The position numbers and the translations under genes are program-made. Positions 1-64,000 of a stretch of 64,000 nt of DNA are shown piece after piece; positions within the stretch are counted from its first letter, which is position 1; every line of letters begins with the position of its first letter. The notes beneath the pieces are model-generated. The model did not search any database. It was not told the DNA's origin and saw only the letters and a list, made by a program, of their open reading frames with translations. The stretch is from Brevirhabdus pacifica (GTDB lineage: Bacteria; Pseudomonadota; Alphaproteobacteria; Rhodobacterales; Rhodobacteraceae): contig NZ_PGFI01000011.1 in the NCBI RefSeq assembly GCF_002797755.1, forward strand, positions 496,001-560,000. The letters run 5' to 3'.

Positions 1-805
1 CGTCAGTGGCGATGCGCCCGGCAAGGGCCGCGTTCTCGGACGGGTAGAAGACGTCGATCCCGCCAGCCAACACCGCGATGGTGCCATGTTCCAGCGCGGC
101 CTCGTGGGCGGCGGCGTCGATGCCCCGCGCCAGGCCCGAGACAACCGCGTGCCCCGCCCGGCCCAGGTCGCCCGCCATGGCGCGGGCCATGCGCAGTCCC
201 AGCGAGGAGGCGTTGCGCGCCCCCACCAGCGCCACCGCCGGGCGACCGGCAAGTGCGGCCCGGCCCCGCGCCCAAAGCACGGGCGGAGGGTCGGCGATAC
301 CGGCCAGCTCCGGGGGATAGCCCGGCCCCCCCAGGAAAAGCAGCCGCGCACCGATCCGGCGCCCGGCGGCATATTCACGCTCGGCCATCAACGGATCCAG
401 CGGGCGGTAATCGCGCAGGCCAGCCGCCCGCGCGACATCGGGCAGCGCCAGCAGCGCCTGACCCGCATCCCCGTGGGCCGCCATCAGCCGCAGGAAGGTC
501 GCAGGGCCGACCTTGTGGGAACGGATAAGCTGCAACCAGCGCAGCCCCTCCTGTTCCGAGCGGGGAGGGGCCGGGGGGAGCGCGCCGAACAGATCACTCG
601 TCGCCGGGCCGGGTGGGTCGCGGTGGCAATCACTGGCGCTGTCGTCGGGATGATGGGCGCGCCCGTCTACGGCGCCGCTGGCCGTGCACCGCCCGCCACG
701 TGCACCAGCGCCCCGCAGATCCCCGCACGCGGACGGCGGGCCCCCGACCGAGGGCGCGGGCATGGCGGCAGCGGGCGCGATGTCCCTGGCTGGATCCTGT
801 GGCAT
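1..805 (-). CDS. dprA: DNA-processing protein DprA, 3' end missing
   Basis: Partial gene running off the left edge, so the C-terminal part is not in the window. DprA binds incoming single-stranded DNA and loads RecA during natural transformation. The reverse-strand frame reads SDLFGALPP near the N-terminus, then WLQLIRSHKVGPATFLRL (helical N-terminal domain) and the Rossmann-like DprA core with VALVGARNASSLG, SGLARGIDAAAHEAAL and AVLAGGIDVFYPSEN. These are family hallmarks. The start is uncertain: ATG at 805 (MPQDPARD) has a weak GGGGAT upstream, and a second in-frame ATG lies at 763. It is transcribed away from tldD, separated by about 150 nt. Family identity is secure; the exact N-terminus is not. 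Confidence 0.92.
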   Translation of the reverse strand, partial: MPQDPARDIAPAAAMPAPSVGGPPSACGDLRGAGARGGRCTASGAVDGRAHHPDDSASDCHRDPPGPATSDLFGALPPAPPRSEQEGLRWLQLIRSHKVGPATFLRLMAAHGDAGQALLALPDVARAAGLRDYRPLDPLMAEREYAAGRRIGARLLFLGGPGYPPELAGIADPPPVLWARGRAALAGRPAVALVGARNASSLGLRMARAMAGDLGRAGHAVVSGLARGIDAAAHEAALEHGTIAVLAGGIDVFYPSENAALAGRIATD

Positions 806-957
806 GACGATCCCCGGTCGGCAGGCGGTGATCGGCGCCGCAACGAGTGACCACGAAAGAGGCGTTTTCAGCGGTCGGCGGCACCGGGCGGCGGCCGCCG
901 GCAGATGCGGCCGCCCACAGGCTGGCACGGGGATTGTTAAGGGGGGATGAATCCCCC

Positions 958-2382
958 TCAGGTGGCGCTTCCGCCCACCGTCAGCCCGCCGATCATCAGG
1001 GTCGGCTGGCCCACGCCCACCGGCACCCACTGGCCCGCCTTGCCGCAATTGCCGATACCCGGGTCCAGGGCCATGTCATTGCCGATGGCGCGGATCTTCT
1101 GCATGGCAGTGGCGCCGTCGCCGATCAGCGTGGCGCCCTTCACCGGCGCGCCGATCTTGCCGTCGCGAACGCGGTAGGCCTCGGTGCAGGAGAATACGAA
1201 CTTGCCGTTGGTGATGTCGACCTGACCGCCGCCGAAGCCGACGGCATAGATGCCGTCGCGCAGGTCGGCCACGATCTCGGCCGGGTCGGCCTGGCCGCCC
1301 AGCATGTAGGTGTTGGTCATGCGCGGCATCGGCGTGTGGGCGTGGCTTTCGCGCCGCCCGTTGCCGGTGGGCTCGACCCCCATCAGGCGGGCGTTCTGCC
1401 GGTCCTGCATGTAGCCGACAAGGATGCCATCCTCGATCAGGACGTTCTTGCCCGAGGGCGTGCCCTCGTCATCGACCGAGATCGAGCCGCGCCGGTCCGG
1501 GATCGTGCCGTCGTCCAGCACCGTCACGCCGGGGGCCGCGACCCGCTGGCCCATCAGCCCGGCGAAGGCCGAGGTCTTCTTGCGGTTGAAATCACCCTCC
1601 AGCCCATGGCCCACGGCCTCGTGCAGCAGGATGCCGGGCCAGCCGGCCCCAAGCACCACGTCCATCACCCCGGCTGGGGCGGGCTCGGCCTCGAGGTTGA
1701 CCAGCGCGATGCGCAGCGCCTCGCGGGTGACGCCCTTCCAGTGGTCGGGTTCCATCAGGCCCGAGAGCTCGATGCGCCCGCCGCCGCCGGTGCCGCCGCC
1801 CTCGCGCCGGCCGTCCTGCTCGACGATCACCGACACGTTCAGCCGCGCCATCGGGCGCACGTCGCGGACACGGGTGCCCTCGGGGCGCAGGATCTCGACC
1901 TCCTGGAGGGAGGCCGCCAGCGTCGCCGATACCTGCACCACACGCCGGTCGAGGCCGCGGGCGAAATCGTCGATCTCGCGCAGCAGATCCACCTTCACGG
2001 GGAAGGGGGCGCCCGACAGGGGGTCGAAGTCGCCATAAAGACGAACGTTGGTGGGGCGCGGCCCCTCGGCCAGGGTGCCGCCGCCATCGCCCACCGCAAG
2101 CCGCGCGGTTTCGGCGGCGCGGGTCAGGGCAGCCTCGCTGATCTCGGTGGAATGGGAGTATCCGGCCGTCTCACCGCGCACCGCCCGCAGGCCGAACCCC
2201 TCGGAGGCGTCGTAGCTTGCCGTGCGCAGCCGACCGTCGTCAAAGCTCAGAACCTCGGACCTGCGGCGTTCGAGGAACAGTTCGCCATCATCCGCCCCAT
2301 TGGTCGCCTGACGCAGCGTTTCAAGCGCCCGGGCCTCGTCGAGCACTGTTTCAAAAGGGCGAAATGGGGTTTGATCGGGCAT
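958..2382 (-). CDS. tldD: Metalloprotease TldD
   Basis: 474 aa, full length for the family. TldD pairs with TldE/PmbA as a cytosolic zinc protease that trims unfolded peptides (microcin maturation and CcdA degradation in E. coli). The HExxxH zinc motif reads [11 protein letters not shown] at about residues 254-264, and the C-terminal TldD domain is complete, ending in LTVGGSAT. The start at ATG 2382 gives [10 protein letters not shown], although the frame stays open further upstream through the divergent ctaC region. That extension is antisense read-through, because the family begins near here. It lies back to back with ctaC, the usual alphaproteobacterial arrangement, with shared promoters in the 165 nt gap. 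The tldE partner is not in the window. Confidence 0.97.
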
Positions 2383-2547
2383 TGGCGGCTCCTTGTGGCG
2401 GGAAAAGCGGCGCAATGCCGCAAGCCGGACTCTTGTTCCGTTGGCTCTAATATGGTTTTTCGCCGCCAGGGAACAACGGGGATTCCGTCGGCAACGGCGA
2501 TTCCCCGACGCGAGGCGGCCCGGGCCGCGCCGATAACAGGATACGAT

Positions 2548-3420
2548 ATGAAAGCTCTGACCCATATGCGCGGCCTCTTCGCCGCGGCACTGACCGGCCT
2601 CATCACGGCGACTGCCGCGAGGGCTCAAGACGCCATCGAGGGCCTCGAGGTGATCGGCAAGCCGCACGCCAACGGCATCGGTTTCCAGCCGGCGGCGACC
2701 TCGCTTGCCCGGGACGTCCAGTGGCTGGACGGCTTCCTGCTGGTCATCATCACCGCGATCAGCATCTTCGTGACCTTCCTGCTGGGCTACGTGGTCGTGC
2801 GCTACAACCGTCGCAAGAACCCGGTTGCCGCGACCTTCACCCACAATTCCTCGCTCGAGGTTGCCTGGACCATCGTTCCGATCGTCATCCTGGTTGTCAT
2901 CGGCGCCTTCTCCCTGCCGGTCCTGTTCGACCAGCAGGAAATCCCCGAGGGCGACATCAACATCAAGGTCACCGGCTATCAGTGGTACTGGGGCTATGAG
3001 TACAGCGACCACGACTTCGCCTTCGACAGCTTCCTGCTGGGCAAGGACGAGCTGGCCGACTACGGCTACGAGCCTGACGAGTACCTGCTGGCCACCGACA
3101 CCGCCGTCGTCGTGCCCGTCGGCAAGACCGTCGTGATGCAGGTCACTGGTGCCGACGTGATCCACTCCTGGACCATCCCCGCCTTCGGCGTGAAGCAGGA
3201 CGGCGTCCCCGGCCGCCTGGCCCAGCTGTGGTTCAAGCCCGAGCGCGAAGGCATCTACTTCGGCCAGTGCTCCGAGCTGTGCGGCAAGGACCACGCCTAC
3301 ATGCCGATCACCGTCAAGGTCGTAAGCCAGGAGGCCTATGACCAGTGGCTGGAAGGTGCGATCGCCGAGTTTGCCGGTACGCCGCTGCCCAAGTCGGGCG
3401 TGCAGGTCGCGCTGAACTGA
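2548..3420 (+). CDS. ctaC: Cytochrome c oxidase subunit II (aa3 type)
   Basis: 290 aa. Accepts electrons from cytochrome c through the dinuclear CuA centre and passes them to subunit I of the aa3 oxidase in the cytoplasmic membrane. A cleavable signal peptide (about 1-26, ending ARAQ) is followed by two membrane helices (about 62-86 and 105-125) and a periplasmic cupredoxin domain. All CuA ligands are visible: H206, C241, E243, C245, H249 and M252 in [13 protein letters not shown]. The aromatic electron-entry stretch is [10 protein letters not shown]. The ATG at 2548 is the start that supplies the signal peptide; the frame is open upstream but that part is antisense to tldD. First gene of the ctaC-ctaB-orf-ctaG-ctaE cluster. 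Subunit I (ctaD) is not here. Confidence 0.98.
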
Positions 3421-3481
3421 GTGCTGCGGGCGGGTCCGGGCAACCGGCCCCGCCAGACGCCACCCTGAAAGGGAGAAGGCA

Positions 3482-4417
3482 ATGACAGACACATCGATCC
3501 TCCCCCCGCAGAGCGGCGAGGCCGGGTTCGGCGACTATTTCGCGCTGCTCAAGCCGCGGGTCATGTCGCTGGTGGTCTTCACCGCGCTGGTCGGCCTTCT
3601 GGTCGCGCCGGTTCCGGTGCATCCCATGGTGGCCTTTGCCTCGGTGCTGTTCATCGCCATCGGCGCGGGCGCCTCGGGCGCGCTGAACATGTGGTGGGAT
3701 GCCGACATCGACCAGATCATGAAGCGTACCAAGGGCCGCCCGGTGCCCTCGGGCCGGGTCACCCCCGGCGAGGCGCTGCAGATCGGCATGTGGCTGTCAT
3801 GCTTTGCCGTGGTCATGCTGCTGCTGTCGGCCAACCCGGTGGCGGCGGGCCTGCTGGCCTTCACCATCTTTTTCTATGCCGTGGTCTACACCATGTGGCT
3901 CAAGCGCTGGACGCCCCAGAACATCGTCATCGGCGGCGCCGCCGGTGCCTTCCCCCCGATGATTGGCTGGGCCGTCGCCACCGGCGGCGTCTCGGTGGAA
4001 AGCGTGCTGATGTTCGCGCTGATCTTCATGTGGACCCCGCCGCATTTCTGGGCCCTGGCCCTGTTCATGAAGAGCGACTATGCCGACGCCGGCGTGCCAA
4101 TGCTGACCGTGACCCACGGCCGGCGCGAAACCCGCCGCCAGATCCTGATCTACACCCTCATCCTGGTGCCCGTGGCGCTGGGCACGGGGCTGACCTCGAT
4201 CGGCGGGCCGCTCTACATGGCGGTGGCGCTGGTGCTGAACCTTGCCTTCCTGAAGGGCGCCGTCGACATCTGGCGCCGCAAGGAAGAGGAGGCCGAGGCC
4301 GACGGCTATGCCGTCGAGAAGAAGGTCTTCCGCCTGTCGCTCTACTATCTTTTCCTGCATTTCGGTGCGCTGCTGGCCCAGGCCGTCCTGCGCGTCTATG
4401 GCATCGGGGGCTGGTAA
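3482..4417 (+). CDS. ctaB: Protoheme IX farnesyltransferase (heme O synthase)
   Basis: 311 aa UbiA-family integral membrane prenyltransferase. It converts heme B plus farnesyl diphosphate to heme O, the precursor of the heme A used by the aa3 oxidase encoded around it. The Mg-prenyl diphosphate motif NMWWDADID carries N69, D73 and D77 and is followed by KRTKGRPVPSG. A second polar loop and several hydrophobic helices fill the rest. The ribosome-binding site is GGGAGAAGGCA just before ATG 3482. It lies 61 nt after ctaC and ends 1 nt before the next small gene, consistent with one transcript. Confidence 0.97.
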   Translation: MTDTSILPPQSGEAGFGDYFALLKPRVMSLVVFTALVGLLVAPVPVHPMVAFASVLFIAIGAGASGALNMWWDADIDQIMKRTKGRPVPSGRVTPGEALQIGMWLSCFAVVMLLLSANPVAAGLLAFTIFFYAVVYTMWLKRWTPQNIVIGGAAGAFPPMIGWAVATGGVSVESVLMFALIFMWTPPHFWALALFMKSDYADAGVPMLTVTHGRRETRRQILIYTLILVPVALGTGLTSIGGPLYMAVALVLNLAFLKGAVDIWRRKEEEAEADGYAVEKKVFRLSLYYLFLHFGALLAQAVLRVYGIGGW

Positions 4418-4418
4418 G

Positions 4419-4604
4419 ATGGCATTCGGCAAGGATCACGAACTTCACCAGCGACGCTTCGGGCGCAACCTCTGGGTCGGCGCCTGCCTGCTGGGCTTCG
4501 TCGCCATCGTCTTCGGCCTGACCGTGGTCAAGGTGACCCGTGACGGCCCGATCGAGGGCTTCGACCACACGGTGCGCCCGCAGATGACCGAAGGTGCGAA
4601 ATGA
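4419..4604 (+). CDS. Small single-helix membrane protein in the cta cluster
   Basis: 61 aa, beginning MAFGKDHELHQRRFGRNLWV, with one membrane helix (about residues 18-38, VGACLLGFVAIVFGLTVVKV) and a short polar C-terminal tail. The start ATG 4419 is 1 nt after the ctaB stop, and the stop overlaps the ctaG ATG (ATGA), so it is translationally coupled to both. A short reading frame sits at this position between ctaB and ctaG in Paracoccus-type clusters, and such proteins are often labelled as an oxidase small or assembly subunit. I know of no defined biochemical function. Coupling suggests a role in oxidase assembly or stability, which is inference. Confidence 0.85.
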   Translation: MAFGKDHELHQRRFGRNLWVGACLLGFVAIVFGLTVVKVTRDGPIEGFDHTVRPQMTEGAK

Positions 4605-5239
4605 GCACGCCCGATCCCCGCAAGCCGGATCCGCGCAACCGCGCGGCGGGGCGGACCGCCCTGATGCTGGTCGGCGTCGTCGTCACCATGGGCGCGCTGG
4701 CCTGGGCGGCGGTGCCCTTCTACGACTGGTTCTGCCGCGTCACCGGCTTCGGTGGGACGACCTCGGTCGCCGAGGCCGGGGCCGACCGGGTGCTGGACCA
4801 GACCATCAAGGTGCGTTTCGACGGCTCGCTGGACCGGGGCATGCCCTGGACCTTCAAGCCCGTCCAGCGCGAGATCGAGCTGAAGATCGGCGAGACGGCG
4901 ATGGCCTTCTACGAGGCCTACAACCCCACCGACCGTGTGGTCGCGGGCACCGCGACCTACAACGTCACCCCTTATGCGGCGGGCGGCTATTTCACCAAGA
5001 TCGACTGTTTCTGCTTCACCCAGCAGGTGTTGCAGCCGGGCGAGCGGGTGCAGATGCCGCTGACCTTCTACGTCGATCCCGAAATCGTCGAGGATGCCGA
5101 CGCCAAGTTTGTGAAGGTGATCACGCTCAGCTACACCTTCTATGAGACCGAACTCCCCGAAGAGCAGGCCAGCCTTGCTCTTCGCCCGCAAGAACCGACC
5201 AACAAGAGCCTGTATCGAGGGATCAAATGGCCCACGTAA
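4601..5239 (+). CDS. ctaG: Cytochrome c oxidase assembly protein CtaG (Cox11)
   Basis: 212 aa. Copper chaperone that delivers Cu to CuB of oxidase subunit I. It has an N-terminal membrane anchor (about 20-40) and a periplasmic immunoglobulin-like domain containing the copper-binding pair C136/C138 in [10 protein letters not shown], followed by the conserved [10 protein letters not shown]. The start overlaps the stop of the 61-aa gene (ATGA), and its 3' end overlaps the start of ctaE by 13 nt. Length and motifs match the family, with no sign of damage. Confidence 0.97.
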
Positions 5240-6018
5240 AAAACCACGACTACCACATTCTAAATCCCAGCGTCTGGCCCTTCATCGGCGCTGTCAGCGG
5301 CTTTGCCATGCTGTTCGGGGCTGTCCTCTGGATGCATGACAACGGGCCCTGGCTGTTCTTTATCGGCCTGGCCGGCGTCCTCTACACCATGTTCTCGTGG
5401 TGGTCGGACGTCGTCGAGGAAAGCATGGTCGGCGACCACACCCCCGTGGTGCGGATCGGCCTTCGCTATGGCTTCATCTTCTTCATCATGTCGGAAGTCA
5501 TGTTCTTCGCGGCCTGGTTCTGGAGCTTCTTCAAGCACGCGATGTATCCGATGGCGACCTTCTCGGAAGGCCAGTGGCCGCCCCCCTCGATCGAGACCTT
5601 CGATCCCTGGCACCTGCCGCTGATCAACACGCTGATCCTGCTGTGCTCGGGCGCGGCGGCGACCTGGGCGCACCACGCGCTGGTTCACGACAACAACCGT
5701 CGCGACCTGAAGATGGGCCTGATCATCGCCATCGTGCTGGGCCTCGTGTTTACGGTCTTCCAGGCCTATGAATACATGCACGCCTCGTTCGGCTTTGCCG
5801 GCAACATCTACGGCGCCAACTTCTTCATGGCGACGGGTTTCCACGGCGCGCATGTGATCATCGGGACGATCTTCCTGTTCATCTGCCTGCTGCGCGTCTA
5901 CCGCGGCCATTTCACCCCCGAGAAGCACATCGGCTTCGAGGCGGCGGCCTGGTACTGGCACTTCGTGGACGTGGTGTGGCTGTTCCTCTTCGCCGCGGTC
6001 TACATCTGGGGCGGCTGA
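5227..6018 (+). CDS. ctaE: Cytochrome c oxidase subunit III
   Basis: 263 aa with seven predicted membrane helices. Core subunit III of the aa3 oxidase, which stabilises the proton-uptake path of subunit I. Recognisable family segments are [37 protein letters not shown], and the C-terminal [20 protein letters not shown]. It begins inside the end of ctaG (13 nt overlap) and closes the structural cta cluster. A dispersed-repeat copy and a hairpin follow within 90 nt and probably end or attenuate transcription before SURF1. Confidence 0.98.
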
Positions 6019-6054
6019 CGCCCGCGGATCCCCGGCCGGGGACGCCTCCGGCGG

Positions 6055-6075
6055 GGATATTTGAACGACAATGAA
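6055..6075 (+). repeat. Dispersed extragenic repeat, copy 1
   Basis: GGATATTT, then GA, then ACGACAATGAA, starting 37 nt after the ctaE stop. A second copy at 48518-48538 on the other strand matches at 19 of 21 positions, and it too lies just 3' of a gene (hisC). The preceding GCCTCCGGCGG is a flank I associate with abundant intergenic repeats of Rhodobacterales genomes; that association is from memory. Confidence 0.6.
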
Positions 6076-6099
6076 AGGGCGGCGGCGGGTCGCCCTTTC
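6073..6099 (+). terminator. Hairpin after ctaE
   Basis: Inverted repeat GAAAGGGCG / CGCCCTTTC with a 9 nt loop, beginning at the end of the dispersed repeat. There is no long T tract. It could be a weak terminator or an mRNA-stabilising stem between ctaE and the SURF1 gene. Confidence 0.5.
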
Positions 6100-6125
6100 G
6101 CATTTCCGACAGGAAGGAATACCCC

Positions 6126-6791
6126 TTGTTCCGACGCACCCTTCTTCCCCTGGCCTTCGGCCTTGGCGGCGCGGCCGTTCTGGTGTGGCTGGGCCTGTGG
6201 CAGCTGGACCGGCTTGAGTGGAAGCAGGGCTGGATCGCCGAGATCGAGGCCCGCATCCACGGCGCGCCGGTCGCCCTGCCAAGCGCGGCAGATCCAGAGC
6301 GCGACCGCTACCTGCCGGTGACGGCGACGGGGCGGATCACCGACGAGGAGCTGCATGTTCTGAGCTCGGTCAAGGGGCAGGGCGCGGGCTACCGGGTTGT
6401 GGCGGCCTTCGAGACCGGCGGGCGCCGGGTTCTGCTGGACCGGGGCTTCGTGCGCGAGGAGGACAAGGACGCGGCACGTCCGCCGGTGGAGGCCACGATC
6501 ACCGGCAATCTCGACTGGCCGCGGGAGACCGACGGCTTCACCCCCGAGGCCGACCTGGGCCGCAACATCTGGTTCGCGCGCGACGTGGACAAGATGGCCG
6601 CCGCCCTCGACACCGATCCGCTGTTCATCGTCGAGCGGACAAGCGACGAGAAGGCGCCCCAGGTGCTGGTCCAGCCGATCAGCTCGACCGGCATCCCCAA
6701 TGATCACCTGCAATACGCGCTGACGTGGTTTTCGCTGGCGGCGATCTGGCTGGGGATGACAGGGCTGCTTCTGTGGCGTATCAGGCGGTGA
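6126..6791 (+). CDS. SURF1 family oxidase biogenesis protein (TTG start)
   Basis: 221 aa. SURF1 (Shy1) proteins help insert heme A into subunit I of cytochrome c oxidase. N-terminal membrane helix at about residues 8-24 (FGLGGAAVLVWLGLWQLDRL), a periplasmic domain with the conserved GxWQxxR-like opening and RGFV segment, and a C-terminal helix at about 198-217. The start is TTG at 6126, supported by AGGAAGGA seven bases upstream; no ATG lies nearby in frame. It follows ctaE and precedes thrC, the normal order in Rhodobacteraceae. Confidence 0.95.
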   Translation: MFRRTLLPLAFGLGGAAVLVWLGLWQLDRLEWKQGWIAEIEARIHGAPVALPSAADPERDRYLPVTATGRITDEELHVLSSVKGQGAGYRVVAAFETGGRRVLLDRGFVREEDKDAARPPVEATITGNLDWPRETDGFTPEADLGRNIWFARDVDKMAAALDTDPLFIVERTSDEKAPQVLVQPISSTGIPNDHLQYALTWFSLAAIWLGMTGLLLWRIRR

Positions 6792-6812
6792 CCGACCCAA
6801 GGCAGGACCGAC

Positions 6813-8204
6813 ATGCGCTATATCTCCACCCGCGGAACCGCACCCGAACTTGATTTCGAGGAGGCCGTGCTGACCGGGCTTGCGCGCGACGGCGGGCTTT
6901 ACGTGCCGGCCGAGATCCCGCGCATGTCGCCGGACGAGATCGCGGCGCTGGCGGGGCTTTCCTATGAGGAGGTGGCGTTTCGCGTGATGCGCCCCTTCCT
7001 TGGCGACGCGCTGGACGACGAGACCTTCCGCGGCATCATCGCGCGGGCCTACGCGCCCTTCGGCCACGCGGCGCGGGCGCCGCTGGTGCAGCTGGGCCCC
7101 GATCACTTCCTGCTTGAGCTGTTCCACGGGCCGACCCTGGCGTTCAAGGATTTCGCCATGCAGCTGATCGGGCAGCTATTCCAGACGCTGCTGGACCGCA
7201 ACGGCCGCCGGGTGACCATCGTCGGCGCCACCAGCGGCGACACCGGCTCGGCCGCGATCGAGGCCTTCCGGGGCCTGGGCAATGTCGATGTCTTCATCCT
7301 TTATCCCCATGGCCGGGTCTCGGAGGTGCAACGGCGCCAGATGACCACCCCGACCGAGGACAATGTCCACGCCATCGCGGTGGACGGGGATTTCGACGAT
7401 TGCCAGTCGGCGGTGAAGGCCATGTTCAACGACATGGACTTCCGCGATGCGGTCTCGCTGGCGGGGGTCAACTCGATCAACTGGGGCCGGGTGCTGGCGC
7501 AGGTGGTCTATTACTTCTCGGCGGCGACCAGCCTGGGCGCGCCCCACCGGCCCGTCAGCTTCACCGTCCCCACCGGCAATTTCGGCGACATCTTCGCCGG
7601 CTACGTCGCCCGCGCCATGGGCCTGCCGATCGAGCGGCTGGTCGCGGCGACCAATCAGAACGACATCATCCACCGCACCCTGCAGGACGGCAGCCATCGC
7701 AAGACCGGCGTCAGCCCCACCATCAGCCCGTCGATGGACATTCAGGTCAGCTCGAACTTCGAGCGGGTGCTGTTTGACGTCTACGACCGGGACGGCGCCG
7801 CCGTGGCCCGGCTGATGGACGAGCTGCGCGACGAGGGCGGGTTCGATTTGAGCCAGGGCGCGCTGTCGCGTCTGCAGGAGGTCTTTGCCTCGGGGCGGGC
7901 CTCGGAGGAGGAGACGCTGGCCAGCATCGCCCGCACCCTCGAGACCGCGACCGAGCTTTTGTGCCCCCACAGCGCCGTCGGCGTCAAAGTCGGCGAGGAG
8001 CATCTGGCGGATGGCGTTCCGATGATTACATTGGCAACCGCACACCCCGCCAAGTTCCCCGATGCCGTGGAACAGGCGACCGGGCAGCGACCGGCCCTGC
8101 CGCCGCGCATGGCCGATATCTTCGAGCGCCCCGAAAGGGTGACGCGACTTGCCAATGATCTGGAGGCCATCAAGGCCCATATCCGGGGGAATATCCGCGC
8201 GTGA
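6813..8204 (+). CDS. thrC: Threonine synthase
   Basis: 463 aa, the long fungal/proteobacterial type. PLP enzyme that makes threonine from O-phosphohomoserine. The N-terminal MRYISTRG and the PLP lysine in LAFKDFAMQL (K112) are standard, as are GATSGDTGSAAI (phosphate-binding loop) and VPTGNFGDIFAGYVA. An AGGACCG ribosome-binding site precedes ATG 6813. The stop overlaps the GTG start of the M16 peptidase gene. Aspartokinase, an earlier step of the same pathway, lies 10 kb downstream. Confidence 0.98.
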   Translation: MRYISTRGTAPELDFEEAVLTGLARDGGLYVPAEIPRMSPDEIAALAGLSYEEVAFRVMRPFLGDALDDETFRGIIARAYAPFGHAARAPLVQLGPDHFLLELFHGPTLAFKDFAMQLIGQLFQTLLDRNGRRVTIVGATSGDTGSAAIEAFRGLGNVDVFILYPHGRVSEVQRRQMTTPTEDNVHAIAVDGDFDDCQSAVKAMFNDMDFRDAVSLAGVNSINWGRVLAQVVYYFSAATSLGAPHRPVSFTVPTGNFGDIFAGYVARAMGLPIERLVAATNQNDIIHRTLQDGSHRKTGVSPTISPSMDIQVSSNFERVLFDVYDRDGAAVARLMDELRDEGGFDLSQGALSRLQEVFASGRASEEETLASIARTLETATELLCPHSAVGVKVGEEHLADGVPMITLATAHPAKFPDAVEQATGQRPALPPRMADIFERPERVTRLANDLEAIKAHIRGNIRA

Positions 8205-9469
8205 CAGTCGAACTTCACACCCTGCCCAACGGGTTCCGCATCGTGACCGAGGCCATGCCCGGGCTGGGCTCGGCCTCGATCGGGGTCTGGGTGACGGCGG
8301 GCGGGCGCAACGAGCGGCCCGAGCAGAACGGTATTGCCCACTTCCTGGAGCATATGGCCTTCAAAGGCACCGCCCGGCGCAGCGCGCTGCGCATCGCCGA
8401 GGAGATCGAGGACGTGGGCGGCTACCTCAATGCCTATACCTCGCGGGAGGTGACGGCCTATTACGCCCGTGTGCTGAAGGCCGATGTGCCGGTGGCGCTG
8501 GACGTGATCGCCGACATCCTGCGCAACCCGCTTTTCGACCCCGCCGAGATCGAGGTCGAGCGTGGGGTGATCCTGCAGGAGATCGGCCAGGCGCTGGACA
8601 CGCCCGACGACGTAATCTTCGACTGGCTGCAGGAGGCCGCATATCCCGGCCAGGCCCTGGGGCGGACGATCCTGGGCCCGGCCGAGCGTGTCTCGGCCTT
8701 CTCGCGGGCGGATCTGGCAAGCTTCGTGGGGGAGCATTACAACCCCGGCCAGATGATCCTGTCGGCCGCCGGCGCGGTCGATCACGACTCGCTGGTGCGC
8801 GCGGCCGAGAAATATTTCGGCGACATGCCCGCCCGCCCCGTGCTGGAGCCCGACATGGCCGCCTTCCGGGGCGGCGAGCGGCGCGAGATCAAGGAGCTGG
8901 AGCAGGTCCATTTCGCCCTGGCCCTGCAATCGCCCGGCTACCGGGACCCCGATGTCTACACCGCCCAGATCTACGCCACGGCGCTGGGGGGCGGCATGTC
9001 CTCGCGCCTGTTCCAGGAGATCCGCGAGAAGCGTGGCCTGTGCTACACCATCTTCGCCCAGGCCGGCAGCTATGCCGAGACGGGGCTGATGACCATCTAT
9101 GCTGGCACCAGCGGCGAGCAGATCGGCGAGCTGGCCGACCTGACCATCGACGAGATGCGCCGCGCCGCCAGCGACATGACCCCCGCCGAGGTGGCCCGCG
9201 CCCGGGCCCAGATGAAGGCCGGGATGGTGATGGGGCTGGAAAGCCCCTCGAACCGGGCCGAGCGCATGGCGCGCATGGTTGCGGTCTGGGGCCGGGTGCC
9301 CGAGTTGTCGGAGATCGTGGCGCGGATCGATTCCGTCACCACCGGCGACGTCAAGGAATTCGGCGCGGCCATGGCCGGCAAGGGCGAGGCGGCGCTTGCC
9401 CTTTACGGGCCGGCAGACGTGGCGCGCGCGCCCACGCTTGCAGGCTTGCGGGAGAGGCTGGCCGCCTGA
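8201..9469 (+). CDS. M16 family zinc peptidase (PepR / processing-peptidase-like)
   Basis: 422 aa. Inverzincin with the inverted zinc motif HFLEH (H47, E50, H51) and the downstream glutamate in GVILQEIGQ, so it should be catalytically active. The second half holds the inactive-type M16 domain with GGGMSSRLFQEIREKRGLCY. It is related to the mitochondrial processing peptidase beta subunit; bacterial members degrade small peptides and their native substrates are poorly known. The start is GTG 8201 overlapping the thrC stop, and the stop overlaps the next ATG (TGATG), implying coupled translation thrC-M16-GNAT. Confidence 0.95.
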   Translation: MTVELHTLPNGFRIVTEAMPGLGSASIGVWVTAGGRNERPEQNGIAHFLEHMAFKGTARRSALRIAEEIEDVGGYLNAYTSREVTAYYARVLKADVPVALDVIADILRNPLFDPAEIEVERGVILQEIGQALDTPDDVIFDWLQEAAYPGQALGRTILGPAERVSAFSRADLASFVGEHYNPGQMILSAAGAVDHDSLVRAAEKYFGDMPARPVLEPDMAAFRGGERREIKELEQVHFALALQSPGYRDPDVYTAQIYATALGGGMSSRLFQEIREKRGLCYTIFAQAGSYAETGLMTIYAGTSGEQIGELADLTIDEMRRAASDMTPAEVARARAQMKAGMVMGLESPSNRAERMARMVAVWGRVPELSEIVARIDSVTTGDVKEFGAAMAGKGEAALALYGPADVARAPTLAGLRERLAA

Positions 9470-10056
9470 TGCTGAGGCGCCGTTCCAAGCTGCGGATCGA
9501 GACCGAGCGCATGATCCTGCGCTTGCCCCAGCACGGGGATTTCGCGGCCTGGGCCAACCTGCGGCGCGAAAGCGCCTCGTTCCTCCAGCCGTGGGAGCCC
9601 GCCTGGTCGACCGACCACCTGTCGCGCAAGGCCTTCGTGCACCGGGTCCACTGGGCCCATCGCGCGGCGCTGGACGGCAGCGCCATGCCGCTGTTTCTGA
9701 TCGGCCGGGACGAGACCTTCTACGGCGCGCTGACCCTCGACAACATCCGCCGGGGGCCGGCGCAGGCGGGCACGCTGGGATATTGGATCGGCGAGAGGCA
9801 CCACCGCCAAGGTCTGATGCGCGAGGCGATCGAGGCGGTGGTGCATTACGCCTTCACCAACCTCGAGGTCAGCCGGCTGGAGGCCGCCTGCCTGCCCGAG
9901 AACGTGGCCTCTCGCGGGGTGCTGGAACGCTCGGGCTTCAAATACGAAGGCGTGGCGCAGAGCTATCTTCAGATCAACGGGCGCTGGCGCAACCACGTGC
10001 TTTACGCCTGCCTGCGGACCGACCGGCGCGGCAAGACCGTCGTGGGGCTGGAGTAG
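9469..10056 (+). CDS. GNAT family N-acetyltransferase, RimJ/RimL type
   Basis: 195 aa. Opens RIETERMILRLPQHGDFAAW and carries GTLGYWIGERHHRQGLMREA (acetyl-CoA loop) and SRLEAACLPENVASRGVLER, the layout of ribosomal-protein alanine N-acetyltransferases. The substrate may be a ribosomal protein N-terminus, but this subfamily is broad. The ATG overlaps the M16 stop by one base, so it is probably the last gene of the thrC transcript. The frame is open far upstream, but those residues are in shadow of the M16 gene. Confidence 0.92.
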   Translation: MLRRRSKLRIETERMILRLPQHGDFAAWANLRRESASFLQPWEPAWSTDHLSRKAFVHRVHWAHRAALDGSAMPLFLIGRDETFYGALTLDNIRRGPAQAGTLGYWIGERHHRQGLMREAIEAVVHYAFTNLEVSRLEAACLPENVASRGVLERSGFKYEGVAQSYLQINGRWRNHVLYACLRTDRRGKTVVGLE

Positions 10057-10129
10057 GGGACAGGGCGCCCGGGCGGGCCCCTGACCGTCGCCCTGTGAGA
10101 GAATCGCCCGATGGGCTATCCTTGATCCC

Positions 10130-11077
10130 ATGCGGATCTATTTCCCAACAGTGCGGGCCGGCCGGGTCCTGCTTCTGGCCGCGGGCTTTGCCTTGGCGAC
10201 GCCGCCCGCCACCCTGCACGCCCAGGCCACGGGGCAGGGTGCTGCGCCCGAGGGGAATGCCCGCACGCCCCGCGTGCCCAGCCACTGCATCGCGCTGGCC
10301 GGCGATATCCCCGGCGCGCGCTTTGCCGCCCTGCCGGCAGGCGCGGGGCCCCGGACGGCCAGCCGCCGCGCCCGCGCCCGCGATCCCCTGCCCGAGGAGA
10401 TGGTGCGGCTGAGCTACCTGGCGCATGCCTCCTTCCTGATCGAGACGCCCGGCGGGCTCAGCGCGGTGACCGATTACACGGGCTTCATCGGCGCCACCGA
10501 CTTCTTTCCCGACGTGGCCACCATGAACCGCGCCCACGAGACCCATTGGACCGCCATGCCGGATCCGCGCATCCCCCATGTCCTGAAGGGGTGGGGCCCC
10601 ACCGCCGAGGGGGTGGAGCATCGGCTGGACCTGGGCGAGATGCTGGTGCGCAACGTCAACACCGACATCCGCTCGGCCTTTGACGAGACGGTGGATCGCA
10701 ACGGCAATTCGATCTTCGTCTTCGAGGTCGCGGGCCTGTGCATCGGCCACCTGGGGCACCTGCACCACGAACCTGACGCGGCCCAATACGCGGCCCTGGG
10801 GCGGCTCGACGTGGTCATGGCTGCCGTCGACGGGGGCACCACCCTTGATCTGCCGCGCATGATGCGGGTGCTGCGGCGGCTGCGCTCCTCGGTGGTGCTG
10901 CCGATGCACTGGTTCCGGGGCGGCTCGTTGGAGCGGTTCGTCGCCGCCGCCTCGGCCGAATTCGACATCCGTCAGGAGGGCGAGAACTCGGTCACCCTGT
11001 CCCTGCGCAGCCTGCCGAGGCGCCCCACGGTGATCGTGCTGCGCCCCAACTACTTGCGCGCCCCCCAGCCCGATTGA
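10130..11077 (+). CDS. Exported metallo-hydrolase-like protein (MBL-fold, UlaG-like)
   Basis: 315 aa with a signal peptide (MRIYFPTVRAGRVLLLAAGF to about residue 33, ending LHAQ). The mature part resembles MBL-fold proteins of the UlaG / metal-dependent hydrolase type: LSYLAHASFLIETPGG, CIGHLGHLHHEPD and VVLPMHWFRGG. The canonical HxHxDH is absent; where it is expected the sequence has TDYTGFIGATDFFPDV, so activity or metal content may differ. It stands alone 73 nt after the GNAT gene. No clear ribosome-binding site precedes ATG 10130. Fold assignment is moderate and the substrate is unknown. Confidence 0.8.
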   Translation: MRIYFPTVRAGRVLLLAAGFALATPPATLHAQATGQGAAPEGNARTPRVPSHCIALAGDIPGARFAALPAGAGPRTASRRARARDPLPEEMVRLSYLAHASFLIETPGGLSAVTDYTGFIGATDFFPDVATMNRAHETHWTAMPDPRIPHVLKGWGPTAEGVEHRLDLGEMLVRNVNTDIRSAFDETVDRNGNSIFVFEVAGLCIGHLGHLHHEPDAAQYAALGRLDVVMAAVDGGTTLDLPRMMRVLRRLRSSVVLPMHWFRGGSLERFVAAASAEFDIRQEGENSVTLSLRSLPRRPTVIVLRPNYLRAPQPD

Positions 11078-11174
11078 TCCGGCCCTTTTGAGGCCAGCGA
11101 CATTCCTTCGCGGAGGCAGGTGCTTGCCCCTTTCGCGCCACGCTGATTAAACATTGGCAGCGAAAGGAAGATCC

Positions 11175-12599
11175 ATGCTCAAGCCCGCCGATGACAGCTT
11201 TGCCGAGATCCTGCGCAACCGGCTGCCCGAGGGCGCCTTCCGCCCGCTGGAGCCGCGTTACCTGGAAGAGCCGCGCGGTCGGTTCCAGGGCCAGGGCGGG
11301 CTGCTGGTCGCCCCTGCCAATACTGCCGAGGTGGCGCTGGTGGTGCGGGTCTGCCGCGATGCATCGGTCGGGGTCGTGCCCTATGGCGGCGGAACAGGTC
11401 TTGTCGCGGGCCAGGTCATGCCCGAGGGGCCCGCGCCCGTCATCCTGTCGCTGGAGCGAATGAACGCCATCCGCGAGGTGCTGCCCGAGGAAAACGTGCT
11501 GATCGCCGAGGCGGGCGCCATCCTCGAAAACATCCATACAGCCGCCGAGGCGGCAGGCAGGCTTTTCCCGCTGACGCTGGCCTCAAAGGGGTCGGCCCGG
11601 ATCGGGGGCAACCTGGCCACCAACGCGGGCGGTGTGAATGTCCTGCGCTATGGCAACGCAAGAGACCTGTGTCTTGGGCTTGAGGCTGTGATGCCCGATG
11701 GCACGATCTGGCGCGGCCTGAGCCGCCTGCGCAAGGACAACACCGGCTTTGACCTGCGCAACCTGTTGATCGGGTCGGAGGGGGCGCTGGGGGTCATTAC
11801 GGCGGCCGCGCTCAAGCTCTTTCCGCTGCCGGCGGCTCGGGCCACCGCGCTGCTGGCGGTGCCCGACCCCCAGGCGGCGCTGTCGCTGCTGGCGCTGGCG
11901 GGCGACCTACTGGGGCCCAGCGTCTCGGCCTTCGAGTTGATCGGCGGGCAGGGCCTGGCCTTCCTGGCCGAAACCGGGCTGCGCGAGCGTCCGCTTTTCG
12001 ACGCGCCGACGCCCTGGTGCGTCCTGATCGAGCTGGACCTGACCGAATCCGACGACCCCTCGGCCCCGCTGGAGAAGCTTTTCGTTGCGGCGATGGAGCG
12101 GGGGCTGGTCGAAGATGGCCTGATCGCCCGGTCCGAGGCCCAGCGGAACGAATTCTGGGATCTGCGCGAGATGCTGCCCGAGGCCAACCGGCGCATCGGC
12201 TCGATCTCGTCCCACGACATCTCGGTGCCGCTCGGCGCAATCCCCGAGTTCATTCATCGCGCCGGACGTGCGGTCGCCGGGGTGGGGCCGCTGCGCGTCA
12301 ATTGCTTTGGCCACATGGGCGACGGCAATCTGCATTACAACATCTTCCCGCCGGCCGGAAAATCCCGGCAGGAGTTCGAGACCGACCGCCCCCGCCTCAA
12401 CAGGCTGGTGCATGACCTGACCCATGAGCTGGGCGGATCAATCAGTGCCGAGCACGGGGTGGGGCGGCTGAAACTGTCGGACCTACAACGCTATGGCGAT
12501 CCGGTGAAACTGGCGGCGATGCGGGCGATCAAGAATGCTCTGGACCCGACGGGGATCATGAACCCCGGGGCTGTGGTGCCGACCGAAAATCGCGGTTAA
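11175..12599 (+). CDS. FAD-linked 2-hydroxyacid dehydrogenase (GlcD / D-2-hydroxyglutarate dehydrogenase-like)
   Basis: 474 aa. PCMH-type FAD domain (about 30-220) with VPYGGGTGLVAGQV and GSARIGGNLATNAGGVNVLRYG, then the FAD-oxidase C-terminal domain with FGHMGDGNLHYNIF and the SAEHGVGRLK ending typical of D-lactate, glycolate and D-2-hydroxyglutarate dehydrogenases. The substrate cannot be told from sequence alone. The start is ATG 11175 behind GGAAG; an in-frame TTG at 11154 is less likely. It faces apt, with a hairpin between them. Confidence 0.93.
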   Translation: MLKPADDSFAEILRNRLPEGAFRPLEPRYLEEPRGRFQGQGGLLVAPANTAEVALVVRVCRDASVGVVPYGGGTGLVAGQVMPEGPAPVILSLERMNAIREVLPEENVLIAEAGAILENIHTAAEAAGRLFPLTLASKGSARIGGNLATNAGGVNVLRYGNARDLCLGLEAVMPDGTIWRGLSRLRKDNTGFDLRNLLIGSEGALGVITAAALKLFPLPAARATALLAVPDPQAALSLLALAGDLLGPSVSAFELIGGQGLAFLAETGLRERPLFDAPTPWCVLIELDLTESDDPSAPLEKLFVAAMERGLVEDGLIARSEAQRNEFWDLREMLPEANRRIGSISSHDISVPLGAIPEFIHRAGRAVAGVGPLRVNCFGHMGDGNLHYNIFPPAGKSRQEFETDRPRLNRLVHDLTHELGGSISAEHGVGRLKLSDLQRYGDPVKLAAMRAIKNALDPTGIMNPGAVVPTENRG

Positions 12600-12628
12600 G
12601 GGACGCGCCCGCAGCCTTGCCGCGTTTA

Positions 12629-12652
12629 CGCCCCGCCGTAAGTGGCGGGGCG
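12629..12652. terminator. Hairpin between convergent genes
   Basis: CGCCCCGCC / GGCGGGGCG with loop GTAAGT, a perfect 9 bp stem followed by CGTTT on the plus strand. It lies between the hydroxyacid dehydrogenase gene and the convergent apt gene and could stop transcription from either side. Confidence 0.7.
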
Positions 12653-12721
12653 CGTTTGCAAGCAGTTATGCCCGTAAATGCAGGCACTTCCCGATCTAGA
12701 GACGCGGTCTTACCAAATAAT

Positions 12722-13267
12722 TTACGCGCCCGGAAAATCGCAAAGCGCGTGCAGTTCGATGCCCATCGCCTCAAGCCGGGCGCGACCGCCCAGATCGGGC
12801 AGGTCGATGATGAAGGCACAGCCCGCGATCTCGGCGCCCAGCTTTTCAAGCAGGCGGATCCCGGCCTCAGCGGTGCCGCCGGTGGCCAGCAGGTCATCGA
12901 CCACCAGCACCCGCTCACCGGGTTGCAGGGCGTCGGTGTGGATCTCGACCGTGGCCTCGCCGTACTCCAGCTTGTAGTCCTGCGAATGAACTGCGCCGGG
13001 CAGCTTGCCCTTCTTGCGGATCGGCACGAAGCCCACGCCCAGCTGATGCGCGATCGCGCCGCCCAGGATGAAGCCGCGCGCCTCGAGGCCCACGACCTTG
13101 TCGATGCGGGTGCCGGCATAGGGATCCAGCAGCTGATCGATGGCGATGCGGAATCCGCGCGCGTCGGCGAAAAGGGTGGTCACGTCACGGAACATGATCC
13201 CCTTGTGGGGGAAATCGGGGATCGTGCGGATATAGTCCCGCACAGTCTTGCGCTTGGCGGCAGCCAT
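12722..13267 (-). CDS. apt: Adenine phosphoribosyltransferase
   Basis: 181 aa. Salvages adenine to AMP using PRPP. The N-terminal [20 protein letters not shown] and the PRPP-binding loop [17 protein letters not shown] are diagnostic. ATG 13267 is preferred because AAGGA lies at a proper distance; an ATG at 13276 (MTTMAAAK) overlaps the mtnP stop but has no spaced ribosome-binding site. It is coupled to mtnP, which releases the adenine that Apt recycles, so the pair forms a methylthioadenosine salvage unit. Confidence 0.96.
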
Positions 13268-13272
13268 TGTCG

Positions 13273-14161
<889 letters not shown>

Positions 14162-14169
<8 letters not shown>

Positions 14170-14767
14170 TGGGACGAACCATGCTGAACACCTCGCTGAT
14201 GTGCGAATAATCCTGGTAGCCCAGCCGGGTCAGCGGGTTGAAGCGCAGCACGTCGACCATCCCGTCGCGCAGGACCGCGTCGTCGATATGCACGCCCGTG
14301 ACCTCACCCAGCACAAGGTAGTTGGCGGCCCCCTCCAGCCGGACGATCTGGGTCAGCCGGCATTCCAGCGCGGCCGGCGCCGCCGCCACCCGGTGGCAGG
14401 GGATCGTCTCGCACGGGGCCTTTTCCAGGCCCGCCAACTCGAACTCGTCGACGCCGGCGGCGTAGGGGCCCGAGGTCGCGTTCATGGCATCCCGGAGGGC
14501 GTAGGACACGATGTTGACGCAGAAGGATCCGGTCGCCTCGATATTGGACAGGCTGTCCTTGCCGTGCTGCCGGTCAGGCTTGGACCCGGTCGAGGAGAAC
14601 ATGACCTGCGGCGGCACGTAGGCCACGGCGTTGAAGAAGGAATAGGGCGCCAGGTTGTCCCGCCCGTCGGCCGAACGGCTGGAGATCCAGCCGATGGGAC
14701 GGGGCGTGACGAGGGCGTTGAACGGGTTGTGCGGCAAGCCGTGACCGTCTTCGGGGCGGTAGAACAC
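14162..14767 (-). CDS. Flavin reductase-like FMN-binding protein
   Basis: 201 aa. Split-barrel FMN-binding protein: FNALVTPRPIGWISSRSADG, NLAPYSFFNAVAYVPPQVMF and a C-terminal LGEVTGVHIDD segment are typical of the DIM6/NTAB family, whose members reduce or bind FMN. The start is GTG 14767 (VFYRPEDG), eight bases after AAGGAG; an upstream TTG at 14791 is less well placed. The overlap with mtnP downstream suggests cotranscription, but a functional link to methylthioadenosine salvage is not established. Confidence 0.88.
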
Positions 14768-14802
14768 GCGGCGGACTCCTTGTTTGCCCAAGGGGTAACG
14801 CC

Positions 14803-15381
14803 GTGATAGCAGCGATTCCAGCCCAAATCGGGCCCAGATCAGGAAATGACGGCGTGTTTCAACTCGGCCCGGAAACGGACAATGATTGGTGGGAGGTCGA
14901 GGCGCTCTTCGATCTGTGCTTCGCTCCGGGGCGCGAGGCGCTGTCCTCCTACCGCCTGCGCGAGGGTGTGGCGCCGCTGCGCGCGCTGAGCGCCGTTGCC
15001 CGCGACCGCGACGGGGGCGTGGCCGGCGCGATCCGCTTCTGGCCCGTCCGGGTGGGAGGCGCGCCGACCCTTCTGCTGGGGCCCGTCGCCGTCCATCCGA
15101 CCCACCAGGGCGAAGGGCTGGGCGGGTTGCTGATCCGCGACAGCCTGGCCCGCGCCGAGGCCGAGGGCTGGGAGCGGGTGCTGCTGATCGGGGACCTTCC
15201 CTATTATCGGCGCTTCGGGTTTGCCCGCATGGAGGGGGTGGAGTTTCCGCCGCCCACCAACCCCGACCGGGTGCTGGGTCAGGCCCTGCATCCCGGCGCG
15301 TGGGAGGGGGTTGCAGGCCCCGTCACCAGCTTTGCCGAGATGGCAACCGAGGGGCAGCAGGCCCCGGCCGGTCGCGGCTGA
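14803..15381 (+). CDS. GNAT family N-acetyltransferase, YhbS-like
   Basis: 192 aa from GTG 14803, or 175 aa from GTG 14854. The acetyl-CoA core reads LGPVAVHPTHQGEGLGGLLI, followed by VLLIGDLPYYRRFGFARMEG, which fits YhbS-like enzymes. GTG 14803 has AAGGGG seven bases upstream; GTG 14854 has GGAA. It is divergent from the flavin-reductase gene with only 35 nt between, so the promoters must overlap. Substrate unknown. Confidence 0.88.
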   Translation: MIAAIPAQIGPRSGNDGVFQLGPETDNDWWEVEALFDLCFAPGREALSSYRLREGVAPLRALSAVARDRDGGVAGAIRFWPVRVGGAPTLLLGPVAVHPTHQGEGLGGLLIRDSLARAEAEGWERVLLIGDLPYYRRFGFARMEGVEFPPPTNPDRVLGQALHPGAWEGVAGPVTSFAEMATEGQQAPAGRG

Positions 15382-15422
15382 AAGCCGCCGTCAGGAATGT
15401 TCGTTCGTTGGGGAAGGACGGT

Positions 15423-17672
15423 CTAGCGACCCGCGCGTTCGGCCAGGTAGGCCATTACCGCCGGGCGCACAGACTGGGCGCCCTCGGCGCGGGCGGTGTC
15501 GATCACGTCCTTGATCTCGTCCAGGCGAGAGCGCAGCAGGAAATGCTTGATCGGCCCGATGGAGGCCGGGCGCATGGACAGCATCCTGAGGCCGCTGGCG
15601 GCAAGGCACAGGGCCTCGGCGGGGCGGCCCGCATCCTCGCCGCAGAAGCTCAGCTCGGTGCCGGTCTCGTTGCAGCGGGCGACGATATGCTCGATCAGCC
15701 CCAAAAAGCTGACGTTGAGTGAATCGTAGCGGCGGCGCACCCGCTCGTTCTCGCGGTCTGCGGCGAAGAAGAACTGCTTGAGGTCGTTGCCCCCGATCGA
15801 GATGAAATCGGCCCGCTCGTAAAAGCGGTTGGGTGCGAAGGCCATGGAGGGGGTTTCCAGCATGGCGCCGACGCGCACCGTCTCGGGCAGCGGATGGCCC
15901 AGTCGCTCCTCGCGCTCCAGCTCGCGCATCAGGATGTCGCGCCCTTCCTCGAACTCCTCGAGCTGGGCGATGAAGGGGAACATCACCGTCAGGGCGCGCC
16001 CGTTGGCGGCCCGGATCAGGGCCTGAAGCTGCATCCGCATGATGCCGGGCTTGTCCAGGGCGACGCGGATCGCGCGCCAGCCAAGGGCGGGGTTCGGCTC
16101 TTCGGTGCGCTTCATGTAGGGCAGCACCTTGTCCGACCCGATGTCGAGGGTGCGGAAGGTGACGGGCCGGCCCTTGGCCGCGTCCAGCACGCGGGCATAG
16201 ATCGACGCGAGCTCCGCCCGCTTCGGCATCTTGTTGCGAACCAGGAATTGCAGCTCGGTGCGGAACAGCCCGACCCCCTCGGCGCCCGAGCTTTCCAGCG
16301 ACGGCAGGTCCGCCATAAGCCCCGCGTTCATCCGCAGCACGACCCGGTGCCCGTCCAGCGTTACCGCCGGCCGGTCGCGGATCGAGGCATAGCGTTGCAG
16401 CGCCTCGGCCTGCATCGCCATCTTGTCGCGGAAGGCGGCGGCGACGGTTTCCTCGGGGCGCAGGTGCACGATGCCCTGGTCGCCATCGACGAGTATGGGG
16501 TCGCCGTTCAGCGCCTCGGTGGTGATGTTGGCCGCGTTGATGACCAGCGGGATCGCCAGTGCCCGCGCCACGATCGCCGCGTGCGAGCCGACGGATCCCT
16601 CTTCCAGCACCACGCCGCGCAGCTGGCGGCCGTATTCCAGAAGATCGCCGGGGCCGATGTGGCGGGCCACGAGGATCGGATCGTCCGGCATCGGGTCCGA
16701 GCCGTCGCGGCCCTGACCCGTCAGGATGCGCAGCAGCCGGTTGGACAGGTCATCCAGATCGTGCAGCCGGTCGCGCAGGTAGGCGTCGGGCACCTGGCTC
16801 AGCCGGGCGCGGGTGGCCGATTGTTCCTTTTCCACCGCCGCCTCGGCCGACAGGCCCCGGGCGATGTTCTCTTCCATCTTGCGCAGCCAGCCCTTGGAAT
16901 TGGCGAACATGCGATAGGCCTCGAGGACCTCGCGCTGTTCCTGGTCGCCATTGCCGGCAAAGCTGACCATGTCGTCGACCGACAGGCGCAGGGTATCGAC
17001 GGCGGCATGCAGGCGGCGGGATTCCTCGTGGGGATCGTCGGCGATGGGATTGGTGACGACGACGCGCGGCTCGTGCAGCAGCACCCGGCCGACGGCGGCC
17101 CCTTCCTGCCCCGAGACACCGCGGAACAGGACCTGTTGCTGGTGGCGGGCCGACAGCGCCGCCCCCTCGCCGATGAAGGCGCCCAGCTCGGCCATCTCGG
17201 CCAGGACCATGGCCACCACGTCCAGCGCGTAGACCTCGTCATCCGAGAATTGCCGCGCCTCCTTGGACTGGACAACCAGCACGCCCAGGTTCTCGCCCAG
17301 CCGCTGGATCGGCACGCCCAGGAACGAGGAATAGATCTCCTCGCCGGTCTCGGGCATGTAGCGGAAGGCGCGTTCCTGGGGGGCGTTGGCGCTGTTGATG
17401 GCGCGGCCGGTCTTGGCGACACGGCCGACCAGACCCTCACCCAGACGCATCCGCGTCTTGTGGACGGCGGCGGCGTTCAGACCCTCGGTCGCGCAAAGTT
17501 CCAGCGTGTCGGCATCGCGGAAAAGATAGATCGAGCAGACCTGCGCCCCCATCGAGGTCGCGATCAGCCGGGTAATCCGGTCCAGACGTTCCTGCCCATC
17601 GCTCTGTTCGGCCAGCGCTTCGCGCAGGCGCCCGAGAAGCTTGCGCGATTCCGATTCAGTTTGCTGGGTCAT
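15423..17672 (-). CDS. ptsP: PTS-Ntr phosphoenolpyruvate phosphotransferase (EI-Ntr) with GAF domain
   Basis: 749 aa. First kinase of the nitrogen PTS: takes phosphate from PEP and passes it to NPr. An N-terminal GAF domain (about 1-170, which binds glutamine/2-oxoglutarate in studied homologues) precedes the EI domains. The phospho-histidine is in GSVGSHAAIVARALAIPLV, and the PEP-binding barrel has GVGLFRTELQFLV, PVTFRTLDIGSDK and ELSFCGEDAGRP. It starts 6 nt after the lysC stop on the same strand, the standard alphaproteobacterial lysC-ptsP pairing. Confidence 0.97.
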   Translation of the reverse strand: MTQQTESESRKLLGRLREALAEQSDGQERLDRITRLIATSMGAQVCSIYLFRDADTLELCATEGLNAAAVHKTRMRLGEGLVGRVAKTGRAINSANAPQERAFRYMPETGEEIYSSFLGVPIQRLGENLGVLVVQSKEARQFSDDEVYALDVVAMVLAEMAELGAFIGEGAALSARHQQQVLFRGVSGQEGAAVGRVLLHEPRVVVTNPIADDPHEESRRLHAAVDTLRLSVDDMVSFAGNGDQEQREVLEAYRMFANSKGWLRKMEENIARGLSAEAAVEKEQSATRARLSQVPDAYLRDRLHDLDDLSNRLLRILTGQGRDGSDPMPDDPILVARHIGPGDLLEYGRQLRGVVLEEGSVGSHAAIVARALAIPLVINAANITTEALNGDPILVDGDQGIVHLRPEETVAAAFRDKMAMQAEALQRYASIRDRPAVTLDGHRVVLRMNAGLMADLPSLESSGAEGVGLFRTELQFLVRNKMPKRAELASIYARVLDAAKGRPVTFRTLDIGSDKVLPYMKRTEEPNPALGWRAIRVALDKPGIMRMQLQALIRAANGRALTVMFPFIAQLEEFEEGRDILMRELEREERLGHPLPETVRVGAMLETPSMAFAPNRFYERADFISIGGNDLKQFFFAADRENERVRRRYDSLNVSFLGLIEHIVARCNETGTELSFCGEDAGRPAEALCLAASGLRMLSMRPASIGPIKHFLLRSRLDEIKDVIDTARAEGAQSVRPAVMAYLAERAGR

Positions 17673-17678
17673 GAACCC

Positions 17679-18917
17679 TTAAGCCGCTTTCTCCAATTCG
17701 AAAGCATCATGCAGCGCCTGAACCGCAAGTTCCATGTATTTCCGGTCGATAAGCACAGAAATCTTGATTTCCGAAGTGGTGATGACCTTGATGTTGATCC
17801 CCTCGGAAGAGAGGGCCTTGAACATCTTGCTGGCGACGCCCGCGTGGCTGCGCATGCCGATGCCCACGACCGAGATCTTGCAGACATCCGTGTCGGCAAC
17901 CAGCTCCTGGAAGTCGATGGCGCCGGCCTCCTTGGCCTCCATCATCGCCTTCTCTGCGCGCTTCACCTCGGAGACGGGGCAGGAGAAGGTCATGTCGGTG
18001 CGACCCTCTTCCGAGATGTTCTGGACGATCATGTCCACGTTGACCCCGGCTTCGGAGAGCGGGCCGAAGATGGCGGCGGCGATGCCCGGCTGGTCGGCGA
18101 CCGAGATCAGGGTCATCTTGGCTTCGTCGCGCGAATAGGCGACGCCAGATACTACGTTGGATTCCACGATATCCTCCTCATCACAGACGAGCGTTCCGGC
18201 ATCGTCGGACTGTTCACCGAAGCTGGACAGAACCCGCAGCTTCACATTGTAGCGCATCGCAAGCTCGACGGAACGGGTCTGAAGCACCTTGGCGCCCAGC
18301 GAGGCCAGTTCCAGCATCTCCTCGAAGGCGATGCGGTCAAGCTTGCGCGCCTTCGAACTGATGCGCGGGTCGGTGGTATAGACCCCGTCGACATCGGTGT
18401 AGATGTCGCAACGCTCGGCATTGAAGGCGGCGGCGAAGGCAACCGCGGTGGTATCCGATCCGCCACGTCCCAGCGTGGTGATCCGACCCTCGTCGCTGAT
18501 GCCCTGGAAACCGGCGACGACGGCGACCTTCATGCCCTCGGCGAACTTGGCATCAAGGTTGTCGGTCGGGATATCGACGATCCGCGCCGAGGAATGGGCA
18601 GAGGTGGTGCGCAGCGGCACCTGCCAGCCCTGCCAGCTTCGGGCGGGGACGTCCATTTCCTGCAAGGTCAGGGCCATGAGCCCCGCGGTCACGTTCTCGC
18701 CCGAGCTGACGACGGCGTCGTATTCGCGCGCGTCGAACAGGGGGGCGGTCTCTTCGACCCAGCCGACAAGCTCGTTGGTCTTGCCGGACATGGCCGACAC
18801 GATCACGATCACCTCGTAGCCCTTGGCCACCTCGACCCCGACACGCTTCGCCGCGCGGCGAATGCGGTCAAGCGTCCCGACGGACGTGCCGCCGAATTTC
18901 ATTACCAGACGTGGCAT
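17679..18917 (-). CDS. lysC: Aspartokinase
   Basis: 412 aa. Phosphorylates aspartate at the head of the lysine, threonine, methionine and diaminopimelate pathways. The kinase domain opens MPRLVMKFGGTSVGTLDRIR and includes VSAMSGKTNELV and the GRGGSDTTAVAFAAA segment. Two C-terminal ACT domains (about 265-400) should give feedback control by lysine and threonine. Upstream of ptsP in a two-gene unit. Confidence 0.98.
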   Translation of the reverse strand: MPRLVMKFGGTSVGTLDRIRRAAKRVGVEVAKGYEVIVIVSAMSGKTNELVGWVEETAPLFDAREYDAVVSSGENVTAGLMALTLQEMDVPARSWQGWQVPLRTTSAHSSARIVDIPTDNLDAKFAEGMKVAVVAGFQGISDEGRITTLGRGGSDTTAVAFAAAFNAERCDIYTDVDGVYTTDPRISSKARKLDRIAFEEMLELASLGAKVLQTRSVELAMRYNVKLRVLSSFGEQSDDAGTLVCDEEDIVESNVVSGVAYSRDEAKMTLISVADQPGIAAAIFGPLSEAGVNVDMIVQNISEEGRTDMTFSCPVSEVKRAEKAMMEAKEAGAIDFQELVADTDVCKISVVGIGMRSHAGVASKMFKALSSEGINIKVITTSEIKISVLIDRKYMELAVQALHDAFELEKAA

Positions 18918-19022
18918 GGCGCCCTTCTTCCTGAACCCGGGGCTTCTTAGGGCGCGGCGGGGGCAAGGGCAAGGGCCGCGTGGCAGCCGGGGCGCCGCCC
19001 GGTCGCAACGGGCGCAGTCGCG

Positions 19023-19526
19023 TCAGTTGGAGCGGCGGCGCGTTCCGAAGGGAAGGGGCAGGACGGGCACGCCATCCTCATGCAGCTTGCGGGCCTCCTC
19101 GAAGCTGGTGCGGCCACGTATGGCGCGGGGGTCGACCTCCCCCTCGTGCATCTGGCGGGCCACGCGGGCAAAGCTGTCGCCCACGTCTTCGGTCGTGGCT
19201 TCGATCTTGCGGCGCAGCTCGGCCATCGCACGCTCGGCCCCCGAGGCGGGTTCCGAAAGCGGGCCCGCGCTGCCGCCCTTGCGGGCAGGCTCGGGCCGGT
19301 CGGGCGGTGACGATGCTTCGGGCGCGGCCGCTGTGCGCTCGGCCCCCGTGCGCGAGGCCAGCCCCGGCGCCACGTTGGGCGCCATCACGCTTTTCTCCAC
19401 GTCGGTCGAATTGCAGACCGGGCAGGCGACAAGCCCCGCGGCCTGCTGCATGTCGAACCCTTCGGCAGAGGCGAACCAGCTGTCGAAATCATGGGTGTTG
19501 CCGCATTTGAGTGCGTATCGGATCAT
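19023..19526 (-). CDS. DUF1178 family protein with N-terminal zinc-ribbon-like motif
   Basis: 167 aa. MIRYALKCGNTHDFDSWFAS followed by LVACPVCNSTDVEKSVMAPN is the signature of DUF1178, a short conserved alpha/betaproteobacterial family of unknown function; the Cys-x4-5-His and CPVC could bind zinc. A low-complexity Pro/Ser/Ala middle (about 60-100) leads to a conserved C-terminal part rich in charged residues (TEDVGDSFARVARQMHEGEV). ATG 19526 is chosen; ATG 19532 two codons upstream is equally possible. Confidence 0.88.
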   Translation of the reverse strand: MIRYALKCGNTHDFDSWFASAEGFDMQQAAGLVACPVCNSTDVEKSVMAPNVAPGLASRTGAERTAAAPEASSPPDRPEPARKGGSAGPLSEPASGAERAMAELRRKIEATTEDVGDSFARVARQMHEGEVDPRAIRGRTSFEEARKLHEDGVPVLPLPFGTRRRSN

Positions 19527-19769
19527 CGTCATCAGGCCCGGTTCTTGCGCGATCGGATCGCGACGGGCAGGGGGGCGCCCCCGGACGGGGACGCAGTGGG
19601 ATCGTCGGCGCCACGACCGACAGGCGCTTCGGAAGGGGCGCGCCATCGGGCTGGCATGCTTATGATTTAAGGCCGGGGCGCAGGGTTGCAAAGAGCGCGC
19701 GGCGCATTTTGACGCGATTGGCAGCGGGCGTGACCCGGGCCGGGGCCAAGGCGCCGGCAAACGGGTCGG

Positions 19770-20243
19770 TCAGCTCAGCAGGCGCGGATCGAAACTGCGC
19801 AGGAGGTGCTGCAACTCGGGCTCCAGCACCAGCGAGGCGGCCTTCTTGGGGCTGAACCACTTGCGCCGCCGTTCACCGGCCTCGGGGAAATCGTCGGCAA
19901 GCGACGTGACCTTCAGCGGGAAGACGGCCACGACGCAGGGCGCTTCCAGCCCGTCGTCCAGCAACTTGACGCTGGAATAGAGCCCGACGCAGATGTTCTT
20001 GAGCTTGCCGCTCACGCCGGCCTCTTCCCAGGCTTCCTGCTCGGCGGCGCCGGCGGGGGTCATTCCGTCCATCGGCCAGCCCTTGGGCAAGATCCATCGA
20101 CCGGTGCCCCGGCTGGTGACCAGAAGGATCTGGGTCTCGTCCTTGCGCTTGCGATAGCAGAGCGCCGCGAATTGCGTGCGCACATCGCGCTTGCTGGCCT
20201 TTCCGATCGAAAGGGGGGCCTGCGTCGTCTTGAGAAGGCTCAT
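19770..20243 (-). CDS. Nudix hydrolase
   Basis: 157 aa. The Nudix box spans about residues 55-77: GWPMDGMTPAGAAEQEAWEE then AGV. The catalytic EExG end is intact, while the first glutamate of the consensus is Met and the Arg of REUXEE is Gln, substitutions I associate with the diphosphoinositol-polyphosphate-hydrolase-like bacterial subgroup. WILPKGWPMDG matches that subgroup. AGGA lies four bases before ATG 20243. Substrate unknown. Confidence 0.93.
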   Translation of the reverse strand: MSLLKTTQAPLSIGKASKRDVRTQFAALCYRKRKDETQILLVTSRGTGRWILPKGWPMDGMTPAGAAEQEAWEEAGVSGKLKNICVGLYSSVKLLDDGLEAPCVVAVFPLKVTSLADDFPEAGERRRKWFSPKKAASLVLEPELQHLLRSFDPRLLS

Positions 20244-20570
20244 CGGGTCCTGGCGGACGACTGGTCCGCTGCTCTTTTTTGTTTCTTGTTATGTAATTTC
20301 GGGTAGCTCAACTGCCCTCATTATCTAGGAAAAGGGGACCGGGTGTCAAATCCGCCGGGTGTCGCGCACCCCTCTCGCAGGCGGTCTGTCGCCCGGGATC
20401 CACAGGGTGCGACGGCATGGAACGGGGACGCGGGGACGCCGCAGAGGCGGAAATAACCACACGTCATGCGTGGGCAGGCCCCGAAAATGCCCCGAAATCG
20501 TCATTCGGCTTCCGCTTTCGCGCCGATTGGCAAGCCTAGATGTTCAGCACCCATTAAGTGAGGAAGAATA
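20244..20570. other. Intergenic region upstream of two divergent genes
   Basis: 327 nt between the Nudix gene (minus) and the 153-aa gene (plus), so it must hold both promoters. An AT-rich patch at about 20271-20330 lies 30-90 nt before the Nudix start and is the likely promoter area. There is a direct repeat GGGTGTC at two places near 20341-20365. No open frame with coding character was found. Confidence 0.6.
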
Positions 20571-21032
20571 ATGGTATCGATTACAAGTAACCCGCTGCTG
20601 TCCTACCCGACAGCAAAGCAGACGAGCACTTCGGACAGCGCGCCGGCAGAAAGCCAGACCGCTACCGACGCACCCGTCAAAGAAACCTCCGCGAGCGGAT
20701 CGGGCACCAACGTGTCCGCCAGCACCGCGCAGGCACCGAGCACGAGCCAGGCCGGCAAGGCCACGGCAAGCGCCTCCGCCGACGACGCCCGGGCGCTCGT
20801 CGCCTCGGAAGAGGACGAGTCGCGATTTGCCCGAGAGGCCGCGATCGAAGCCCGCGACAGCGCGGTTCGCGGCATGCTGCTCAGCCAGATCTCCAAGGCC
20901 GCCGATGGCGGCAGCGGCGCGCTGACCCCGCTGGCACAGTCGCCGGCCGGCGACCGTGTTGCCACGCTTTACGGGCAGGGCCAGTCCGAGCAATCGACCG
21001 CCCGCCCCCGCGCCCTCGACATGAGCGCCTGA
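20571..21032 (+). CDS. Orphan low-complexity protein, function unknown
   Basis: 153 aa, not recognised. The start is secure: ATG 20571 follows GTGAGGAAGAATA. The N-terminal two-fifths are Ser/Thr/Ala-rich (TSTSDSAPAESQTATDAPVK and similar), probably disordered. A charged, likely helical middle (EEDESRFAREAAIEARDSAV) follows, then a short tail ending RALDMSA. No signal peptide, membrane helix or cysteine. A strong ribosome-binding site, high-GC codon use like the neighbours, and a clear terminator right behind it argue for a real, independently transcribed gene. A possible relation to flagellar or secreted structural proteins cannot be tested here. Confidence 0.75.
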   Translation: MVSITSNPLLSYPTAKQTSTSDSAPAESQTATDAPVKETSASGSGTNVSASTAQAPSTSQAGKATASASADDARALVASEEDESRFAREAAIEARDSAVRGMLLSQISKAADGGSGALTPLAQSPAGDRVATLYGQGQSEQSTARPRALDMSA

Positions 21033-21074
21033 GCGAACATCGCCACGCCCCCCCCCCCGTCGGGGGGGTCATGC

Positions 21075-21096
21075 GGGCCGCCCCTTTGGGCGGCCC
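21075..21096. terminator. Hairpin after the orphan gene
   Basis: GGGCCGCCC / GGGCGGCCC with loop CTTT, followed by TTATCGTTT. It sits 43 nt after the stop at 21032 and 27 nt before the end of the convergent zinc dehydrogenase gene, so it may serve both. A C-tract/G-tract inverted repeat just upstream (about 21047-21067) could form a second stem. Confidence 0.75.
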
Positions 21097-21122
21097 TTAT
21101 CGTTTCTGAAAGGGGTGGCGGG

Positions 21123-22127
21123 TCAGGCCCAGGGATCCAGCACGATCTTGGGGGCGGCCACCGCGCCCGCCCGCAGATCCGCGAAGGCCTCGGCGCCCTT
21201 CTCCAGCGGGCGCGTCTCGAACCACTCAAGCGGGCCCAGCCGGCCGTCGAATAACGCTTGGGCCGTATCGCGGAAATCCTGGGCCGTATAGGTGTAGCTG
21301 CCGATGAAGGTGACCTCCTGCAGGGTCATGCGACGGACATCCAGCCCGCCCAGATCCTCGGCAAGGCCCACGTGCACGATCACCCCGCCCGGAAGCACGC
21401 TGGCAGAGGCCGCGGCGCGTGTGGCGGCCAGACCGACCGCGTCCACCACCAGGGGCGCCGCGACCTGGCTCTCGCTGACCCGCTGGGCGCAGCGATCGGC
21501 CAGGAAATGCCGCCGTGCCGGATGGGGTTCGTGGATGGTGATGTCGCGCAGGCCCATCGCCGCCAGCGCCAGCGCCGAGGCCAGCCCGATCGCCCCGCCG
21601 CCGATGACCAATGCGCGGTCCGGCACCGGATCGCCATGCGGGGACAGGACCGCCAGCCCGATCCGCGCCGCGTGCCAGCCCACAGCCAGCGGCTCGGCCA
21701 GGGCCGCGCGTGCCAGGGGGATACCCTCGGGCACGGGCACCAGGTTGGCGGGGGGCATGGCGAGGTACTGCGCGAAGGCCCCTTCGCGCGGGGGCATCGA
21801 GATGATCTGCCGGTCGGGGCAGATGTTTTCCCGCCCCGCGACGCAGGCCGGGCAGGTCCCACAGGTGACAAGCGGGTTGATGGTGACCGCCGTTCCCGCT
21901 GACGGGGCGCCCGGGACATCGGCCCCCGCCTCGACGGTGCCGGCGGCTTCGTGCCCCAGGATCAGCGGCGCGGGCCGGCGTGCGTCGTGGCCCAGATAGG
22001 CATGCATGTCCGAGCCGCAGATGCCCACCGCGCCCACGCGGATCAGCACCTCACCCGCGCCGGGCAGGGGCCGGGGCACCTCTCGCAGCGCAAGATTGCA
22101 TTCGCCCTCGTAGACCAGTGCTTTCAT
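21123..22127 (-). CDS. Zinc-dependent medium-chain dehydrogenase (polyol/sulfo-polyol type)
   Basis: 334 aa. Catalytic zinc segment ICGSDMHAYLGHD and GHEAAGTVEAG; structural-zinc cysteines in CGTCPACVAGRENIC; NAD-binding IGGGAIGLASALALAAMG. The family includes sorbitol, threonine, idonate and galactitol-phosphate dehydrogenases. It is the last gene of a four-gene oxidoreductase operon and overlaps the SDR gene by 4 nt. In hps-type clusters a zinc dehydrogenase (HpsP) and an SDR (HpsO) are proposed to interconvert dihydroxypropanesulfonate enantiomers; assigning this gene that role is inference. Confidence 0.9.
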   Translation of the reverse strand: MKALVYEGECNLALREVPRPLPGAGEVLIRVGAVGICGSDMHAYLGHDARRPAPLILGHEAAGTVEAGADVPGAPSAGTAVTINPLVTCGTCPACVAGRENICPDRQIISMPPREGAFAQYLAMPPANLVPVPEGIPLARAALAEPLAVGWHAARIGLAVLSPHGDPVPDRALVIGGGAIGLASALALAAMGLRDITIHEPHPARRHFLADRCAQRVSESQVAAPLVVDAVGLAATRAAASASVLPGGVIVHVGLAEDLGGLDVRRMTLQEVTFIGSYTYTAQDFRDTAQALFDGRLGPLEWFETRPLEKGAEAFADLRAGAVAAPKIVLDPWA

Positions 22128-22894
22128 TTTGCCGAGAACCCCCCGTCCACCATCAGGACCTGACCGGTGACGTAATCCGACGCCGGAGAACAGAGAAACA
22201 GAAGCGGCCCGTCCATGTCCTCGGGTTGGCCGTTGCGCCCGATGCAGGTCTGCGCCGCATTGCGCGCGGCGCGGTCGGGGGCATCGAAGACCGCGCGGGT
22301 CAGCTCGGTCGGGAAAAAGCCGGGGCCGAGGGCGTTGGCGGTGATCCCGTGGGGCGACCATGCCTCGGCCATGGCGCGGGTCAGCTGGCCGATCCCGCCC
22401 TTGCTGGCGCCATAGGCGATGCCGCCCGGAAAGGCCCGGGTGGTCTGAAGCGAGGCAAAGGTGACGATCCGTCCCCAGCCGCGCGCCCGCATTGCCGGCA
22501 CCAGGGCCTGACTGAGAAAGAAGGGCGTCGAAAGATTGAGCGCAAGGGTCCTGTCCCAGGCGTCCGGCGTGACTTCGTCGGCGGTCTGGCGGGTGTTGAT
22601 GCCCGCCGCATGGACCACGATGCCGGGCGGCCCGAAGGGGGCCGCGATGTCATCGGCCAGCGTCGCCATGCGCCCGGTCGTGATCCCGTCGGCCAAATCG
22701 ACCGGCAGGCAGGCCGCACCCGCCCCGATCTCGTCGCGCAGCGCCTCCAGGGGGGCCTGCCGCCGCGCGACCGCCACCACCCGTGCCCCGGCGGCGGCCA
22801 GGCAAAGCGCCGCGCGCCGCCCCAACCCCGAGCTTGCGCCCGTGACGCAGGCCACGCGCCCCGTCAGGTCGAAAAGTTCGCGCGGATCATTCAT
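22124..22894 (-). CDS. Short-chain dehydrogenase/reductase
   Basis: 256 aa classical SDR. Nucleotide motif TGASSGLGRR (about 19-28), VVHAAGIN in place of NNAG, an active-site serine in TFASLQTT, and YGASK carrying Tyr and Lys. The C-terminus SDYVTGQVLMVDGGFSAK is typical. It overlaps both neighbours (8 nt with the HisD-like gene, 4 nt with the zinc dehydrogenase), so it is translated as part of one unit. Possible HpsO counterpart; substrate unproven. Confidence 0.92.
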   Translation of the reverse strand: MNDPRELFDLTGRVACVTGASSGLGRRAALCLAAAGARVVAVARRQAPLEALRDEIGAGAACLPVDLADGITTGRMATLADDIAAPFGPPGIVVHAAGINTRQTADEVTPDAWDRTLALNLSTPFFLSQALVPAMRARGWGRIVTFASLQTTRAFPGGIAYGASKGGIGQLTRAMAEAWSPHGITANALGPGFFPTELTRAVFDAPDRAARNAAQTCIGRNGQPEDMDGPLLFLCSPASDYVTGQVLMVDGGFSAK

Positions 22895-24194
22895 CGCAGG
22901 ACAGGTCGAAATTGCGGCCGGGGAAATACTTGGCCAGACGGATGTCGGCGGCGCGGGCGTGCCCTTCCATCCCTTCCAGCCGTGAGATGCGGGCGCTCGC
23001 CTCCGCCACGGCGCGAGAGGCCTCCCGGCTGGCGCGCTGCCAGGTGACGACCTTCATGAACTTGTGCACCGAAAGCCCGCCGGTATAGCGCGCCGCCCCC
23101 GAGGTCGGCAGCACGTGGTTCGGCCCCGAGGCCTTGTCGCCATAGGTGACGGTCGTCTCCTCGCCCAGGAAAAGGGAGCCGTAGCAGCGCAGCCGCCCCA
23201 GCCACCAGTCGGGATCGGCGGCCTGCACGGTCAGGTGCTCGGGCGCGTATTCGTCGGAACAGGCGGCCATCTCCTCGCGGGTGTCGCACAGCACCACCTC
23301 GGCATAGTCGCGCCAGGCCGCGGCGGCGTTGTCGCGGTTGGGCTGGGGCAGGTCCTCGATCAGTTCGGGAACGCGGGCGATGACCCGTTCGGCCAGGGCG
23401 CGGTCGTCGGTGACAAGCCAGACGGGGGAGTTGTAACCATGCTCGGCCTGGCTGACGAGGTCGGTGGCCACTACCTCGGCATCGGCGCCGGTGTCTGCCA
23501 GCACCAGGCTGTCCGTGGGTCCCGCGATCATGTCGATCCCGACCCGCCCGAAAAGGATCCGCTTGGCCTCGGCCACGAACTGGTTGCCGGGGCCGGCCAG
23601 TATGTGGGCCGGCGGCAGGCCGAAGAGGCCGAAGGTCATCGCCGCCACCCCCTGCACCCCGCCCATGGCCAGGATGCGATCGGCCCCGCAAAGCTGGGCG
23701 GCATAGACGATGGCGGGGGCAATGCCCTGGCCGGGCCGGGGAGGCGAGCAGGCGGTCACATGGCTGCACCCGGCCACCCGGGCGGTGGTCACGGTCATGA
23801 TGGCGCTGGCCACGTGGCTGTAACGCCCGCCCGGCACGTAGCAGCCGGCGGTCGCGACCGGGATCACCTTCTGCCCGGTGACATAACCGGGCGAAAGCTC
23901 GATCTCGGCCTCGGTCAGGGTGGATTTCTGCAACTCGGCAAAGCGGCGCACGTTGTCATGGGCTAGGTCAATGTCGCGTCGAAGCTTCGCGGGGACCTGG
24001 GCGCAGGCGGCCTCGATCTCCTGCTCGGACATCAGGACGCTGCCTTCGTAGCGGTCGAAGCGGCGGGCGTATTCCAGCGCCTTGGCGTCGCCCCCGGCCT
24101 CGATCTCCTCGAGGATGGTCCTGACCGTCGCGTGGGTTTCCGAGGCGTCCGACGCGGCGCTGAGCGGGGCCTTCTTGAGATATTGGCGGGGCAT
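22887..24194 (-). CDS. HisD-family dehydrogenase, HpsN-like (sulfopropanediol 3-dehydrogenase candidate)
   Basis: 435 aa histidinol-dehydrogenase fold. Zinc and catalytic residues of HisD are kept: SQAEHGYNS (Gln, His), YAPEHLTVQ (Glu-His), TYGDKASGPNHVLPT (Asp) and a C-terminal EGHARAADIR (His). The context is catabolic, not histidine biosynthesis, and the N-terminus YLKKAPLSAASDASETHATV differs from true HisD. HpsN enzymes, NAD-dependent four-electron dehydrogenases that turn (R)-2,3-dihydroxypropane-1-sulfonate into (R)-sulfolactate, belong to this family and occur with an SDR and a zinc dehydrogenase, as here. I infer HpsN-like; other diols remain possible. Confidence 0.85.
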   Translation of the reverse strand: MPRQYLKKAPLSAASDASETHATVRTILEEIEAGGDAKALEYARRFDRYEGSVLMSEQEIEAACAQVPAKLRRDIDLAHDNVRRFAELQKSTLTEAEIELSPGYVTGQKVIPVATAGCYVPGGRYSHVASAIMTVTTARVAGCSHVTACSPPRPGQGIAPAIVYAAQLCGADRILAMGGVQGVAAMTFGLFGLPPAHILAGPGNQFVAEAKRILFGRVGIDMIAGPTDSLVLADTGADAEVVATDLVSQAEHGYNSPVWLVTDDRALAERVIARVPELIEDLPQPNRDNAAAAWRDYAEVVLCDTREEMAACSDEYAPEHLTVQAADPDWWLGRLRCYGSLFLGEETTVTYGDKASGPNHVLPTSGAARYTGGLSVHKFMKVVTWQRASREASRAVAEASARISRLEGMEGHARAADIRLAKYFPGRNFDLSCDE

Positions 24195-24235
24195 CGGGCG
24201 ATCCTTCCGTTGGGGGCGAGCAGAGCAGGGGGTGT

Positions 24236-25840
24236 TCAGGGGGCGGCGGCATCCTCGCGGATCAGGTCGGCGGCCTTCTCGCCGATCATGATGGCCGGGG
24301 CGTTGGTGTTGCCGCTGACGATGCGCGGCATGATCGAGGCATCGGCGACGCGCAGGTTGCCCACCCCCCGGACCCGCAGGCGCGGATCGACCACGGCCAT
24401 GTCATTGACCCCCATCCGGCAGGTGCCGGTGGGATGGTAGATCGTCACCGCCGTGCGCCGGGTCCAGTCGAGCAGCCCGTCATAATCCTCGTCGTGCAGA
24501 TCCTCGCCCGGCGCATGTTCGCCCAGCACCACGCCTTTCAGCGGCTCGGTCCGGGCGATGCGGCGGGCGATGCGGATGCCTTCGACAAGGGTGCGCCGGT
24601 CGGTTTCGGTCGCCAGGTAGTTGGGATGGATCTCGGGGTGATCCTCGATCCGGGCCGAGCGCAGGGCAAGATGCCCCGCGCTTTCGGGACGAAGCTGGAG
24701 GACCGAGGCCGTGAAGGCCGAGAAAGGGTGCGGCCCCTCGGCGGGGCTGTCGGCGCTGAACGGCTGAATGTGGAACTGTATGTCGGGGGTGTCGAGATGG
24801 GGCGCAGTCTTGAGAAACCCGGTGCCGAGGCTGGCCGCCATCGTCATCGGCCCCCGCCCGGTCAGCAGGTATTGCACGGCGATCATCGCCTGCTTGAACA
24901 GGTTGTCGGTCTCAATGTTGATCGTGGGCAGGCTGGTACGGAAGACCGGCCGGGCCTGAAGATGATCCTGAAGGTTCCGCCCCACCCCTTTCAGGGCAGC
25001 GCGCACCGCGATGCCATGCCGGCCAAGCTCGCAGGGGTCGCCGATCCCCGACAGCATCAGGATCTGCGGGGAGCCGATGGCACCCGCGCTCAGCACCACC
25101 TCGCGCCGGGCGCGGATGTCGCGCGCGGCCCCCTTGAGGCGGCAGCGCACGCCGACGGCACGCCCGTCCTCGATCAGCACCCTCTCGGTCTGGATCCCCG
25201 TCAGCACCGTGAGGTTGCTCCGGTTGCGGGCCGGCCGCAGATAGGCCGCGGCAGAAGAGCAGCGCCGCCCGCCCCGCATGGTCAACTGGAAAAGCCCCAC
25301 GCCTTCCTGGTCGGCGCCGTTGTAATCGGGGTTGCGGCGATAGCCCGCGTTTCCGGCCGCCTCGATCCAGCGGTCCACCACTTCGCGGCGCAGGCGCGAG
25401 TTCTGCACCGAAAGGGGGCCATTGGTGCCACGCAGGCCCGTGTCGTCCTCCCCCTCCCAGGTTTCCGAGCGGCGGAAAAGCGGCAGCACGTCGGCCCAGG
25501 ACCAGCCAGTGCAGCCCGCCTGCGCCCAGCCGTCGTAATCCTGGGGCTGGCCGCGCACGTAAAGCAGCCCGTTGATCGAGCTTGATCCCCCCAGCACCCG
25601 TCCCCGGGGCCAGGGGATCGCGCGTCCGGCGATGCCGGGATCGGGCTGGGTCCGGTAGCACCAGTCGGTTCCGGGGCTGCCCATGGTGCGGAAATAGCCC
25701 ACGGGCACGTGGATCCACGGGTTGAGGTCGCGCGGCCCCGCTTCCAGCAACGCAACGGAGGTGCGGCCATCCTCCGACAGCCGGTTGGCCAGGGCACATC
25801 CCGCGGATCCCGCGCCTACGATGACGTAATCGAACTCCAT
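24236..25840 (-). CDS. GMC family FAD oxidoreductase (choline/alcohol dehydrogenase-like)
   Basis: 534 aa. FAD-binding N-terminus FDYVIVGAGSAGCALANRLS, second GMC signature in PRGRVLGGSSSINGLLYVRG, and the C-terminal active-site region AVTIYHPTGTCRMG. Oxidises an alcohol group to aldehyde or acid; the substrate is not visible. It is first in the operon that continues with the HisD-like, SDR and zinc dehydrogenase genes (41 nt gap to the next) and is divergent from the IclR regulator, which probably controls it. Confidence 0.93.
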   Translation of the reverse strand: MEFDYVIVGAGSAGCALANRLSEDGRTSVALLEAGPRDLNPWIHVPVGYFRTMGSPGTDWCYRTQPDPGIAGRAIPWPRGRVLGGSSSINGLLYVRGQPQDYDGWAQAGCTGWSWADVLPLFRRSETWEGEDDTGLRGTNGPLSVQNSRLRREVVDRWIEAAGNAGYRRNPDYNGADQEGVGLFQLTMRGGRRCSSAAAYLRPARNRSNLTVLTGIQTERVLIEDGRAVGVRCRLKGAARDIRARREVVLSAGAIGSPQILMLSGIGDPCELGRHGIAVRAALKGVGRNLQDHLQARPVFRTSLPTINIETDNLFKQAMIAVQYLLTGRGPMTMAASLGTGFLKTAPHLDTPDIQFHIQPFSADSPAEGPHPFSAFTASVLQLRPESAGHLALRSARIEDHPEIHPNYLATETDRRTLVEGIRIARRIARTEPLKGVVLGEHAPGEDLHDEDYDGLLDWTRRTAVTIYHPTGTCRMGVNDMAVVDPRLRVRGVGNLRVADASIMPRIVSGNTNAPAIMIGEKAADLIREDAAAP

Positions 25841-25871
25841 CTTTCCTCAAATATCAAAAAATGGGACTTTT

Positions 25872-25902
25872 GGTATCGTTTTGCCGTGAAATGGACGCTA
25901 CC
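25872..25902. promoter_or_regulatory. Possible operator in the GMC/IclR divergent promoter
   Basis: Imperfect inverted repeat GGTATCG ... CGCTACC (6 of 7 pairs) with a 17 nt spacer, in the unusually AT-rich 84 nt between the divergent GMC and IclR starts. IclR proteins bind such sites as dimers. This is a guess from position and symmetry. Confidence 0.3.
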
Positions 25903-25924
25903 GTGATTCGCAGGAAAAGCGATC

Positions 25925-26713
25925 ATGAAATTTCCGGGGCCCCGAATGTCAGACGACACCCGCATTCCCACCAACCTGCGCACCCTCCTGATCCTCGAGG
26001 TCCTGGGCCGCAGCGACCGCGCCATGACCGCGACCGAGATCAACCGCTCCCTCGGCCTGCCCAAGCAGACTGTCCACCGTCTTTGCGCCACGCTGGAGGA
26101 GAACGGGTTCCTCTCCCGGGCGGGCGACGGCAAACGCTACCAGGTGGCCCGTCGTTTGCGCGAAATGGGGGCGGGGCTTCTGCACAACGCCCGCGACCAC
26201 ATCATGCGCCACCAGATCCTGCGCGAGTTGGCTGATGAACTGGGAGAGACGGTGAACTACGTCGTGCCCGGCGACCGGGGGATGAGCTATCTCGACCGGG
26301 TCGAGACCGATTGGGCTTTCCGCATCCAGCTGCCCGTCGGGACCGGCGTGCCCTTCCATTGCACCGCCAGCGGCAAGTGTTTCCTGGCCAGCCTCGGCCC
26401 TGCGGCGCGGCGGCGGCTGGTCGGCACGCTGGACCTGTCCCCACGCACCGCCGCGACCCACACCGCCCCCGATACCCTGCTGGCCGAGCTGGAGCAGATC
26501 GCCCGCGACCGCTACGCCGTCGACCGCGAGGAGTTCCTGGACGGCATGGTCGCCCTGGCCGTCCCCGTCACCGATCCCCAGGGACGCTTCGTCGCCGCCC
26601 TGGCCTTCCACGGCCCGACCCAGCGCATCGCCATCCCCCAGGCGGTCGCCCGCAAGGACCTGCTGCACGCCGCCGCCCGACGCCTGAGCACGGCGCTGTT
26701 TCCGGGGGATTAG
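25925..26713 (+). CDS. IclR family transcriptional regulator
   Basis: 262 aa. Winged helix-turn-helix at about residues 12-80 (TATEINRSLGLPKQTVHRLC) and an IclR effector domain with VPFHCTASGKCFLA and DREEFLDGMVALAVPV. ATG 25925 has GGAAA at good distance; ATG 25946 (MSDDTR) is an alternative. It diverges from the four-gene oxidoreductase operon and is the likely local regulator, responding to a small-molecule substrate or intermediate. It is the last core-like gene before the defence island. Confidence 0.93.
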   Translation: MKFPGPRMSDDTRIPTNLRTLLILEVLGRSDRAMTATEINRSLGLPKQTVHRLCATLEENGFLSRAGDGKRYQVARRLREMGAGLLHNARDHIMRHQILRELADELGETVNYVVPGDRGMSYLDRVETDWAFRIQLPVGTGVPFHCTASGKCFLASLGPAARRRLVGTLDLSPRTAATHTAPDTLLAELEQIARDRYAVDREEFLDGMVALAVPVTDPQGRFVAALAFHGPTQRIAIPQAVARKDLLHAAARRLSTALFPGD

Positions 26714-26716
26714 CAG

Positions 26717-26935
26717 CTATCCGAAGCGAGCCTCGAAACTTGTTGGAGTAAGTGTAACGTGCTGACTCAACGGCGGGCGCAGTTCGAACGCTCGGGGGCC
26801 GCGCGCATTGTTGTAAATCCTGAACAGGTGCCAGATGTCACGATTTTGCAGCGAGCCACCACGCGACGCCGTGGTCCAGACTTCTGATGGTTTGATTGGT
26901 AGCGTTGCCGGGGAGCCAAGTCTCTCCGGCGCCCT
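26717..26935 (-). pseudogene. Possible C-terminal gene remnant
   Basis: 72 open codons on the minus strand ending at a TAG (26717-26719), bounded upstream by an in-frame TGA and lacking an ATG. The translation includes SEVWTTASRGGSLQNRDIWH and LFRIYNNARGPRAFELRPPL, protein-like but not recognised. It may be the tail of a gene cut by the insertion, or chance. Confidence 0.25.
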
Positions 26936-26996
26936 TCAACACGCAACTGAAATTCATCTGCTTCCTCTCAATCGAATTCTCATTGCGATCGTTGCA

Positions 26997-27260
26997 CTAT
27001 CTGATCTTCGATAGGAGCGCGCGTCTGTTCTGGAATTTATTTGAGGCGGTTCCGGCAACATCCATATGGAACACGGCGAAGAGGTCGGCCACGATCAGAT
27101 CTTTTCCTTCGTCAGTCCTACCCCAATTTCAAGAGTGAAGCGCTGGGACGCGACGCTGCCGTAGCTTGCGAACTGAAACATCATTCCCTTCGATAAATGC
27201 TTCAAATCGATGCCATTGTGTGCTTGCATCGGTTTCGAACAGGGTGGCAACGGCCATTGA
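26997..27260 (-). pseudogene. Possible interrupted coding remnant
   Basis: Minus-strand frame reading ATLFETDASTQWHRFEAFIE ... RQRRVPALHS, then one in-frame TGA at 27129-27131, then DEGKDLIVADLFAVFHMDVA and a stop at 26997-26999. The two halves share one frame, as expected of a gene with a nonsense mutation. No family is recognised and no start is clear. Confidence 0.22.
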
Positions 27261-27295
27261 AAGATTGTCGGAAGAGTTGAAATGTGTTCTGAAAA

Positions 27296-28807
27296 ATGAA
27301 AGATGATAAATTCGATAGAAATGGAGAAATGCGCGGAAAAAGACAGGCCGATGCGACACCTCATGCGGCGTCGCTGATCGAAGGTATGAGGGATTTCGGG
27401 TATACGCTGGAGACAGCGATGGCCGACATAATCGATAATTCTATCACTGCAGGTGCGTCGAAGGTGGAGATTCTGGCTGAGACCACAGGCGACGCCCCTT
27501 GGATTGCCGTGGTGGATGACGGTTCCGGCATGGATGAGGCAGAACTTATCGAGGCGATGCGCCCGGGGTCCCGAAATCCGCTGGAAGAGCGCGAAGGTCA
27601 CGACCTTGGGCGATTTGGTCTGGGCTTGAAGAGCGCCAGTTTCTCACAGTGCCGTCAGCTGTCAGTTATCTCCAGGAAGGTCGGCCTGACGTCGGCGGCA
27701 ACGTGGGATCTCGACAGGGTGGCAGAGACGAACGTCTGGGCCGTCGAGCTTGAAGATGACCTGTCGAGCATTCCTGCAGCGGACCACTTGCCGGAGACCG
27801 GTACAATTGTCCTGTGGCGCAAGCTCGATCGGCTTTCTGCTGGTTACCGGCACGACGCTACAAAGCGGGCTGCAGAGATCAACAAGGCTCTTACCGGAGC
27901 AGAAAGGCATCTCAGACTCTGCTTCCACCGATACATGGAAGGCACCCGTCCCGAAGTCCGACTTTTCCTGAATGGCCGGAGATTGTTGCCGGTCGATCCC
28001 TTTGCGCAGGATCACAAGGCTACGCAGGTGGATCCGGTCGAGGTCCTGCCATTAACCACGGGAACCGTGGAGACCCAGTGCTTCACCCTTCCACACCACA
28101 AGATGATGTCGCGCTCCGCATGGGACGACCTCGGCGGGCCAGAAGGGCATCTTCGATCTCAGGGATTCTACATCTACCGCGAAAGGCGCCTGATCATTGC
28201 CGGAAGCTGGCTCGGTTTGGCGCGCCAGACTGAATTGACCAAGCTCTCGCGTGTGCGAGTGGACATTCCAAATACCATGGACGCCGATTGGAAAATCGAC
28301 GTCCGGAAGGCGAATGCGCAGATGCCACCGATCGTCCGGGAGCGGCTGCGGAAGATTGTCGAACGCCTTCAGGGGACCTCCAAGCGCACCTACAAGCGGC
28401 GAGGACAGAAGCTCGTCGACGACAGGAAGCTGCCATTCTGGAATCGCGTACTGCAGGATGGGAAGATCATCTACAGACCAAATGTTGACCACCCGTCAAT
28501 CAGTGGATTCGAGGAGAGCCTTCCTGAGGAATTCCGGAACGGGTTTCGCACCTGCCTGAAACTGATTGGCTCCGGCCTTCCCATTGAGTCGTTGCACGCC
28601 GACATGCTGGGCGGGGCCGAGGATGTATTTGCGGAAGAGGCGGATTTCGTTTCGCTGTCGGAGGGCGCGGAAACCGCAATCCGGGCGCTTCGGGGGATGG
28701 GCATGGCAGTTTCTGACATTGTTGCGAACCTATGCACGAACGAGCCGCTGCGCAGCCACAAGGACGAGGTGCGCAGATTGGCGGAAGCCATTGAACAGGG
28801 GGAATAA
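27296..28807 (+). CDS. MORC/MutL-like GHKL ATPase of Mza-type defence system
   Basis: 503 aa. The GHKL ATPase motifs are intact: ETAMADIIDNSI (N-box, E39 and N48), VVDDGSGM (74-79) and DLGRFGLGLKSAS (103-115). The next 200 residues fit an S5-like transducer domain, and the C-terminal part is unassigned. Prokaryotic MORC and paraMORC proteins were linked by gene context to restriction systems with superfamily II helicases and nucleases, and a MutL-like ATPase is part of the Mza antiphage system. It would reorganise DNA-protein complexes on ATP binding. First of four co-directional genes; the stop is 2 nt before the Z1 start. The start at ATG 27296 has no good ribosome-binding site, so a nearby ATG could be used. 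Lower GC than the flanks. Confidence 0.9.
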   Translation: MKDDKFDRNGEMRGKRQADATPHAASLIEGMRDFGYTLETAMADIIDNSITAGASKVEILAETTGDAPWIAVVDDGSGMDEAELIEAMRPGSRNPLEEREGHDLGRFGLGLKSASFSQCRQLSVISRKVGLTSAATWDLDRVAETNVWAVELEDDLSSIPAADHLPETGTIVLWRKLDRLSAGYRHDATKRAAEINKALTGAERHLRLCFHRYMEGTRPEVRLFLNGRRLLPVDPFAQDHKATQVDPVEVLPLTTGTVETQCFTLPHHKMMSRSAWDDLGGPEGHLRSQGFYIYRERRLIIAGSWLGLARQTELTKLSRVRVDIPNTMDADWKIDVRKANAQMPPIVRERLRKIVERLQGTSKRTYKRRGQKLVDDRKLPFWNRVLQDGKIIYRPNVDHPSISGFEESLPEEFRNGFRTCLKLIGSGLPIESLHADMLGGAEDVFAEEADFVSLSEGAETAIRALRGMGMAVSDIVANLCTNEPLRSHKDEVRRLAEAIEQGE

Positions 28808-28809
28808 AA

Positions 28810-31557
28810 TTGAACGCCCAAATCGAACACCTTGACGGTATCGTGTCGCAATCTCTCGCGAATGAGCGGAGGACGGGAGATGAGCTGAGGATGCTCATCA
28901 CGACGTTGAACGGGGCGCTCAAGCTCGGGGTTGGTTCGGTCGATCAGGAGCAGCTTGCACGCGACATCGAGGAGAGGTTCGGCATCAGCATGGGCCTCGG
29001 GGCGATGGTTGATGATGAGGACTTCCGACCTTGGCTGCCGGAGGCCAAGGCATCGATCGAACCGTTCTATTGGGGGCGATACCGGAAGCTCATGCTGAAG
29101 AACGGCCTTCCCCAAGACGTCGTTACAGCTACTGATACCGTCACCGACGAGATCCTCGGGCGATTGGGAAACCCGAACCTCCAAGAGGAATGGGATCGCC
29201 GGGGCATGGTAGTTGGGCACGTCCAAAGCGGAAAAACCGGCAATTACACCGGTCTCATCTGCAAGGCGGCGGATGCCGGATACCGTCTGATCGTGGTTAT
29301 CGCGGGCATTCACAACAACCTGCGCAACCAGACCCAGGAACGGATTGACGAGGGCTTCATCGGCCGAGATACGGGCAGGCTCGCCATGAAAGGCCGGAAG
29401 GTGGGCAACAAGGCGATCGGCGTTGGACTTTTCGATGATCGGCGGACACCAGTCAGTCTGACCAATACGCTCACCGATTTCCGAAAGAATACCGCCACCA
29501 GCAATACAAGCGAGATCGACTCCTACAAGGTTCCGGTCGTCCTAGTCATCAAGAAGAACCATTCGACCCTCAAGAATCTGCTCGACTGGCTGCGTGAGAA
29601 TAGCGCCAAAGGAGATGCCCAGATGATCAGCCAGCCGATGCTGCTGATCGATGACGAGGCAGATAATGCCTCCATCAATACCAAATATTCGAAGGAGGAG
29701 ATCACCAGGATTAACGGACAAATCCGCGACCTGCTGGGGATGTTCCACCGCAGCTGCTACGTCGGATACACGGCCACTCCCTTCGCAAACATCTTCGTGG
29801 ACCCGGACTCTTATGATGAAGCAAAGAAAGAGGACCTCTTCCCAAGGCATTTCATCGTAGGCCTCGATGCGCCGACCAACTATTTTGGGCCGAAGAAGAT
29901 ATTCGTGGATGGGCTGCCAGAGGAAGGTGAACCCACCTGGCTGCGCTACATTTCGGACAATGAAGACATCCTTCCGATCAAGCACAAGATTGATCAGAGC
30001 TTCGACGAGCTTCCTGACAGTCTTCTCACGGCCCTGCGCACATTCCTAATTGCACGAACGATACGGAATTTGCGTGGCCAAGCCCGTTCACATTGCTCGA
30101 TGCTGGTAAATGCCAGCCGCTTCACCGATATGCAGGGAAAGATCCGCAACCGTATTCATGAGCGTCTGGACGTGATGCTGGACTCGCTTCGCGTCAACGG
30201 CGCTCGTGGTGCGGATGGGTTGAGCGATCCCGAGATTTCTGCACTTCGGCAGGTATGGGCAGAAGAATATTCGGACCTCGAGTTCGATTGGCATCAAATT
30301 CAGGGCGCCATGCTCGAAGCTGTCGCCGCAGCCAAGGTCGTCGAGGTGAATAGCCGGGCTAACGGCCTCGATTATTCGAACGATGGCAGCATCGGGCAGA
30401 CACTCATCGCGGTCGGCGGCTTCTCGTTATCCCGAGGACTGACGCTTGAGGGGCTCACCGTGACATGGTTTCTGCGCAATACCATGATGTACGACACCCT
30501 TATGCAGATGGGGCGCTGGTTCGGCTACCGAGGCGGCTACGAGGATGTCTGCCGCATCTGGATGCCCGTCGATGCGATCGACTGGTACACACACATCGCC
30601 GAAGCCACCGACGAGCTCCATCAGGAGCTGAAGAAAATGCAGAAAGCCAAGGCCACACCGGCCGACTTCGGCCTCGCCGTGCGGAGCCACCCAACCTCGC
30701 TGATGGTCACTGCGCGGAACAAGATGGGGTCGGGCCAGAAGCACGTCATGATCGGCCTTTCCAACGCATGGGTCGAGACGGCGAAGATCAGCGCGCGTGT
30801 CGATGATCTGACCAGAAACGAGGAAGCGGCGGTCCGTTTCCTCGAGGCGGTCGAGGAGGCTGGGCATCGGCAGGAGAAGGCCGAGAAAGTCCCTGGAGGC
30901 TATCTGTTACGTGGTGTCGATGTGGAAAACATCGATAACTTCCTTCTTGCATGGAGGAGCCATGATCAGGCGTTTCTCACCCAGACCGGACCCATCCGGA
31001 GCTACATTCGTGATCGCAGGCGGGACGAACTCAAGAACTGGGATGTGCTCGTCACCAGTGTGAACAGCGAGGGTCCCGAGGCGGAAATTGCCAACTGGAC
31101 CGTTGGGCCGCAATTGCGCCGGATCGGTTATGCAGACCTCGCCGATGATCTTCTGTCGATCAGTGGCAAGAGGGCGCGCATCGCTTCGCGTGGTGTCGAG
31201 AGGATCGGAGTGGATCCGGAGAAAGCGTCAGAGGCGGAAGCGCTCTACAGAAGTGTCGAGAGGATTGCCGTAGATACTCGTATCTCCTATCCGGACCGCA
31301 TCTACCGGGCAGTTCGGGACAGGCCGCTCTTCGTGCTTCATGTGGTCCGGGTGCGTCCTCCGGAAGGCGAGGACGCGAATCGGCCACATCTTGATCGGAT
31401 CCCCGATCAGCCGATCATCGGCTGGTCCATCAGTTTCCCTCAGTCGGCTCGTCCGAATCAGCGGGTGGAATACGTGATCAACACGGTCAAGTTCCGCGAG
31501 CTGTATGGCGCCGAAGATGAGGAGCCGGACGATGGAGCGCTCGAAGATGACGCCTGA
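28810..31557 (+). CDS. Z1-domain helicase-like ATPase of Mza-type defence system (TTG start)
   Basis: 915 aa. Walker A GHVQSGKTGNYTG (136-148), Walker B-like LLIDDEADNAS (DDEAD 281-285), motif GYTATPFANIFVDP (319 on) and QMGRWFGYRGGYEDVCRIW near 570 are the marks of the Z1 (PF10593) superfamily II-type domain found with MORC ATPases. The start is TTG 28810, right after GGGGAATAAAA and 2 nt beyond the ATPase stop. It probably acts with the ATPase and the PD-(D/E)XK protein as a DNA-translocating or remodelling complex against foreign DNA. The 3' end overlaps the next gene. Confidence 0.92.
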   Translation: MNAQIEHLDGIVSQSLANERRTGDELRMLITTLNGALKLGVGSVDQEQLARDIEERFGISMGLGAMVDDEDFRPWLPEAKASIEPFYWGRYRKLMLKNGLPQDVVTATDTVTDEILGRLGNPNLQEEWDRRGMVVGHVQSGKTGNYTGLICKAADAGYRLIVVIAGIHNNLRNQTQERIDEGFIGRDTGRLAMKGRKVGNKAIGVGLFDDRRTPVSLTNTLTDFRKNTATSNTSEIDSYKVPVVLVIKKNHSTLKNLLDWLRENSAKGDAQMISQPMLLIDDEADNASINTKYSKEEITRINGQIRDLLGMFHRSCYVGYTATPFANIFVDPDSYDEAKKEDLFPRHFIVGLDAPTNYFGPKKIFVDGLPEEGEPTWLRYISDNEDILPIKHKIDQSFDELPDSLLTALRTFLIARTIRNLRGQARSHCSMLVNASRFTDMQGKIRNRIHERLDVMLDSLRVNGARGADGLSDPEISALRQVWAEEYSDLEFDWHQIQGAMLEAVAAAKVVEVNSRANGLDYSNDGSIGQTLIAVGGFSLSRGLTLEGLTVTWFLRNTMMYDTLMQMGRWFGYRGGYEDVCRIWMPVDAIDWYTHIAEATDELHQELKKMQKAKATPADFGLAVRSHPTSLMVTARNKMGSGQKHVMIGLSNAWVETAKISARVDDLTRNEEAAVRFLEAVEEAGHRQEKAEKVPGGYLLRGVDVENIDNFLLAWRSHDQAFLTQTGPIRSYIRDRRRDELKNWDVLVTSVNSEGPEAEIANWTVGPQLRRIGYADLADDLLSISGKRARIASRGVERIGVDPEKASEAEALYRSVERIAVDTRISYPDRIYRAVRDRPLFVLHVVRVRPPEGEDANRPHLDRIPDQPIIGWSISFPQSARPNQRVEYVINTVKFRELYGAEDEEPDDGALEDDA

Positions 31558-32506
31558 AAGCCCATGGGAGCCTATCGAGCCTGGAGTCGCTCACCGCGTC
31601 GACAAGAACGGACGGCACGACTTCTTCTGGAGCAGGATGCCCGACCGGTCCCCGGCACTTGTTCTGCGCCTGGACAACGTCATAAAGCCTATTCAACCTC
31701 TCCCCAAGTTGCGCCACGTCGGGGCTTTCTACCGGGTCGTCGAGGGGCGGAACTGCTATTGCCTCACGCTGAATGAGCGCAGTCATCTGGATCTGTTCGA
31801 GACACTTTGCCGAGATGTCGTGGGGGCAGCCGAGGCGGCCGAGGATTTGCAATCTGCGCTGCAACGGGCCGTGCGCCGTACGATGCGTTGGCACCATTTG
31901 CTTCGTGGTGGTGGGCTAGGGTTGAGCATCGAGGAACAACGCGGCTTGGTCGGAGAGCTGACCCTACTGCGGGAACTTGTTGCCGAGATCGGTCCGATGG
32001 CCGCTGCAGAGGCCTGGCGCGGACCCGAGGAGAGCGCCAAGGACTTCGAACTGCCGGGCCTCTACATAGAGTGCAAGGCACGGAGAAGCGCCGCGCATCC
32101 TAAAGTCCGGATATCGTCAGAAGCACAGCTGATGGACATACCCGGCGCCAGACTATTTCTGCGCGTCCAGGATGTGGACACGGCGCTTGATGGCGACGGT
32201 GGAAACCTGGTCCAGCACGTCGAGCGGACTGGCACGTTGTTCGAAAATGACTTCGTTGCGTATGATGTTTGGGAACAGCGCCTCATTGGAACCGGCTACG
32301 ATCCGGAATTGGTGGAGGAAAACAGGACCTGGCATCTCGGAGCCGTGCGGATGTTCGAGGTGCGCGACGGGTTTCCTCGAATTGTGCCGCCTCTACCAGC
32401 GGGCGTCGAAGCCGTCGAGTACGGCATTCGCCTGTCCGATTGCGCCGACTTTCAGGCCAGCGGCAATCTAAAGCAGCTATTTTTCGAGAGTAAGTGCAAT
32501 GTCTGA
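31532..32506 (+). CDS. PD-(D/E)XK nuclease-like protein (DUF4420 type) of Mza system
   Basis: 324 aa. The predicted nuclease core has E142 in GLVGELTLLREL, D171 in AKDFELPGLYIECKARR, and E180-x-K182 in IECK, the full PD-(D/E)XK set, so it is probably an active endonuclease. The fold fits DUF4420 (PF14390), the DUF component of Mza. ATG 31532 is chosen because GAGGAG lies seven bases upstream; ATG 31505 and 31547 are in frame too. It overlaps the Z1 gene by 26 nt and the AIPR gene by 8 nt, so the four proteins are likely made together. Confidence 0.88.
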   Translation: MERSKMTPESPWEPIEPGVAHRVDKNGRHDFFWSRMPDRSPALVLRLDNVIKPIQPLPKLRHVGAFYRVVEGRNCYCLTLNERSHLDLFETLCRDVVGAAEAAEDLQSALQRAVRRTMRWHHLLRGGGLGLSIEEQRGLVGELTLLRELVAEIGPMAAAEAWRGPEESAKDFELPGLYIECKARRSAAHPKVRISSEAQLMDIPGARLFLRVQDVDTALDGDGGNLVQHVERTGTLFENDFVAYDVWEQRLIGTGYDPELVEENRTWHLGAVRMFEVRDGFPRIVPPLPAGVEAVEYGIRLSDCADFQASGNLKQLFFESKCNV

Positions 32507-34604
32507 TCTGGAAGAATTCCATCACAGCCTGATCGCCGATATTCAGGGTGATGCCGATGCGTTAGGCCTCTACACGCAGGAAGCCTTCTTCGAGAAGATC
32601 GGCGAAATCCTGACCGAGGCCGGTGAGATCGATCAATCTGACTATTGCCACTTCGAAGGACAGCGGCAGTCTGTCCGGGAGGGCAAGAGGCGTCGATTGT
32701 CTCTTGCTGTTTCGGGACATGGCGGCGATCCGGCCGACGCCGGAGACGTGCTTTCGCTAATCCTGTGCGACTTTCAGGTAAACGCCGAAGTACGCAGGAC
32801 CGATGGAAAATTTCTGAAAGCCCAGTTCAATCGGCTTGTGGAATTCCTGCGCCATGCCAGGACTTCCGATTTTTCGGACGAACTCGAGGAGACGAGCCAC
32901 GCGGCCCAGTTGTCGGACCTGATTCAAACCCGCTGGAAGAGCATCGAAAAGATCAAGCTGATCTATGTCACGAACTCGGACAACCGCGCCGTCGTCGATG
33001 CGCGCCCCGCAGGCAGTATCGGCGAAAAGCCGGTTACCTACAGCGTCTGGGATCTGAAACGCCTACAGGCCTTCGTCGAGCAGGGGAGGGCGAGAGCAGA
33101 CATGACCGTGCGATTTGCCGAGGACTTCGGCGGTGGAGTTCCGGTCCTGAAGGCATCGGGTTCCGACACCGCTTTCGAAAGCTACATTGCTGTCATACCA
33201 GGGGCGCAACTGGCGGAGATCTACGATCGCTGGGGCGCGCGGCTTCTCGAATCGAACGTGCGATCCTTTCTCCAGGCGCGGGGCAATGTGAACAAGGGGA
33301 TCCGGAAGACCATCATGGAAGAGCCCCAGATGTTCCTAGCCTACAATAACGGTCTCGCTGCCACGGCTGAAGGGGTGGAACTCGAGCAGACCGCGGACGG
33401 CCTGCTGATGGTGACTGCCGAAAACCTCCAGATCGTCAACGGCGGGCAGACCACTGCATCACTTCACGCCGCAAGGAAGAAGGCTGGCGACGGAATGAAG
33501 GACATCTATGTCCAGATGAAGCTAAACGTCATTCCGACCATCTCCGCGGATTCCGTGGTGCCGAGGATATCTGAATTTGCCAACAGTCAGAACAAGGTCG
33601 CCGCAGCCGACTTCTTTGCCAACCATCCCTTTCATATCCGGATTGAGGAGCTTTCCCGAAAGATCCTCGCGCCCGCCGGGGAGGCTGGCTATCGCGAGAC
33701 CAAGTGGTTCTACGAACGGGCGCGTGGGCAGTATGCGGACGAACGGAGCCGCAAGACTGATGCCGAGAAGAAGAAATGGGATGCGGAGTTCCCGAAGAAC
33801 CAGTTCTTCACCAAGACAGATCTGGCCAAGTTCGAGAATTCATGGTCAGGGCGTCCGGAATGGGTGTCGAAAGGCGCCCAGAAGAACTTTGCCGAATTCG
33901 CGAAAACGATCGAGAGGGTCTGGGGACGCAGTGGAGCGAAGATCAATGAGGTCTGGTACCGCAACTTAGTCACAAAGGCGATCATCTTCCGGCGCTTGGA
34001 GAAGCTCGTGTCGGCTCAGGAGTGGTATGAGGGCGGATACCGGGCCAACATTGTCACATATGCCATCGCGAAGGTCGCCCACGATGCTCGGGAGATGGAG
34101 AAGGTCATTGATCTCTCCCGGATCTGGCGGGCACAGGCGGTGCCGAGCTCCTTGGAGGAGGCGTTGCTTGTAGCAGCTGCGGAAGCCCAGGACATCATAA
34201 CCAATCCGCCGGATGGCGTCCGCAACATGTCCGAGTGGGCGAAGACGCAGGCCTGCTGGAAAGCTTTCTCTGAACGAAAGCTCTGCTATGACAACGCATT
34301 TCAGCAGGTTCTCGTGGACGAGGATGATGCGAAGTCCGAGGAGGACGAGGTCACGGACGACGAAAACCTGACAAAGAGTGTCGAAGCCCAGACGCGCGTC
34401 TTCGAACTGGGGGCGGCATTCTGGGCCGAAGCCAAGATGTGGGGCCGGAGTCATCGGCTGCTTTCACCGGCCGAATATAACACCCTCGAAATCTGTGCGA
34501 AGATACCTACTCGCCTGCCGACTGAGCGGCAGACCGAATTTGCTTTGGAGATCCTTGCAAGACTTGAGGCCGAGGGCTTCGGGGCTGCTGAGGTAGCCGA
34601 GTAG
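32499..34604 (+). CDS. AIPR family abortive-infection protein of Mza system
   Basis: 701 aa. The AIPR (PF10592) core is clear: LLESNVRSFLQARGNVNKGI, QMFLAYNNGLAATAEGVELE, and LQIVNGGQTTASLHAARKK, followed by a segment on residues needed for FANSQNKVAAADFF. AIPR proteins are found in phage-exclusion and restriction loci; the biochemical activity is not settled. A Glu/Asp-rich stretch (about 607-625, EDDAKSEEDEVTDDE) lies near the C-terminus. Last gene of the four-gene unit, it ends 1 nt before the stop of the convergent methyltransferase gene, leaving no room for a terminator. Confidence 0.92.
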   Translation: MSDLEEFHHSLIADIQGDADALGLYTQEAFFEKIGEILTEAGEIDQSDYCHFEGQRQSVREGKRRRLSLAVSGHGGDPADAGDVLSLILCDFQVNAEVRRTDGKFLKAQFNRLVEFLRHARTSDFSDELEETSHAAQLSDLIQTRWKSIEKIKLIYVTNSDNRAVVDARPAGSIGEKPVTYSVWDLKRLQAFVEQGRARADMTVRFAEDFGGGVPVLKASGSDTAFESYIAVIPGAQLAEIYDRWGARLLESNVRSFLQARGNVNKGIRKTIMEEPQMFLAYNNGLAATAEGVELEQTADGLLMVTAENLQIVNGGQTTASLHAARKKAGDGMKDIYVQMKLNVIPTISADSVVPRISEFANSQNKVAAADFFANHPFHIRIEELSRKILAPAGEAGYRETKWFYERARGQYADERSRKTDAEKKKWDAEFPKNQFFTKTDLAKFENSWSGRPEWVSKGAQKNFAEFAKTIERVWGRSGAKINEVWYRNLVTKAIIFRRLEKLVSAQEWYEGGYRANIVTYAIAKVAHDAREMEKVIDLSRIWRAQAVPSSLEEALLVAAAEAQDIITNPPDGVRNMSEWAKTQACWKAFSERKLCYDNAFQQVLVDEDDAKSEEDEVTDDENLTKSVEAQTRVFELGAAFWAEAKMWGRSHRLLSPAEYNTLEICAKIPTRLPTERQTEFALEILARLEAEGFGAAEVAE

Positions 34605-34605
34605 T

Positions 34606-36099
34606 TCAGTCTATCAGGCGTCGCACTGCCTTCGCGATCTGGAAGGCCAGATACGGCGGCACGGCGTTGCCGACCTGATGATACTGCTGCGTGCGCGGAC
34701 CGCAGAAGAAGTAGTCGTCAGGGAATGTCTGAAGCCGGGCGGCCTCGCGAACGGTAAGAGAACGGCATTGCGCCGGATCGGGATGGATAAAGTAGTGACC
34801 ATCCTTCGAGATGTGGCTCGTAACGGTCGTGGACGGTCTGGTCGCGACCTGCGTTCGGAAACGGTCGGCAAAGTCTCCTGAAGCGCGGTTGCGATGCCGG
34901 GGTTGCAGAAAGTCGGGGAATTCCGAGAGCTTCGGCGCACGGTCGTGAACCCGGGCGTAGGCAGCGGAGAACAGGTAACGACCGAGATCGTCGGGGATGT
35001 GGCCACGGGTTTCGTGCTGAAGAGCGGCTGAGAGGCGATCGTCTCTGATCCAGTCCTTGAGGTGATCAGGTAGGCGATCCGCGTCGAGAACCCTTCGTGA
35101 TAGGCGCTTGCTCGGCAATGCTTCGTCGCGAGCCAGATGCAGGGCGATATCTCGGACCCCGGGGTCAATACTTCCATGACTCGCGATCGCCTCCGCTTGT
35201 GCCTTGACCGTACTCTGCCACGCGCTCGTTTCGTCTTGCCTGCTGAGCCCGCTTCGCAGCTTCCAGAGGTCTTCGATCACCTCGGCCACGGTAACAGGGT
35301 CTGCGGGGTCACCCAGCAGGGGAGAATTGACGTCAGGAACCGCCATGTCCTTGCGAATGCCGAGGACTATTACCCGGTGCCGTGCTTGAGGGACCCCGTG
35401 TTGTTCGGCCCTGATCAGGAAGTCTCTGCCGTCCGCACGTTGCCCGTCTGCAGGCGGAACGGCGGCCAATGGCAGCAGTCGGTAGCCGGTGCCGCCAGCG
35501 CCCTCCAGATCGTCGAGAACCCGACTGAATATCCCTCCACCATCCACCCTTGAGGAGAGCATGCCCTTCACATTCTCCATAACGAAGGCGGCCGGACGAA
35601 GCCTATCAAGGATGCGCACGTATTCGCGATAGAGGTAGTGCCGGTCATCCTCCTCAGCCACATACCCCGTTTTCCCCTTATTCCGGGATCGACCAGCCAG
35701 CGAGTATGCCTGACAGGGGGGGCCGCCGATCAGGATCGTATCTCCGTGGTTCGCCTCGCGCGCCTTGTCCAGTTCGACCGCGATCTCCTCGAACACGCCG
35801 TGTGCACCAAGAACTCTGCGGCGCACTTCGCCCTGCGCCAGCTTCCAGTTCGACGGATAGAGCTCGGACCACGAGGGCAGCACCGTTCCTGTATTCAGCG
35901 CCTCGTAGTACTCCGGCGGGAAGCTGTCGAAGCTGCGTAGAAACGATCGCAGCCTAAGCGTCTGCACTGCATAATCATCCATCTCCACGGACAGATGGAT
36001 ATCCATGGGTGTTGCCGGGTTTCGGCCGGCTCGGGAAAATCCTTCGCCAAGCCCTCCAGGGCCGGCGAACAGATCGATGATGGCGAAGTTTCTTGGCAA
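34606..36099 (-). CDS. DNA (cytosine-5) methyltransferase (TTG start)
   Basis: 497 aa. C5 methyltransferase motifs in order: DLFAGPGGLGEGF (I, 9-21), GGPPCQAYS with catalytic C129 (IV), FVMENVKGML (VI), QARHRVIVLGIR (VIII), SLTVREAARLQTFPDDYFF (IX), YHQVGNAVPPYLAF (X). The target-recognition region between VIII and IX is long (about 200 residues), so the recognition site cannot be read. The start is TTG 36099 with GGAGG six bases upstream; an ATG 36 codons earlier would overlap the vsr start and lacks family residues. Divergent from vsr and convergent with the AIPR gene. It probably marks host DNA for the adjacent Mza-type system. Confidence 0.95.
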   Translation of the reverse strand: MPRNFAIIDLFAGPGGLGEGFSRAGRNPATPMDIHLSVEMDDYAVQTLRLRSFLRSFDSFPPEYYEALNTGTVLPSWSELYPSNWKLAQGEVRRRVLGAHGVFEEIAVELDKAREANHGDTILIGGPPCQAYSLAGRSRNKGKTGYVAEEDDRHYLYREYVRILDRLRPAAFVMENVKGMLSSRVDGGGIFSRVLDDLEGAGGTGYRLLPLAAVPPADGQRADGRDFLIRAEQHGVPQARHRVIVLGIRKDMAVPDVNSPLLGDPADPVTVAEVIEDLWKLRSGLSRQDETSAWQSTVKAQAEAIASHGSIDPGVRDIALHLARDEALPSKRLSRRVLDADRLPDHLKDWIRDDRLSAALQHETRGHIPDDLGRYLFSAAYARVHDRAPKLSEFPDFLQPRHRNRASGDFADRFRTQVATRPSTTVTSHISKDGHYFIHPDPAQCRSLTVREAARLQTFPDDYFFCGPRTQQYHQVGNAVPPYLAFQIAKAVRRLID

Positions 36100-36186
36100 A
36101 GGACACCTCCGGGATATGTGTCTTCTACCAGGTCTGCGTAATCCCGCCAGGTCGAAAATGCATCCGAGAATGACTACATTCAGTCC

Positions 36187-36729
36187 ATGGCCGATATTGT
36201 CGATCACAAGACGCGTTCGCGAATGATGTCAGGGATCCGCGGGTCCAACACCAAGCCGGAGATTCTTCTTCGGAAGGCGCTTCATGCAGAGGGATTTCGG
36301 TTCCGCATAAATGTAAGGCGCCTTCCCGGAACACCAGATATCGTCTTGCCGAAATGGAATACGGCCATTCTGGTCCATGGCTGCTTCTGGCACAGGCATC
36401 CTGATTGCTCAAAGGCAACCACGCCCTCGTCGAATACCTTGTTCTGGCAAAACAAGTTCGCCGCCAACGTCGAGCGAGACGGACGGGCGCTCCTGAAGCT
36501 CGATGAGCGTGGCTGGCGAACCTTGACGATCTGGGAGTGCGCGATCGGAAGAGTGGTTCAACGCAACTTGATAGAGGAGATCGCCGCATTTTTATATGCT
36601 CGGGATCCAGCGGGGTCATGCAATGATAAATCGGTCCTGCACGGTGAAATAATCAGTCGGGACACGGCGCCGGGTTCATTTTATGTGGGGAGTAATGGCC
36701 TTGCCGATATTCCGCGTCGATCACCCTGA
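36187..36729 (+). CDS. vsr: Very short patch repair endonuclease (Vsr family)
   Basis: 180 aa, about 35-40 residues longer than typical Vsr because of an unassigned tail after residue 140. It nicks next to T:G mismatches made by deamination of 5-methylcytosine. All key residues are present: E25 in TKPEILLRKAL, D51 in GTPDIVL, H64, C66, H69, H71 and C74 in HGCFWHRHPDC, and the zinc Cys in WECAI. It lies head to head with the C5 methyltransferase gene (87 nt between starts), the normal pairing. Weak ribosome-binding site. Lower GC than core genes. Confidence 0.95.
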   Translation: MADIVDHKTRSRMMSGIRGSNTKPEILLRKALHAEGFRFRINVRRLPGTPDIVLPKWNTAILVHGCFWHRHPDCSKATTPSSNTLFWQNKFAANVERDGRALLKLDERGWRTLTIWECAIGRVVQRNLIEEIAAFLYARDPAGSCNDKSVLHGEIISRDTAPGSFYVGSNGLADIPRRSP

Positions 36730-37214
36730 CTTGCCAGCATTTGCAGGTCGTGAATTGCCCGAGTGAAATGGCAGGGACCCTGCCAAGGCATTCCCTTCCC
36801 TTTGAGAGTGTCGCTCGGCCGCGGTTTTCCCAATTCGACGAAGCATTTCCCGAAGCGGGAGCGCGTAGCGCTCGCGGGGCTTGAGTCGGCCGTGCACGAG
36901 GATGGCAATCCGCTTGCGCTCGGCCCAAAGGTTCGGCAGAAGATCAGGGCCATTTAAGCGCAGCAAAAGCGCACCAGTCTCAAGCCGCTGTCTTGACTTC
37001 GGTACGGCGTGCGCTGCGCCGCCCGCTCGATACACTAACCGTATATTTCCCTTCAATTTTGGTGGCTGTAGGCGCCCGAAGGGGTGCGCCGTTCCTACCT
37101 GCCAGAGTCGGGTCGAGCGGCGCAAAACAGAACGGAACAAAATCAGAATGTTTAGACAAATGTTTAGGCGCGCGATTCACCGTTGGTCAAAAATCCGCTA
37201 AGTCATTGAAATGA
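36730..37214. other. Right edge of the defence island, no recognised gene
   Basis: 485 nt between vsr and tRNA-Cys. One minus-strand open frame of 139 codons (36721-37140, beginning MFRSVLRRSTRLWQ) crosses much of it, with LPNLWAERKRIAILVHGRLK inside; it is Arg-rich, overlaps the end of vsr and is not recognised, so it is not called as a gene. ATGTTTAG occurs twice at about 37148-37165. No integrase or transposase was found. Confidence 0.55.
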
Positions 37215-37288
37215 TGGAGGCGAGTACCGGAATCGAACCGGTGTACACGGATTTGCAATCCGCTGCGTAACCACTCCGCCAACTCGCC
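37215..37288 (-). tRNA. tRNA-Cys (GCA)
   Basis: 74 nt cloverleaf on the minus strand. Acceptor stem GGCGAGT / ACTCGCC, D-arm GCGGAGTGGTTACGC, anticodon stem GCGGA / TCCGT with loop TTGCAAA (anticodon GCA), T-arm CCGGTTCGATTCCGG, discriminator T and an encoded CCA. Its 3' end faces the defence island, the usual orientation when a tRNA gene serves as an integration site. Confidence 0.97.
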
Positions 37289-37689
37289 AACCGGGGACTG
37301 CGGGCCCGGTGGGTGGTCCGCCGCGCAGTCTGCCGCGCTTTCTTGCTTGGTTTTCGGCCCCGCCGCAAGGGGGAGGGTGCGGATTTTTTGGCCTTGCCGC
37401 GCGGGCGGGAGGGGCAGCCGGCGGCGGGTTCGTGGCCTGGGCGCGGGTGCAGGGACGGGGGCCGGGCCGGAGGTTTGGCGGGGCTGGCTGGCGGGTCGGG
37501 CAGGCGCCTGACTTGGACCGGGCCGCGCACCGCTGGGGCCAAGGAGGCGCGGGGAAGCCGGGCCGGGCGGCGGGCTTGGGGCGCCTTGCCGCGCCGCACG
37601 CCGCTCTGCCAAGGGCCTTGGCCGTTGCCCCGCACGGCCGTCTGTGGCATGTGATTGGGCAACATCAACAGACATGGTGACCCGCCTCG
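37289..37689. other. Very GC-rich intergenic region
   Basis: 401 nt between tRNA-Cys (minus) and the methyltransferase gene (plus), extremely GC-rich and G-tract-rich. It must contain both promoters, but none stands out. Reading frames here show no protein character on either strand. Confidence 0.6.
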
Positions 37690-38343
37690 ATGACCGATTA
37701 CACCGCTCGCCGCACCATGATGGTGGACACCCAGGTCCGCCCCTCGGACGTGACCAAGTTTCCGATCATCGATGCCATGCTTTCTGTCCCGCGCGAAGTT
37801 TTCGTGCCCGACGCCCAGCGGGAGGTTGCCTATATGGGCGGCAACCTTGAGCTGGGGGGCGACCGCGTCATGCTGGAGCCGCGGACCATGGGCAAGATGC
37901 TGGACGCGCTGGACATTCAGCCCCACGAGGTCGTCCTGGACCTGGGCTGTGGCTATGGCTACTCGACCGCGATTCTGGCGCGGCTGGCCGAATCGGTGGT
38001 GGCGGTGGAATCCGATCCGCAGATGGCCGCCGACGCTCAGCGCACATTGTCGGAGACCGGCGTCGACAACGCCGCCGTGATCGAGGGTGCACCTGCCGAG
38101 GGCGCCGCACGCCACGGTCCCTATGATGTCATCATGGTCCAGGGCGCGGTGGAGGATGTCCCCGCGCCGCTGCTCGACCAGCTTCGCGAGGGCGGGCGCA
38201 TCGGCTGCATCTTCATGGAAGGCGCCGTCGGCACCGCCCGGGTCGGCTACCGGCTGGATGGCCGGATTTCGTGGCGGGCGGTCTTCAATGCCACCGCACC
38301 CGTAATGAATGGATTCGAAAAGCAGCACGATTTCGTGCTATGA
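37690..38343 (+). CDS. Protein-L-isoaspartate O-methyltransferase family protein
   Basis: 217 aa. SAM-binding LDLGCGYGYSTAILARL at about 79-95 and an N-terminal PIMT-like part with VPREVFVP and GDRVMLEPRTMGKMLDAL. Repairs isoaspartyl residues in damaged proteins in characterised members; this alphaproteobacterial subgroup, encoded next to tolC, may have another substrate. GGTGA lies nine bases before ATG 37690. The tolC-like gene follows after 49 nt on the same strand. Confidence 0.93.
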   Translation: MTDYTARRTMMVDTQVRPSDVTKFPIIDAMLSVPREVFVPDAQREVAYMGGNLELGGDRVMLEPRTMGKMLDALDIQPHEVVLDLGCGYGYSTAILARLAESVVAVESDPQMAADAQRTLSETGVDNAAVIEGAPAEGAARHGPYDVIMVQGAVEDVPAPLLDQLREGGRIGCIFMEGAVGTARVGYRLDGRISWRAVFNATAPVMNGFEKQHDFVL

Positions 38344-38392
38344 TCGGCCAAAGGCCAAGACGCCGCCAAGGCGGGGCACGAAAGGCACGGGC

Positions 38393-39769
38393 ATGATTCG
38401 ATCAGGACGCGGGGTCGCAACCCTTGTTGCGGCAGTTATGGGAATTGGCCTTGGCCTGTCCTCCCTCCCGGTGCGGGCCGATACCCTGGCCGATGCGCTT
38501 GCCGGCGCCTACAGCAACTCCCAACTTCTAGAGCAGAACCGTGCCCTGCTGCGTGCCGCCGACGAGCGGGTGGCACAGGCGGTCGCCAGCCTGCGGCCGG
38601 TGCTACGCTATGTCGCCTCGGCCAAGACCCAGTTTCCCAAGACCTCCTCGAAGACGATCGTGCTGACCCAGGGGCTGACGGCCCAATGGCTGGTCTATGA
38701 TTTCGGCGCCACCGCCTATCGCACCGAGGCGTTGAAGGAGACGGTCCTTGGTACCCGCGAGGCCCTGCGCGATATCGAGCAGAACGTGCTTCTGAATGCG
38801 GTGTCGGCCTACATGAACCTGCGCCGGGCGATCGAGACCGCTTCGCTCAGCTCCAACAACGTGACGCTCATCACCCGCGAGCTGCGCGCCGCCAACGACC
38901 GGTTCGAGGTGGGCGAGATCACCCGCACCGACGTCGCCCTGGCCCAGTCGCGGCTTGCGACCGCCCGCTCGGCCCTGGTCGAGGCCCAGGGCCAGGTCGC
39001 CGACGCGCGCGAGTTCTATCGTTTTGCCGTCGGCCGACTGCCGGGCAGCCTGGCCGCGCCGCCGCGTGCACCCAAGACTGCCGGGTCGCTGGACGCGGCT
39101 GTCGCCGTCGGCCTGCGCCGGCATCCCTCCATCCTCCAGGCCCAGCACCAGGTTTCCGCCGCCGAGCTGTCGGTCGCCGAGGCCGAGGCCAACCGCAAGC
39201 CCAAGGTGAACTTGTCGGGCACCGTCTCGCGCAACAACGTGACCGGCGGGCTGTCGAAATCCGCTGGGGTCGAGATGTCGGCGACCCTCTATCAGGGGGG
39301 CGCGCAAAGCTCGCTCTACCGTGCGGCCTTCGCCAATGCCGAGGCCGCCAGGGCCGAACTCCGCCAGGCCACGCGCACCGTGCGCCAGGGTGTTGCCGAG
39401 GCCTGGACGGCCGTGCAGGTCGCCCGCGCCAGCATCGAGGCGTCGGATCAGCGGATCCGCGCCGCTCAGGTCGCCTATCGCGGCATCCGCGAGGAGGCCG
39501 CCCTCGGCGCGCGCACGACCCTTGATGTGCTGGATGCCGAGCAGGAGCTGCTTGACGCCCGCACCAGTCGCGTGACCGCCGAAAGCCAGGAATATGTCGC
39601 CGTTTACGAGCTTTTGTCGGCCATGGGGCTTCTGACCGTGGAGCATCTGCGCCTGGGCGTTAAGACCTATGATCCGGCTGCCTATTACAATGCGGTCAAG
39701 ACCGCCCCGCTCCAGACCGGACGCGGGGATCGTCTGGACAAGGTCTTGCGTGCAATTGGTCAAAAGTAA
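38393..39769 (+). CDS. tolC: TolC family outer-membrane export channel
   Basis: 458 aa with a signal peptide (MIRSGRGVATLVAAVMGIGL to about residue 32, ending VRA). Two repeated outer-membrane-efflux domains form the helical tunnel of the trimeric channel: first repeat with NRALLRAADERVAQAVASLR, second with HPSILQAQHQVSAAELSVAE and LDVLDAEQELLDARTSRVTA. Works with an inner-membrane exporter and an adaptor, not adjacent here. AAAGG precedes ATG 38393. The pcm-tolC-PopZ order is typical of Rhodobacterales. Confidence 0.95.
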   Translation: MIRSGRGVATLVAAVMGIGLGLSSLPVRADTLADALAGAYSNSQLLEQNRALLRAADERVAQAVASLRPVLRYVASAKTQFPKTSSKTIVLTQGLTAQWLVYDFGATAYRTEALKETVLGTREALRDIEQNVLLNAVSAYMNLRRAIETASLSSNNVTLITRELRAANDRFEVGEITRTDVALAQSRLATARSALVEAQGQVADAREFYRFAVGRLPGSLAAPPRAPKTAGSLDAAVAVGLRRHPSILQAQHQVSAAELSVAEAEANRKPKVNLSGTVSRNNVTGGLSKSAGVEMSATLYQGGAQSSLYRAAFANAEAARAELRQATRTVRQGVAEAWTAVQVARASIEASDQRIRAAQVAYRGIREEAALGARTTLDVLDAEQELLDARTSRVTAESQEYVAVYELLSAMGLLTVEHLRLGVKTYDPAAYYNAVKTAPLQTGRGDRLDKVLRAIGQK

Positions 39770-39784
39770 GGCGGCACACACTAC

Positions 39785-39813
39785 TTGTGGTGTGCTAAGA
39801 TCGAGCCAATAAT
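39785..39813 (+). promoter_or_regulatory. Possible promoter for the PopZ-like gene
   Basis: TTGTGG, 17 nt, AATAAT, ending 31 nt before ATG 39845, in a short AT-rich gap. It is preceded by a GCACAC / GTGTGC stem just after the tolC stop. Position and spacing fit a housekeeping promoter, but the -10 match is loose. Confidence 0.35.
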
Positions 39814-39844
39814 ATTCCGAATCCCGTGAAAGAGGGTTCCGCAA

Positions 39845-41608
39845 ATGTCAGATCCGGTAAAGCAGGCACCTTTCGAGGATGTGCTGTCCTCCATCCGCCG
39901 CCTCGTCCGCGAAGAGACGGGTGATCCGTCGCGCCGCCGGCCCCGTGTGGATGTCCGCGCCGAAGAGGCCGCCGAGGCCGCGCACGCCCCGCAGGAGAAG
40001 CCCGCCGATGCCCCCGTGGACGCGGTGGTCGATGCTTCTGATGCAGAGGCTGATCGCGTTGCCGCGGCTGATGCGGACAAGGCCGACAGGGCCGACAAGG
40101 TCGCCGCCTCTGACCCCTATTCCGAAGAGGCCAAGCAGGGCCTGCTGGATTCCCTCGACATGTTGATGGGGCGCAAGGGGGCCGAGCCCGTCCGCCGTGA
40201 GCCCACGTTCACAGGCTCACGCAGGCGCGATGCCGCCCGCGAAGACGCCACCGGAGCATCCACAGATGCCACGGCGTCGCGCGTGATGGACCCGGCCCGG
40301 GATCGCCCCGAGGCGCTTGTCCTGACCCCGGCATTCCGGATCCGCCCGGAGGCCGCCGCGCAGGAAGATGGCGCGGAAGACGGCGCGGAAGGCAAAGGCG
40401 AGGACCGTTCGGCAGAGGCGCGCGCTGACGAGGGATCCGCCCCCGCGTCCAAGGTCGAGGCAAAGACTGAGGATACCGCCGGCAGCGGCCGCGAAAGGTC
40501 CGCCGATGACGATGCGAAGGCTGCGGCCCGGCGCGGCCCGCCCCTCAGCGCCATCTCGATCCCCGAGTTCCTGGCCAACCGTCGCGGCCGGGTTCACGAC
40601 AGCAAGAAAGGCGCCCCCGAGGTCGCAGACGACGACGCCGCCCCCGCCGCGCCCAAGCCTGCCGCCGAGGAAAAGGGCCTGCCGTGGTTCCGCCACAGCC
40701 GCCGCGCCGATGATGCCCCCGCCGCCGGGACCACAGAGCCCGCCGAGCAGGCCGAGGCCACGCCACCGGTCGACACGTTCTACGAGGACGAGCACGCCCA
40801 AGAAGACAGCCCGCCGCGTATCCCCTCGTTCGAGGCCCTGCGCGGGCTGGATCGCCGGACCGCCCATGAGGCGACCCGGGATGCCCTGGCCGATGTCGTC
40901 AAGGCCATGAGCCAGGAGGCCGCCCGAGAGGCGCTCGAGCGCGCCGCGACCGAGGCGGAGGCGTCAGACGAAGGCGAGGAAATCGACGCAGGCGCCACTG
41001 AGGCCAAGGCGGATGAGCAGGACAGCGATGCCCGCAACGCCCAGGCCTGGGAAGAAGCCGCCCGGAAGGTGGAGGCTCCCCTCTCGGAGGCCCATGCCAA
41101 GGAGAGCGACAAAGCCCCTGAGGAACCGGTCGCCAAGAAGGCCAAGCCCCTCAAGGACACGTCCGAGAATATCGACCGCATGTTTGCCGAGGCCCGCGCC
41201 GCGCGGCCCGATGACGGCCCCCAGGCCCCGCCTGCCGATGCCGATCTTTTCGAAAGCCACCGTGCCGCCAAGCTGGACGAGGTCGCCGATTTCCAATCCG
41301 ACGAGCCCGAGGTCGAACCGCTGGCCCCCAATCGCCTGCGCCGCGTCGTCTGGGCCGAAAAGGAGGCGCCGCTGGCCACGACCGGCCCCGCCCCCTCAGA
41401 GGCCGAGGAGCTGGACGAGGTTGCCCCCTCCGAACGTTTTGGCGCCGCGTCCGAGCCGGTGATGGATGAGGAGGCCCTGCGCGAGCTGGTGGCCGAGATG
41501 GTCCGGGCCGAGCTTCAGGGCGCGTTGGGGGAACGGATCACGCGCAACGTGCGCAAGCTGGTACGCCGCGAGATCCACCAGATGCTGGCGGCCCAGGACT
41601 TCGACTGA
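39845..41608 (+). CDS. PopZ-like polar organizing protein (DUF2497)
   Basis: 587 aa. The N-terminus FEDVLSSIRRLVREETGD and the C-terminus LRELVAEMVRAELQGALGER plus a final helix ending HQMLAAQDFD match the two conserved helical ends of DUF2497/PopZ. Between them lie about 500 residues of Ala/Glu/Asp/Pro-rich, probably disordered sequence. PopZ in Caulobacter forms a polar condensate that anchors ParB and signalling proteins; there the spacer is far shorter. The strongly acidic linker here is unusual in length. Confidence 0.85.
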   Translation: MSDPVKQAPFEDVLSSIRRLVREETGDPSRRRPRVDVRAEEAAEAAHAPQEKPADAPVDAVVDASDAEADRVAAADADKADRADKVAASDPYSEEAKQGLLDSLDMLMGRKGAEPVRREPTFTGSRRRDAAREDATGASTDATASRVMDPARDRPEALVLTPAFRIRPEAAAQEDGAEDGAEGKGEDRSAEARADEGSAPASKVEAKTEDTAGSGRERSADDDAKAAARRGPPLSAISIPEFLANRRGRVHDSKKGAPEVADDDAAPAAPKPAAEEKGLPWFRHSRRADDAPAAGTTEPAEQAEATPPVDTFYEDEHAQEDSPPRIPSFEALRGLDRRTAHEATRDALADVVKAMSQEAAREALERAATEAEASDEGEEIDAGATEAKADEQDSDARNAQAWEEAARKVEAPLSEAHAKESDKAPEEPVAKKAKPLKDTSENIDRMFAEARAARPDDGPQAPPADADLFESHRAAKLDEVADFQSDEPEVEPLAPNRLRRVVWAEKEAPLATTGPAPSEAEELDEVAPSERFGAASEPVMDEEALRELVAEMVRAELQGALGERITRNVRKLVRREIHQMLAAQDFD

Positions 41609-41664
41609 GACGTCGTCCTGCCGGGCAGGCCCCGGCAGGAGCAAACCACCCATCTTCAGAACAC

Positions 41665-41697
41665 AAAAAAACGCGCCGGCTAGCGGCGCGTTTTTTT
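41665..41697. terminator. Bidirectional rho-independent terminator
   Basis: A7, stem ACGCGCCG / CGGCGCGT with loop GCTAG, then T7. Both strands give a GC stem followed by a T run, so it can end transcription of the PopZ-like gene and of the convergent 104-aa gene 38 nt away. Confidence 0.93.
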
Positions 41698-41735
41698 GAT
41701 CGCGGCACCTTGGAAGGGCGCCCCGGTTGGTTGGA

Positions 41736-42050
41736 TCAGGCGGCTTCGGCCTGCTGATTGCGGCGCTCGCTTTCCTCGCGGGAAAGGGCGACCGAGGTGC
41801 GCACGCCGTTGCGCACGAATTCCATCAGGCCGATCACGACACGCTCGTTCGGGTCGATGCCGGCACAGGACAGCACTTCGCGGCCATCGCGCGAACGGGC
41901 CCAGCGGGCAATCTGGTCAGGGCCGTTGCCATATTTCTTGTCATCGGCAATAGCGTCGTCCAGAGCAGCAAGCACGACCGCGGCAAAAAGTTTGCGCGAG
42001 CGCTGGCCTTGCTCGTAGTTGAACGCGGTGCCGTCAACGAAGTCTCTCAT
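41736..42050 (-). CDS. Conserved short alphaproteobacterial protein (DUF6280-like)
   Basis: 104 aa starting [26 protein letters not shown] lies seven bases before ATG 42050. Contains [20 protein letters not shown] and [21 protein letters not shown] recognise it as a highly conserved Rhodobacterales protein, which I recall as DUF6280, without known function. Soluble and mostly helical, no signal peptide. Divergent from efp. Confidence 0.85.
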
Positions 42051-42195
42051 GTGGACGTCCTTTATTTTTGCTCTTGCGATCCGGGCGTGGCGCCCCTTAT
42101 GACCCTAATCGCGGCGATTCGGCTCCGCTCTTTGGGAATGGCTGCCATGCGCCCCGCGCATATCGGAGCCTTTCGTCTTACTCTATCTAGTCGTC

Positions 42196-42224
42196 TTGTC
42201 ACGTTGGTCGAGGCCATATATAGG
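42196..42224 (+). promoter_or_regulatory. Promoter of efp
   Basis: TTGTCA, 17 nt, TATAGG, with the -10 hexamer ending 43 nt before the efp ATG. Both hexamers are close to the housekeeping consensus and the spacing is ideal; the area is AT-rich against a GC-rich background. Confidence 0.65.
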
Positions 42225-42266
42225 TGCCCCCCGACTTCAATCAACCTTTTGCCATGGTTTGAACCT

Positions 42267-42830
42267 ATGCCCAAAATCAACGGAAACGAAATTCGCCCCG
42301 GCAACGTGCTGGAGCATAACGGCGGCCTCTGGGCCGCGGTGAAGGTCGATCACGTGAAACCGGGCAAAGGCGGGGCCTTTGCACAGGTAGAACTGCGCAA
42401 CCTGCGGAACGGGTCCAAGCTCAACGAACGTTTTCGGTCGGCCGACAAGGTCGAGCGCGTCCGCCTTGAGCAGAAGGACCAGCAATTCCTCTATGAAACC
42501 GACGGTATGCTCGTGTTCATGGATTCCGAGACCTTCGAGCAGATCGAGCTGCCGGCCGAGATCCTGGGCGAGCGTCGCCCCTTTCTTCAGGACGGCATGA
42601 CGATCCACATCGAATACCACGAGAACGAGGCGCTGAGCGCGACCCTGCCCCAGAAAGTCACCTGCAAGATCGTCGAGACCGAGCCTGTGGTGAAGGGTCA
42701 GACCGCCGCCAACTCGTTCAAGCCGGCGATCCTGGACAACGGGATCAAGGTCATGGTGCCGCCCTTCGTCGGGCAGGACGAGGAGATCGTCGTCAACACC
42801 GAGACCATGGAATACGCCGAGCGCGCCTGA
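42267..42830 (+). CDS. efp: Elongation factor P
   Basis: 187 aa, standard length. Relieves ribosome stalling at polyproline stretches. N-terminal [20 protein letters not shown], the tip loop [19 protein letters not shown] with the lysine that is post-translationally modified in many bacteria, and the C-terminal [20 protein letters not shown]. The frame is open upstream of ATG 42267, but that part is the antisense of the 104-aa gene and promoter DNA. No strong ribosome-binding site. Confidence 0.97.
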
Positions 42831-42876
42831 CGCCGCATCGGCTGGCCGCCCCGGAACGGGCCGCCAGGATCTTTCG

Positions 42877-42905
42877 AAAGGGCCTCCCGCCGCGGGGGCC
42901 CTTTT
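42877..42905. terminator. Terminator between efp and ygfZ
   Basis: AAAGGGCCTCCC and GGGGGCCCTTT around a short GC loop, followed by a T run on the plus strand and preceded by A residues, so it may work both ways. It lies 46 nt after the efp stop and 40 nt before the end of the convergent ygfZ-like gene. Confidence 0.8.
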
Positions 42906-42944
42906 GCATTTCTGGGCCTAGGCGGGGAGCGGGTGGTCCGGGGG

Positions 42945-43748
42945 TCAGCCGCCCAGGCGTTCCAGCATCGACACCTTCGCCTCGCCGGCGCGCATCTCGC
43001 CGCCCGCCCGGTCGTGGCGCAGGTAGGCCAGCGCCCGGTCCCCCGCCACGGTCCCAAGGTGGCCGGCGGGCCTTGTGCCAGCATCGGTCAGGGCCAGGAT
43101 CTCGGCACCCGTCTCGATCCCGCTTTCGGGCCCATTCTCGGCTCCGGGTTCGACGGCGACGCGCACCAGTCCCTTGCGAAGCTCGGTCTTGTGCTTCATC
43201 CGCGCGGTGACCTCCTGGCCGACATAGCAGCCCTTGCGGAAATCGACCCCGTTCAGCCGCTCGAACCCCATCTCGAGGATGAAGCTTTCGTCGGGCAGCA
43301 ACTCCGCCCCATGGGCGGGAATGCCATGCTCAACGCGCAGCGCGTCCCAGTCCACGAAGCCGGGGGCTTCGGGCGCCGCCTCACGATAGGCGCGCCATCC
43401 CATCGCGGGGTGACGAGGGTCGGGCTGGGCGTCGTCGGGGGCGGGGCCGGTGCCCCGATGCAGATGCAATTCGCTTTCAGAGATCTGCACGTCCGCCCGC
43501 AGCTTGTAGAGCGACAGCCGCCTGAAAAGATCGGGCGCGGCCAGGGCCGGGGCGTCCAGCAGCACGCGATCCTCCTCGGTCTTCAGGAAGAATTCGCACA
43601 GGTATTTTCCCTGGGGCGACAGCAGCGCGGCATAGACCAGCCCGGGCGCGCCGGTGACGTTGTTGGTGACCAGGTTCTGAAGGAAATCGATCCGGTCGCC
43701 GCCGGTGATTGCCAGGATCGTGCGGGGGGCGTCGAGGCTTTGGGGCAT
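42945..43748 (-). CDS. ygfZ: Folate-binding Fe-S biogenesis protein YgfZ
   Basis: 267 aa. The GcvT-like fold with the YgfZ signature GVDFRKGCYVGQEVTARMKH, whose cysteine is essential in E. coli. The N-terminal TILAITGGDRIDFLQNLVTN is also typical. Tetrahydrofolate-dependent factor for certain iron-sulfur enzymes. Related to mitochondrial IBA57. It is divergent from the glycosyltransferase gene with 68 nt between. Confidence 0.95.
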   Translation of the reverse strand: MPQSLDAPRTILAITGGDRIDFLQNLVTNNVTGAPGLVYAALLSPQGKYLCEFFLKTEEDRVLLDAPALAAPDLFRRLSLYKLRADVQISESELHLHRGTGPAPDDAQPDPRHPAMGWRAYREAAPEAPGFVDWDALRVEHGIPAHGAELLPDESFILEMGFERLNGVDFRKGCYVGQEVTARMKHKTELRKGLVRVAVEPGAENGPESGIETGAEILALTDAGTRPAGHLGTVAGDRALAYLRHDRAGGEMRAGEAKVSMLERLGG

Positions 43749-43816
43749 TTTTCCTGTCCTTCCGGTTCCTCTCCGTCATATAGGGAGCATCGCCCTTTGC
43801 AACAGCCCGGAGCCCC

Positions 43817-44512
43817 ATGCGCGCCCCCGTTTCCGTGATCCTGCCCACCCTGAACGCCGCCCCGACCTTGCCCGCGACGCTCGGTGCCTTGGGCGAAGGG
43901 CTGTCGGCCGGCCTGATCCGCGAGGTGATCCTGAGCGATGGCGGATCGGGCGATGCAACGGGCACCATCGCCGAGCAGGCGGGCGCCACGTTCATCAAGG
44001 GCCCCGCCGGGCGGGGCGGACAGATTGCACGGGGGGTCGCGGCGGCCGGGGGCGACTGGTTCCTGGTGCTGCATGCCGACAGCCTCCTGCAACCAGGCTG
44101 GTCCCGGGCCGTGCTGGATCACCTGGGCACCGCGCCCGACTGCGCGGGCCATTTCCGCCTGTCATTCGACGCCGACGGGGCCGCGCCCCGGCTGGTCGCC
44201 GGCTGGGCCAACCTGCGGGCCCGGGCGCTGGGCCTGCCCTTTGGTGACCAGGGGCTGTTGCTGCCCCGCGCGCTCCTGGACCGTGTGGGTGGCTACCCCG
44301 AGATTCCGTTGATGGAGGACGTGTCCATCGCGCGCGCCCTGCGCGGCCACCTGCGGCCGCTGGAGGCCATGATCGTCACCTCGGCGGCCCGCTACCGGGA
44401 AGAGGGCTGGATGCGCCGTGGCGGGCGCAACCTGGCGCTGCAGGCCCGTTACCTGGCGGGGGCCGATCCGGCGCGGCTGGCCCGGGCCTACCGCGCCCCC
44501 AAGTCGCGCTGA
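43817..44512 (+). CDS. GT2 glycosyltransferase, TIGR04283 type
   Basis: 231 aa. VSVILPTLNAAPTLPATLGA, EVILSDGGSGDATGTIAEQA, FLVLHADSLLQPGW and the conserved FGDQGLLLPRALLDRVGGYP identify the small GT2 subgroup sometimes annotated as arsenosugar biosynthesis glycosyltransferase. No partner radical-SAM or arsenic genes are next to it, so the product name should be taken as a family label. It faces the ABC exporter gene with 29 nt between stops. Confidence 0.9.
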   Translation: MRAPVSVILPTLNAAPTLPATLGALGEGLSAGLIREVILSDGGSGDATGTIAEQAGATFIKGPAGRGGQIARGVAAAGGDWFLVLHADSLLQPGWSRAVLDHLGTAPDCAGHFRLSFDADGAAPRLVAGWANLRARALGLPFGDQGLLLPRALLDRVGGYPEIPLMEDVSIARALRGHLRPLEAMIVTSAARYREEGWMRRGGRNLALQARYLAGADPARLARAYRAPKSR

Positions 44513-44541
44513 GGGGCCAGACCGGACACATTCAGAAGATC

Positions 44542-46350
44542 TCAGTCGATCTGTAGCTTGTGCAGGTCGGCATAGATGCCGCCCCGTTCCAGAAGCTCCT
44601 CGTGCCGGCCCTGGTCCATGACCCGGCCGCGGTCCATCACCACGATGCGGTCGGCGTTGCGCACGGTCGACAGCCGGTGGGCGATCACCAGCGTCGTGCG
44701 CCCGGCGCTCAGCCGGTCCAGCGCCTCCTGCACCACGGCCTCTGACCGGGCGTCGAGGGCCGATGTCGCCTCGTCCAGCAGCAGGATCGGCGTGTCGCGC
44801 AGCAGCGCGCGGGCAATGGCGACGCGCTGGCGCTGCCCGCCCGACAGGTTCGAGCCGCGCGGCCCCGCCAGGCTGTCCAGCCCGTCGGGCATCTTGGACA
44901 GGAAATCGCTGACATGGGCGGCCTCCAGCACTTCGGCAAGGCGCGCCTCGTCCACGTCCTCGCGGCCCAGCAAGATGTTGTCGCGGATCGTCTCGTCGAA
45001 CAGCAGCGCATCCTGGCTGACGACCGAGAACAGCCCGCGCAGGCGGCCAAGATCGAAATCCTTCACCGACCTGCCGTCGATGGTCAGGCTGCCGCCATCG
45101 GCATCGACCAGGCGCGTCAGCAGGTTGAAGACCGAACTTTTGCCCGCGCCCGAGGGGCCCACCAAGGCGGTGGTGCGCCCGGCCTCGGCAACGAAGCTGG
45201 CGCCGTTCAGCACCGGCAGGTCGCCATAGGCCATGCGCAGATCCGAGGCCTCGATCCGGGGCGGGGCAGGCACGGCCGGCCCGTCCTCCATAGGTGCGGC
45301 CGCCACGGCTGGCGTCGCGCCCGGGCCTTTCAGGGTCGGGTGGGTGTCGAAGATCGCGACAATCCGCTCGATCCCGGCGGCGGCGGCCTGCCACAGGCCG
45401 CTGACATTACCCAACCGGCGCAGCGGCTCGAAGGTCAGGGCCATGGCCGTGAAGAAGGACATGAACTCACCCACCGTCTTCTCGCCCGCCACGATCTCGG
45501 CGCCGCCATAGATCAGCACACCCAGGAAACCGACGGCGGTCGCCACGTCGATCAGCCCCGGCACCATGGCGCGCCAGAAACTCGCGCGGACCTCGTTGCG
45601 GACCCGGTCGCGGTTGAGCAGGGCAAACCGCTCGGCCTGGTAGGATTCCAGCAGGTTCAGCTTGATCGGGTTGATGCCGTGGAACACCTCGTCCAGGCGG
45701 GTCGACATGCGCGCGCCCAACTCCTGCACGTTTCGGGCGTTGCCGCGCACGAAACGTTGCGCCAGCAGGGCCGGCGCCATGATCAAGGGTGCCCCCACCA
45801 GGGCGATCAGCGTCCAGCGCCAGTCGATCCAGAGGGCCACCCCGAAGAGCGAGATCAGCGAGATCACGTCGCGCCCCGCCCCGGTGATCAGTGCGTTCCA
45901 CACCCCGGCCACGGACATCACATCCGTCTGCACCCGCGAGATCAGGTAGCCCGGCGGGTTTTTCTGGTGGAAAAGCGTGTCCAGCGTCATCAGGTGGCGC
46001 AGCAGGTCGTTCTGGATATCCTCCATCGTTTCCTGGCTGATCCGGGTCATCAGGACCCGCTGGCCGACCGAGGTGGCGGCGCGAAGCATGAAGATCGAGA
46101 AGATCGCCATGCCGACCCACCAGATCGCATCGCCGTTGCCGCCGATGAAGACGGTGTCGAACATGGGCTTGAGCATGTAGCTGAGCGCACCCAGCATCGA
46201 GCCCTCGATCGCCATCAGCACCAGCGCCACGAACATCCAGCCGCTGTGCCGCTTGAGGTAGCCGTGCCACAGCCAGCTCATCAGCTCGCGGTCCCGGCGC
46301 TCGCCGGTCGAGACCCGCGAGGCGGGGGGCGCGCCGGCGGCCTCGCTCAC
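44542..46350 (-). CDS. ABC transporter, fused membrane and ATPase domains (MsbA-like)
   Basis: 602 aa. N-terminal six-helix exporter domain (about 30-330) and C-terminal ATPase with Walker A GPSGAGKSSVFNLL, signature LSGGQRQRVAIARALL, Walker B ILLLDEATSALD and the H-loop VIAHRLSTVRNAD. Type IV exporter that probably flips a lipid or exports a hydrophobic compound; MsbA itself moves lipid A precursor, but no lipid A genes adjoin. Its start overlaps the phosphatase stop by 4 nt (ATGA), so it is cotranslated with it. Confidence 0.94.
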   Translation of the reverse strand: MSEAAGAPPASRVSTGERRDRELMSWLWHGYLKRHSGWMFVALVLMAIEGSMLGALSYMLKPMFDTVFIGGNGDAIWWVGMAIFSIFMLRAATSVGQRVLMTRISQETMEDIQNDLLRHLMTLDTLFHQKNPPGYLISRVQTDVMSVAGVWNALITGAGRDVISLISLFGVALWIDWRWTLIALVGAPLIMAPALLAQRFVRGNARNVQELGARMSTRLDEVFHGINPIKLNLLESYQAERFALLNRDRVRNEVRASFWRAMVPGLIDVATAVGFLGVLIYGGAEIVAGEKTVGEFMSFFTAMALTFEPLRRLGNVSGLWQAAAAGIERIVAIFDTHPTLKGPGATPAVAAAPMEDGPAVPAPPRIEASDLRMAYGDLPVLNGASFVAEAGRTTALVGPSGAGKSSVFNLLTRLVDADGGSLTIDGRSVKDFDLGRLRGLFSVVSQDALLFDETIRDNILLGREDVDEARLAEVLEAAHVSDFLSKMPDGLDSLAGPRGSNLSGGQRQRVAIARALLRDTPILLLDEATSALDARSEAVVQEALDRLSAGRTTLVIAHRLSTVRNADRIVVMDRGRVMDQGRHEELLERGGIYADLHKLQID

Positions 46351-47045
46351 GTCCGCGCCTTGCGGTCAAGGAAGCTGCGTGTCAGCGCCTCGTGGTCATA
46401 CTCGGTGGCGATCCATTCCTCGATGCCGATGGGGCTTTCCGCGTTGCGCTTCTCGTAGACGTCGAAAAGATGGTCGCAGATGCCTGTGCGGGTCCACTTC
46501 AGATGGATGTAGCGCAGGCTGAGTTGCTTGCGCGCCTCCTCGACGCTCTTGCCGTCGATAACCATCTGGTAAAGCGCCGAGGCCAGCCCGGCCCGGTCCG
46601 CCCCCGACTTGCAATGCATCACGAACGGCTTGTCGAGGCTGCGAAACAGCCCGATCAGGTGCAAAAGTTCCTCGGGGCTGGCCGACTGGCGCGCGTGCAG
46701 TTGGGTCGAAACCAGCTCCAGCCCCAGCTTCTCGCAGCTTTCGGCCTCGAACAGGTAGGGGCTGTAGGGGTTGGAACCGCGCAGGTTCAGAACCGTGCGG
46801 ATCCCCATGTCCCGGTAGCGTTCCAGCCGCTTGTGGTCGGGCTGGTTGGAGCGGTAGACCCCTTCGGAGACCTTGTCGAAATTGCTCCAGGGCACGCGCA
46901 GGAAGGCGTGGTCGAACAGGTGGTAATGCAGCTTCGCCTGAAAGCGGGCCCGCGGCGTCGAGATATCGTCGCCGAACGAGGTGCGCAGCCGCCGTTCGAT
47001 ATTCTTCAGGGTGGCCGCAGGGCTGAAGGTCATTGTCTTGTCCAT
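46347..47045 (-). CDS. Dual-specificity / tyrosine phosphatase-like protein
   Basis: 232 aa. The Cys-x5-Arg active site reads VMHCKSGADRAGLAS at about residues 139-153, and GVYRSNQPDHKRLERYRDMG plus TVLNLRG precede it as in DSP-family enzymes. An N-terminal 70-residue extension (SPAATLKNIERRLRTSFGDD) is particular to this subgroup. ATG 47045 is chosen; ATG 47033 is possible. Coupled to the downstream exporter, which hints at a shared envelope or polysaccharide role; this is inference. Confidence 0.9.
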   Translation of the reverse strand: MDKTMTFSPAATLKNIERRLRTSFGDDISTPRARFQAKLHYHLFDHAFLRVPWSNFDKVSEGVYRSNQPDHKRLERYRDMGIRTVLNLRGSNPYSPYLFEAESCEKLGLELVSTQLHARQSASPEELLHLIGLFRSLDKPFVMHCKSGADRAGLASALYQMVIDGKSVEEARKQLSLRYIHLKWTRTGICDHLFDVYEKRNAESPIGIEEWIATEYDHEALTRSFLDRKART

Positions 47046-47216
47046 CTGTCCGGTTCCCGGGGGTTTAGTCGCAAACCGTCCCCCGAGGCAAGATCGGGGC
47101 CGGTCCCCCGTATGGTGCCGCCGTCGGGGCATGGGGCGCAAAGGCGGGCGCCGTGATTGACGCCGTTCGTGGTGGCACCTAATCGTTGAGGGGAAAATCT
47201 CCAAGGGGGGCACGGG

Positions 47217-48413
47217 ATGTCGCTGGCTCAGGGTCGTCATTATCTTGCAATTCCGGGCCCCTCGGTGGTGCCGGACCGGGTGCTCGCCGCCATGCATCGC
47301 CCGGCGCCGAACATCTATACCGGCGAGCTTCTGGAACTGACCCACAGCCTCTTTCCCGACCTGCGGCAGCTTGCCGGCACCCGCCATGAGCCGGTGATCT
47401 ACATCGCCAACGGCCACGGCGCGTGGGAGGCCGCGCTGGCAAACACCCTCAGCCGGGGCGACCGGGTGCTGGTCGTGGGAACAGGGCGCTTCGCCGCCGG
47501 CTGGGGCCAGATCGCCACCGGCATGGGCGTCGAGGTCGAAACCCTCGAATTCGGCCTGCGCGCCGCCGCCGACCCCCAGGCCCTGACCGAGGCGCTGGCC
47601 GCCGACCGCGACCACGCGATCCGGGCCGTGCTGGTGGTCCAGGTCGACACCGCCAGCGGCGTGCGCAACGACATCCGCGCCCTGCGCCGCGCCATGGACG
47701 AGGCCGAACATCCGGCCCTCCTGATGGTCGACTGCATCGCCTCGATGGGGGTCGAACGCTTCGAGATGGACGCCTGGGGCGTCGATGTCGCCGTCACCGG
47801 CAGCCAGAAGGGCCTGATGCTGCCCCCGGGGCTGGGCTTTGTCTTCTACAACGAGCGCGCGGATCGCGCCCGAGACCGGGCCAATTGTGTCACCGCCTAC
47901 TGGGACTGGCGGGCGCGTACCAACCCCGAGATCTACTACCAGTATTTCTGCGGCACGCCCCCCACCCACATGCTTTTCGGCCTGCGCGAGTCGCTGGACA
48001 TGATCGCCGAGGAGGGGCTTCAGAACGTCTGGACTCGTCACCAGATCCTCGCCCACGCGGTCTGGGAGGCCTGCGAGGCCTGGGGCAGCGAGGGCCCGAT
48101 GGAATTCAACATCGCCGACCGCGCCCGGCGCAGCCACGCCGTGACCAGCATGCGCCTGACCGCCCCCCATGGCACCGAGCTGCGCGAATGGCTGACCGCC
48201 AACGCGGGCGTTACCCTGGGCATCGGCATCGGCATGGTCGCCCCCGAGGATCCCGAGTGGCACCGTTTCTTCCGCATCGGCCATATGGGCCACGTCAATG
48301 CCCACATGGTGCTGGGCACGCTGGCCTCCATCGACGCGGGCCTGAAGGCCCTGAGCCTGCCCCACGGCCCTGGCGCGCTCGAAGCCGCGGCCCGCGTCGT
48401 GGCCCAGGTCTGA
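47217..48413 (+). CDS. Class V aminotransferase, serine/alanine-glyoxylate type
   Basis: 398 aa. Begins HYLAIPGPSVVPDRVLAAMH as in serine-glyoxylate and alanine-glyoxylate aminotransferases, with YIANGHGAWEAALANTLSRG and the PLP lysine in VTGSQKGLMLPPGLGF. The likely reaction is transamination of glyoxylate with serine or alanine in one-carbon or photorespiration-like metabolism; L-serine dehydratase lies 14 kb away. Divergent from the phosphatase gene, with a 171 nt promoter region between. Confidence 0.93.
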   Translation: MSLAQGRHYLAIPGPSVVPDRVLAAMHRPAPNIYTGELLELTHSLFPDLRQLAGTRHEPVIYIANGHGAWEAALANTLSRGDRVLVVGTGRFAAGWGQIATGMGVEVETLEFGLRAAADPQALTEALAADRDHAIRAVLVVQVDTASGVRNDIRALRRAMDEAEHPALLMVDCIASMGVERFEMDAWGVDVAVTGSQKGLMLPPGLGFVFYNERADRARDRANCVTAYWDWRARTNPEIYYQYFCGTPPTHMLFGLRESLDMIAEEGLQNVWTRHQILAHAVWEACEAWGSEGPMEFNIADRARRSHAVTSMRLTAPHGTELREWLTANAGVTLGIGIGMVAPEDPEWHRFFRIGHMGHVNAHMVLGTLASIDAGLKALSLPHGPGALEAAARVVAQV

Positions 48414-48452
48414 CCGGCAAGCCATCCCCACGCGTCGCACCATCCCGCAGCA

Positions 48453-48497
48453 GGGGTGCCCAGCCGACGCCGGCCACCCCTGGGCACCCCCGTCGGC
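48453..48497. repeat. Interleaved inverted repeats between convergent genes
   Basis: Perfect 11 bp repeat GGGGTGCCCAG (48453-48463) / CTGGGCACCCC (48480-48490), interleaved with a 7 bp repeat GCCGACG (48463-48469) / CGTCGGC (48491-48497). The two stems exclude each other. Lies between the convergent aminotransferase and hisC genes and probably acts in 3' end formation. Confidence 0.6.
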
Positions 48498-48517
48498 AGG
48501 CAGGCGCCCGCCACGGC

Positions 48518-48538
48518 TTCATTGTCGTGAAAATATCC
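48518..48538 (-). repeat. Dispersed extragenic repeat, copy 2
   Basis: On the minus strand GGATATTT, then TC, then ACGACAATGAA, 19 of 21 identical to copy 1 at 6055-6075. It lies 48 nt after the hisC stop in the direction of hisC transcription, just as copy 1 lies after ctaE. Confidence 0.6.
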
Positions 48539-48585
48539 AGGCCGTACCCGACCCGCCAACCCGCCCTGCGGGCAGGACGCCGGGC

Positions 48586-49737
48586 CTAGGCCCCGTGCTC
48601 GGCCCGCGCCTCGGCCAGGGCCGGGGTCAGTTCGCGCGCGAAAAGGTCCAGGTCCTCGGGCGCGCCGCAGGTGACGCGGATGCACCGGTCCTGGGGGGCG
48701 ACGAAGGGCATCCGCACGAAGACCCCGCGCCGGTTCAGCGCCGCCAGCACCCGGTGGGCCAGCATCTTGCCGTCGGAGCCGCGCTCGCCACCGCAGTCGA
48801 TGGCGACGAAATTGGCCGCCGAGGGCAGGGCGCGCAGCCCCTCGTCGGCGGCGATGGCGGCCAGCCGGTCGCGGGCGCGGGCGACCTGATCCACGACCCA
48901 GTCCAGATGCGCCTGATCCTTCAGCGCCGCCAGCGCCCCGGCCTGCGCCAGACGGTTGACGCCGAAATGGTTGCGTAGCTTGTGGAAGGCCGCGATGACA
49001 TGGGCCGGCGCGATGGCATAGCCGATGCGCGCGCCCGCAAGCCCGTAGGTCTTCGAGAAGGTGCGCATGCGGATGACGCGGCCGTCCTCGGGGTCGATCC
49101 GGGGGGCGGTGCCCTTGGGCGCGAATTCGATATAGGCCTCGTCCAGCACCAGGGTCGCGCCCGCAGGCAGGTCGTTCAATGCCGCTTCCAGCGCGGGGCC
49201 GTCGTGCCATGTGCCCATCGGGTTGTCGGGATTGGCCAGATAGACCAGCTTGGCGCCGCTTTCGCGGGCGGCGGCAAAGAGCGCGGCGGGGTCTTCGCGA
49301 TCCTCGACGTAAGCGCAGGTGACAAGCTCTCCGCCGTGGCCGGTGACGTGGTAGTTGAAGGTGGGGTAGGCCCCGGCCGAGGTCACCACCCGGTCGCCCG
49401 GCTCGATCATCATGCGTACCAAAACGCCCAGCAACCCGTCGATCCCTTCGCCGACCAGCAGGTTCTCCATCGGCACGTCCAGATGGTCCGACAGGGCCGC
49501 GCGCAGGTCGTGGCTTTCGCCGTCACCGTATTTCCAGACCCCGGACACCGCGTCCTGCATGGCCCGCACCGCCAGCGGCGAGGGGCCGAAGGAGTTCTCG
49601 TTGGCCCCAAGTCTCACCCGGAAGGGCTTGCCCGCCTGACGCTCCATCGTGTCGGGCCCGACGAAGGGGACCGCCGCGGGAAGGGCCTGCACCAGCGCGG
49701 TGAAGCGGGGTCCGGGGGTGGGGCGCTTGTCCGGCAT
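48586..49737 (-). CDS. hisC: Histidinol-phosphate aminotransferase-type PLP enzyme
   Basis: 383 aa. Fold type I aminotransferase: RLGANENSFGPSPLAVRAMQ, YLANPDNPMGTWH, VLDEAYIEF and the PLP lysine in RTFSKTYGLAGARIGYAI. HisC is the best fit, catalysing the glutamate-dependent step to histidinol phosphate; related enzymes act on aromatic amino acids. It follows valS by 47 nt on the same strand, so they may share a transcript. Confidence 0.88.
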   Translation of the reverse strand: MPDKRPTPGPRFTALVQALPAAVPFVGPDTMERQAGKPFRVRLGANENSFGPSPLAVRAMQDAVSGVWKYGDGESHDLRAALSDHLDVPMENLLVGEGIDGLLGVLVRMMIEPGDRVVTSAGAYPTFNYHVTGHGGELVTCAYVEDREDPAALFAAARESGAKLVYLANPDNPMGTWHDGPALEAALNDLPAGATLVLDEAYIEFAPKGTAPRIDPEDGRVIRMRTFSKTYGLAGARIGYAIAPAHVIAAFHKLRNHFGVNRLAQAGALAALKDQAHLDWVVDQVARARDRLAAIAADEGLRALPSAANFVAIDCGGERGSDGKMLAHRVLAALNRRGVFVRMPFVAPQDRCIRVTCGAPEDLDLFARELTPALAEARAEHGA

Positions 49738-49784
49738 GGGTCTCTCCTTTGCGGTGGTGCGGCTGGGCCGGGCCGGGCCGGCGG

Positions 49785-52700
49785 TCAGCCCAGGGCTGCC
49801 AGCCGGTCCAGGGCGGCGCGCAGGCGGCTTTCCTCTTCGTCCTTCTGGGCCAGAAGCTCGCGGGTTTCGGCGACCACCTCGGCGGGGGCGCTGTCCACGA
49901 ACTTGGGGTTCTTCAGACGGCCGGCAAGGCCGCCCTTTTCCTTGGCCAGCTTGCCCAGGGTCTTTTCCAGCCGCTCACGCTCGGCGGCGATGTCGATGAC
50001 ATCGGCCAGCGGCAGGCAGAAGGTTCCGCCCTCGACCGCGACGGTGACGGCCCCCTTGGGGGCGGCCTCGGCCTTGCTGAGGCTTTCGATCCGCGCCAGA
50101 CGCTGGATCAGCCCCGCGTTGCGGTCCCATGCGGCCTGGCCGGCGGCGTCCAGATCAAGCTGGATCATCTCGAGCTTGGCGCCCACGGGCACGTGCATCT
50201 CGCCACGGATCGAGCGGATGGCCTCGATCAGCGAGATCACCCAGTTCATCTCGCGGTCGGCCTCGGGGTCCAGCAGCGCCTCGGTGCCATAGGTCGGCCA
50301 GTCGGCGTGGACCAGCATGGTGTCGCGGCTGGCCAGCGTGTCCCACAGCTCTTCGGTGATGAAGGGCATGATCGGGTGCAGCAACACAAGGCACTGGTCG
50401 ATGACCCAGCGCATGGTGGCCCGGGTCTCTGCGGCGGCGGCGGCATCCTCGCCCAGCAGCAGGGGCTTGGAGAATTCCACATACCAGTCGCAGACCTTGC
50501 CCCAGACAAAGGCGTAAAGCGCGGTCGCCGCATCGTTGAAGCGATAGTTGCCCAAGGCGGCGTCGACCTCTTCGCGGACGCGGGCGGTCTCGCCGATGAT
50601 CCAGCGGTTGAGGGTCTGGCTGGCGGCGGGCGGCATGGCCCCCGGTGCCGGCACGTCATCGCCGAAGACGCCGTTCATCTCGGCATAGCGGGCGGCGTTC
50701 CACAGCTTGGTGCCGAAGTTGCGGTAGCCCGCGATGCGCTGGGTCGAAAGCTTCAGGTCGCGGCCCATCGCGGCCATCGCCGTCAGGGTGAAGCGAACCG
50801 CGTCGGCGCCGTATTCGTCGATCAGTTCCAGCGGGTCCAGCACGTTGCCCAACGACTTGGACATCTTCTTGCCCTTCTCGTCGCGGACCAGCGCGTGGAC
50901 ATAGACGGTGTGGAAGGGTTTTTCGTCGACCACAGCGTATTGCATCATCATCATCCGGGCGACCCAGAAGAAGATGATGTCAAAGCCCGTGACCAGAACC
51001 GAGGTGGGGAAGTATTTCGCAAGCTCGGGCGTCTGCTCGGGCCAGCCCAGTGTGCCGATGGGCCAGAGGCCCGAGGAGAACCAGGTGTCCAGCACGTCGG
51101 GGTCGCGGTAGGCCGGGATGGCGACGGGGCCCTGAGGGCTGCGGATCACGCCTTCGTTGCGGGTGTCGGGGGCAAGGCCCGCCAGCAGCGACAGCGCCTC
51201 GGTGCGATCCTCGACCAGGCGGACGTCGTCATGGCCGTAATAGGCGGCCATCTGCGACAGCGCCTCTTCGGGGGTGGCGGCACAGAAGGGGCGCCACTCG
51301 GCCTCGGCATCGACATGGCCGTCGATCAGTTGCGGCCCATACCACACCGGGATCTGGTGCCCCCACCAAAGCTGGCGGCTGATGCACCACGGCTCGATGT
51401 TCTCGAGCCAGTGGAAATAGGTCTTGGCGTCGCGCTCGGGCAGGATCTTGGTGCCCTCGGTCGATCCGGCGGGGCGGTCCATGCCGGTGCGCACCGCGTC
51501 CAGCGCGGGGCCGACGATCTTGTCGGTGTCCACGAACCACTGGTCGGTCAGCATCGGCTCGATCACCACTTTCGAGCGGTCGCCGAAGGGCTGCATGATC
51601 GCCTTGGCCTCGACGAAGGGAACAAGCTGATCCTCGCGGGCCTCGCCGCCCTCTTCGGGTGCGACGGGTTTCTTGGCGGCCTTGCCAAGGCGCGGATCGT
51701 TGAGGGGGACCATCACGGCCAGCCCCTCGGCGGTGATCGCCTCGATCACCTTTTCACGGGCTTCGAACCGGTCCAGCCCGCGCAGCTCGTCGGGGACAAG
51801 GTTCATGGCGGCGATCTTGTTCTCGTCGAACTCTTCCTCGCCGCGGGCGATGCGCTGGGCGGTCTCGGCCTCGTCGGAATAGGGGCGGCCGTCGGCGCGC
51901 ATGGCCCCCTTGGTATCCATCAGCGCGTACATGGGAATATTGTTGCGCCGGGCGACCTGATAGTCGTTGAAATCATGGGCGCCGGTGATCTTGACCGCGC
52001 CCGAGCCGAAATTCTTGTCGGGATATTCGTCGGTGATGATCGGGATCAGGCGGCGGTATTCTTTGGGGCCGACGGGGATCTCGCATAGCTTGCCGACGAT
52101 TGCCGCGTAACGCTCGTCGCTGGGATGCACTGCGACCGCGCCGTCGCCCAGCATGGTCTCGGGGCGGGTCGTGGCGATCGAGATGTAGTCCCGCGTCTCG
52201 CGCAGGGTGACGTTGCCGTCCTCGTCCCGCTCGACATATTCATAGGTCTCGCCACTGGCCAGCGGATACTTGAAATGCCACATGTGGCCGGGGGTCTCGA
52301 TGTTCTCGACCTCCAGATCCGAGATCGCGGTTTCAAAGTGCGGGTCCCAGTTCACCAGCCGCTTGCCGCGATAGATCAGTCCCTTGTCGTACATGTCGAC
52401 GAAGACCTTGATCACGGCCTTCTGGAAATGCTCGTCCATCGTGAAGGCGTTGCGCGACCAGTCGCAGGAGGCCCCCAGACGCTTCAGCTGGTTGATGATG
52501 GTGCCGCCGGATTCGTCCTTCCATTCCCAGACCTTGTCCAGAAACGCCTCGCGGCCCAGCTCCCGGCGGGGGGGCTGGCCTTCGGCGGCCAGCTTGCGCT
52601 CGACCACCATCTGGGTGGCGATGCCGGCGTGGTCCTGTCCGGGCTGCCAGAGGGTGTCGAACCCCCGCATCCGGTGCCAGCGCACCAGAATATCCTGCAA

Positions 52701-52883
52701 CGTGTTGTTGAAGGCGTGACCCATGTGCAGGCTGCCGGTCACGTTGGGGGGCGGAATGACGATCGAGAAGGCCTCGGCGCCGGGCTTGGCGTTGGCACCG
52801 GCGGCGAAAGCCCCGCCGCTTTCCCATTTGTCGTAAAGGCGGGCCTCGGCCTCGGCAGAGTCGAAGGTCTTTTCCATTGGCAT
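49785..52883 (-). CDS. valS: Valine-tRNA ligase
   Basis: 1032 aa class Ia synthetase. Charges tRNA-Val. HIGH motif as [14 protein letters not shown] near residue 50, KMSKS as [20 protein letters not shown], the editing domain with [20 protein letters not shown], anticodon-binding domain, and a C-terminal coiled-coil arm (about 965-1030) typical of ValRS. ATG 52883 (MPMEKTF) has GAGG seven bases upstream; the reading frame is open 20 codons further but without family residues. Confidence 0.98.
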
Positions 52884-53059
52884 CGGCGGGCCTCGTGAAC
52901 TGGGGTGGACGGTTTGCCGTTCCTTAGCGAACCCCGGGGGCAAGGGGAAGGGCGCGGCTGGGGAAAGACAGGGGGCGCGGGCGATGGTCGCGGCGCAGGC
53001 GCCACTGTCCCCAAGGGGGCCGTCCCGCGGGGGGGGGGTGGCAGCCCCGGGGGCGGTGG

Positions 53060-53506
53060 TCAGCCGTCGAGGCGCGATTGCACCTTCTGGCGGGCGATGG
53101 CGCTGTCGCGGTCCGAGATGCCCAGCAGGTTCACCACCAGCCGCAGAAGCGCGTCCTCCTCATGGTCGCGGGTGCCATCGGCCAGCACCACGTCCCACAG
53201 CGCCTCGATCACGGCGGCGCGGTCCTCAAGCTGGACGTGATCCTTGATCTCGCGGGTGAAGCGGACGGTGTCAGGGGCCTCGGCTTCGAGGCATTCGGCC
53301 TGGGTGCGAAGCTCGGCGGCCTCGGCATCCGACAGGCCATAGCGTTCGGCCAGGATGCGACCGATACGCTCGACCTCGGCGGTGTCGTATTGGCCGTCCG
53401 AACGGGCGATGCGGACCAGCAGCGCGGCGAGCGCAAGCCGGGCGTCTGGGCGGGGCAGGGGGCGGTCGCCGGAGCCTGCCAGGCGGCTGAGAAGATCTGC
53501 GAACAT
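53060..53506 (-). CDS. TerB family (tellurite-resistance-like) protein
   Basis: 148 aa all-helical protein: [40 protein letters not shown] and [20 protein letters not shown] are two TerB-like halves with acidic positions that may bind metal. Many such proteins are unrelated to tellurite resistance. ATG 53506 fits the family start. It is isolated between valS and pyrG; function unknown. Confidence 0.88.
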
Positions 53507-53625
53507 GGCGGGACTATAGCGCGGCCCGAGCCAAGGGAAAGGGGGCGATCCCACCTTGGCCCGCCCCATTTTCGCGGCGGAACAGAAGGGAGGAACAGGC
53601 GCGCAATTTCGCGCCCATTCGCAAG

Positions 53626-55269
53626 TCAGACCAGGCGCGAGGTATCCTTGGCCGCGCGGATGAAGTCGCGGAACAGGGGATGGGGCGCGAAGGGCTTGGA
53701 CTTCAGCTCGGGGTGGAACTGCACGCCGATGAACCACGGATGGTCCTTCCACTCGACGATTTCGGGCAGGCGGCCGTCGGGCGACAGGCCCGAGAAGCAC
53801 AGCCCGACCTTCTCCAGCGCTTCGCGGTACTTGATGTCGACCTCGTAGCGGTGGCGGTGGCGTTCCTTGATGTGGCGGGTGCCGTAAACCGAGGCCACGT
53901 TCGAGCCTTCGGTCAGCGTGGCGTCGTATTCGCCCAGGCGCATGGTGCCGCCCTTGTCGTCCAGCACGGTGCGGGCAATCGTCTCGTTGTCCTTGATCCA
54001 TTCCTTGAGGTGGAAGATCACCGGCTCGAACCGCTTCTCGCCCGCCTCGTGGTCGAACTCCTCGGACCCGGCGGTGGTCATGCCGGCGACGTTGCGGGCG
54101 GCCTCGATCACGGCCATCTGCATGCCCAGGCAGATCCCCAGGTAGGGGACCTTGCGGGTGCGGGCGAACTCTACGGCCTTGATCTTGCCCTCGGTGCCCC
54201 GTTCGCCAAAGCCGCCGGGCACCAGGATGGCGTGGAACCGTTCCAGGTGGGGGGCGGGATCCTCGCGCTCGAAGATCTCGGCGTCGATCCACTCGATCTT
54301 GACGCGGACCCGGTTGGCCATGCCGCCGTGGGTCAGCGCCTCGGCGATGGATTTATAGGCATCCTCAAGCTGGGTGTACTTGCCGACGATGGCGACGCGG
54401 ACCTCGCCCTCGGGGTTGAAGACCCGGTCGGCCACGTCTTCCCAGATCGACAAGTTGGGCGCTGGCGCGGGGTGGATGCCGAAGGCGTCCAGAACCGCCT
54501 GGTCCAGCCCCTCGCGGTGATAGGCCAGAGGCGCCTCGTAGATCGAGCGCAGGTCGGGCGCGGCGATCACGTCCTCCTTGCGGACGTTGCAGAAGAGGGC
54601 GATCTTCTCGCGCTCCTTCTCGGGGATGGGCTTGTCCGAGCGACAGACCAGGATGTCCGGCGCGATCCCGATCGAACGCAGCTCCTTGACCGAGTGCTGG
54701 GTGGGCTTTGTCTTCAGCTCGCCCGAGGCACCGATCCAGGGCAGCAGCGTGAGATGCATGAAGATGCATTGCCCGCGCGGCTTGTCCTGGGCGAACTGAC
54801 GGATCGCCTCGAAGAAGGGCAGGCCTTCGATGTCGCCGACGGTGCCGCCGATCTCGCACAGCATGAAATCGACCTCGTCCTCCCCGATGGAGATGAAGTC
54901 CTTGATCTCGTTGGTGACGTGGGGAATGACCTGGATCGTCTTGCCCAGGTAGTCGCCGCGACGCTCCTTCTCCAGCACGTTGGAATAGATCCGGCCCGAG
55001 GAGACGCTGTCGGTCTTGCGGGCGGCGACGCCGGTGAAACGCTCGTAATGGCCAAGGTCGAGGTCGGTCTCGGCACCATCGTCGGTGACGAAGACCTCGC
55101 CATGCTCGAAGGGCGACATCGTGCCCGGGTCCACGTTGAGATAGGGGTCAAGCTTGCGCAGACGGACCGAGAAGCCGCGCGCCTGCAGAAGCGATCCAAG
55201 CGCCGCCGATGCCAGGCCTTTGCCCAACGACGAAACAACCCCACCCGTGATGAAAACGAACCGTGCCAT
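53626..55269 (-). CDS. pyrG: CTP synthase
   Basis: 547 aa. Makes CTP from UTP, ATP and glutamine. The N-terminal synthetase domain (1-267) opens [20 protein letters not shown] and has [20 protein letters not shown]; the C-terminal glutamine amidotransferase has [13 protein letters not shown], nucleophile Cys in [12 protein letters not shown], and [12 protein letters not shown]. The frame begins at ATG 55269 as expected. Lies 175 nt downstream of secG. Confidence 0.98.
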
Positions 55270-55444
55270 ATGCTCGGTTACCCCCGTGAATCCAGATTTC
55301 CGACCGGCCGAACCGCCAGGGCGGAAACGACAGTATCACGGGATTTGAATCATATGGGATTCGCGGCGCCCCCGCAAGCGAACCGCAACATGTTGGCGGG
55401 ACCAAGGTCCCGGCCAACAAACCATAGTGGTGATTTCGCCCTAC

Positions 55445-55825
55445 CTACTCGGCGCGCGGCGGCGTCAGCGGCGTGGCCGAGCCCGAGCTGCCGCTGGAGG
55501 GCGGAAGCAGATCCGATGCCGGCGGCAGCGCGCCGTCGGTGGCGCCCGACTCGGCCGCGGGGGCCGGGGCGCCCAGCCGGTCGATGACCGACTGACCTGC
55601 CGAATTCTGTGCCGCAAAGATTGTCAGCGTGATGGATGTCGCGATGAAGCCCGCCGCCAGGAACCAGGTGATCTTGCCCAGCGCCGTCGCAGCCGAGCGG
55701 CCCGACACGACACCGCCGCCCCCGCCGCCGATCCCCAGGCCGCCGCCCTCGGACCGTTGCAGCAGCACGACCCCGATCAGGGCCATGGCCAGAAGCAGAT
55801 GAATGACGAGAACCACGTTTTCCAT
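55445..55825 (-). CDS. secG: Preprotein translocase subunit SecG
   Basis: 126 aa. Two membrane helices (about 1-20 and 50-72) with the conserved cytoplasmic loop VVLLQRSEGGGLGIGGGGGG between, then a Pro/Ala/Ser-rich tail common in Rhodobacteraceae. Accessory subunit of the SecYEG channel that helps SecA-driven export. It is upstream of pyrG on the same strand, a conserved order. Confidence 0.96.
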   Translation of the reverse strand: MENVVLVIHLLLAMALIGVVLLQRSEGGGLGIGGGGGGVVSGRSAATALGKITWFLAAGFIATSITLTIFAAQNSAGQSVIDRLGAPAPAAESGATDGALPPASDLLPPSSGSSGSATPLTPPRAE

Positions 55826-56200
55826 GGGGCGAACCCTTTGCGTTGCAACAGGCGGTGTCTAGAAGCTTGCGGCCCATATCGCAACCCCCGATCGGGCCGT
55901 TGATCGGCGGTGATCGGCGGCGGTGGGGCGTCCCGGCGCGCGCCCCTGAACGGGCGGCGACCTGTGCCCGCGCCCAACTCCTCGCCCGTGCATGGGCGCG
56001 CGCCGCGCGTATGGGCAAGGAATACGCCGGTGCCTGCGCCGCCCCGGACATCGCCAATCTTGGCCGGCGCGGGGGCGTGGAGGGGCGGGGCGCGGCATAT
56101 TGCGGCCCGCGCGCGCCGGAATCGGACGGATTCGCTGTTTCCCCCCGCTGCGGGGGGCGTTATACGGGCGCGGGTTTTTCATCCCCCAGGAGATTGAGAT
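55826..56200. other. Divergent secG/purA intergenic region with a leader hairpin
   Basis: 375 nt, very GC-rich. AGGAG lies eight bases before the purA ATG. A 7 bp hairpin CCCCCCG-CTG-CGGGGGG (56141-56157) sits 43 nt upstream of the purA start in what is probably its mRNA leader, with TTAT and a later TTTTT downstream. No open frame of protein character was seen, and promoters could not be picked out. Confidence 0.6.
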
Positions 56201-57493
56201 ATGGCCAACGTGGTGGTTGTCGGCGCGCAATGGGGCGACGAGGGCAAGGGTAAGATCGTGGACTGGCTCAGCGAGCGGGCCGACGTGATCGCGCGGTTCC
56301 AGGGTGGGCACAACGCCGGCCATACGCTGGTCATCGACGGCGAGGTCTACAAGCTGAGCCTGCTTCCCTCGGGCATCGTGCGCCAGGGCAAGCTGAGCGT
56401 CATCGGCAACGGCGTGGTGCTGGATCCCTGGCATCTGGTGTCCGAGATCGCCAAGCTGCGCGAGCAGGGCGTCGAGATCAGCCCCGAGACGCTGATGGTG
56501 GCCGAGAACGCGCCGCTGATCCTGCCCATCCACGGAGAGCTGGACCGCGCCCGCGAATCCCAGGCCTCGGTCGCCAAGATCGGCACCACCGGCCGCGGCA
56601 TCGGCCCGGCCTACGAAGACAAGGTCGGGCGCCGCTCGGTCCGGGTCGCCGATCTGGCCGACGCCGCCACGCTGGAGTTGCGCGTCGACCGCGCGCTGGT
56701 GCATCACGACGCCCTGCGCCGCGGTCTGGGCCTTGAGCCGGTGGACCGCGATGCGCTGCTGGCCTCCCTGCGCGAGATCGCGCCCGAAGTGCTGCGCTAT
56801 GCCGCCCCGGTGTGGAAGGTGCTTAATGAGAAGCGCAAGGCCGGCAAGCGGATCCTGTTCGAAGGTGCGCAGGGCGCGCTTCTGGACATCGATTTCGGCA
56901 CCTATCCCTTCGTCACCTCGTCGAACGTGATCGCGGGACAGGCGGCCACCGGCACCGGCATCGGCCCCGGCTCGATCGATTTCGTGCTTGGCATCGTCAA
57001 GGCCTACACCACCCGCGTCGGCGAGGGTCCTTTCCCGGCCGAGCTGAACGACGCCAACGGCCAGCGTCTGGGCGAGCGGGGCCACGAGTTCGGCACCGTC
57101 ACCGGCCGCCAGCGCCGCTGTGGCTGGTTCGACGCGGTGCTGGTGCGCCAGACCTGCGCCACCAGCGGCGTCAACGGCATTGCCTTCACCAAGCTCGACG
57201 TGCTGGACGGCTTCGACGAGCTGAAGATCTGCGTCGCCTACGAGCTGGACGGAGAGCGGCTGGACCACCTGCCCATCGCCGCCGATCAGCAGGCCCGCTG
57301 CACCCCGGTCTACGAAACCATGCCCGGCTGGAGCGAAAGCACCGAAGGTGCGCGGTCGTGGGCCGATCTGCCCGCCAACGCGATCAAATACGTGCGTCGC
57401 GTCGAAGAGCTGATCGATTGCCCGGTGGCGCTGCTGTCGACCTCGCCCGAGCGCGAGGATACGATTCTGGTCACCGACCCCTTCGCCGACTGA
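56201..57493 (+). CDS. purA: Adenylosuccinate synthetase
   Basis: 430 aa. Joins IMP and aspartate using GTP on the way to AMP. The P-loop [33 protein letters not shown] and the signature [20 protein letters not shown] are complete, as is [21 protein letters not shown] 56201 follows AGGAG. The stop overlaps the ATG of the DUF2842 gene by one base (TGATG). Confidence 0.98.
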
Positions 57494-57708
57494 TGGCGCT
57501 GGGATACAAGGCACGGCGGCGCCTGGCGCTGCTTATACTGTTGCTGGGCCTACCGGCCTATGTGGTGGTGGCCGTCACCGTGCTGTCGCTGCTGGACCGC
57601 CCGCCGCTGTGGCTGGAGCTTCTGGTCTACGTGGTGCTGGGAATCGTCTGGGCGCTGCCCTTCCGGGCGGTGTTCCGGGGGATCGGAAAACCGCCCCCCG
57701 ACGCCTGA
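57493..57708 (+). CDS. DUF2842 small membrane protein
   Basis: 71 aa with two membrane helices (about 11-33 and 41-61) joined by LLDRPPLWLELL and followed by a short tail GIGKPPPDA. Matches DUF2842, an alphaproteobacterial family of unknown function. Translationally coupled to purA through TGATG. A strong hairpin terminator follows. Confidence 0.9.
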   Translation: MALGYKARRRLALLILLLGLPAYVVVAVTVLSLLDRPPLWLELLVYVVLGIVWALPFRAVFRGIGKPPPDA

Positions 57709-57751
57709 GCGCGGGCCGGGACCGACCGCAACACACCCTGCTGGAAATGAA

Positions 57752-57779
57752 AAAGGCGACCGGATCCCCGGTCGCCTTT
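57752..57779. terminator. Terminator after purA-DUF2842
   Basis: AAAGGCGACCGG / CCGGTCGCCTTT with a short loop, 12 paired bases, preceded by A residues and followed by T residues. It can serve both the purA unit and the convergent large gene ending at 57836. Confidence 0.9.
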
Positions 57780-57835
57780 CCCGTTCCCGGGGCCTGCCAT
57801 GTGCGAGCAACCCACAACGGTCCCCGGGTTCCCCG

Positions 57836-60283
57836 TCACTCCCCGGCGTAGCGGGCCTCGGGAGCAAACTTGCTGTCTTCCGCGATGACGAACTGACCGC
57901 GCTTGAGCTTGCGGATCGCGCCATTGCGCAGAAGGGTGCCGAAGGACCGCAGCCCATCTTCGCGCGAATATCCGCGATCGGCCTGAACCTGTGCCACGTG
58001 GCCCATGATGTGGGGGCGCGTGAAATGCGGCCGCCCCTCGACGAAGGAGACGTAGGCGGCGGCGGCTTCCAGCAGGTCGGTCAGCTCGGAGGCGCCCAGT
58101 TCCTCGGCGAACTCGGTGAAGCTTTGCGCATTGGCCAGCTCTTCGTGGGTCGCGCGCTCAGCGCCGCCGGTCATGATCCGGCGCTTCTGAAGCAACTCCA
58201 GCGCGTGGTTGCTGGGCTGGTCGATACGCTGCTCGGACACCAGCACCAGGGGTGCGGGACGTTCGCGCGGCGCCTCGGGCTCGGCCTGCATCTCTTCGGC
58301 GGTCGATGCGACGGCCTGTTTCTCGGCCGGTGCCATGGCGCGGATCGCGGCGCGGGCGGCGCGGTCGGGGCGCACGACCTGCTGGAGGTCCTGACGGTAG
58401 TCGGCGGCCTCGTCGGCGGCGACGGCGGCACCGCCGCGCGCCTTGCGCTCGGCATTGGTGGCGGCGACGGCGGCCTTGAGATGCGAGATCGCGTTCACGC
58501 GGCGGCGGTTGTCATCCTCCTGCAGGCGGTCGTTGGTGGCGGCGATGATACGCTCCACCGCGGGGCCGTCATGGGCGATGCCGATCTGGGCCAGGCGGGC
58601 GCGGCCCGACTGTTCGCGCAGGGGCAGGGCGACGCGGTCGCCTTCGCGGTCATCCTCCTCGCCGGTCAGCGCGCGTGCCTCGGCCTTGGCCTCGGCACCT
58701 TCGACAACCGAGCGGCGCACCTTCAGAACCCGCACCCGGCGCATCTGCACCAGGTCCGAGGCGCTGGGCGTGATCGCGGCCTCGGACACTTCGGTACCTT
58801 TCTCGGCGGCGTCTTCGGTGCCCTCGTCCGATGCCTCATCCGCTGCCTCGGCCGTGGTCTTGGCCGCAACCTCGGTCACCTCTGCTTCGGTGGCGGTGTC
58901 ATCCTGCGCAACGATCTCGGGCTGCTCGGCGCCGGCGATCTCGTCGTCCAGCGCGGCGGCCAGAGCATCTTCGAACTCGTGCCCGGCCGTGGCGGGGGTG
59001 TCGTCCTCGGCCGCAACCTCTTCTTCGGCGTCAGACGCGGCGACTTCCTCGGTTTCCTCGACCTCGGTGGTGTCGCCCATGGCGGCGCCGATCACGTCCG
59101 ATAGATCGGCCTCGTCGCTGGTCTGCCCATCGGTCAGAGCAACCTCGGGGGCAGTCTCCTCGGCGATTTCTTCGGCGGGCAGCTCCTCGGCTGTGTCCTC
59201 AGCGACCACTTCCTCGGCCTCTGCTTCGGCCTCGACTTCGGGCGCCGCGTCGCTTTCCAGCGAGCCCAGCGCCGCCAGGATGGCCGCGTCGTCGGCATCG
59301 CCGCCCTCCGCCTCGTCCTGCACATCGTCCTGAGCCGCAACGTCCTCTTCGGAGGCCGTCTCTTCGGCATCGGCCCAGGCGGCAATCTCGTCTTCGCCTT
59401 CGTCCTCGTCCTGGGCGTCAGCGTCGATATGGAAGGTCTCGACCGTCTCGGAAACGGTGATCTCGGTCTCTTCGATCACCGACTCGGTGACGACCTCCTC
59501 GGGCGTGTCCTCGGCGGCGGCCTGCTCGGGCGTCGCGTCAGAGGCCGGGGTTTCGGTCGGCTGGGGTTCTTCGGCGGGGCGGCTGCGCGCGGCGCGGTCT
59601 GACGCGACGGAGGCGCGGATGCGCGCCAGCTTTTCGGCCACGCTTTCGACGATCGGCGCATTGACCGGATCGGCGGCGTCCACTTCTTCCTCCTCGTAGC
59701 CTTCATCGCTGGCTTCGGCGGGGATGTCGGTGGCGGGGGTGGCGGCGGTTTCGGCCTCGGGCGTCGTCCGGTCGGCGCGGCGTGCGGCCAGCGCATCCTC
59801 GATCTCGTCGCCGCTGATGCTGTCGCTTTCGCCATCGGACGCATCGTCGGCCAGCGCCTCGCGGGCGGTGATGGACGGGTCGACCGCGGCGGCGGTGTTC
59901 AGGTTGTCGGCGTCGGACGCCTTGGCGACGGTGGCCTCTGCCGTCTTGGCAGGTGCCTCTGCGGTGGCGGGGGTGTCGCTGGCGGCTTGCGCGGCGGGCG
60001 CGGCCTGGGCACCCTCTCCATCATCCTCCTGGCTGGGGCGGAGGGTGACGGAATTGTCGCCAAGCTGGGCGCTGACCCGCTTCTGGATCGCGTTCTCGGC
60101 GATCCGGTGCAGCATGTCGGCATCCGGCACGGGCGGTTCGGCACCGAAATAACGGTCCTCCGCGGCCAGATCCCTGAAATATTCGGCAATCGCCTTCATT
60201 GTCGTGAACGGTTCGTCGAAACCCTCCAGTGTGCAGGAGAATGTTCCGTAGGAAACCGTTAGAATTTTACTCACACTAACCAT
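57836..60283 (-). CDS. Large acidic protein with conserved ends, function unknown
   Basis: 815 aa. The conserved N-terminus (SKILTVSYGTFSCTLEGFDE then MKAIAEYFRDLAAEDRYFGA, about 1-80) and C-terminus (DLLEAAAAYVSFVEGRPHFT, IMGHVAQVQADRGYSREDGL, to 815) enclose about 400 residues dominated by Glu, Ala, Asp, Thr and Val, probably disordered. Homologues in Rhodobacterales are, as I recall, sometimes labelled chemotaxis protein CheA, but no histidine-kinase or response-regulator motif is present and that label should not be used. No signal peptide or membrane helix. Divergent from the thiamine pyrophosphokinase gene. Confidence 0.85.
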   Translation of the reverse strand: MVSVSKILTVSYGTFSCTLEGFDEPFTTMKAIAEYFRDLAAEDRYFGAEPPVPDADMLHRIAENAIQKRVSAQLGDNSVTLRPSQEDDGEGAQAAPAAQAASDTPATAEAPAKTAEATVAKASDADNLNTAAAVDPSITAREALADDASDGESDSISGDEIEDALAARRADRTTPEAETAATPATDIPAEASDEGYEEEEVDAADPVNAPIVESVAEKLARIRASVASDRAARSRPAEEPQPTETPASDATPEQAAAEDTPEEVVTESVIEETEITVSETVETFHIDADAQDEDEGEDEIAAWADAEETASEEDVAAQDDVQDEAEGGDADDAAILAALGSLESDAAPEVEAEAEAEEVVAEDTAEELPAEEIAEETAPEVALTDGQTSDEADLSDVIGAAMGDTTEVEETEEVAASDAEEEVAAEDDTPATAGHEFEDALAAALDDEIAGAEQPEIVAQDDTATEAEVTEVAAKTTAEAADEASDEGTEDAAEKGTEVSEAAITPSASDLVQMRRVRVLKVRRSVVEGAEAKAEARALTGEEDDREGDRVALPLREQSGRARLAQIGIAHDGPAVERIIAATNDRLQEDDNRRRVNAISHLKAAVAATNAERKARGGAAVAADEAADYRQDLQQVVRPDRAARAAIRAMAPAEKQAVASTAEEMQAEPEAPRERPAPLVLVSEQRIDQPSNHALELLQKRRIMTGGAERATHEELANAQSFTEFAEELGASELTDLLEAAAAYVSFVEGRPHFTRPHIMGHVAQVQADRGYSREDGLRSFGTLLRNGAIRKLKRGQFVIAEDSKFAPEARYAGE

Positions 60284-60421
60284 CGTTTGCTCGCTTCCTC
60301 GCTACCCAGCATGGTCAGTTTAGTCCTTTTGTCGGGGGCGACCCAAAGGTTTTGCGAAAATTCGACTCGATTCGGCACGGTTTGATTGTGCTTTGTTGCG
60401 GGGCTTGTCATCAATTCCGGC

Positions 60422-61123
60422 ATGATACCCCGAATTGTTCGCGACGTCACACAGATGACACTATTGGGCGCAGGGAAGGCTAGTCCGGCCGACCTTAACC
60501 GCGCCCTACTGGAAGCTCCGATTCTGGTCGGTTTGGACGGGGGCGGGGACCAGGCGATTAAACTGGGACATACCCCTGCGCTGGTCACCGGCGACCTCGA
60601 CAGCCTGGGTGCCGAGGCGCGCGCGCATTTGGGCGAAGGGAGGATCCTGTGCACGCCCGATCAGGACAGCACCGACCTGGACAAGGCGCTTGAGGTTCTG
60701 CCCGACGCGCTTCTGCTTTGCCTGGGCGTCAGCGGCGCGCGGCTGGACCACACGCTCGCAACGATCAGCACGCTGGTGCGGAACCCGGCCCGCCGCATCG
60801 TGGTGATCGCCGAGGATGATATCGTCTTCCTCGCGCCCCGGCAGATGCGGATGGAGCTTGCGCCCGGCAGCCGCCTGTCGCTTTTCCCGATGGTGCCGCT
60901 TCGGGCCGAAAGCCGGGGACTGGAATGGCCGCTGGACGGGCTGGACCTGTCGCCCAACGGGCGTATCGGCACCTCGAACAGGGTCACCGGGCCCGTCAGC
61001 CTGAGCGTCTCGGACCCCGGATTGGTCGTGCTGCTGGAGCGCGGGGCGGGGGACGGCGCCTGGCGGGGGGAGAACGCCCTGCGCCAGGCGATGGCGGTCA
61101 TGGCCGCGCCCACGGGCTGGTGA
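60422..61123 (+). CDS. Thiamine pyrophosphokinase
   Basis: 233 aa. Converts thiamine to thiamine diphosphate. VGLDGGGDQAIKLGHTPALV, TGDLDSLGAEAR, TPDQDSTDLDKALEV and LGVSGARLDHTLATISTLVR are the aspartate-rich catalytic and dimer motifs of the TPK family. ATG 60422 gives the family length; there is no strong ribosome-binding site and ATG 60458 is possible. It faces the CDF exporter gene with 7 nt between stops. Confidence 0.94.
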   Translation: MIPRIVRDVTQMTLLGAGKASPADLNRALLEAPILVGLDGGGDQAIKLGHTPALVTGDLDSLGAEARAHLGEGRILCTPDQDSTDLDKALEVLPDALLLCLGVSGARLDHTLATISTLVRNPARRIVVIAEDDIVFLAPRQMRMELAPGSRLSLFPMVPLRAESRGLEWPLDGLDLSPNGRIGTSNRVTGPVSLSVSDPGLVVLLERGAGDGAWRGENALRQAMAVMAAPTGW

Positions 61124-61130
61124 ACGCCCC

Positions 61131-62201
61131 TCAGGCGGCGTGGCCAGGGGGTGTGCCGGTGGTCGGCGCCCCCGGTTCGCCCTGCGGCGCGCCGGCGCCG
61201 GTTCCGGGCGCCAGCCGCTCCACCTCGATCGTCACGTGGTCGAAGCCGAATTTCTCTTTGAGGATCGCGCGGATGCGGTCGCGGACCTCCTCGGGGTGTG
61301 CCCCGGGGTCGATCTGGGCCTGGGCGGTGAACATGGGCCGTTCCTGGGTGATCGACCAGGCGTGCATATGGTGCAGGCGGACCAGCTCGGGGATGGCCTC
61401 CTGGACGGTGCGGGCGATGGCGCGGGGGTCTGTGCCGTTGGGGGTGCCCTCCAGCAGGATGTGACCGCTTTCGCGCACCACCCGCCAGGCCGAGCGCAGG
61501 ATGATCGCCGCCACCAGCACCGAAAGGATCGGGTCGATCGGGGTCCAGCCGGTGAAGATGATGACGATCGAGGCCACCAGCGCCCCGACAGAGCCCAGAA
61601 GGTCCCCCGCCACATGCAGCGCCGCCGCCCGGACGTTGAGGTTGTCGCTGTCGTCGCTGCGGGTCAGCACCCAGAAGGCCAGCAGGTTGACCACCAGCCC
61701 GCCCAGCGCGACCCAAAGCATCAGACCGCCCATCACCTCGACGGGATCGCGGAAGCGGCGGATCGCCTCGATCAGGATCCACAGGGCGATGGCGAAGAGC
61801 GATATGCCGTTGACGAAGGCCGCCAGCACCGAGAAGCGATCAAACCCGAAGGTGCGTTTCCAGTCGGCCGGGCGGCGGGCGATACGGAAGGCCAGCCACG
61901 CAAGGATGAGCGAGGCAAAGTCGGTCAGCATGTGCCCGGCATCGGCCAGAAGCGCCAGCGAGCCCGAGACAAGTCCCCCGGCCACCTCGGCCAGCATGAA
62001 GCCGCCTGTCAGAAGTGCTGCCCACGCCACGGCGCGTTCGCGGGCGGGGCTGTCGATCTTGGCGTGGTCATGGGAATGGCCCGGCGCGTGGTCGTGCCCC
62101 TTGCCTTTGCCGTGCCCCCGGTCGTCGTCATGCCGGTGCGCGTCTTTGCCAGCGGCGGGCGTGTCCGGGGCCTGCGCCCGGGGGGTGGGGTGATCCGTCA
62201 T
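61131..62201 (-). CDS. Cation diffusion facilitator metal exporter
   Basis: 356 aa. Six membrane helices with the transport-site pairs in LADAGHMLTDFASLILAWL (HxxxD) and LHVAGDLLGSVGALVAS (HxxxD), followed by a cytosolic ferredoxin-like domain (about 260-340). The first 50 residues are His/Asp-rich (HRHDDDRGHGKGKGHDHAPG), as in zinc, cobalt or nickel exporters, and may sense or buffer the metal. Expels divalent cations against protons. Exact metal not determinable. Confidence 0.95.
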   Translation of the reverse strand: MTDHPTPRAQAPDTPAAGKDAHRHDDDRGHGKGKGHDHAPGHSHDHAKIDSPARERAVAWAALLTGGFMLAEVAGGLVSGSLALLADAGHMLTDFASLILAWLAFRIARRPADWKRTFGFDRFSVLAAFVNGISLFAIALWILIEAIRRFRDPVEVMGGLMLWVALGGLVVNLLAFWVLTRSDDSDNLNVRAAALHVAGDLLGSVGALVASIVIIFTGWTPIDPILSVLVAAIILRSAWRVVRESGHILLEGTPNGTDPRAIARTVQEAIPELVRLHHMHAWSITQERPMFTAQAQIDPGAHPEEVRDRIRAILKEKFGFDHVTIEVERLAPGTGAGAPQGEPGAPTTGTPPGHAA

Positions 62202-62249
62202 GGGGCCTCCGGCATGGGTGCTGTCCGGCGCTCCGTCATCGGATCGGGA

Positions 62250-63635
62250 TCAGCAGTTCGGTACGTTAACGGCCAACCCCCCCAAAGAGGTTTCCTTGTA
62301 TTTTTCGCTCATGTCCCGGCCAGTCTGGCGCATGGTCTCGATCGCCGCATCCAGGGGCACCAGATGCGCCCCGTCGCCCCGCAGGGACAGCGAGGCCGCC
62401 GAGACGGCCTTGATCGCGCCCAGGCCGTTGCGCTCGATGCAGGGGACCTGCACCAGGCCGCGCACCGGGTCACAGGTCATGCCCAGGTGATGCTCCAGCG
62501 CGATCTCGGCGGCGTTCTCGACCTGGGCCGCGCTGCCTCCCAGGACGGCGCAAAGCCCCGCCGCCGCCATGGCCGCGGCCGATCCCACCTCGGCCTGGCA
62601 GCCGCATTCGGCCCCCGAGATCGAGGCGTTGGTCTTGATGATCCCGCCGATGGCCGCCGCCGTCAGCAGGAATTCCGCGCTGCGCGCAGGCGTCGCCTGG
62701 GGCACGAAATCCAGCCAGTAGCGCAGCACCGCCGGCAGCACGCCCGCCGCCCCGTTGGTGGGGGCGGTGACAACCTGACCGCCGGCTGCGTTTTCCTCGT
62801 TCACCGCCATGGCGTAGGTGGCGATCCAGTCGTTGACCGTGTGCGGCGCGGTCAGGTTGCGCCCCTGCTCGGCCAGCAGGGCGCGGTGGATGGTGCCGGC
62901 CCGGCGCCGCACCCCCAGCCCGCCGGGCAGGATGCCCTCGGCCGCAAGCCCGCGGTCGATGCAGTCGTGCATGGAACGGGCAAGCTCCTCAAGGCCGCGA
63001 TCCAGCTCGCCGGCGGACATCGACGCCAGCTCGTTGGCGCGCTTCATCTGCGCGATGGTCAGGCCGGAACTTGCGGCCATGCTCAGCATCTCTTCGGCCG
63101 AGGTGAAGGGGTGGGGCACGGCGGCGGGGCTTGTGGCTGCGTCCTCGTCGGCGCGGGCGCCCTCCAGCTCGTCTTCCGACAGCACGAAACCGCCGCCGAT
63201 GCTGTAGTAGGTCCGTTGCAACACCCGGTCGCCCTGGCCGTCCAGCGCCCAGAAACGCAGGCCGTTGGAATGGCCGGGCAGGGGCGGGCCGTAGTCGAAG
63301 ACCAGATCGTTTGCAGGGTCGAAGGCCAGCGGCGGCAGTCCTTCGGGGGTGACCTGACGCCGGGCCGTGACCTCGGCCAGAAGCGGTTCGGCGGTCTCGG
63401 GATCGCAAGTGACGGGGGTCAGGCCCGAAAGGCCCAGGATTACCGCCCTGTCGGTGGCATGACCGCGCCCGGTGAAGGCCAGCGAGCCATGCAGCGACGC
63501 ACCCACCCCCGCGATGGTGAAGGGACAGTCGCGCAGGTCCGCCAAGAAACGCGCCGCCGCCACCATCGGACCCATCGTGTGCGAGGACGAGGGGCCGATG
63601 CCGCGTTTGAAGATGTCGAAGACGCTCAGGAACAT
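62250..63635 (-). CDS. sdaA: L-serine dehydratase, iron-sulfur type
   Basis: 461 aa single-chain type 2 enzyme. Deaminates serine to pyruvate and ammonia with a [4Fe-4S] cluster. N-terminal beta domain MFLSVFDIFKRGIGPSSSHT, catalytic alpha domain with TAPTNGAAGVLPAVLRYW, cluster cysteines in SGAECGCQAEVGSAA and MTCDPVRGLVQVPCIERNGL, and a C-terminal NVPNC whose terminal Cys is known to act as an additional ligand in this class. ATG 63635 is the family start. Divergent from rpiA across 283 nt. Confidence 0.97.
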   Translation of the reverse strand: MFLSVFDIFKRGIGPSSSHTMGPMVAAARFLADLRDCPFTIAGVGASLHGSLAFTGRGHATDRAVILGLSGLTPVTCDPETAEPLLAEVTARRQVTPEGLPPLAFDPANDLVFDYGPPLPGHSNGLRFWALDGQGDRVLQRTYYSIGGGFVLSEDELEGARADEDAATSPAAVPHPFTSAEEMLSMAASSGLTIAQMKRANELASMSAGELDRGLEELARSMHDCIDRGLAAEGILPGGLGVRRRAGTIHRALLAEQGRNLTAPHTVNDWIATYAMAVNEENAAGGQVVTAPTNGAAGVLPAVLRYWLDFVPQATPARSAEFLLTAAAIGGIIKTNASISGAECGCQAEVGSAAAMAAAGLCAVLGGSAAQVENAAEIALEHHLGMTCDPVRGLVQVPCIERNGLGAIKAVSAASLSLRGDGAHLVPLDAAIETMRQTGRDMSEKYKETSLGGLAVNVPNC

Positions 63636-63918
63636 GGACGGGCTTTCGGACTTGCGGGGCCGGGGGGCCCGGGGATGCGTTCGCACCACTAGAGGGGCGG
63701 CGGTGTTCGTTACCAAATGGCGGGGCGCGACGGCGCGGGCTTGTCCGAAAGCGACCCTTTTCGGGGCGGGGCGGCAGGGGGAGTGCCCGCAAATGCCGCA
63801 GGCCCCTGTCGGACGGATGTGAGGGCGCGGAACGGCCGGGGCGTTCTGACGCGAAATCCGACCTCGCAGCCCCGGCGGCTTGGGCCTATAGTGCGCCAAA
63901 CAAATCCGGAGGTGTTCC

Positions 63919-64000
63919 ATGCCCGCAGATCTTTCCCCTTCCGACAAGGCCAAGTTCCTGGCCGCGAAGCGCGCCGTCGACTACGTCAAGGACGGGATGC
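63919..64000 (+). CDS. rpiA: Ribose-5-phosphate isomerase A, 5' end only
   Basis: Only 27 codons are inside the window. MPADLSPSDKAKFLAAKRAV then DYVKDGM matches the N-terminus of Rhodobacteraceae RpiA, which interconverts ribose-5-phosphate and ribulose-5-phosphate. A strong GGAGG lies six bases before ATG 63919. The catalytic part is off the right edge, so the call rests on a short stretch. Confidence 0.8.
   Translation, partial: MPADLSPSDKAKFLAAKRAVDYVKDGM

What the first reader, a model, noticed from the sequence alone, without database searches (positions are those of the whole stretch)
27296..34604. Four-gene Mza-type antiphage operon (MORC/MutL ATPase, Z1, DUF4420 nuclease, AIPR)
Seen: four co-directional genes with gaps or overlaps of 2 nt, 26 nt and 8 nt, all with intact catalytic motifs (GHKL N48; Walker A 136-143 and DDEAD 281-285 in Z1; E142/D171/E180-x-K182 in the nuclease; full AIPR core). 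Known: MORC-type ATPases with Z1 helicases and nucleases were predicted as restriction systems by comparative genomics (Iyer, Abhiman and Aravind 2008), and the set MutL, Z1, DUF, AIPR is the Mza system of Gao and colleagues 2020. Inference: this is a complete, potentially functional Mza locus. The mechanism is, to my knowledge, unsolved, so the locus is worth study although the architecture is not new.
Basis: partly seen in the sequence, partly recalled or inferred. Interest (0 to 1): 0.75.

Follow-up and report, generated by a model that had tools for sequence, protein, structure and literature searches.

The report
Six-gene MORC–Z1 restriction-modification locus
The four reported genes are real, but they form a six-gene DNA-defence locus with a neighbouring DNA-marking enzyme and its repair partner, so this is most likely an ATP-driven restriction-modification system of a kind predicted in 2008 and described again as an untested candidate in 2022, not the Mza system in the strict sense.

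Summary
They match PF13589, PF10593, PF14390 and PF10592.

(1) The locus does not stop at 34604. A cytosine-5 DNA methyltransferase (34606-36099, minus strand) and a Vsr endonuclease (36187-36729, plus strand) follow at once; they are the only ones in the genome. In 41 of 41 related loci with enough flank a Dcm-type methyltransferase lies within 5 kb (Vsr in 32). In a second set found through the AIPR gene it is 16 of 16. (2) It is not "complete Mza": mzaA, a sigma factor, is absent. All four proteins score far below NCBI's Mza cut-offs, and the tree places them outside the sigma-bearing Mza group. The locus meets the MORC/Z1/nuclease signatures of Iyer et al. 2008 and matches the untested "type II" candidate of Miller et al. 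2022.

Best reading: an ATP-dependent restriction-modification system in which Dcm marks self, the MORC/Z1/DUF4420/AIPR block destroys unmarked DNA, and Vsr repairs deaminated marks (confidence 0.65). No activity has been shown. New member of a known kind.

The parts
27296..28807 (+). MORC-type GHKL ATPase (MzaB homologue), 503 aa; N48, DDGSG, GRFGLGLK, MORC S5 signature GFYIYRERRLI at residue 290
   Evidence: sequence match to human MORC2 structures, E 7e-5
28810..31557 (+). Z1-domain superfamily 2 helicase/translocase (MzaC homologue), 915 aa, TTG start; Walker A 136-143, DDEAD 281-285, Z1 signature DTLMQMGRWFG at residue 562
31532..32506 (+). DUF4420 nuclease of PD-(D/E)XK type (MzaD homologue), 324 aa; E142, D171, E180-x-K182
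   Evidence: residues invariant in 18 homologues; predicted model pLDDT 88 with helix-strand-strand-strand-helix-strand around the motif
32499..34604 (+). AIPR-family protein with AIPR_N domain (MzaE homologue), 701 aa; about 100 aa longer at the C-terminus than MzaE of the sigma-bearing Mza group
34606..36099 (-). Cytosine-5 DNA methyltransferase (Dcm type), 497 aa from a TTG with GGAGG just upstream (longest open frame runs to 36207); motifs DLFAGPGG, GGPPCQAYS, MENVKGM, QARHRV, GNAVPP intact; convergent with the AIPR gene, 1 base apart
   Evidence: only PF00145 gene in the genome
36187..36729 (+). Very-short-patch-repair endonuclease Vsr, 180 aa, divergent from the methyltransferase
   Evidence: TIGR00632, 125 bits over a cut-off of 98; only Vsr in the genome
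26800..37200 (.). Low-GC island that holds the six genes, between an IclR-type regulator gene and tRNA-Cys; no integrase and no flanking tRNA repeat found
   Evidence: 58.0% GC for 27001-36800 against 68.1% (sd 1.8% in 2-kb windows) for the rest
37215..37288 (-). tRNA-Cys (GCA) at the right edge; the tRNA next to pcm is conserved in relatives while the genes beyond it differ

Best explanation
A six-gene ATP-dependent restriction-modification locus. Inferred mechanism: the Dcm-type enzyme methylates a fixed cytosine-containing site in the host genome. A complex of the MORC ATPase (a DNA clamp or gate), the Z1 superfamily 2 motor, the DUF4420 nuclease and the AIPR protein engages DNA that lacks the mark, moves or loops it at the cost of ATP and cuts it. 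Vsr repairs the T:G mismatches that arise when 5-methylcytosine deaminates, so host sites are kept. Shown here: gene content, intact catalytic motifs, obligatory linkage of Dcm to the block, and co-inheritance of the four-gene block. Inferred: every biochemical step, assembly of the four proteins into one complex, and the site.
For: Dcm within 5 kb in 41 of 41 related loci with at least 4.5 kb on each side (Vsr in 32 of 41), in several different orders and orientations. A second sample found through the AIPR gene in IMG/VR: 16 of 16 loci with all four genes have Dcm, 14 of 16 Vsr (three of these are near-identical to loci of the first sample). All 14 cassette genomes checked have both a cytosine methyltransferase and a Vsr, those with the cassette at a contig end included, against Vsr in 32 of 101 genomes of the order. 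The own genome has exactly one of each, in this island. Identities of the four block proteins correlate at r = 0.97-0.98 with one another, as expected of one machine. A Z1 motor with a separate nuclease and an m5C methyltransferase is biochemically established as ATP-dependent restriction in CglI and NgoAVII (PMC4267653). Iyer et al. 2008 predicted restriction-modification for just this gene set (PMC2292703). All active-site motifs are intact.
Against: No function was measured. The Dcm co-varies only weakly with the block (r = 0.39-0.46) and is replaced in some close relatives by a Dcm of another subfamily (L067, 28% identity, while MzaC is 61% identical). No segment of the block was found that co-varies with the Dcm target-recognition region. 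E. coli mzaA-E, the homologue that is curated as antiphage, has no linked Dcm or Vsr.
Confidence: 0.65

Rival explanations
1. A Mza-like system that does not use methylation: the MORC/Z1/DUF4420/AIPR block senses infection, for instance replicating or unusual DNA, and AIPR or the nuclease stops growth or destroys DNA. The Dcm-Vsr pair is a separate module that often travels along.
For: E. coli and Salmonella-type Mza is curated as antiphage, and E. coli loci have no linked Dcm. Weak co-variation of Dcm with the block. A Dcm-Vsr pair of this subfamily also occurs beside an unrelated SspH-like FtsK ATPase and an HNH nuclease (L225).
Against: 41 of 41 and 16 of 16 linkage is far too strict for an optional companion. 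About 98% of E. coli genomes (5316 of 5426) carry chromosomal dcm-vsr, so E. coli does not show that the block can do without a methyltransferase.
Confidence: 0.22
2. The Dcm mark is regulatory or marks DNA for the complex instead of protecting it, for example methylation of the locus' own control region or modification-dependent restriction.
For: Dcm and Vsr are transcribed divergently from an 87-bp gap in the window, a layout in which a methyltransferase could control expression.
Against: A modification-dependent nuclease beside an active methyltransferase of the same site would be self-destructive. The layout varies between loci, so a shared control region is not conserved.
Confidence: 0.06
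3. A silent or decayed island without present function.
For: Acquired DNA with different base composition. Broken relatives exist: in-frame stop in L112, split AIPR in L117, IS-interrupted mzaB in E. coli 214-4.
Against: All six reading frames are intact with plausible starts and all catalytic residues are kept.
Confidence: 0.07

Closest known systems
MORC / Z1-helicase / novel restriction endonuclease operons with DCM, Vsr and AIPR (Iyer, Abhiman and Aravind 2008, PMC2292703, third operon type)
   Same: All components; MORC S5 signature GhXhhpXXRhl, Z1 signature DThhQXuRhFG and E-D-ExK nuclease motif all present
   Different: Nothing in gene content; that work was a prediction without experiment
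Type II of the putative Z1 + PD-(D/E)XK + cytosine methyltransferase defence system (Miller, Stern and Burstein 2022, PMC9523054)
   Same: Core Z1 + DUF4420-type nuclease + cytosine methyltransferase, plus AIPR and a MORC protein, mzaA mostly absent
   Different: Vsr was associated there mainly with type I; their putative transcriptional regulator was not seen here; their printed identity to Mza (about 20%) is lower than the 28-39% over aligned stretches found here
Mza system, mzaABCDE (Gao et al. 2020; E. coli loci L134 and L137)
   Same: Four homologous genes in the same order, 28-39% identity over the aligned parts
   Different: No mzaA sigma factor; scores below equivalog cut-offs; AIPR about 100 aa longer; linked Dcm and Vsr, which E. 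coli mza lacks
CglI / NgoAVII restriction-modification systems (PMC4267653)
   Same: m5C methyltransferase, separate nuclease and Z1-domain ATPase acting together with extensive ATP hydrolysis
   Different: PLD-type nuclease with a B3 DNA-binding domain instead of DUF4420; no MORC ATPase and no AIPR

Membership tests
Mza (mzaABCDE, strict sense) | mzaA sigma-70 factor next to mzaB | tested here: not met
   No sigma factor in the window's island; MzaA-model hits in the genome lie elsewhere, are all below cut-off (430, 139, 131 bits) and the model also rings in 10 of 14 control genomes, so they look like ordinary sigma factors. The gene is present beside E. coli mzaB and in L081-L090, L105-L107.
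Mza (mzaABCDE, strict sense) | mzaB, C, D, E at the NCBIfam equivalog level | tested here: not met
   328, 551, 88, 362 bits against cut-offs 850, 1500, 420, 1050. Sigma-bearing alphaproteobacterial loci also fall short of the cut-offs but score about twice as high (649, 1181, 277, 697), so the cut-offs are strict.
Mza (mzaABCDE, strict sense) | Homology and order of the B-C-D-E genes | tested here: met
   PADLOC MzaB, MzaC, MzaD and MzaE are the best hits in order
Iyer 2008 third-type MORC restriction-modification operon | MORC protein with GhXhhpXXRhl in the S5 domain | tested here: met
   GFYIYRERRLI at residue 290; 75 of 80 homologues also match
Iyer 2008 third-type MORC restriction-modification operon | Superfamily 2 helicase with DThhQXuRhFG (Z1) | tested here: met
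   DTLMQMGRWFG at residue 562; Pfam Z1 263 bits
Iyer 2008 third-type MORC restriction-modification operon | Restriction-endonuclease-fold protein with E-D-ExK | tested here: met
   E142, D171, E180-x-K182 invariant; alpha-beta-beta-beta-alpha-beta order in the predicted model. No significant match to a solved structure.
Iyer 2008 third-type MORC restriction-modification operon | Linked cytosine methylase, Vsr and AIPR (frequent, not obligatory in the paper) | tested here: met
Miller 2022 type II candidate | Z1 + PD-(D/E)XK protein + cytosine methyltransferase + AIPR, MORC nearby | tested here: met
Restriction-modification system | Methyltransferase and restriction complex act on the same site; methylation protects | not testable with these tools
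   Needs methylome and phage or transformation assays

The most novel reading that the evidence does not exclude
The four-protein block is a restriction engine without a sequence-recognition subunit of its own type: it reads protection written by interchangeable Dcm partners (two or more unrelated Dcm subfamilies are found with closely related blocks), and Mza loci without a linked Dcm, as in E. coli, use the chromosomal Dcm-Vsr pair in trans.
Probability: 0.1. Interest if true: 0.75.

Novelty: new member of a known kind. Interest (0 to 1): 0.4.

Why it matters
It corrects the unit of study. Anyone expressing only the four genes as 'Mza' would leave out the methyltransferase that accompanies them in every fully sampled relative, and might kill the host or see nothing. 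It also separates a sigma-less, Dcm-linked branch from sigma-bearing Mza, and turns the open question of how Mza-type systems tell self from non-self into a direct test: does host Dcm protect? MORC ATPases in eukaryotes silence transposons, and a tractable bacterial MORC restriction machine would bear on how that fold acts on DNA.

Tried and rejected
Search for mzaA in the island: none. Search for a segment of the four proteins that co-varies with the Dcm recognition region: partial correlations at most 0.25, no candidate specificity part. A single fixed recognition site for the whole group was considered because the region is conserved (0.69-0.89) in 40 loci, but about half of the linked Dcm proteins lack the signature of the window's subfamily (42 with, 48 without), so it holds at most within the subfamily. 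Fold search with predicted models: nothing significant for the DUF4420 protein (DpnI only at rank 38, probability 0.28) or for AIPR (MspJI, Cas4 SSO0001 and McrC, all PD-(D/E)XK nucleases, at E 0.6-1.1: a lead only). AIPR against a DUF262 (ParB-like) protein: no relation. No solved relatives by sequence for the Z1, AIPR or DUF4420 proteins. No attachment-site repeat of the tRNA-Cys end and no integrase, so a tRNA-targeted integration is not shown. Promoter and terminator scans at chance level. A Fisher test comparing Dcm in 14 of 14 against 1 of 25 genomes mixes Dcm subfamilies and is not used.

Full report
Observation. Pfam assigns HATPase_c_3, Z1, DUF4420 and AIPR/AIPR_N well above cut-off; PADLOC gives MzaB, MzaC, MzaD and MzaE in order. 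This is far beyond chance.

The locus is larger. One base after the AIPR stop, on the other strand, ends a cytosine-5 DNA methyltransferase (34606-36099; TTG start preceded by GGAGG; motifs DLFAGPGG, PCQ, ENV, QARHR and GNAVPP intact), and divergent from it lies a Vsr endonuclease (36187-36729). They are the only PF00145 and Vsr genes of the 3.4-Mb genome. The six genes share one low-GC island (58.0% against 68.1%, sd 1.8% for 2-kb windows; third-position GC 61-71% against 81-89% for neighbours) between an IclR-type gene and tRNA-Cys. No integrase or tRNA repeat was found. In relatives the tRNA-Cys next to pcm is kept while the genes beyond it differ.

Comparative evidence. Z1 homologues were collected from samples of the order, class and phylum and 20-kb neighbourhoods were read. 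In 41 of 41 loci with at least 4.5 kb on both sides a Dcm-type methyltransferase lies within 5 kb, and Vsr in 32. The pair sits downstream and convergent, or upstream in either orientation, so the linkage is not just one inherited arrangement. A second collection started from AIPR in IMG/VR contigs: of 16 loci with all four genes, 16 have Dcm and 14 Vsr; three are near-copies of loci in the first set. Five gammaproteobacterial loci show the same (L143-L147). Genomes whose cassette runs into a contig end all have a Dcm-Vsr pair elsewhere, in G764, G611 and G394 at a contig end. The background for Vsr in the order is 32 of 101 genomes. Of 25 Vsr-positive genomes without the cassette only one has this Dcm subfamily, and there it stands beside an SspH-like FtsK ATPase and an HNH nuclease.

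Co-evolution. Over 40 loci, pairwise identities of the four proteins correlate at 0.966-0.982 with one another but only 0.39-0.46 with Dcm. The four are one machine; the methyltransferase is always there but is exchanged. L067 has a 61% identical Z1 protein but a Dcm of another subfamily (28%). Within the window's Dcm subfamily the recognition region is well conserved, yet 48 of 90 linked Dcm proteins lack its signature. No part of the four proteins tracks the recognition region, so the specificity subunit, if there is one, was not found.

Mza or not. MzaA is a sigma-70 factor; those sampled carry ankyrin repeats at the N-terminus. It stands beside mzaB in E. coli and in a distinct group of loci (L081-L090, L105-L107). 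The window has none. Its proteins score 328, 551, 88 and 362 bits against NCBIfam cut-offs of 850, 1500, 420 and 1050, and are 28-39% identical to E. coli MzaB-E over the aligned parts. In the MzaC tree the window falls in a starred group of 43 rows, none with sigma; sigma-bearing rows fall on the other side (quick tree with several long branches). AIPR of the window's group is about 100 aa longer. E. coli mza has no linked Dcm or Vsr, but 98% of E. coli genomes have chromosomal dcm-vsr. Whether Mza uses it is untested.

What it matches. Iyer et al. 2008 defined operons with a MORC ATPase bearing GhXhhpXXRhl, a helicase bearing DThhQXuRhFG and a nuclease bearing E-D-ExK, often with DCM, Vsr and AIPR. 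The window has GFYIYRERRLI, DTLMQMGRWFG and E142-D171-E180xK182. Miller et al. 2022 described a candidate system with core Z1, PD-(D/E)XK protein and cytosine methyltransferase, whose type II adds AIPR and MORC and resembles mzaBCDE without mzaA. The window is a member of that set. Both are predictions.

Mechanism. By analogy with CglI/NgoAVII, where a Z1 ATPase and a separate nuclease cut DNA with heavy ATP use beside an m5C methyltransferase, the likeliest working is methylation of self by Dcm and ATP-driven destruction of unmarked DNA by the four-protein block, with Vsr guarding the methylated sites. The role of AIPR is open: its predicted model (pLDDT 85, pTM 0.48) has only insignificant matches, the better-ranked nuclease-like ones to PD-(D/E)XK enzymes. 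Every biochemical step is inference.

Limits. Loci were found by similarity to the window's Z1 or AIPR protein and related loci are not independent. Organism names of the sampled genomes are hidden. The original Mza paper was not available in the library; its gene set is taken from NCBIfam and PGAP annotation and from PMC9523054.

Noticed in passing
L225:5104-13397: A Dcm-Vsr pair of the window's subfamily (52% identity) stands beside a 1710-aa SspH-like FtsK/SpoIIIE ATPase and an HNH nuclease: a different ATP-dependent candidate restriction system using the same modification module.
   Followed up: partly
L106:4496-6811; L089:12382-14631: MzaA-type sigma factors carry N-terminal ankyrin repeats in front of sigma-70 regions 2-4, an unusual architecture for a sigma factor in a defence locus.
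   Followed up: partly
L134:158-18198: E. coli mza sits in a defence island at yecA with a type I R-like protein, M48 peptidase, DUF262 protein and an Mrr-type nuclease, without a linked methyltransferase; 98% of E. coli genomes carry dcm-vsr elsewhere.
   Followed up: partly
L155-L180: Complete or partial copies of the cassette occur on contigs classed as viral in IMG/VR, which suggests carriage on prophage-like or other mobile elements (or misclassified host DNA).
   Followed up: no
L091-L095, L109, L119, L146, L148: Z1 + DUF4420 + Dcm loci with no detectable MORC and AIPR genes, in most with 3.5-3.8 kb between the core genes and Dcm: probably the type I arrangement of Miller et al. 2022.
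   Followed up: no
L112 (Z1 gene, in-frame TGA), L117 (split AIPR), L137 (mzaB interrupted by IS421): Damaged relatives of the system.
   Followed up: no
window 27095-27601 (-): A 168-aa open frame overlapping the start of the MORC gene on the other strand has no Pfam match and is probably not a gene.
   Followed up: partly
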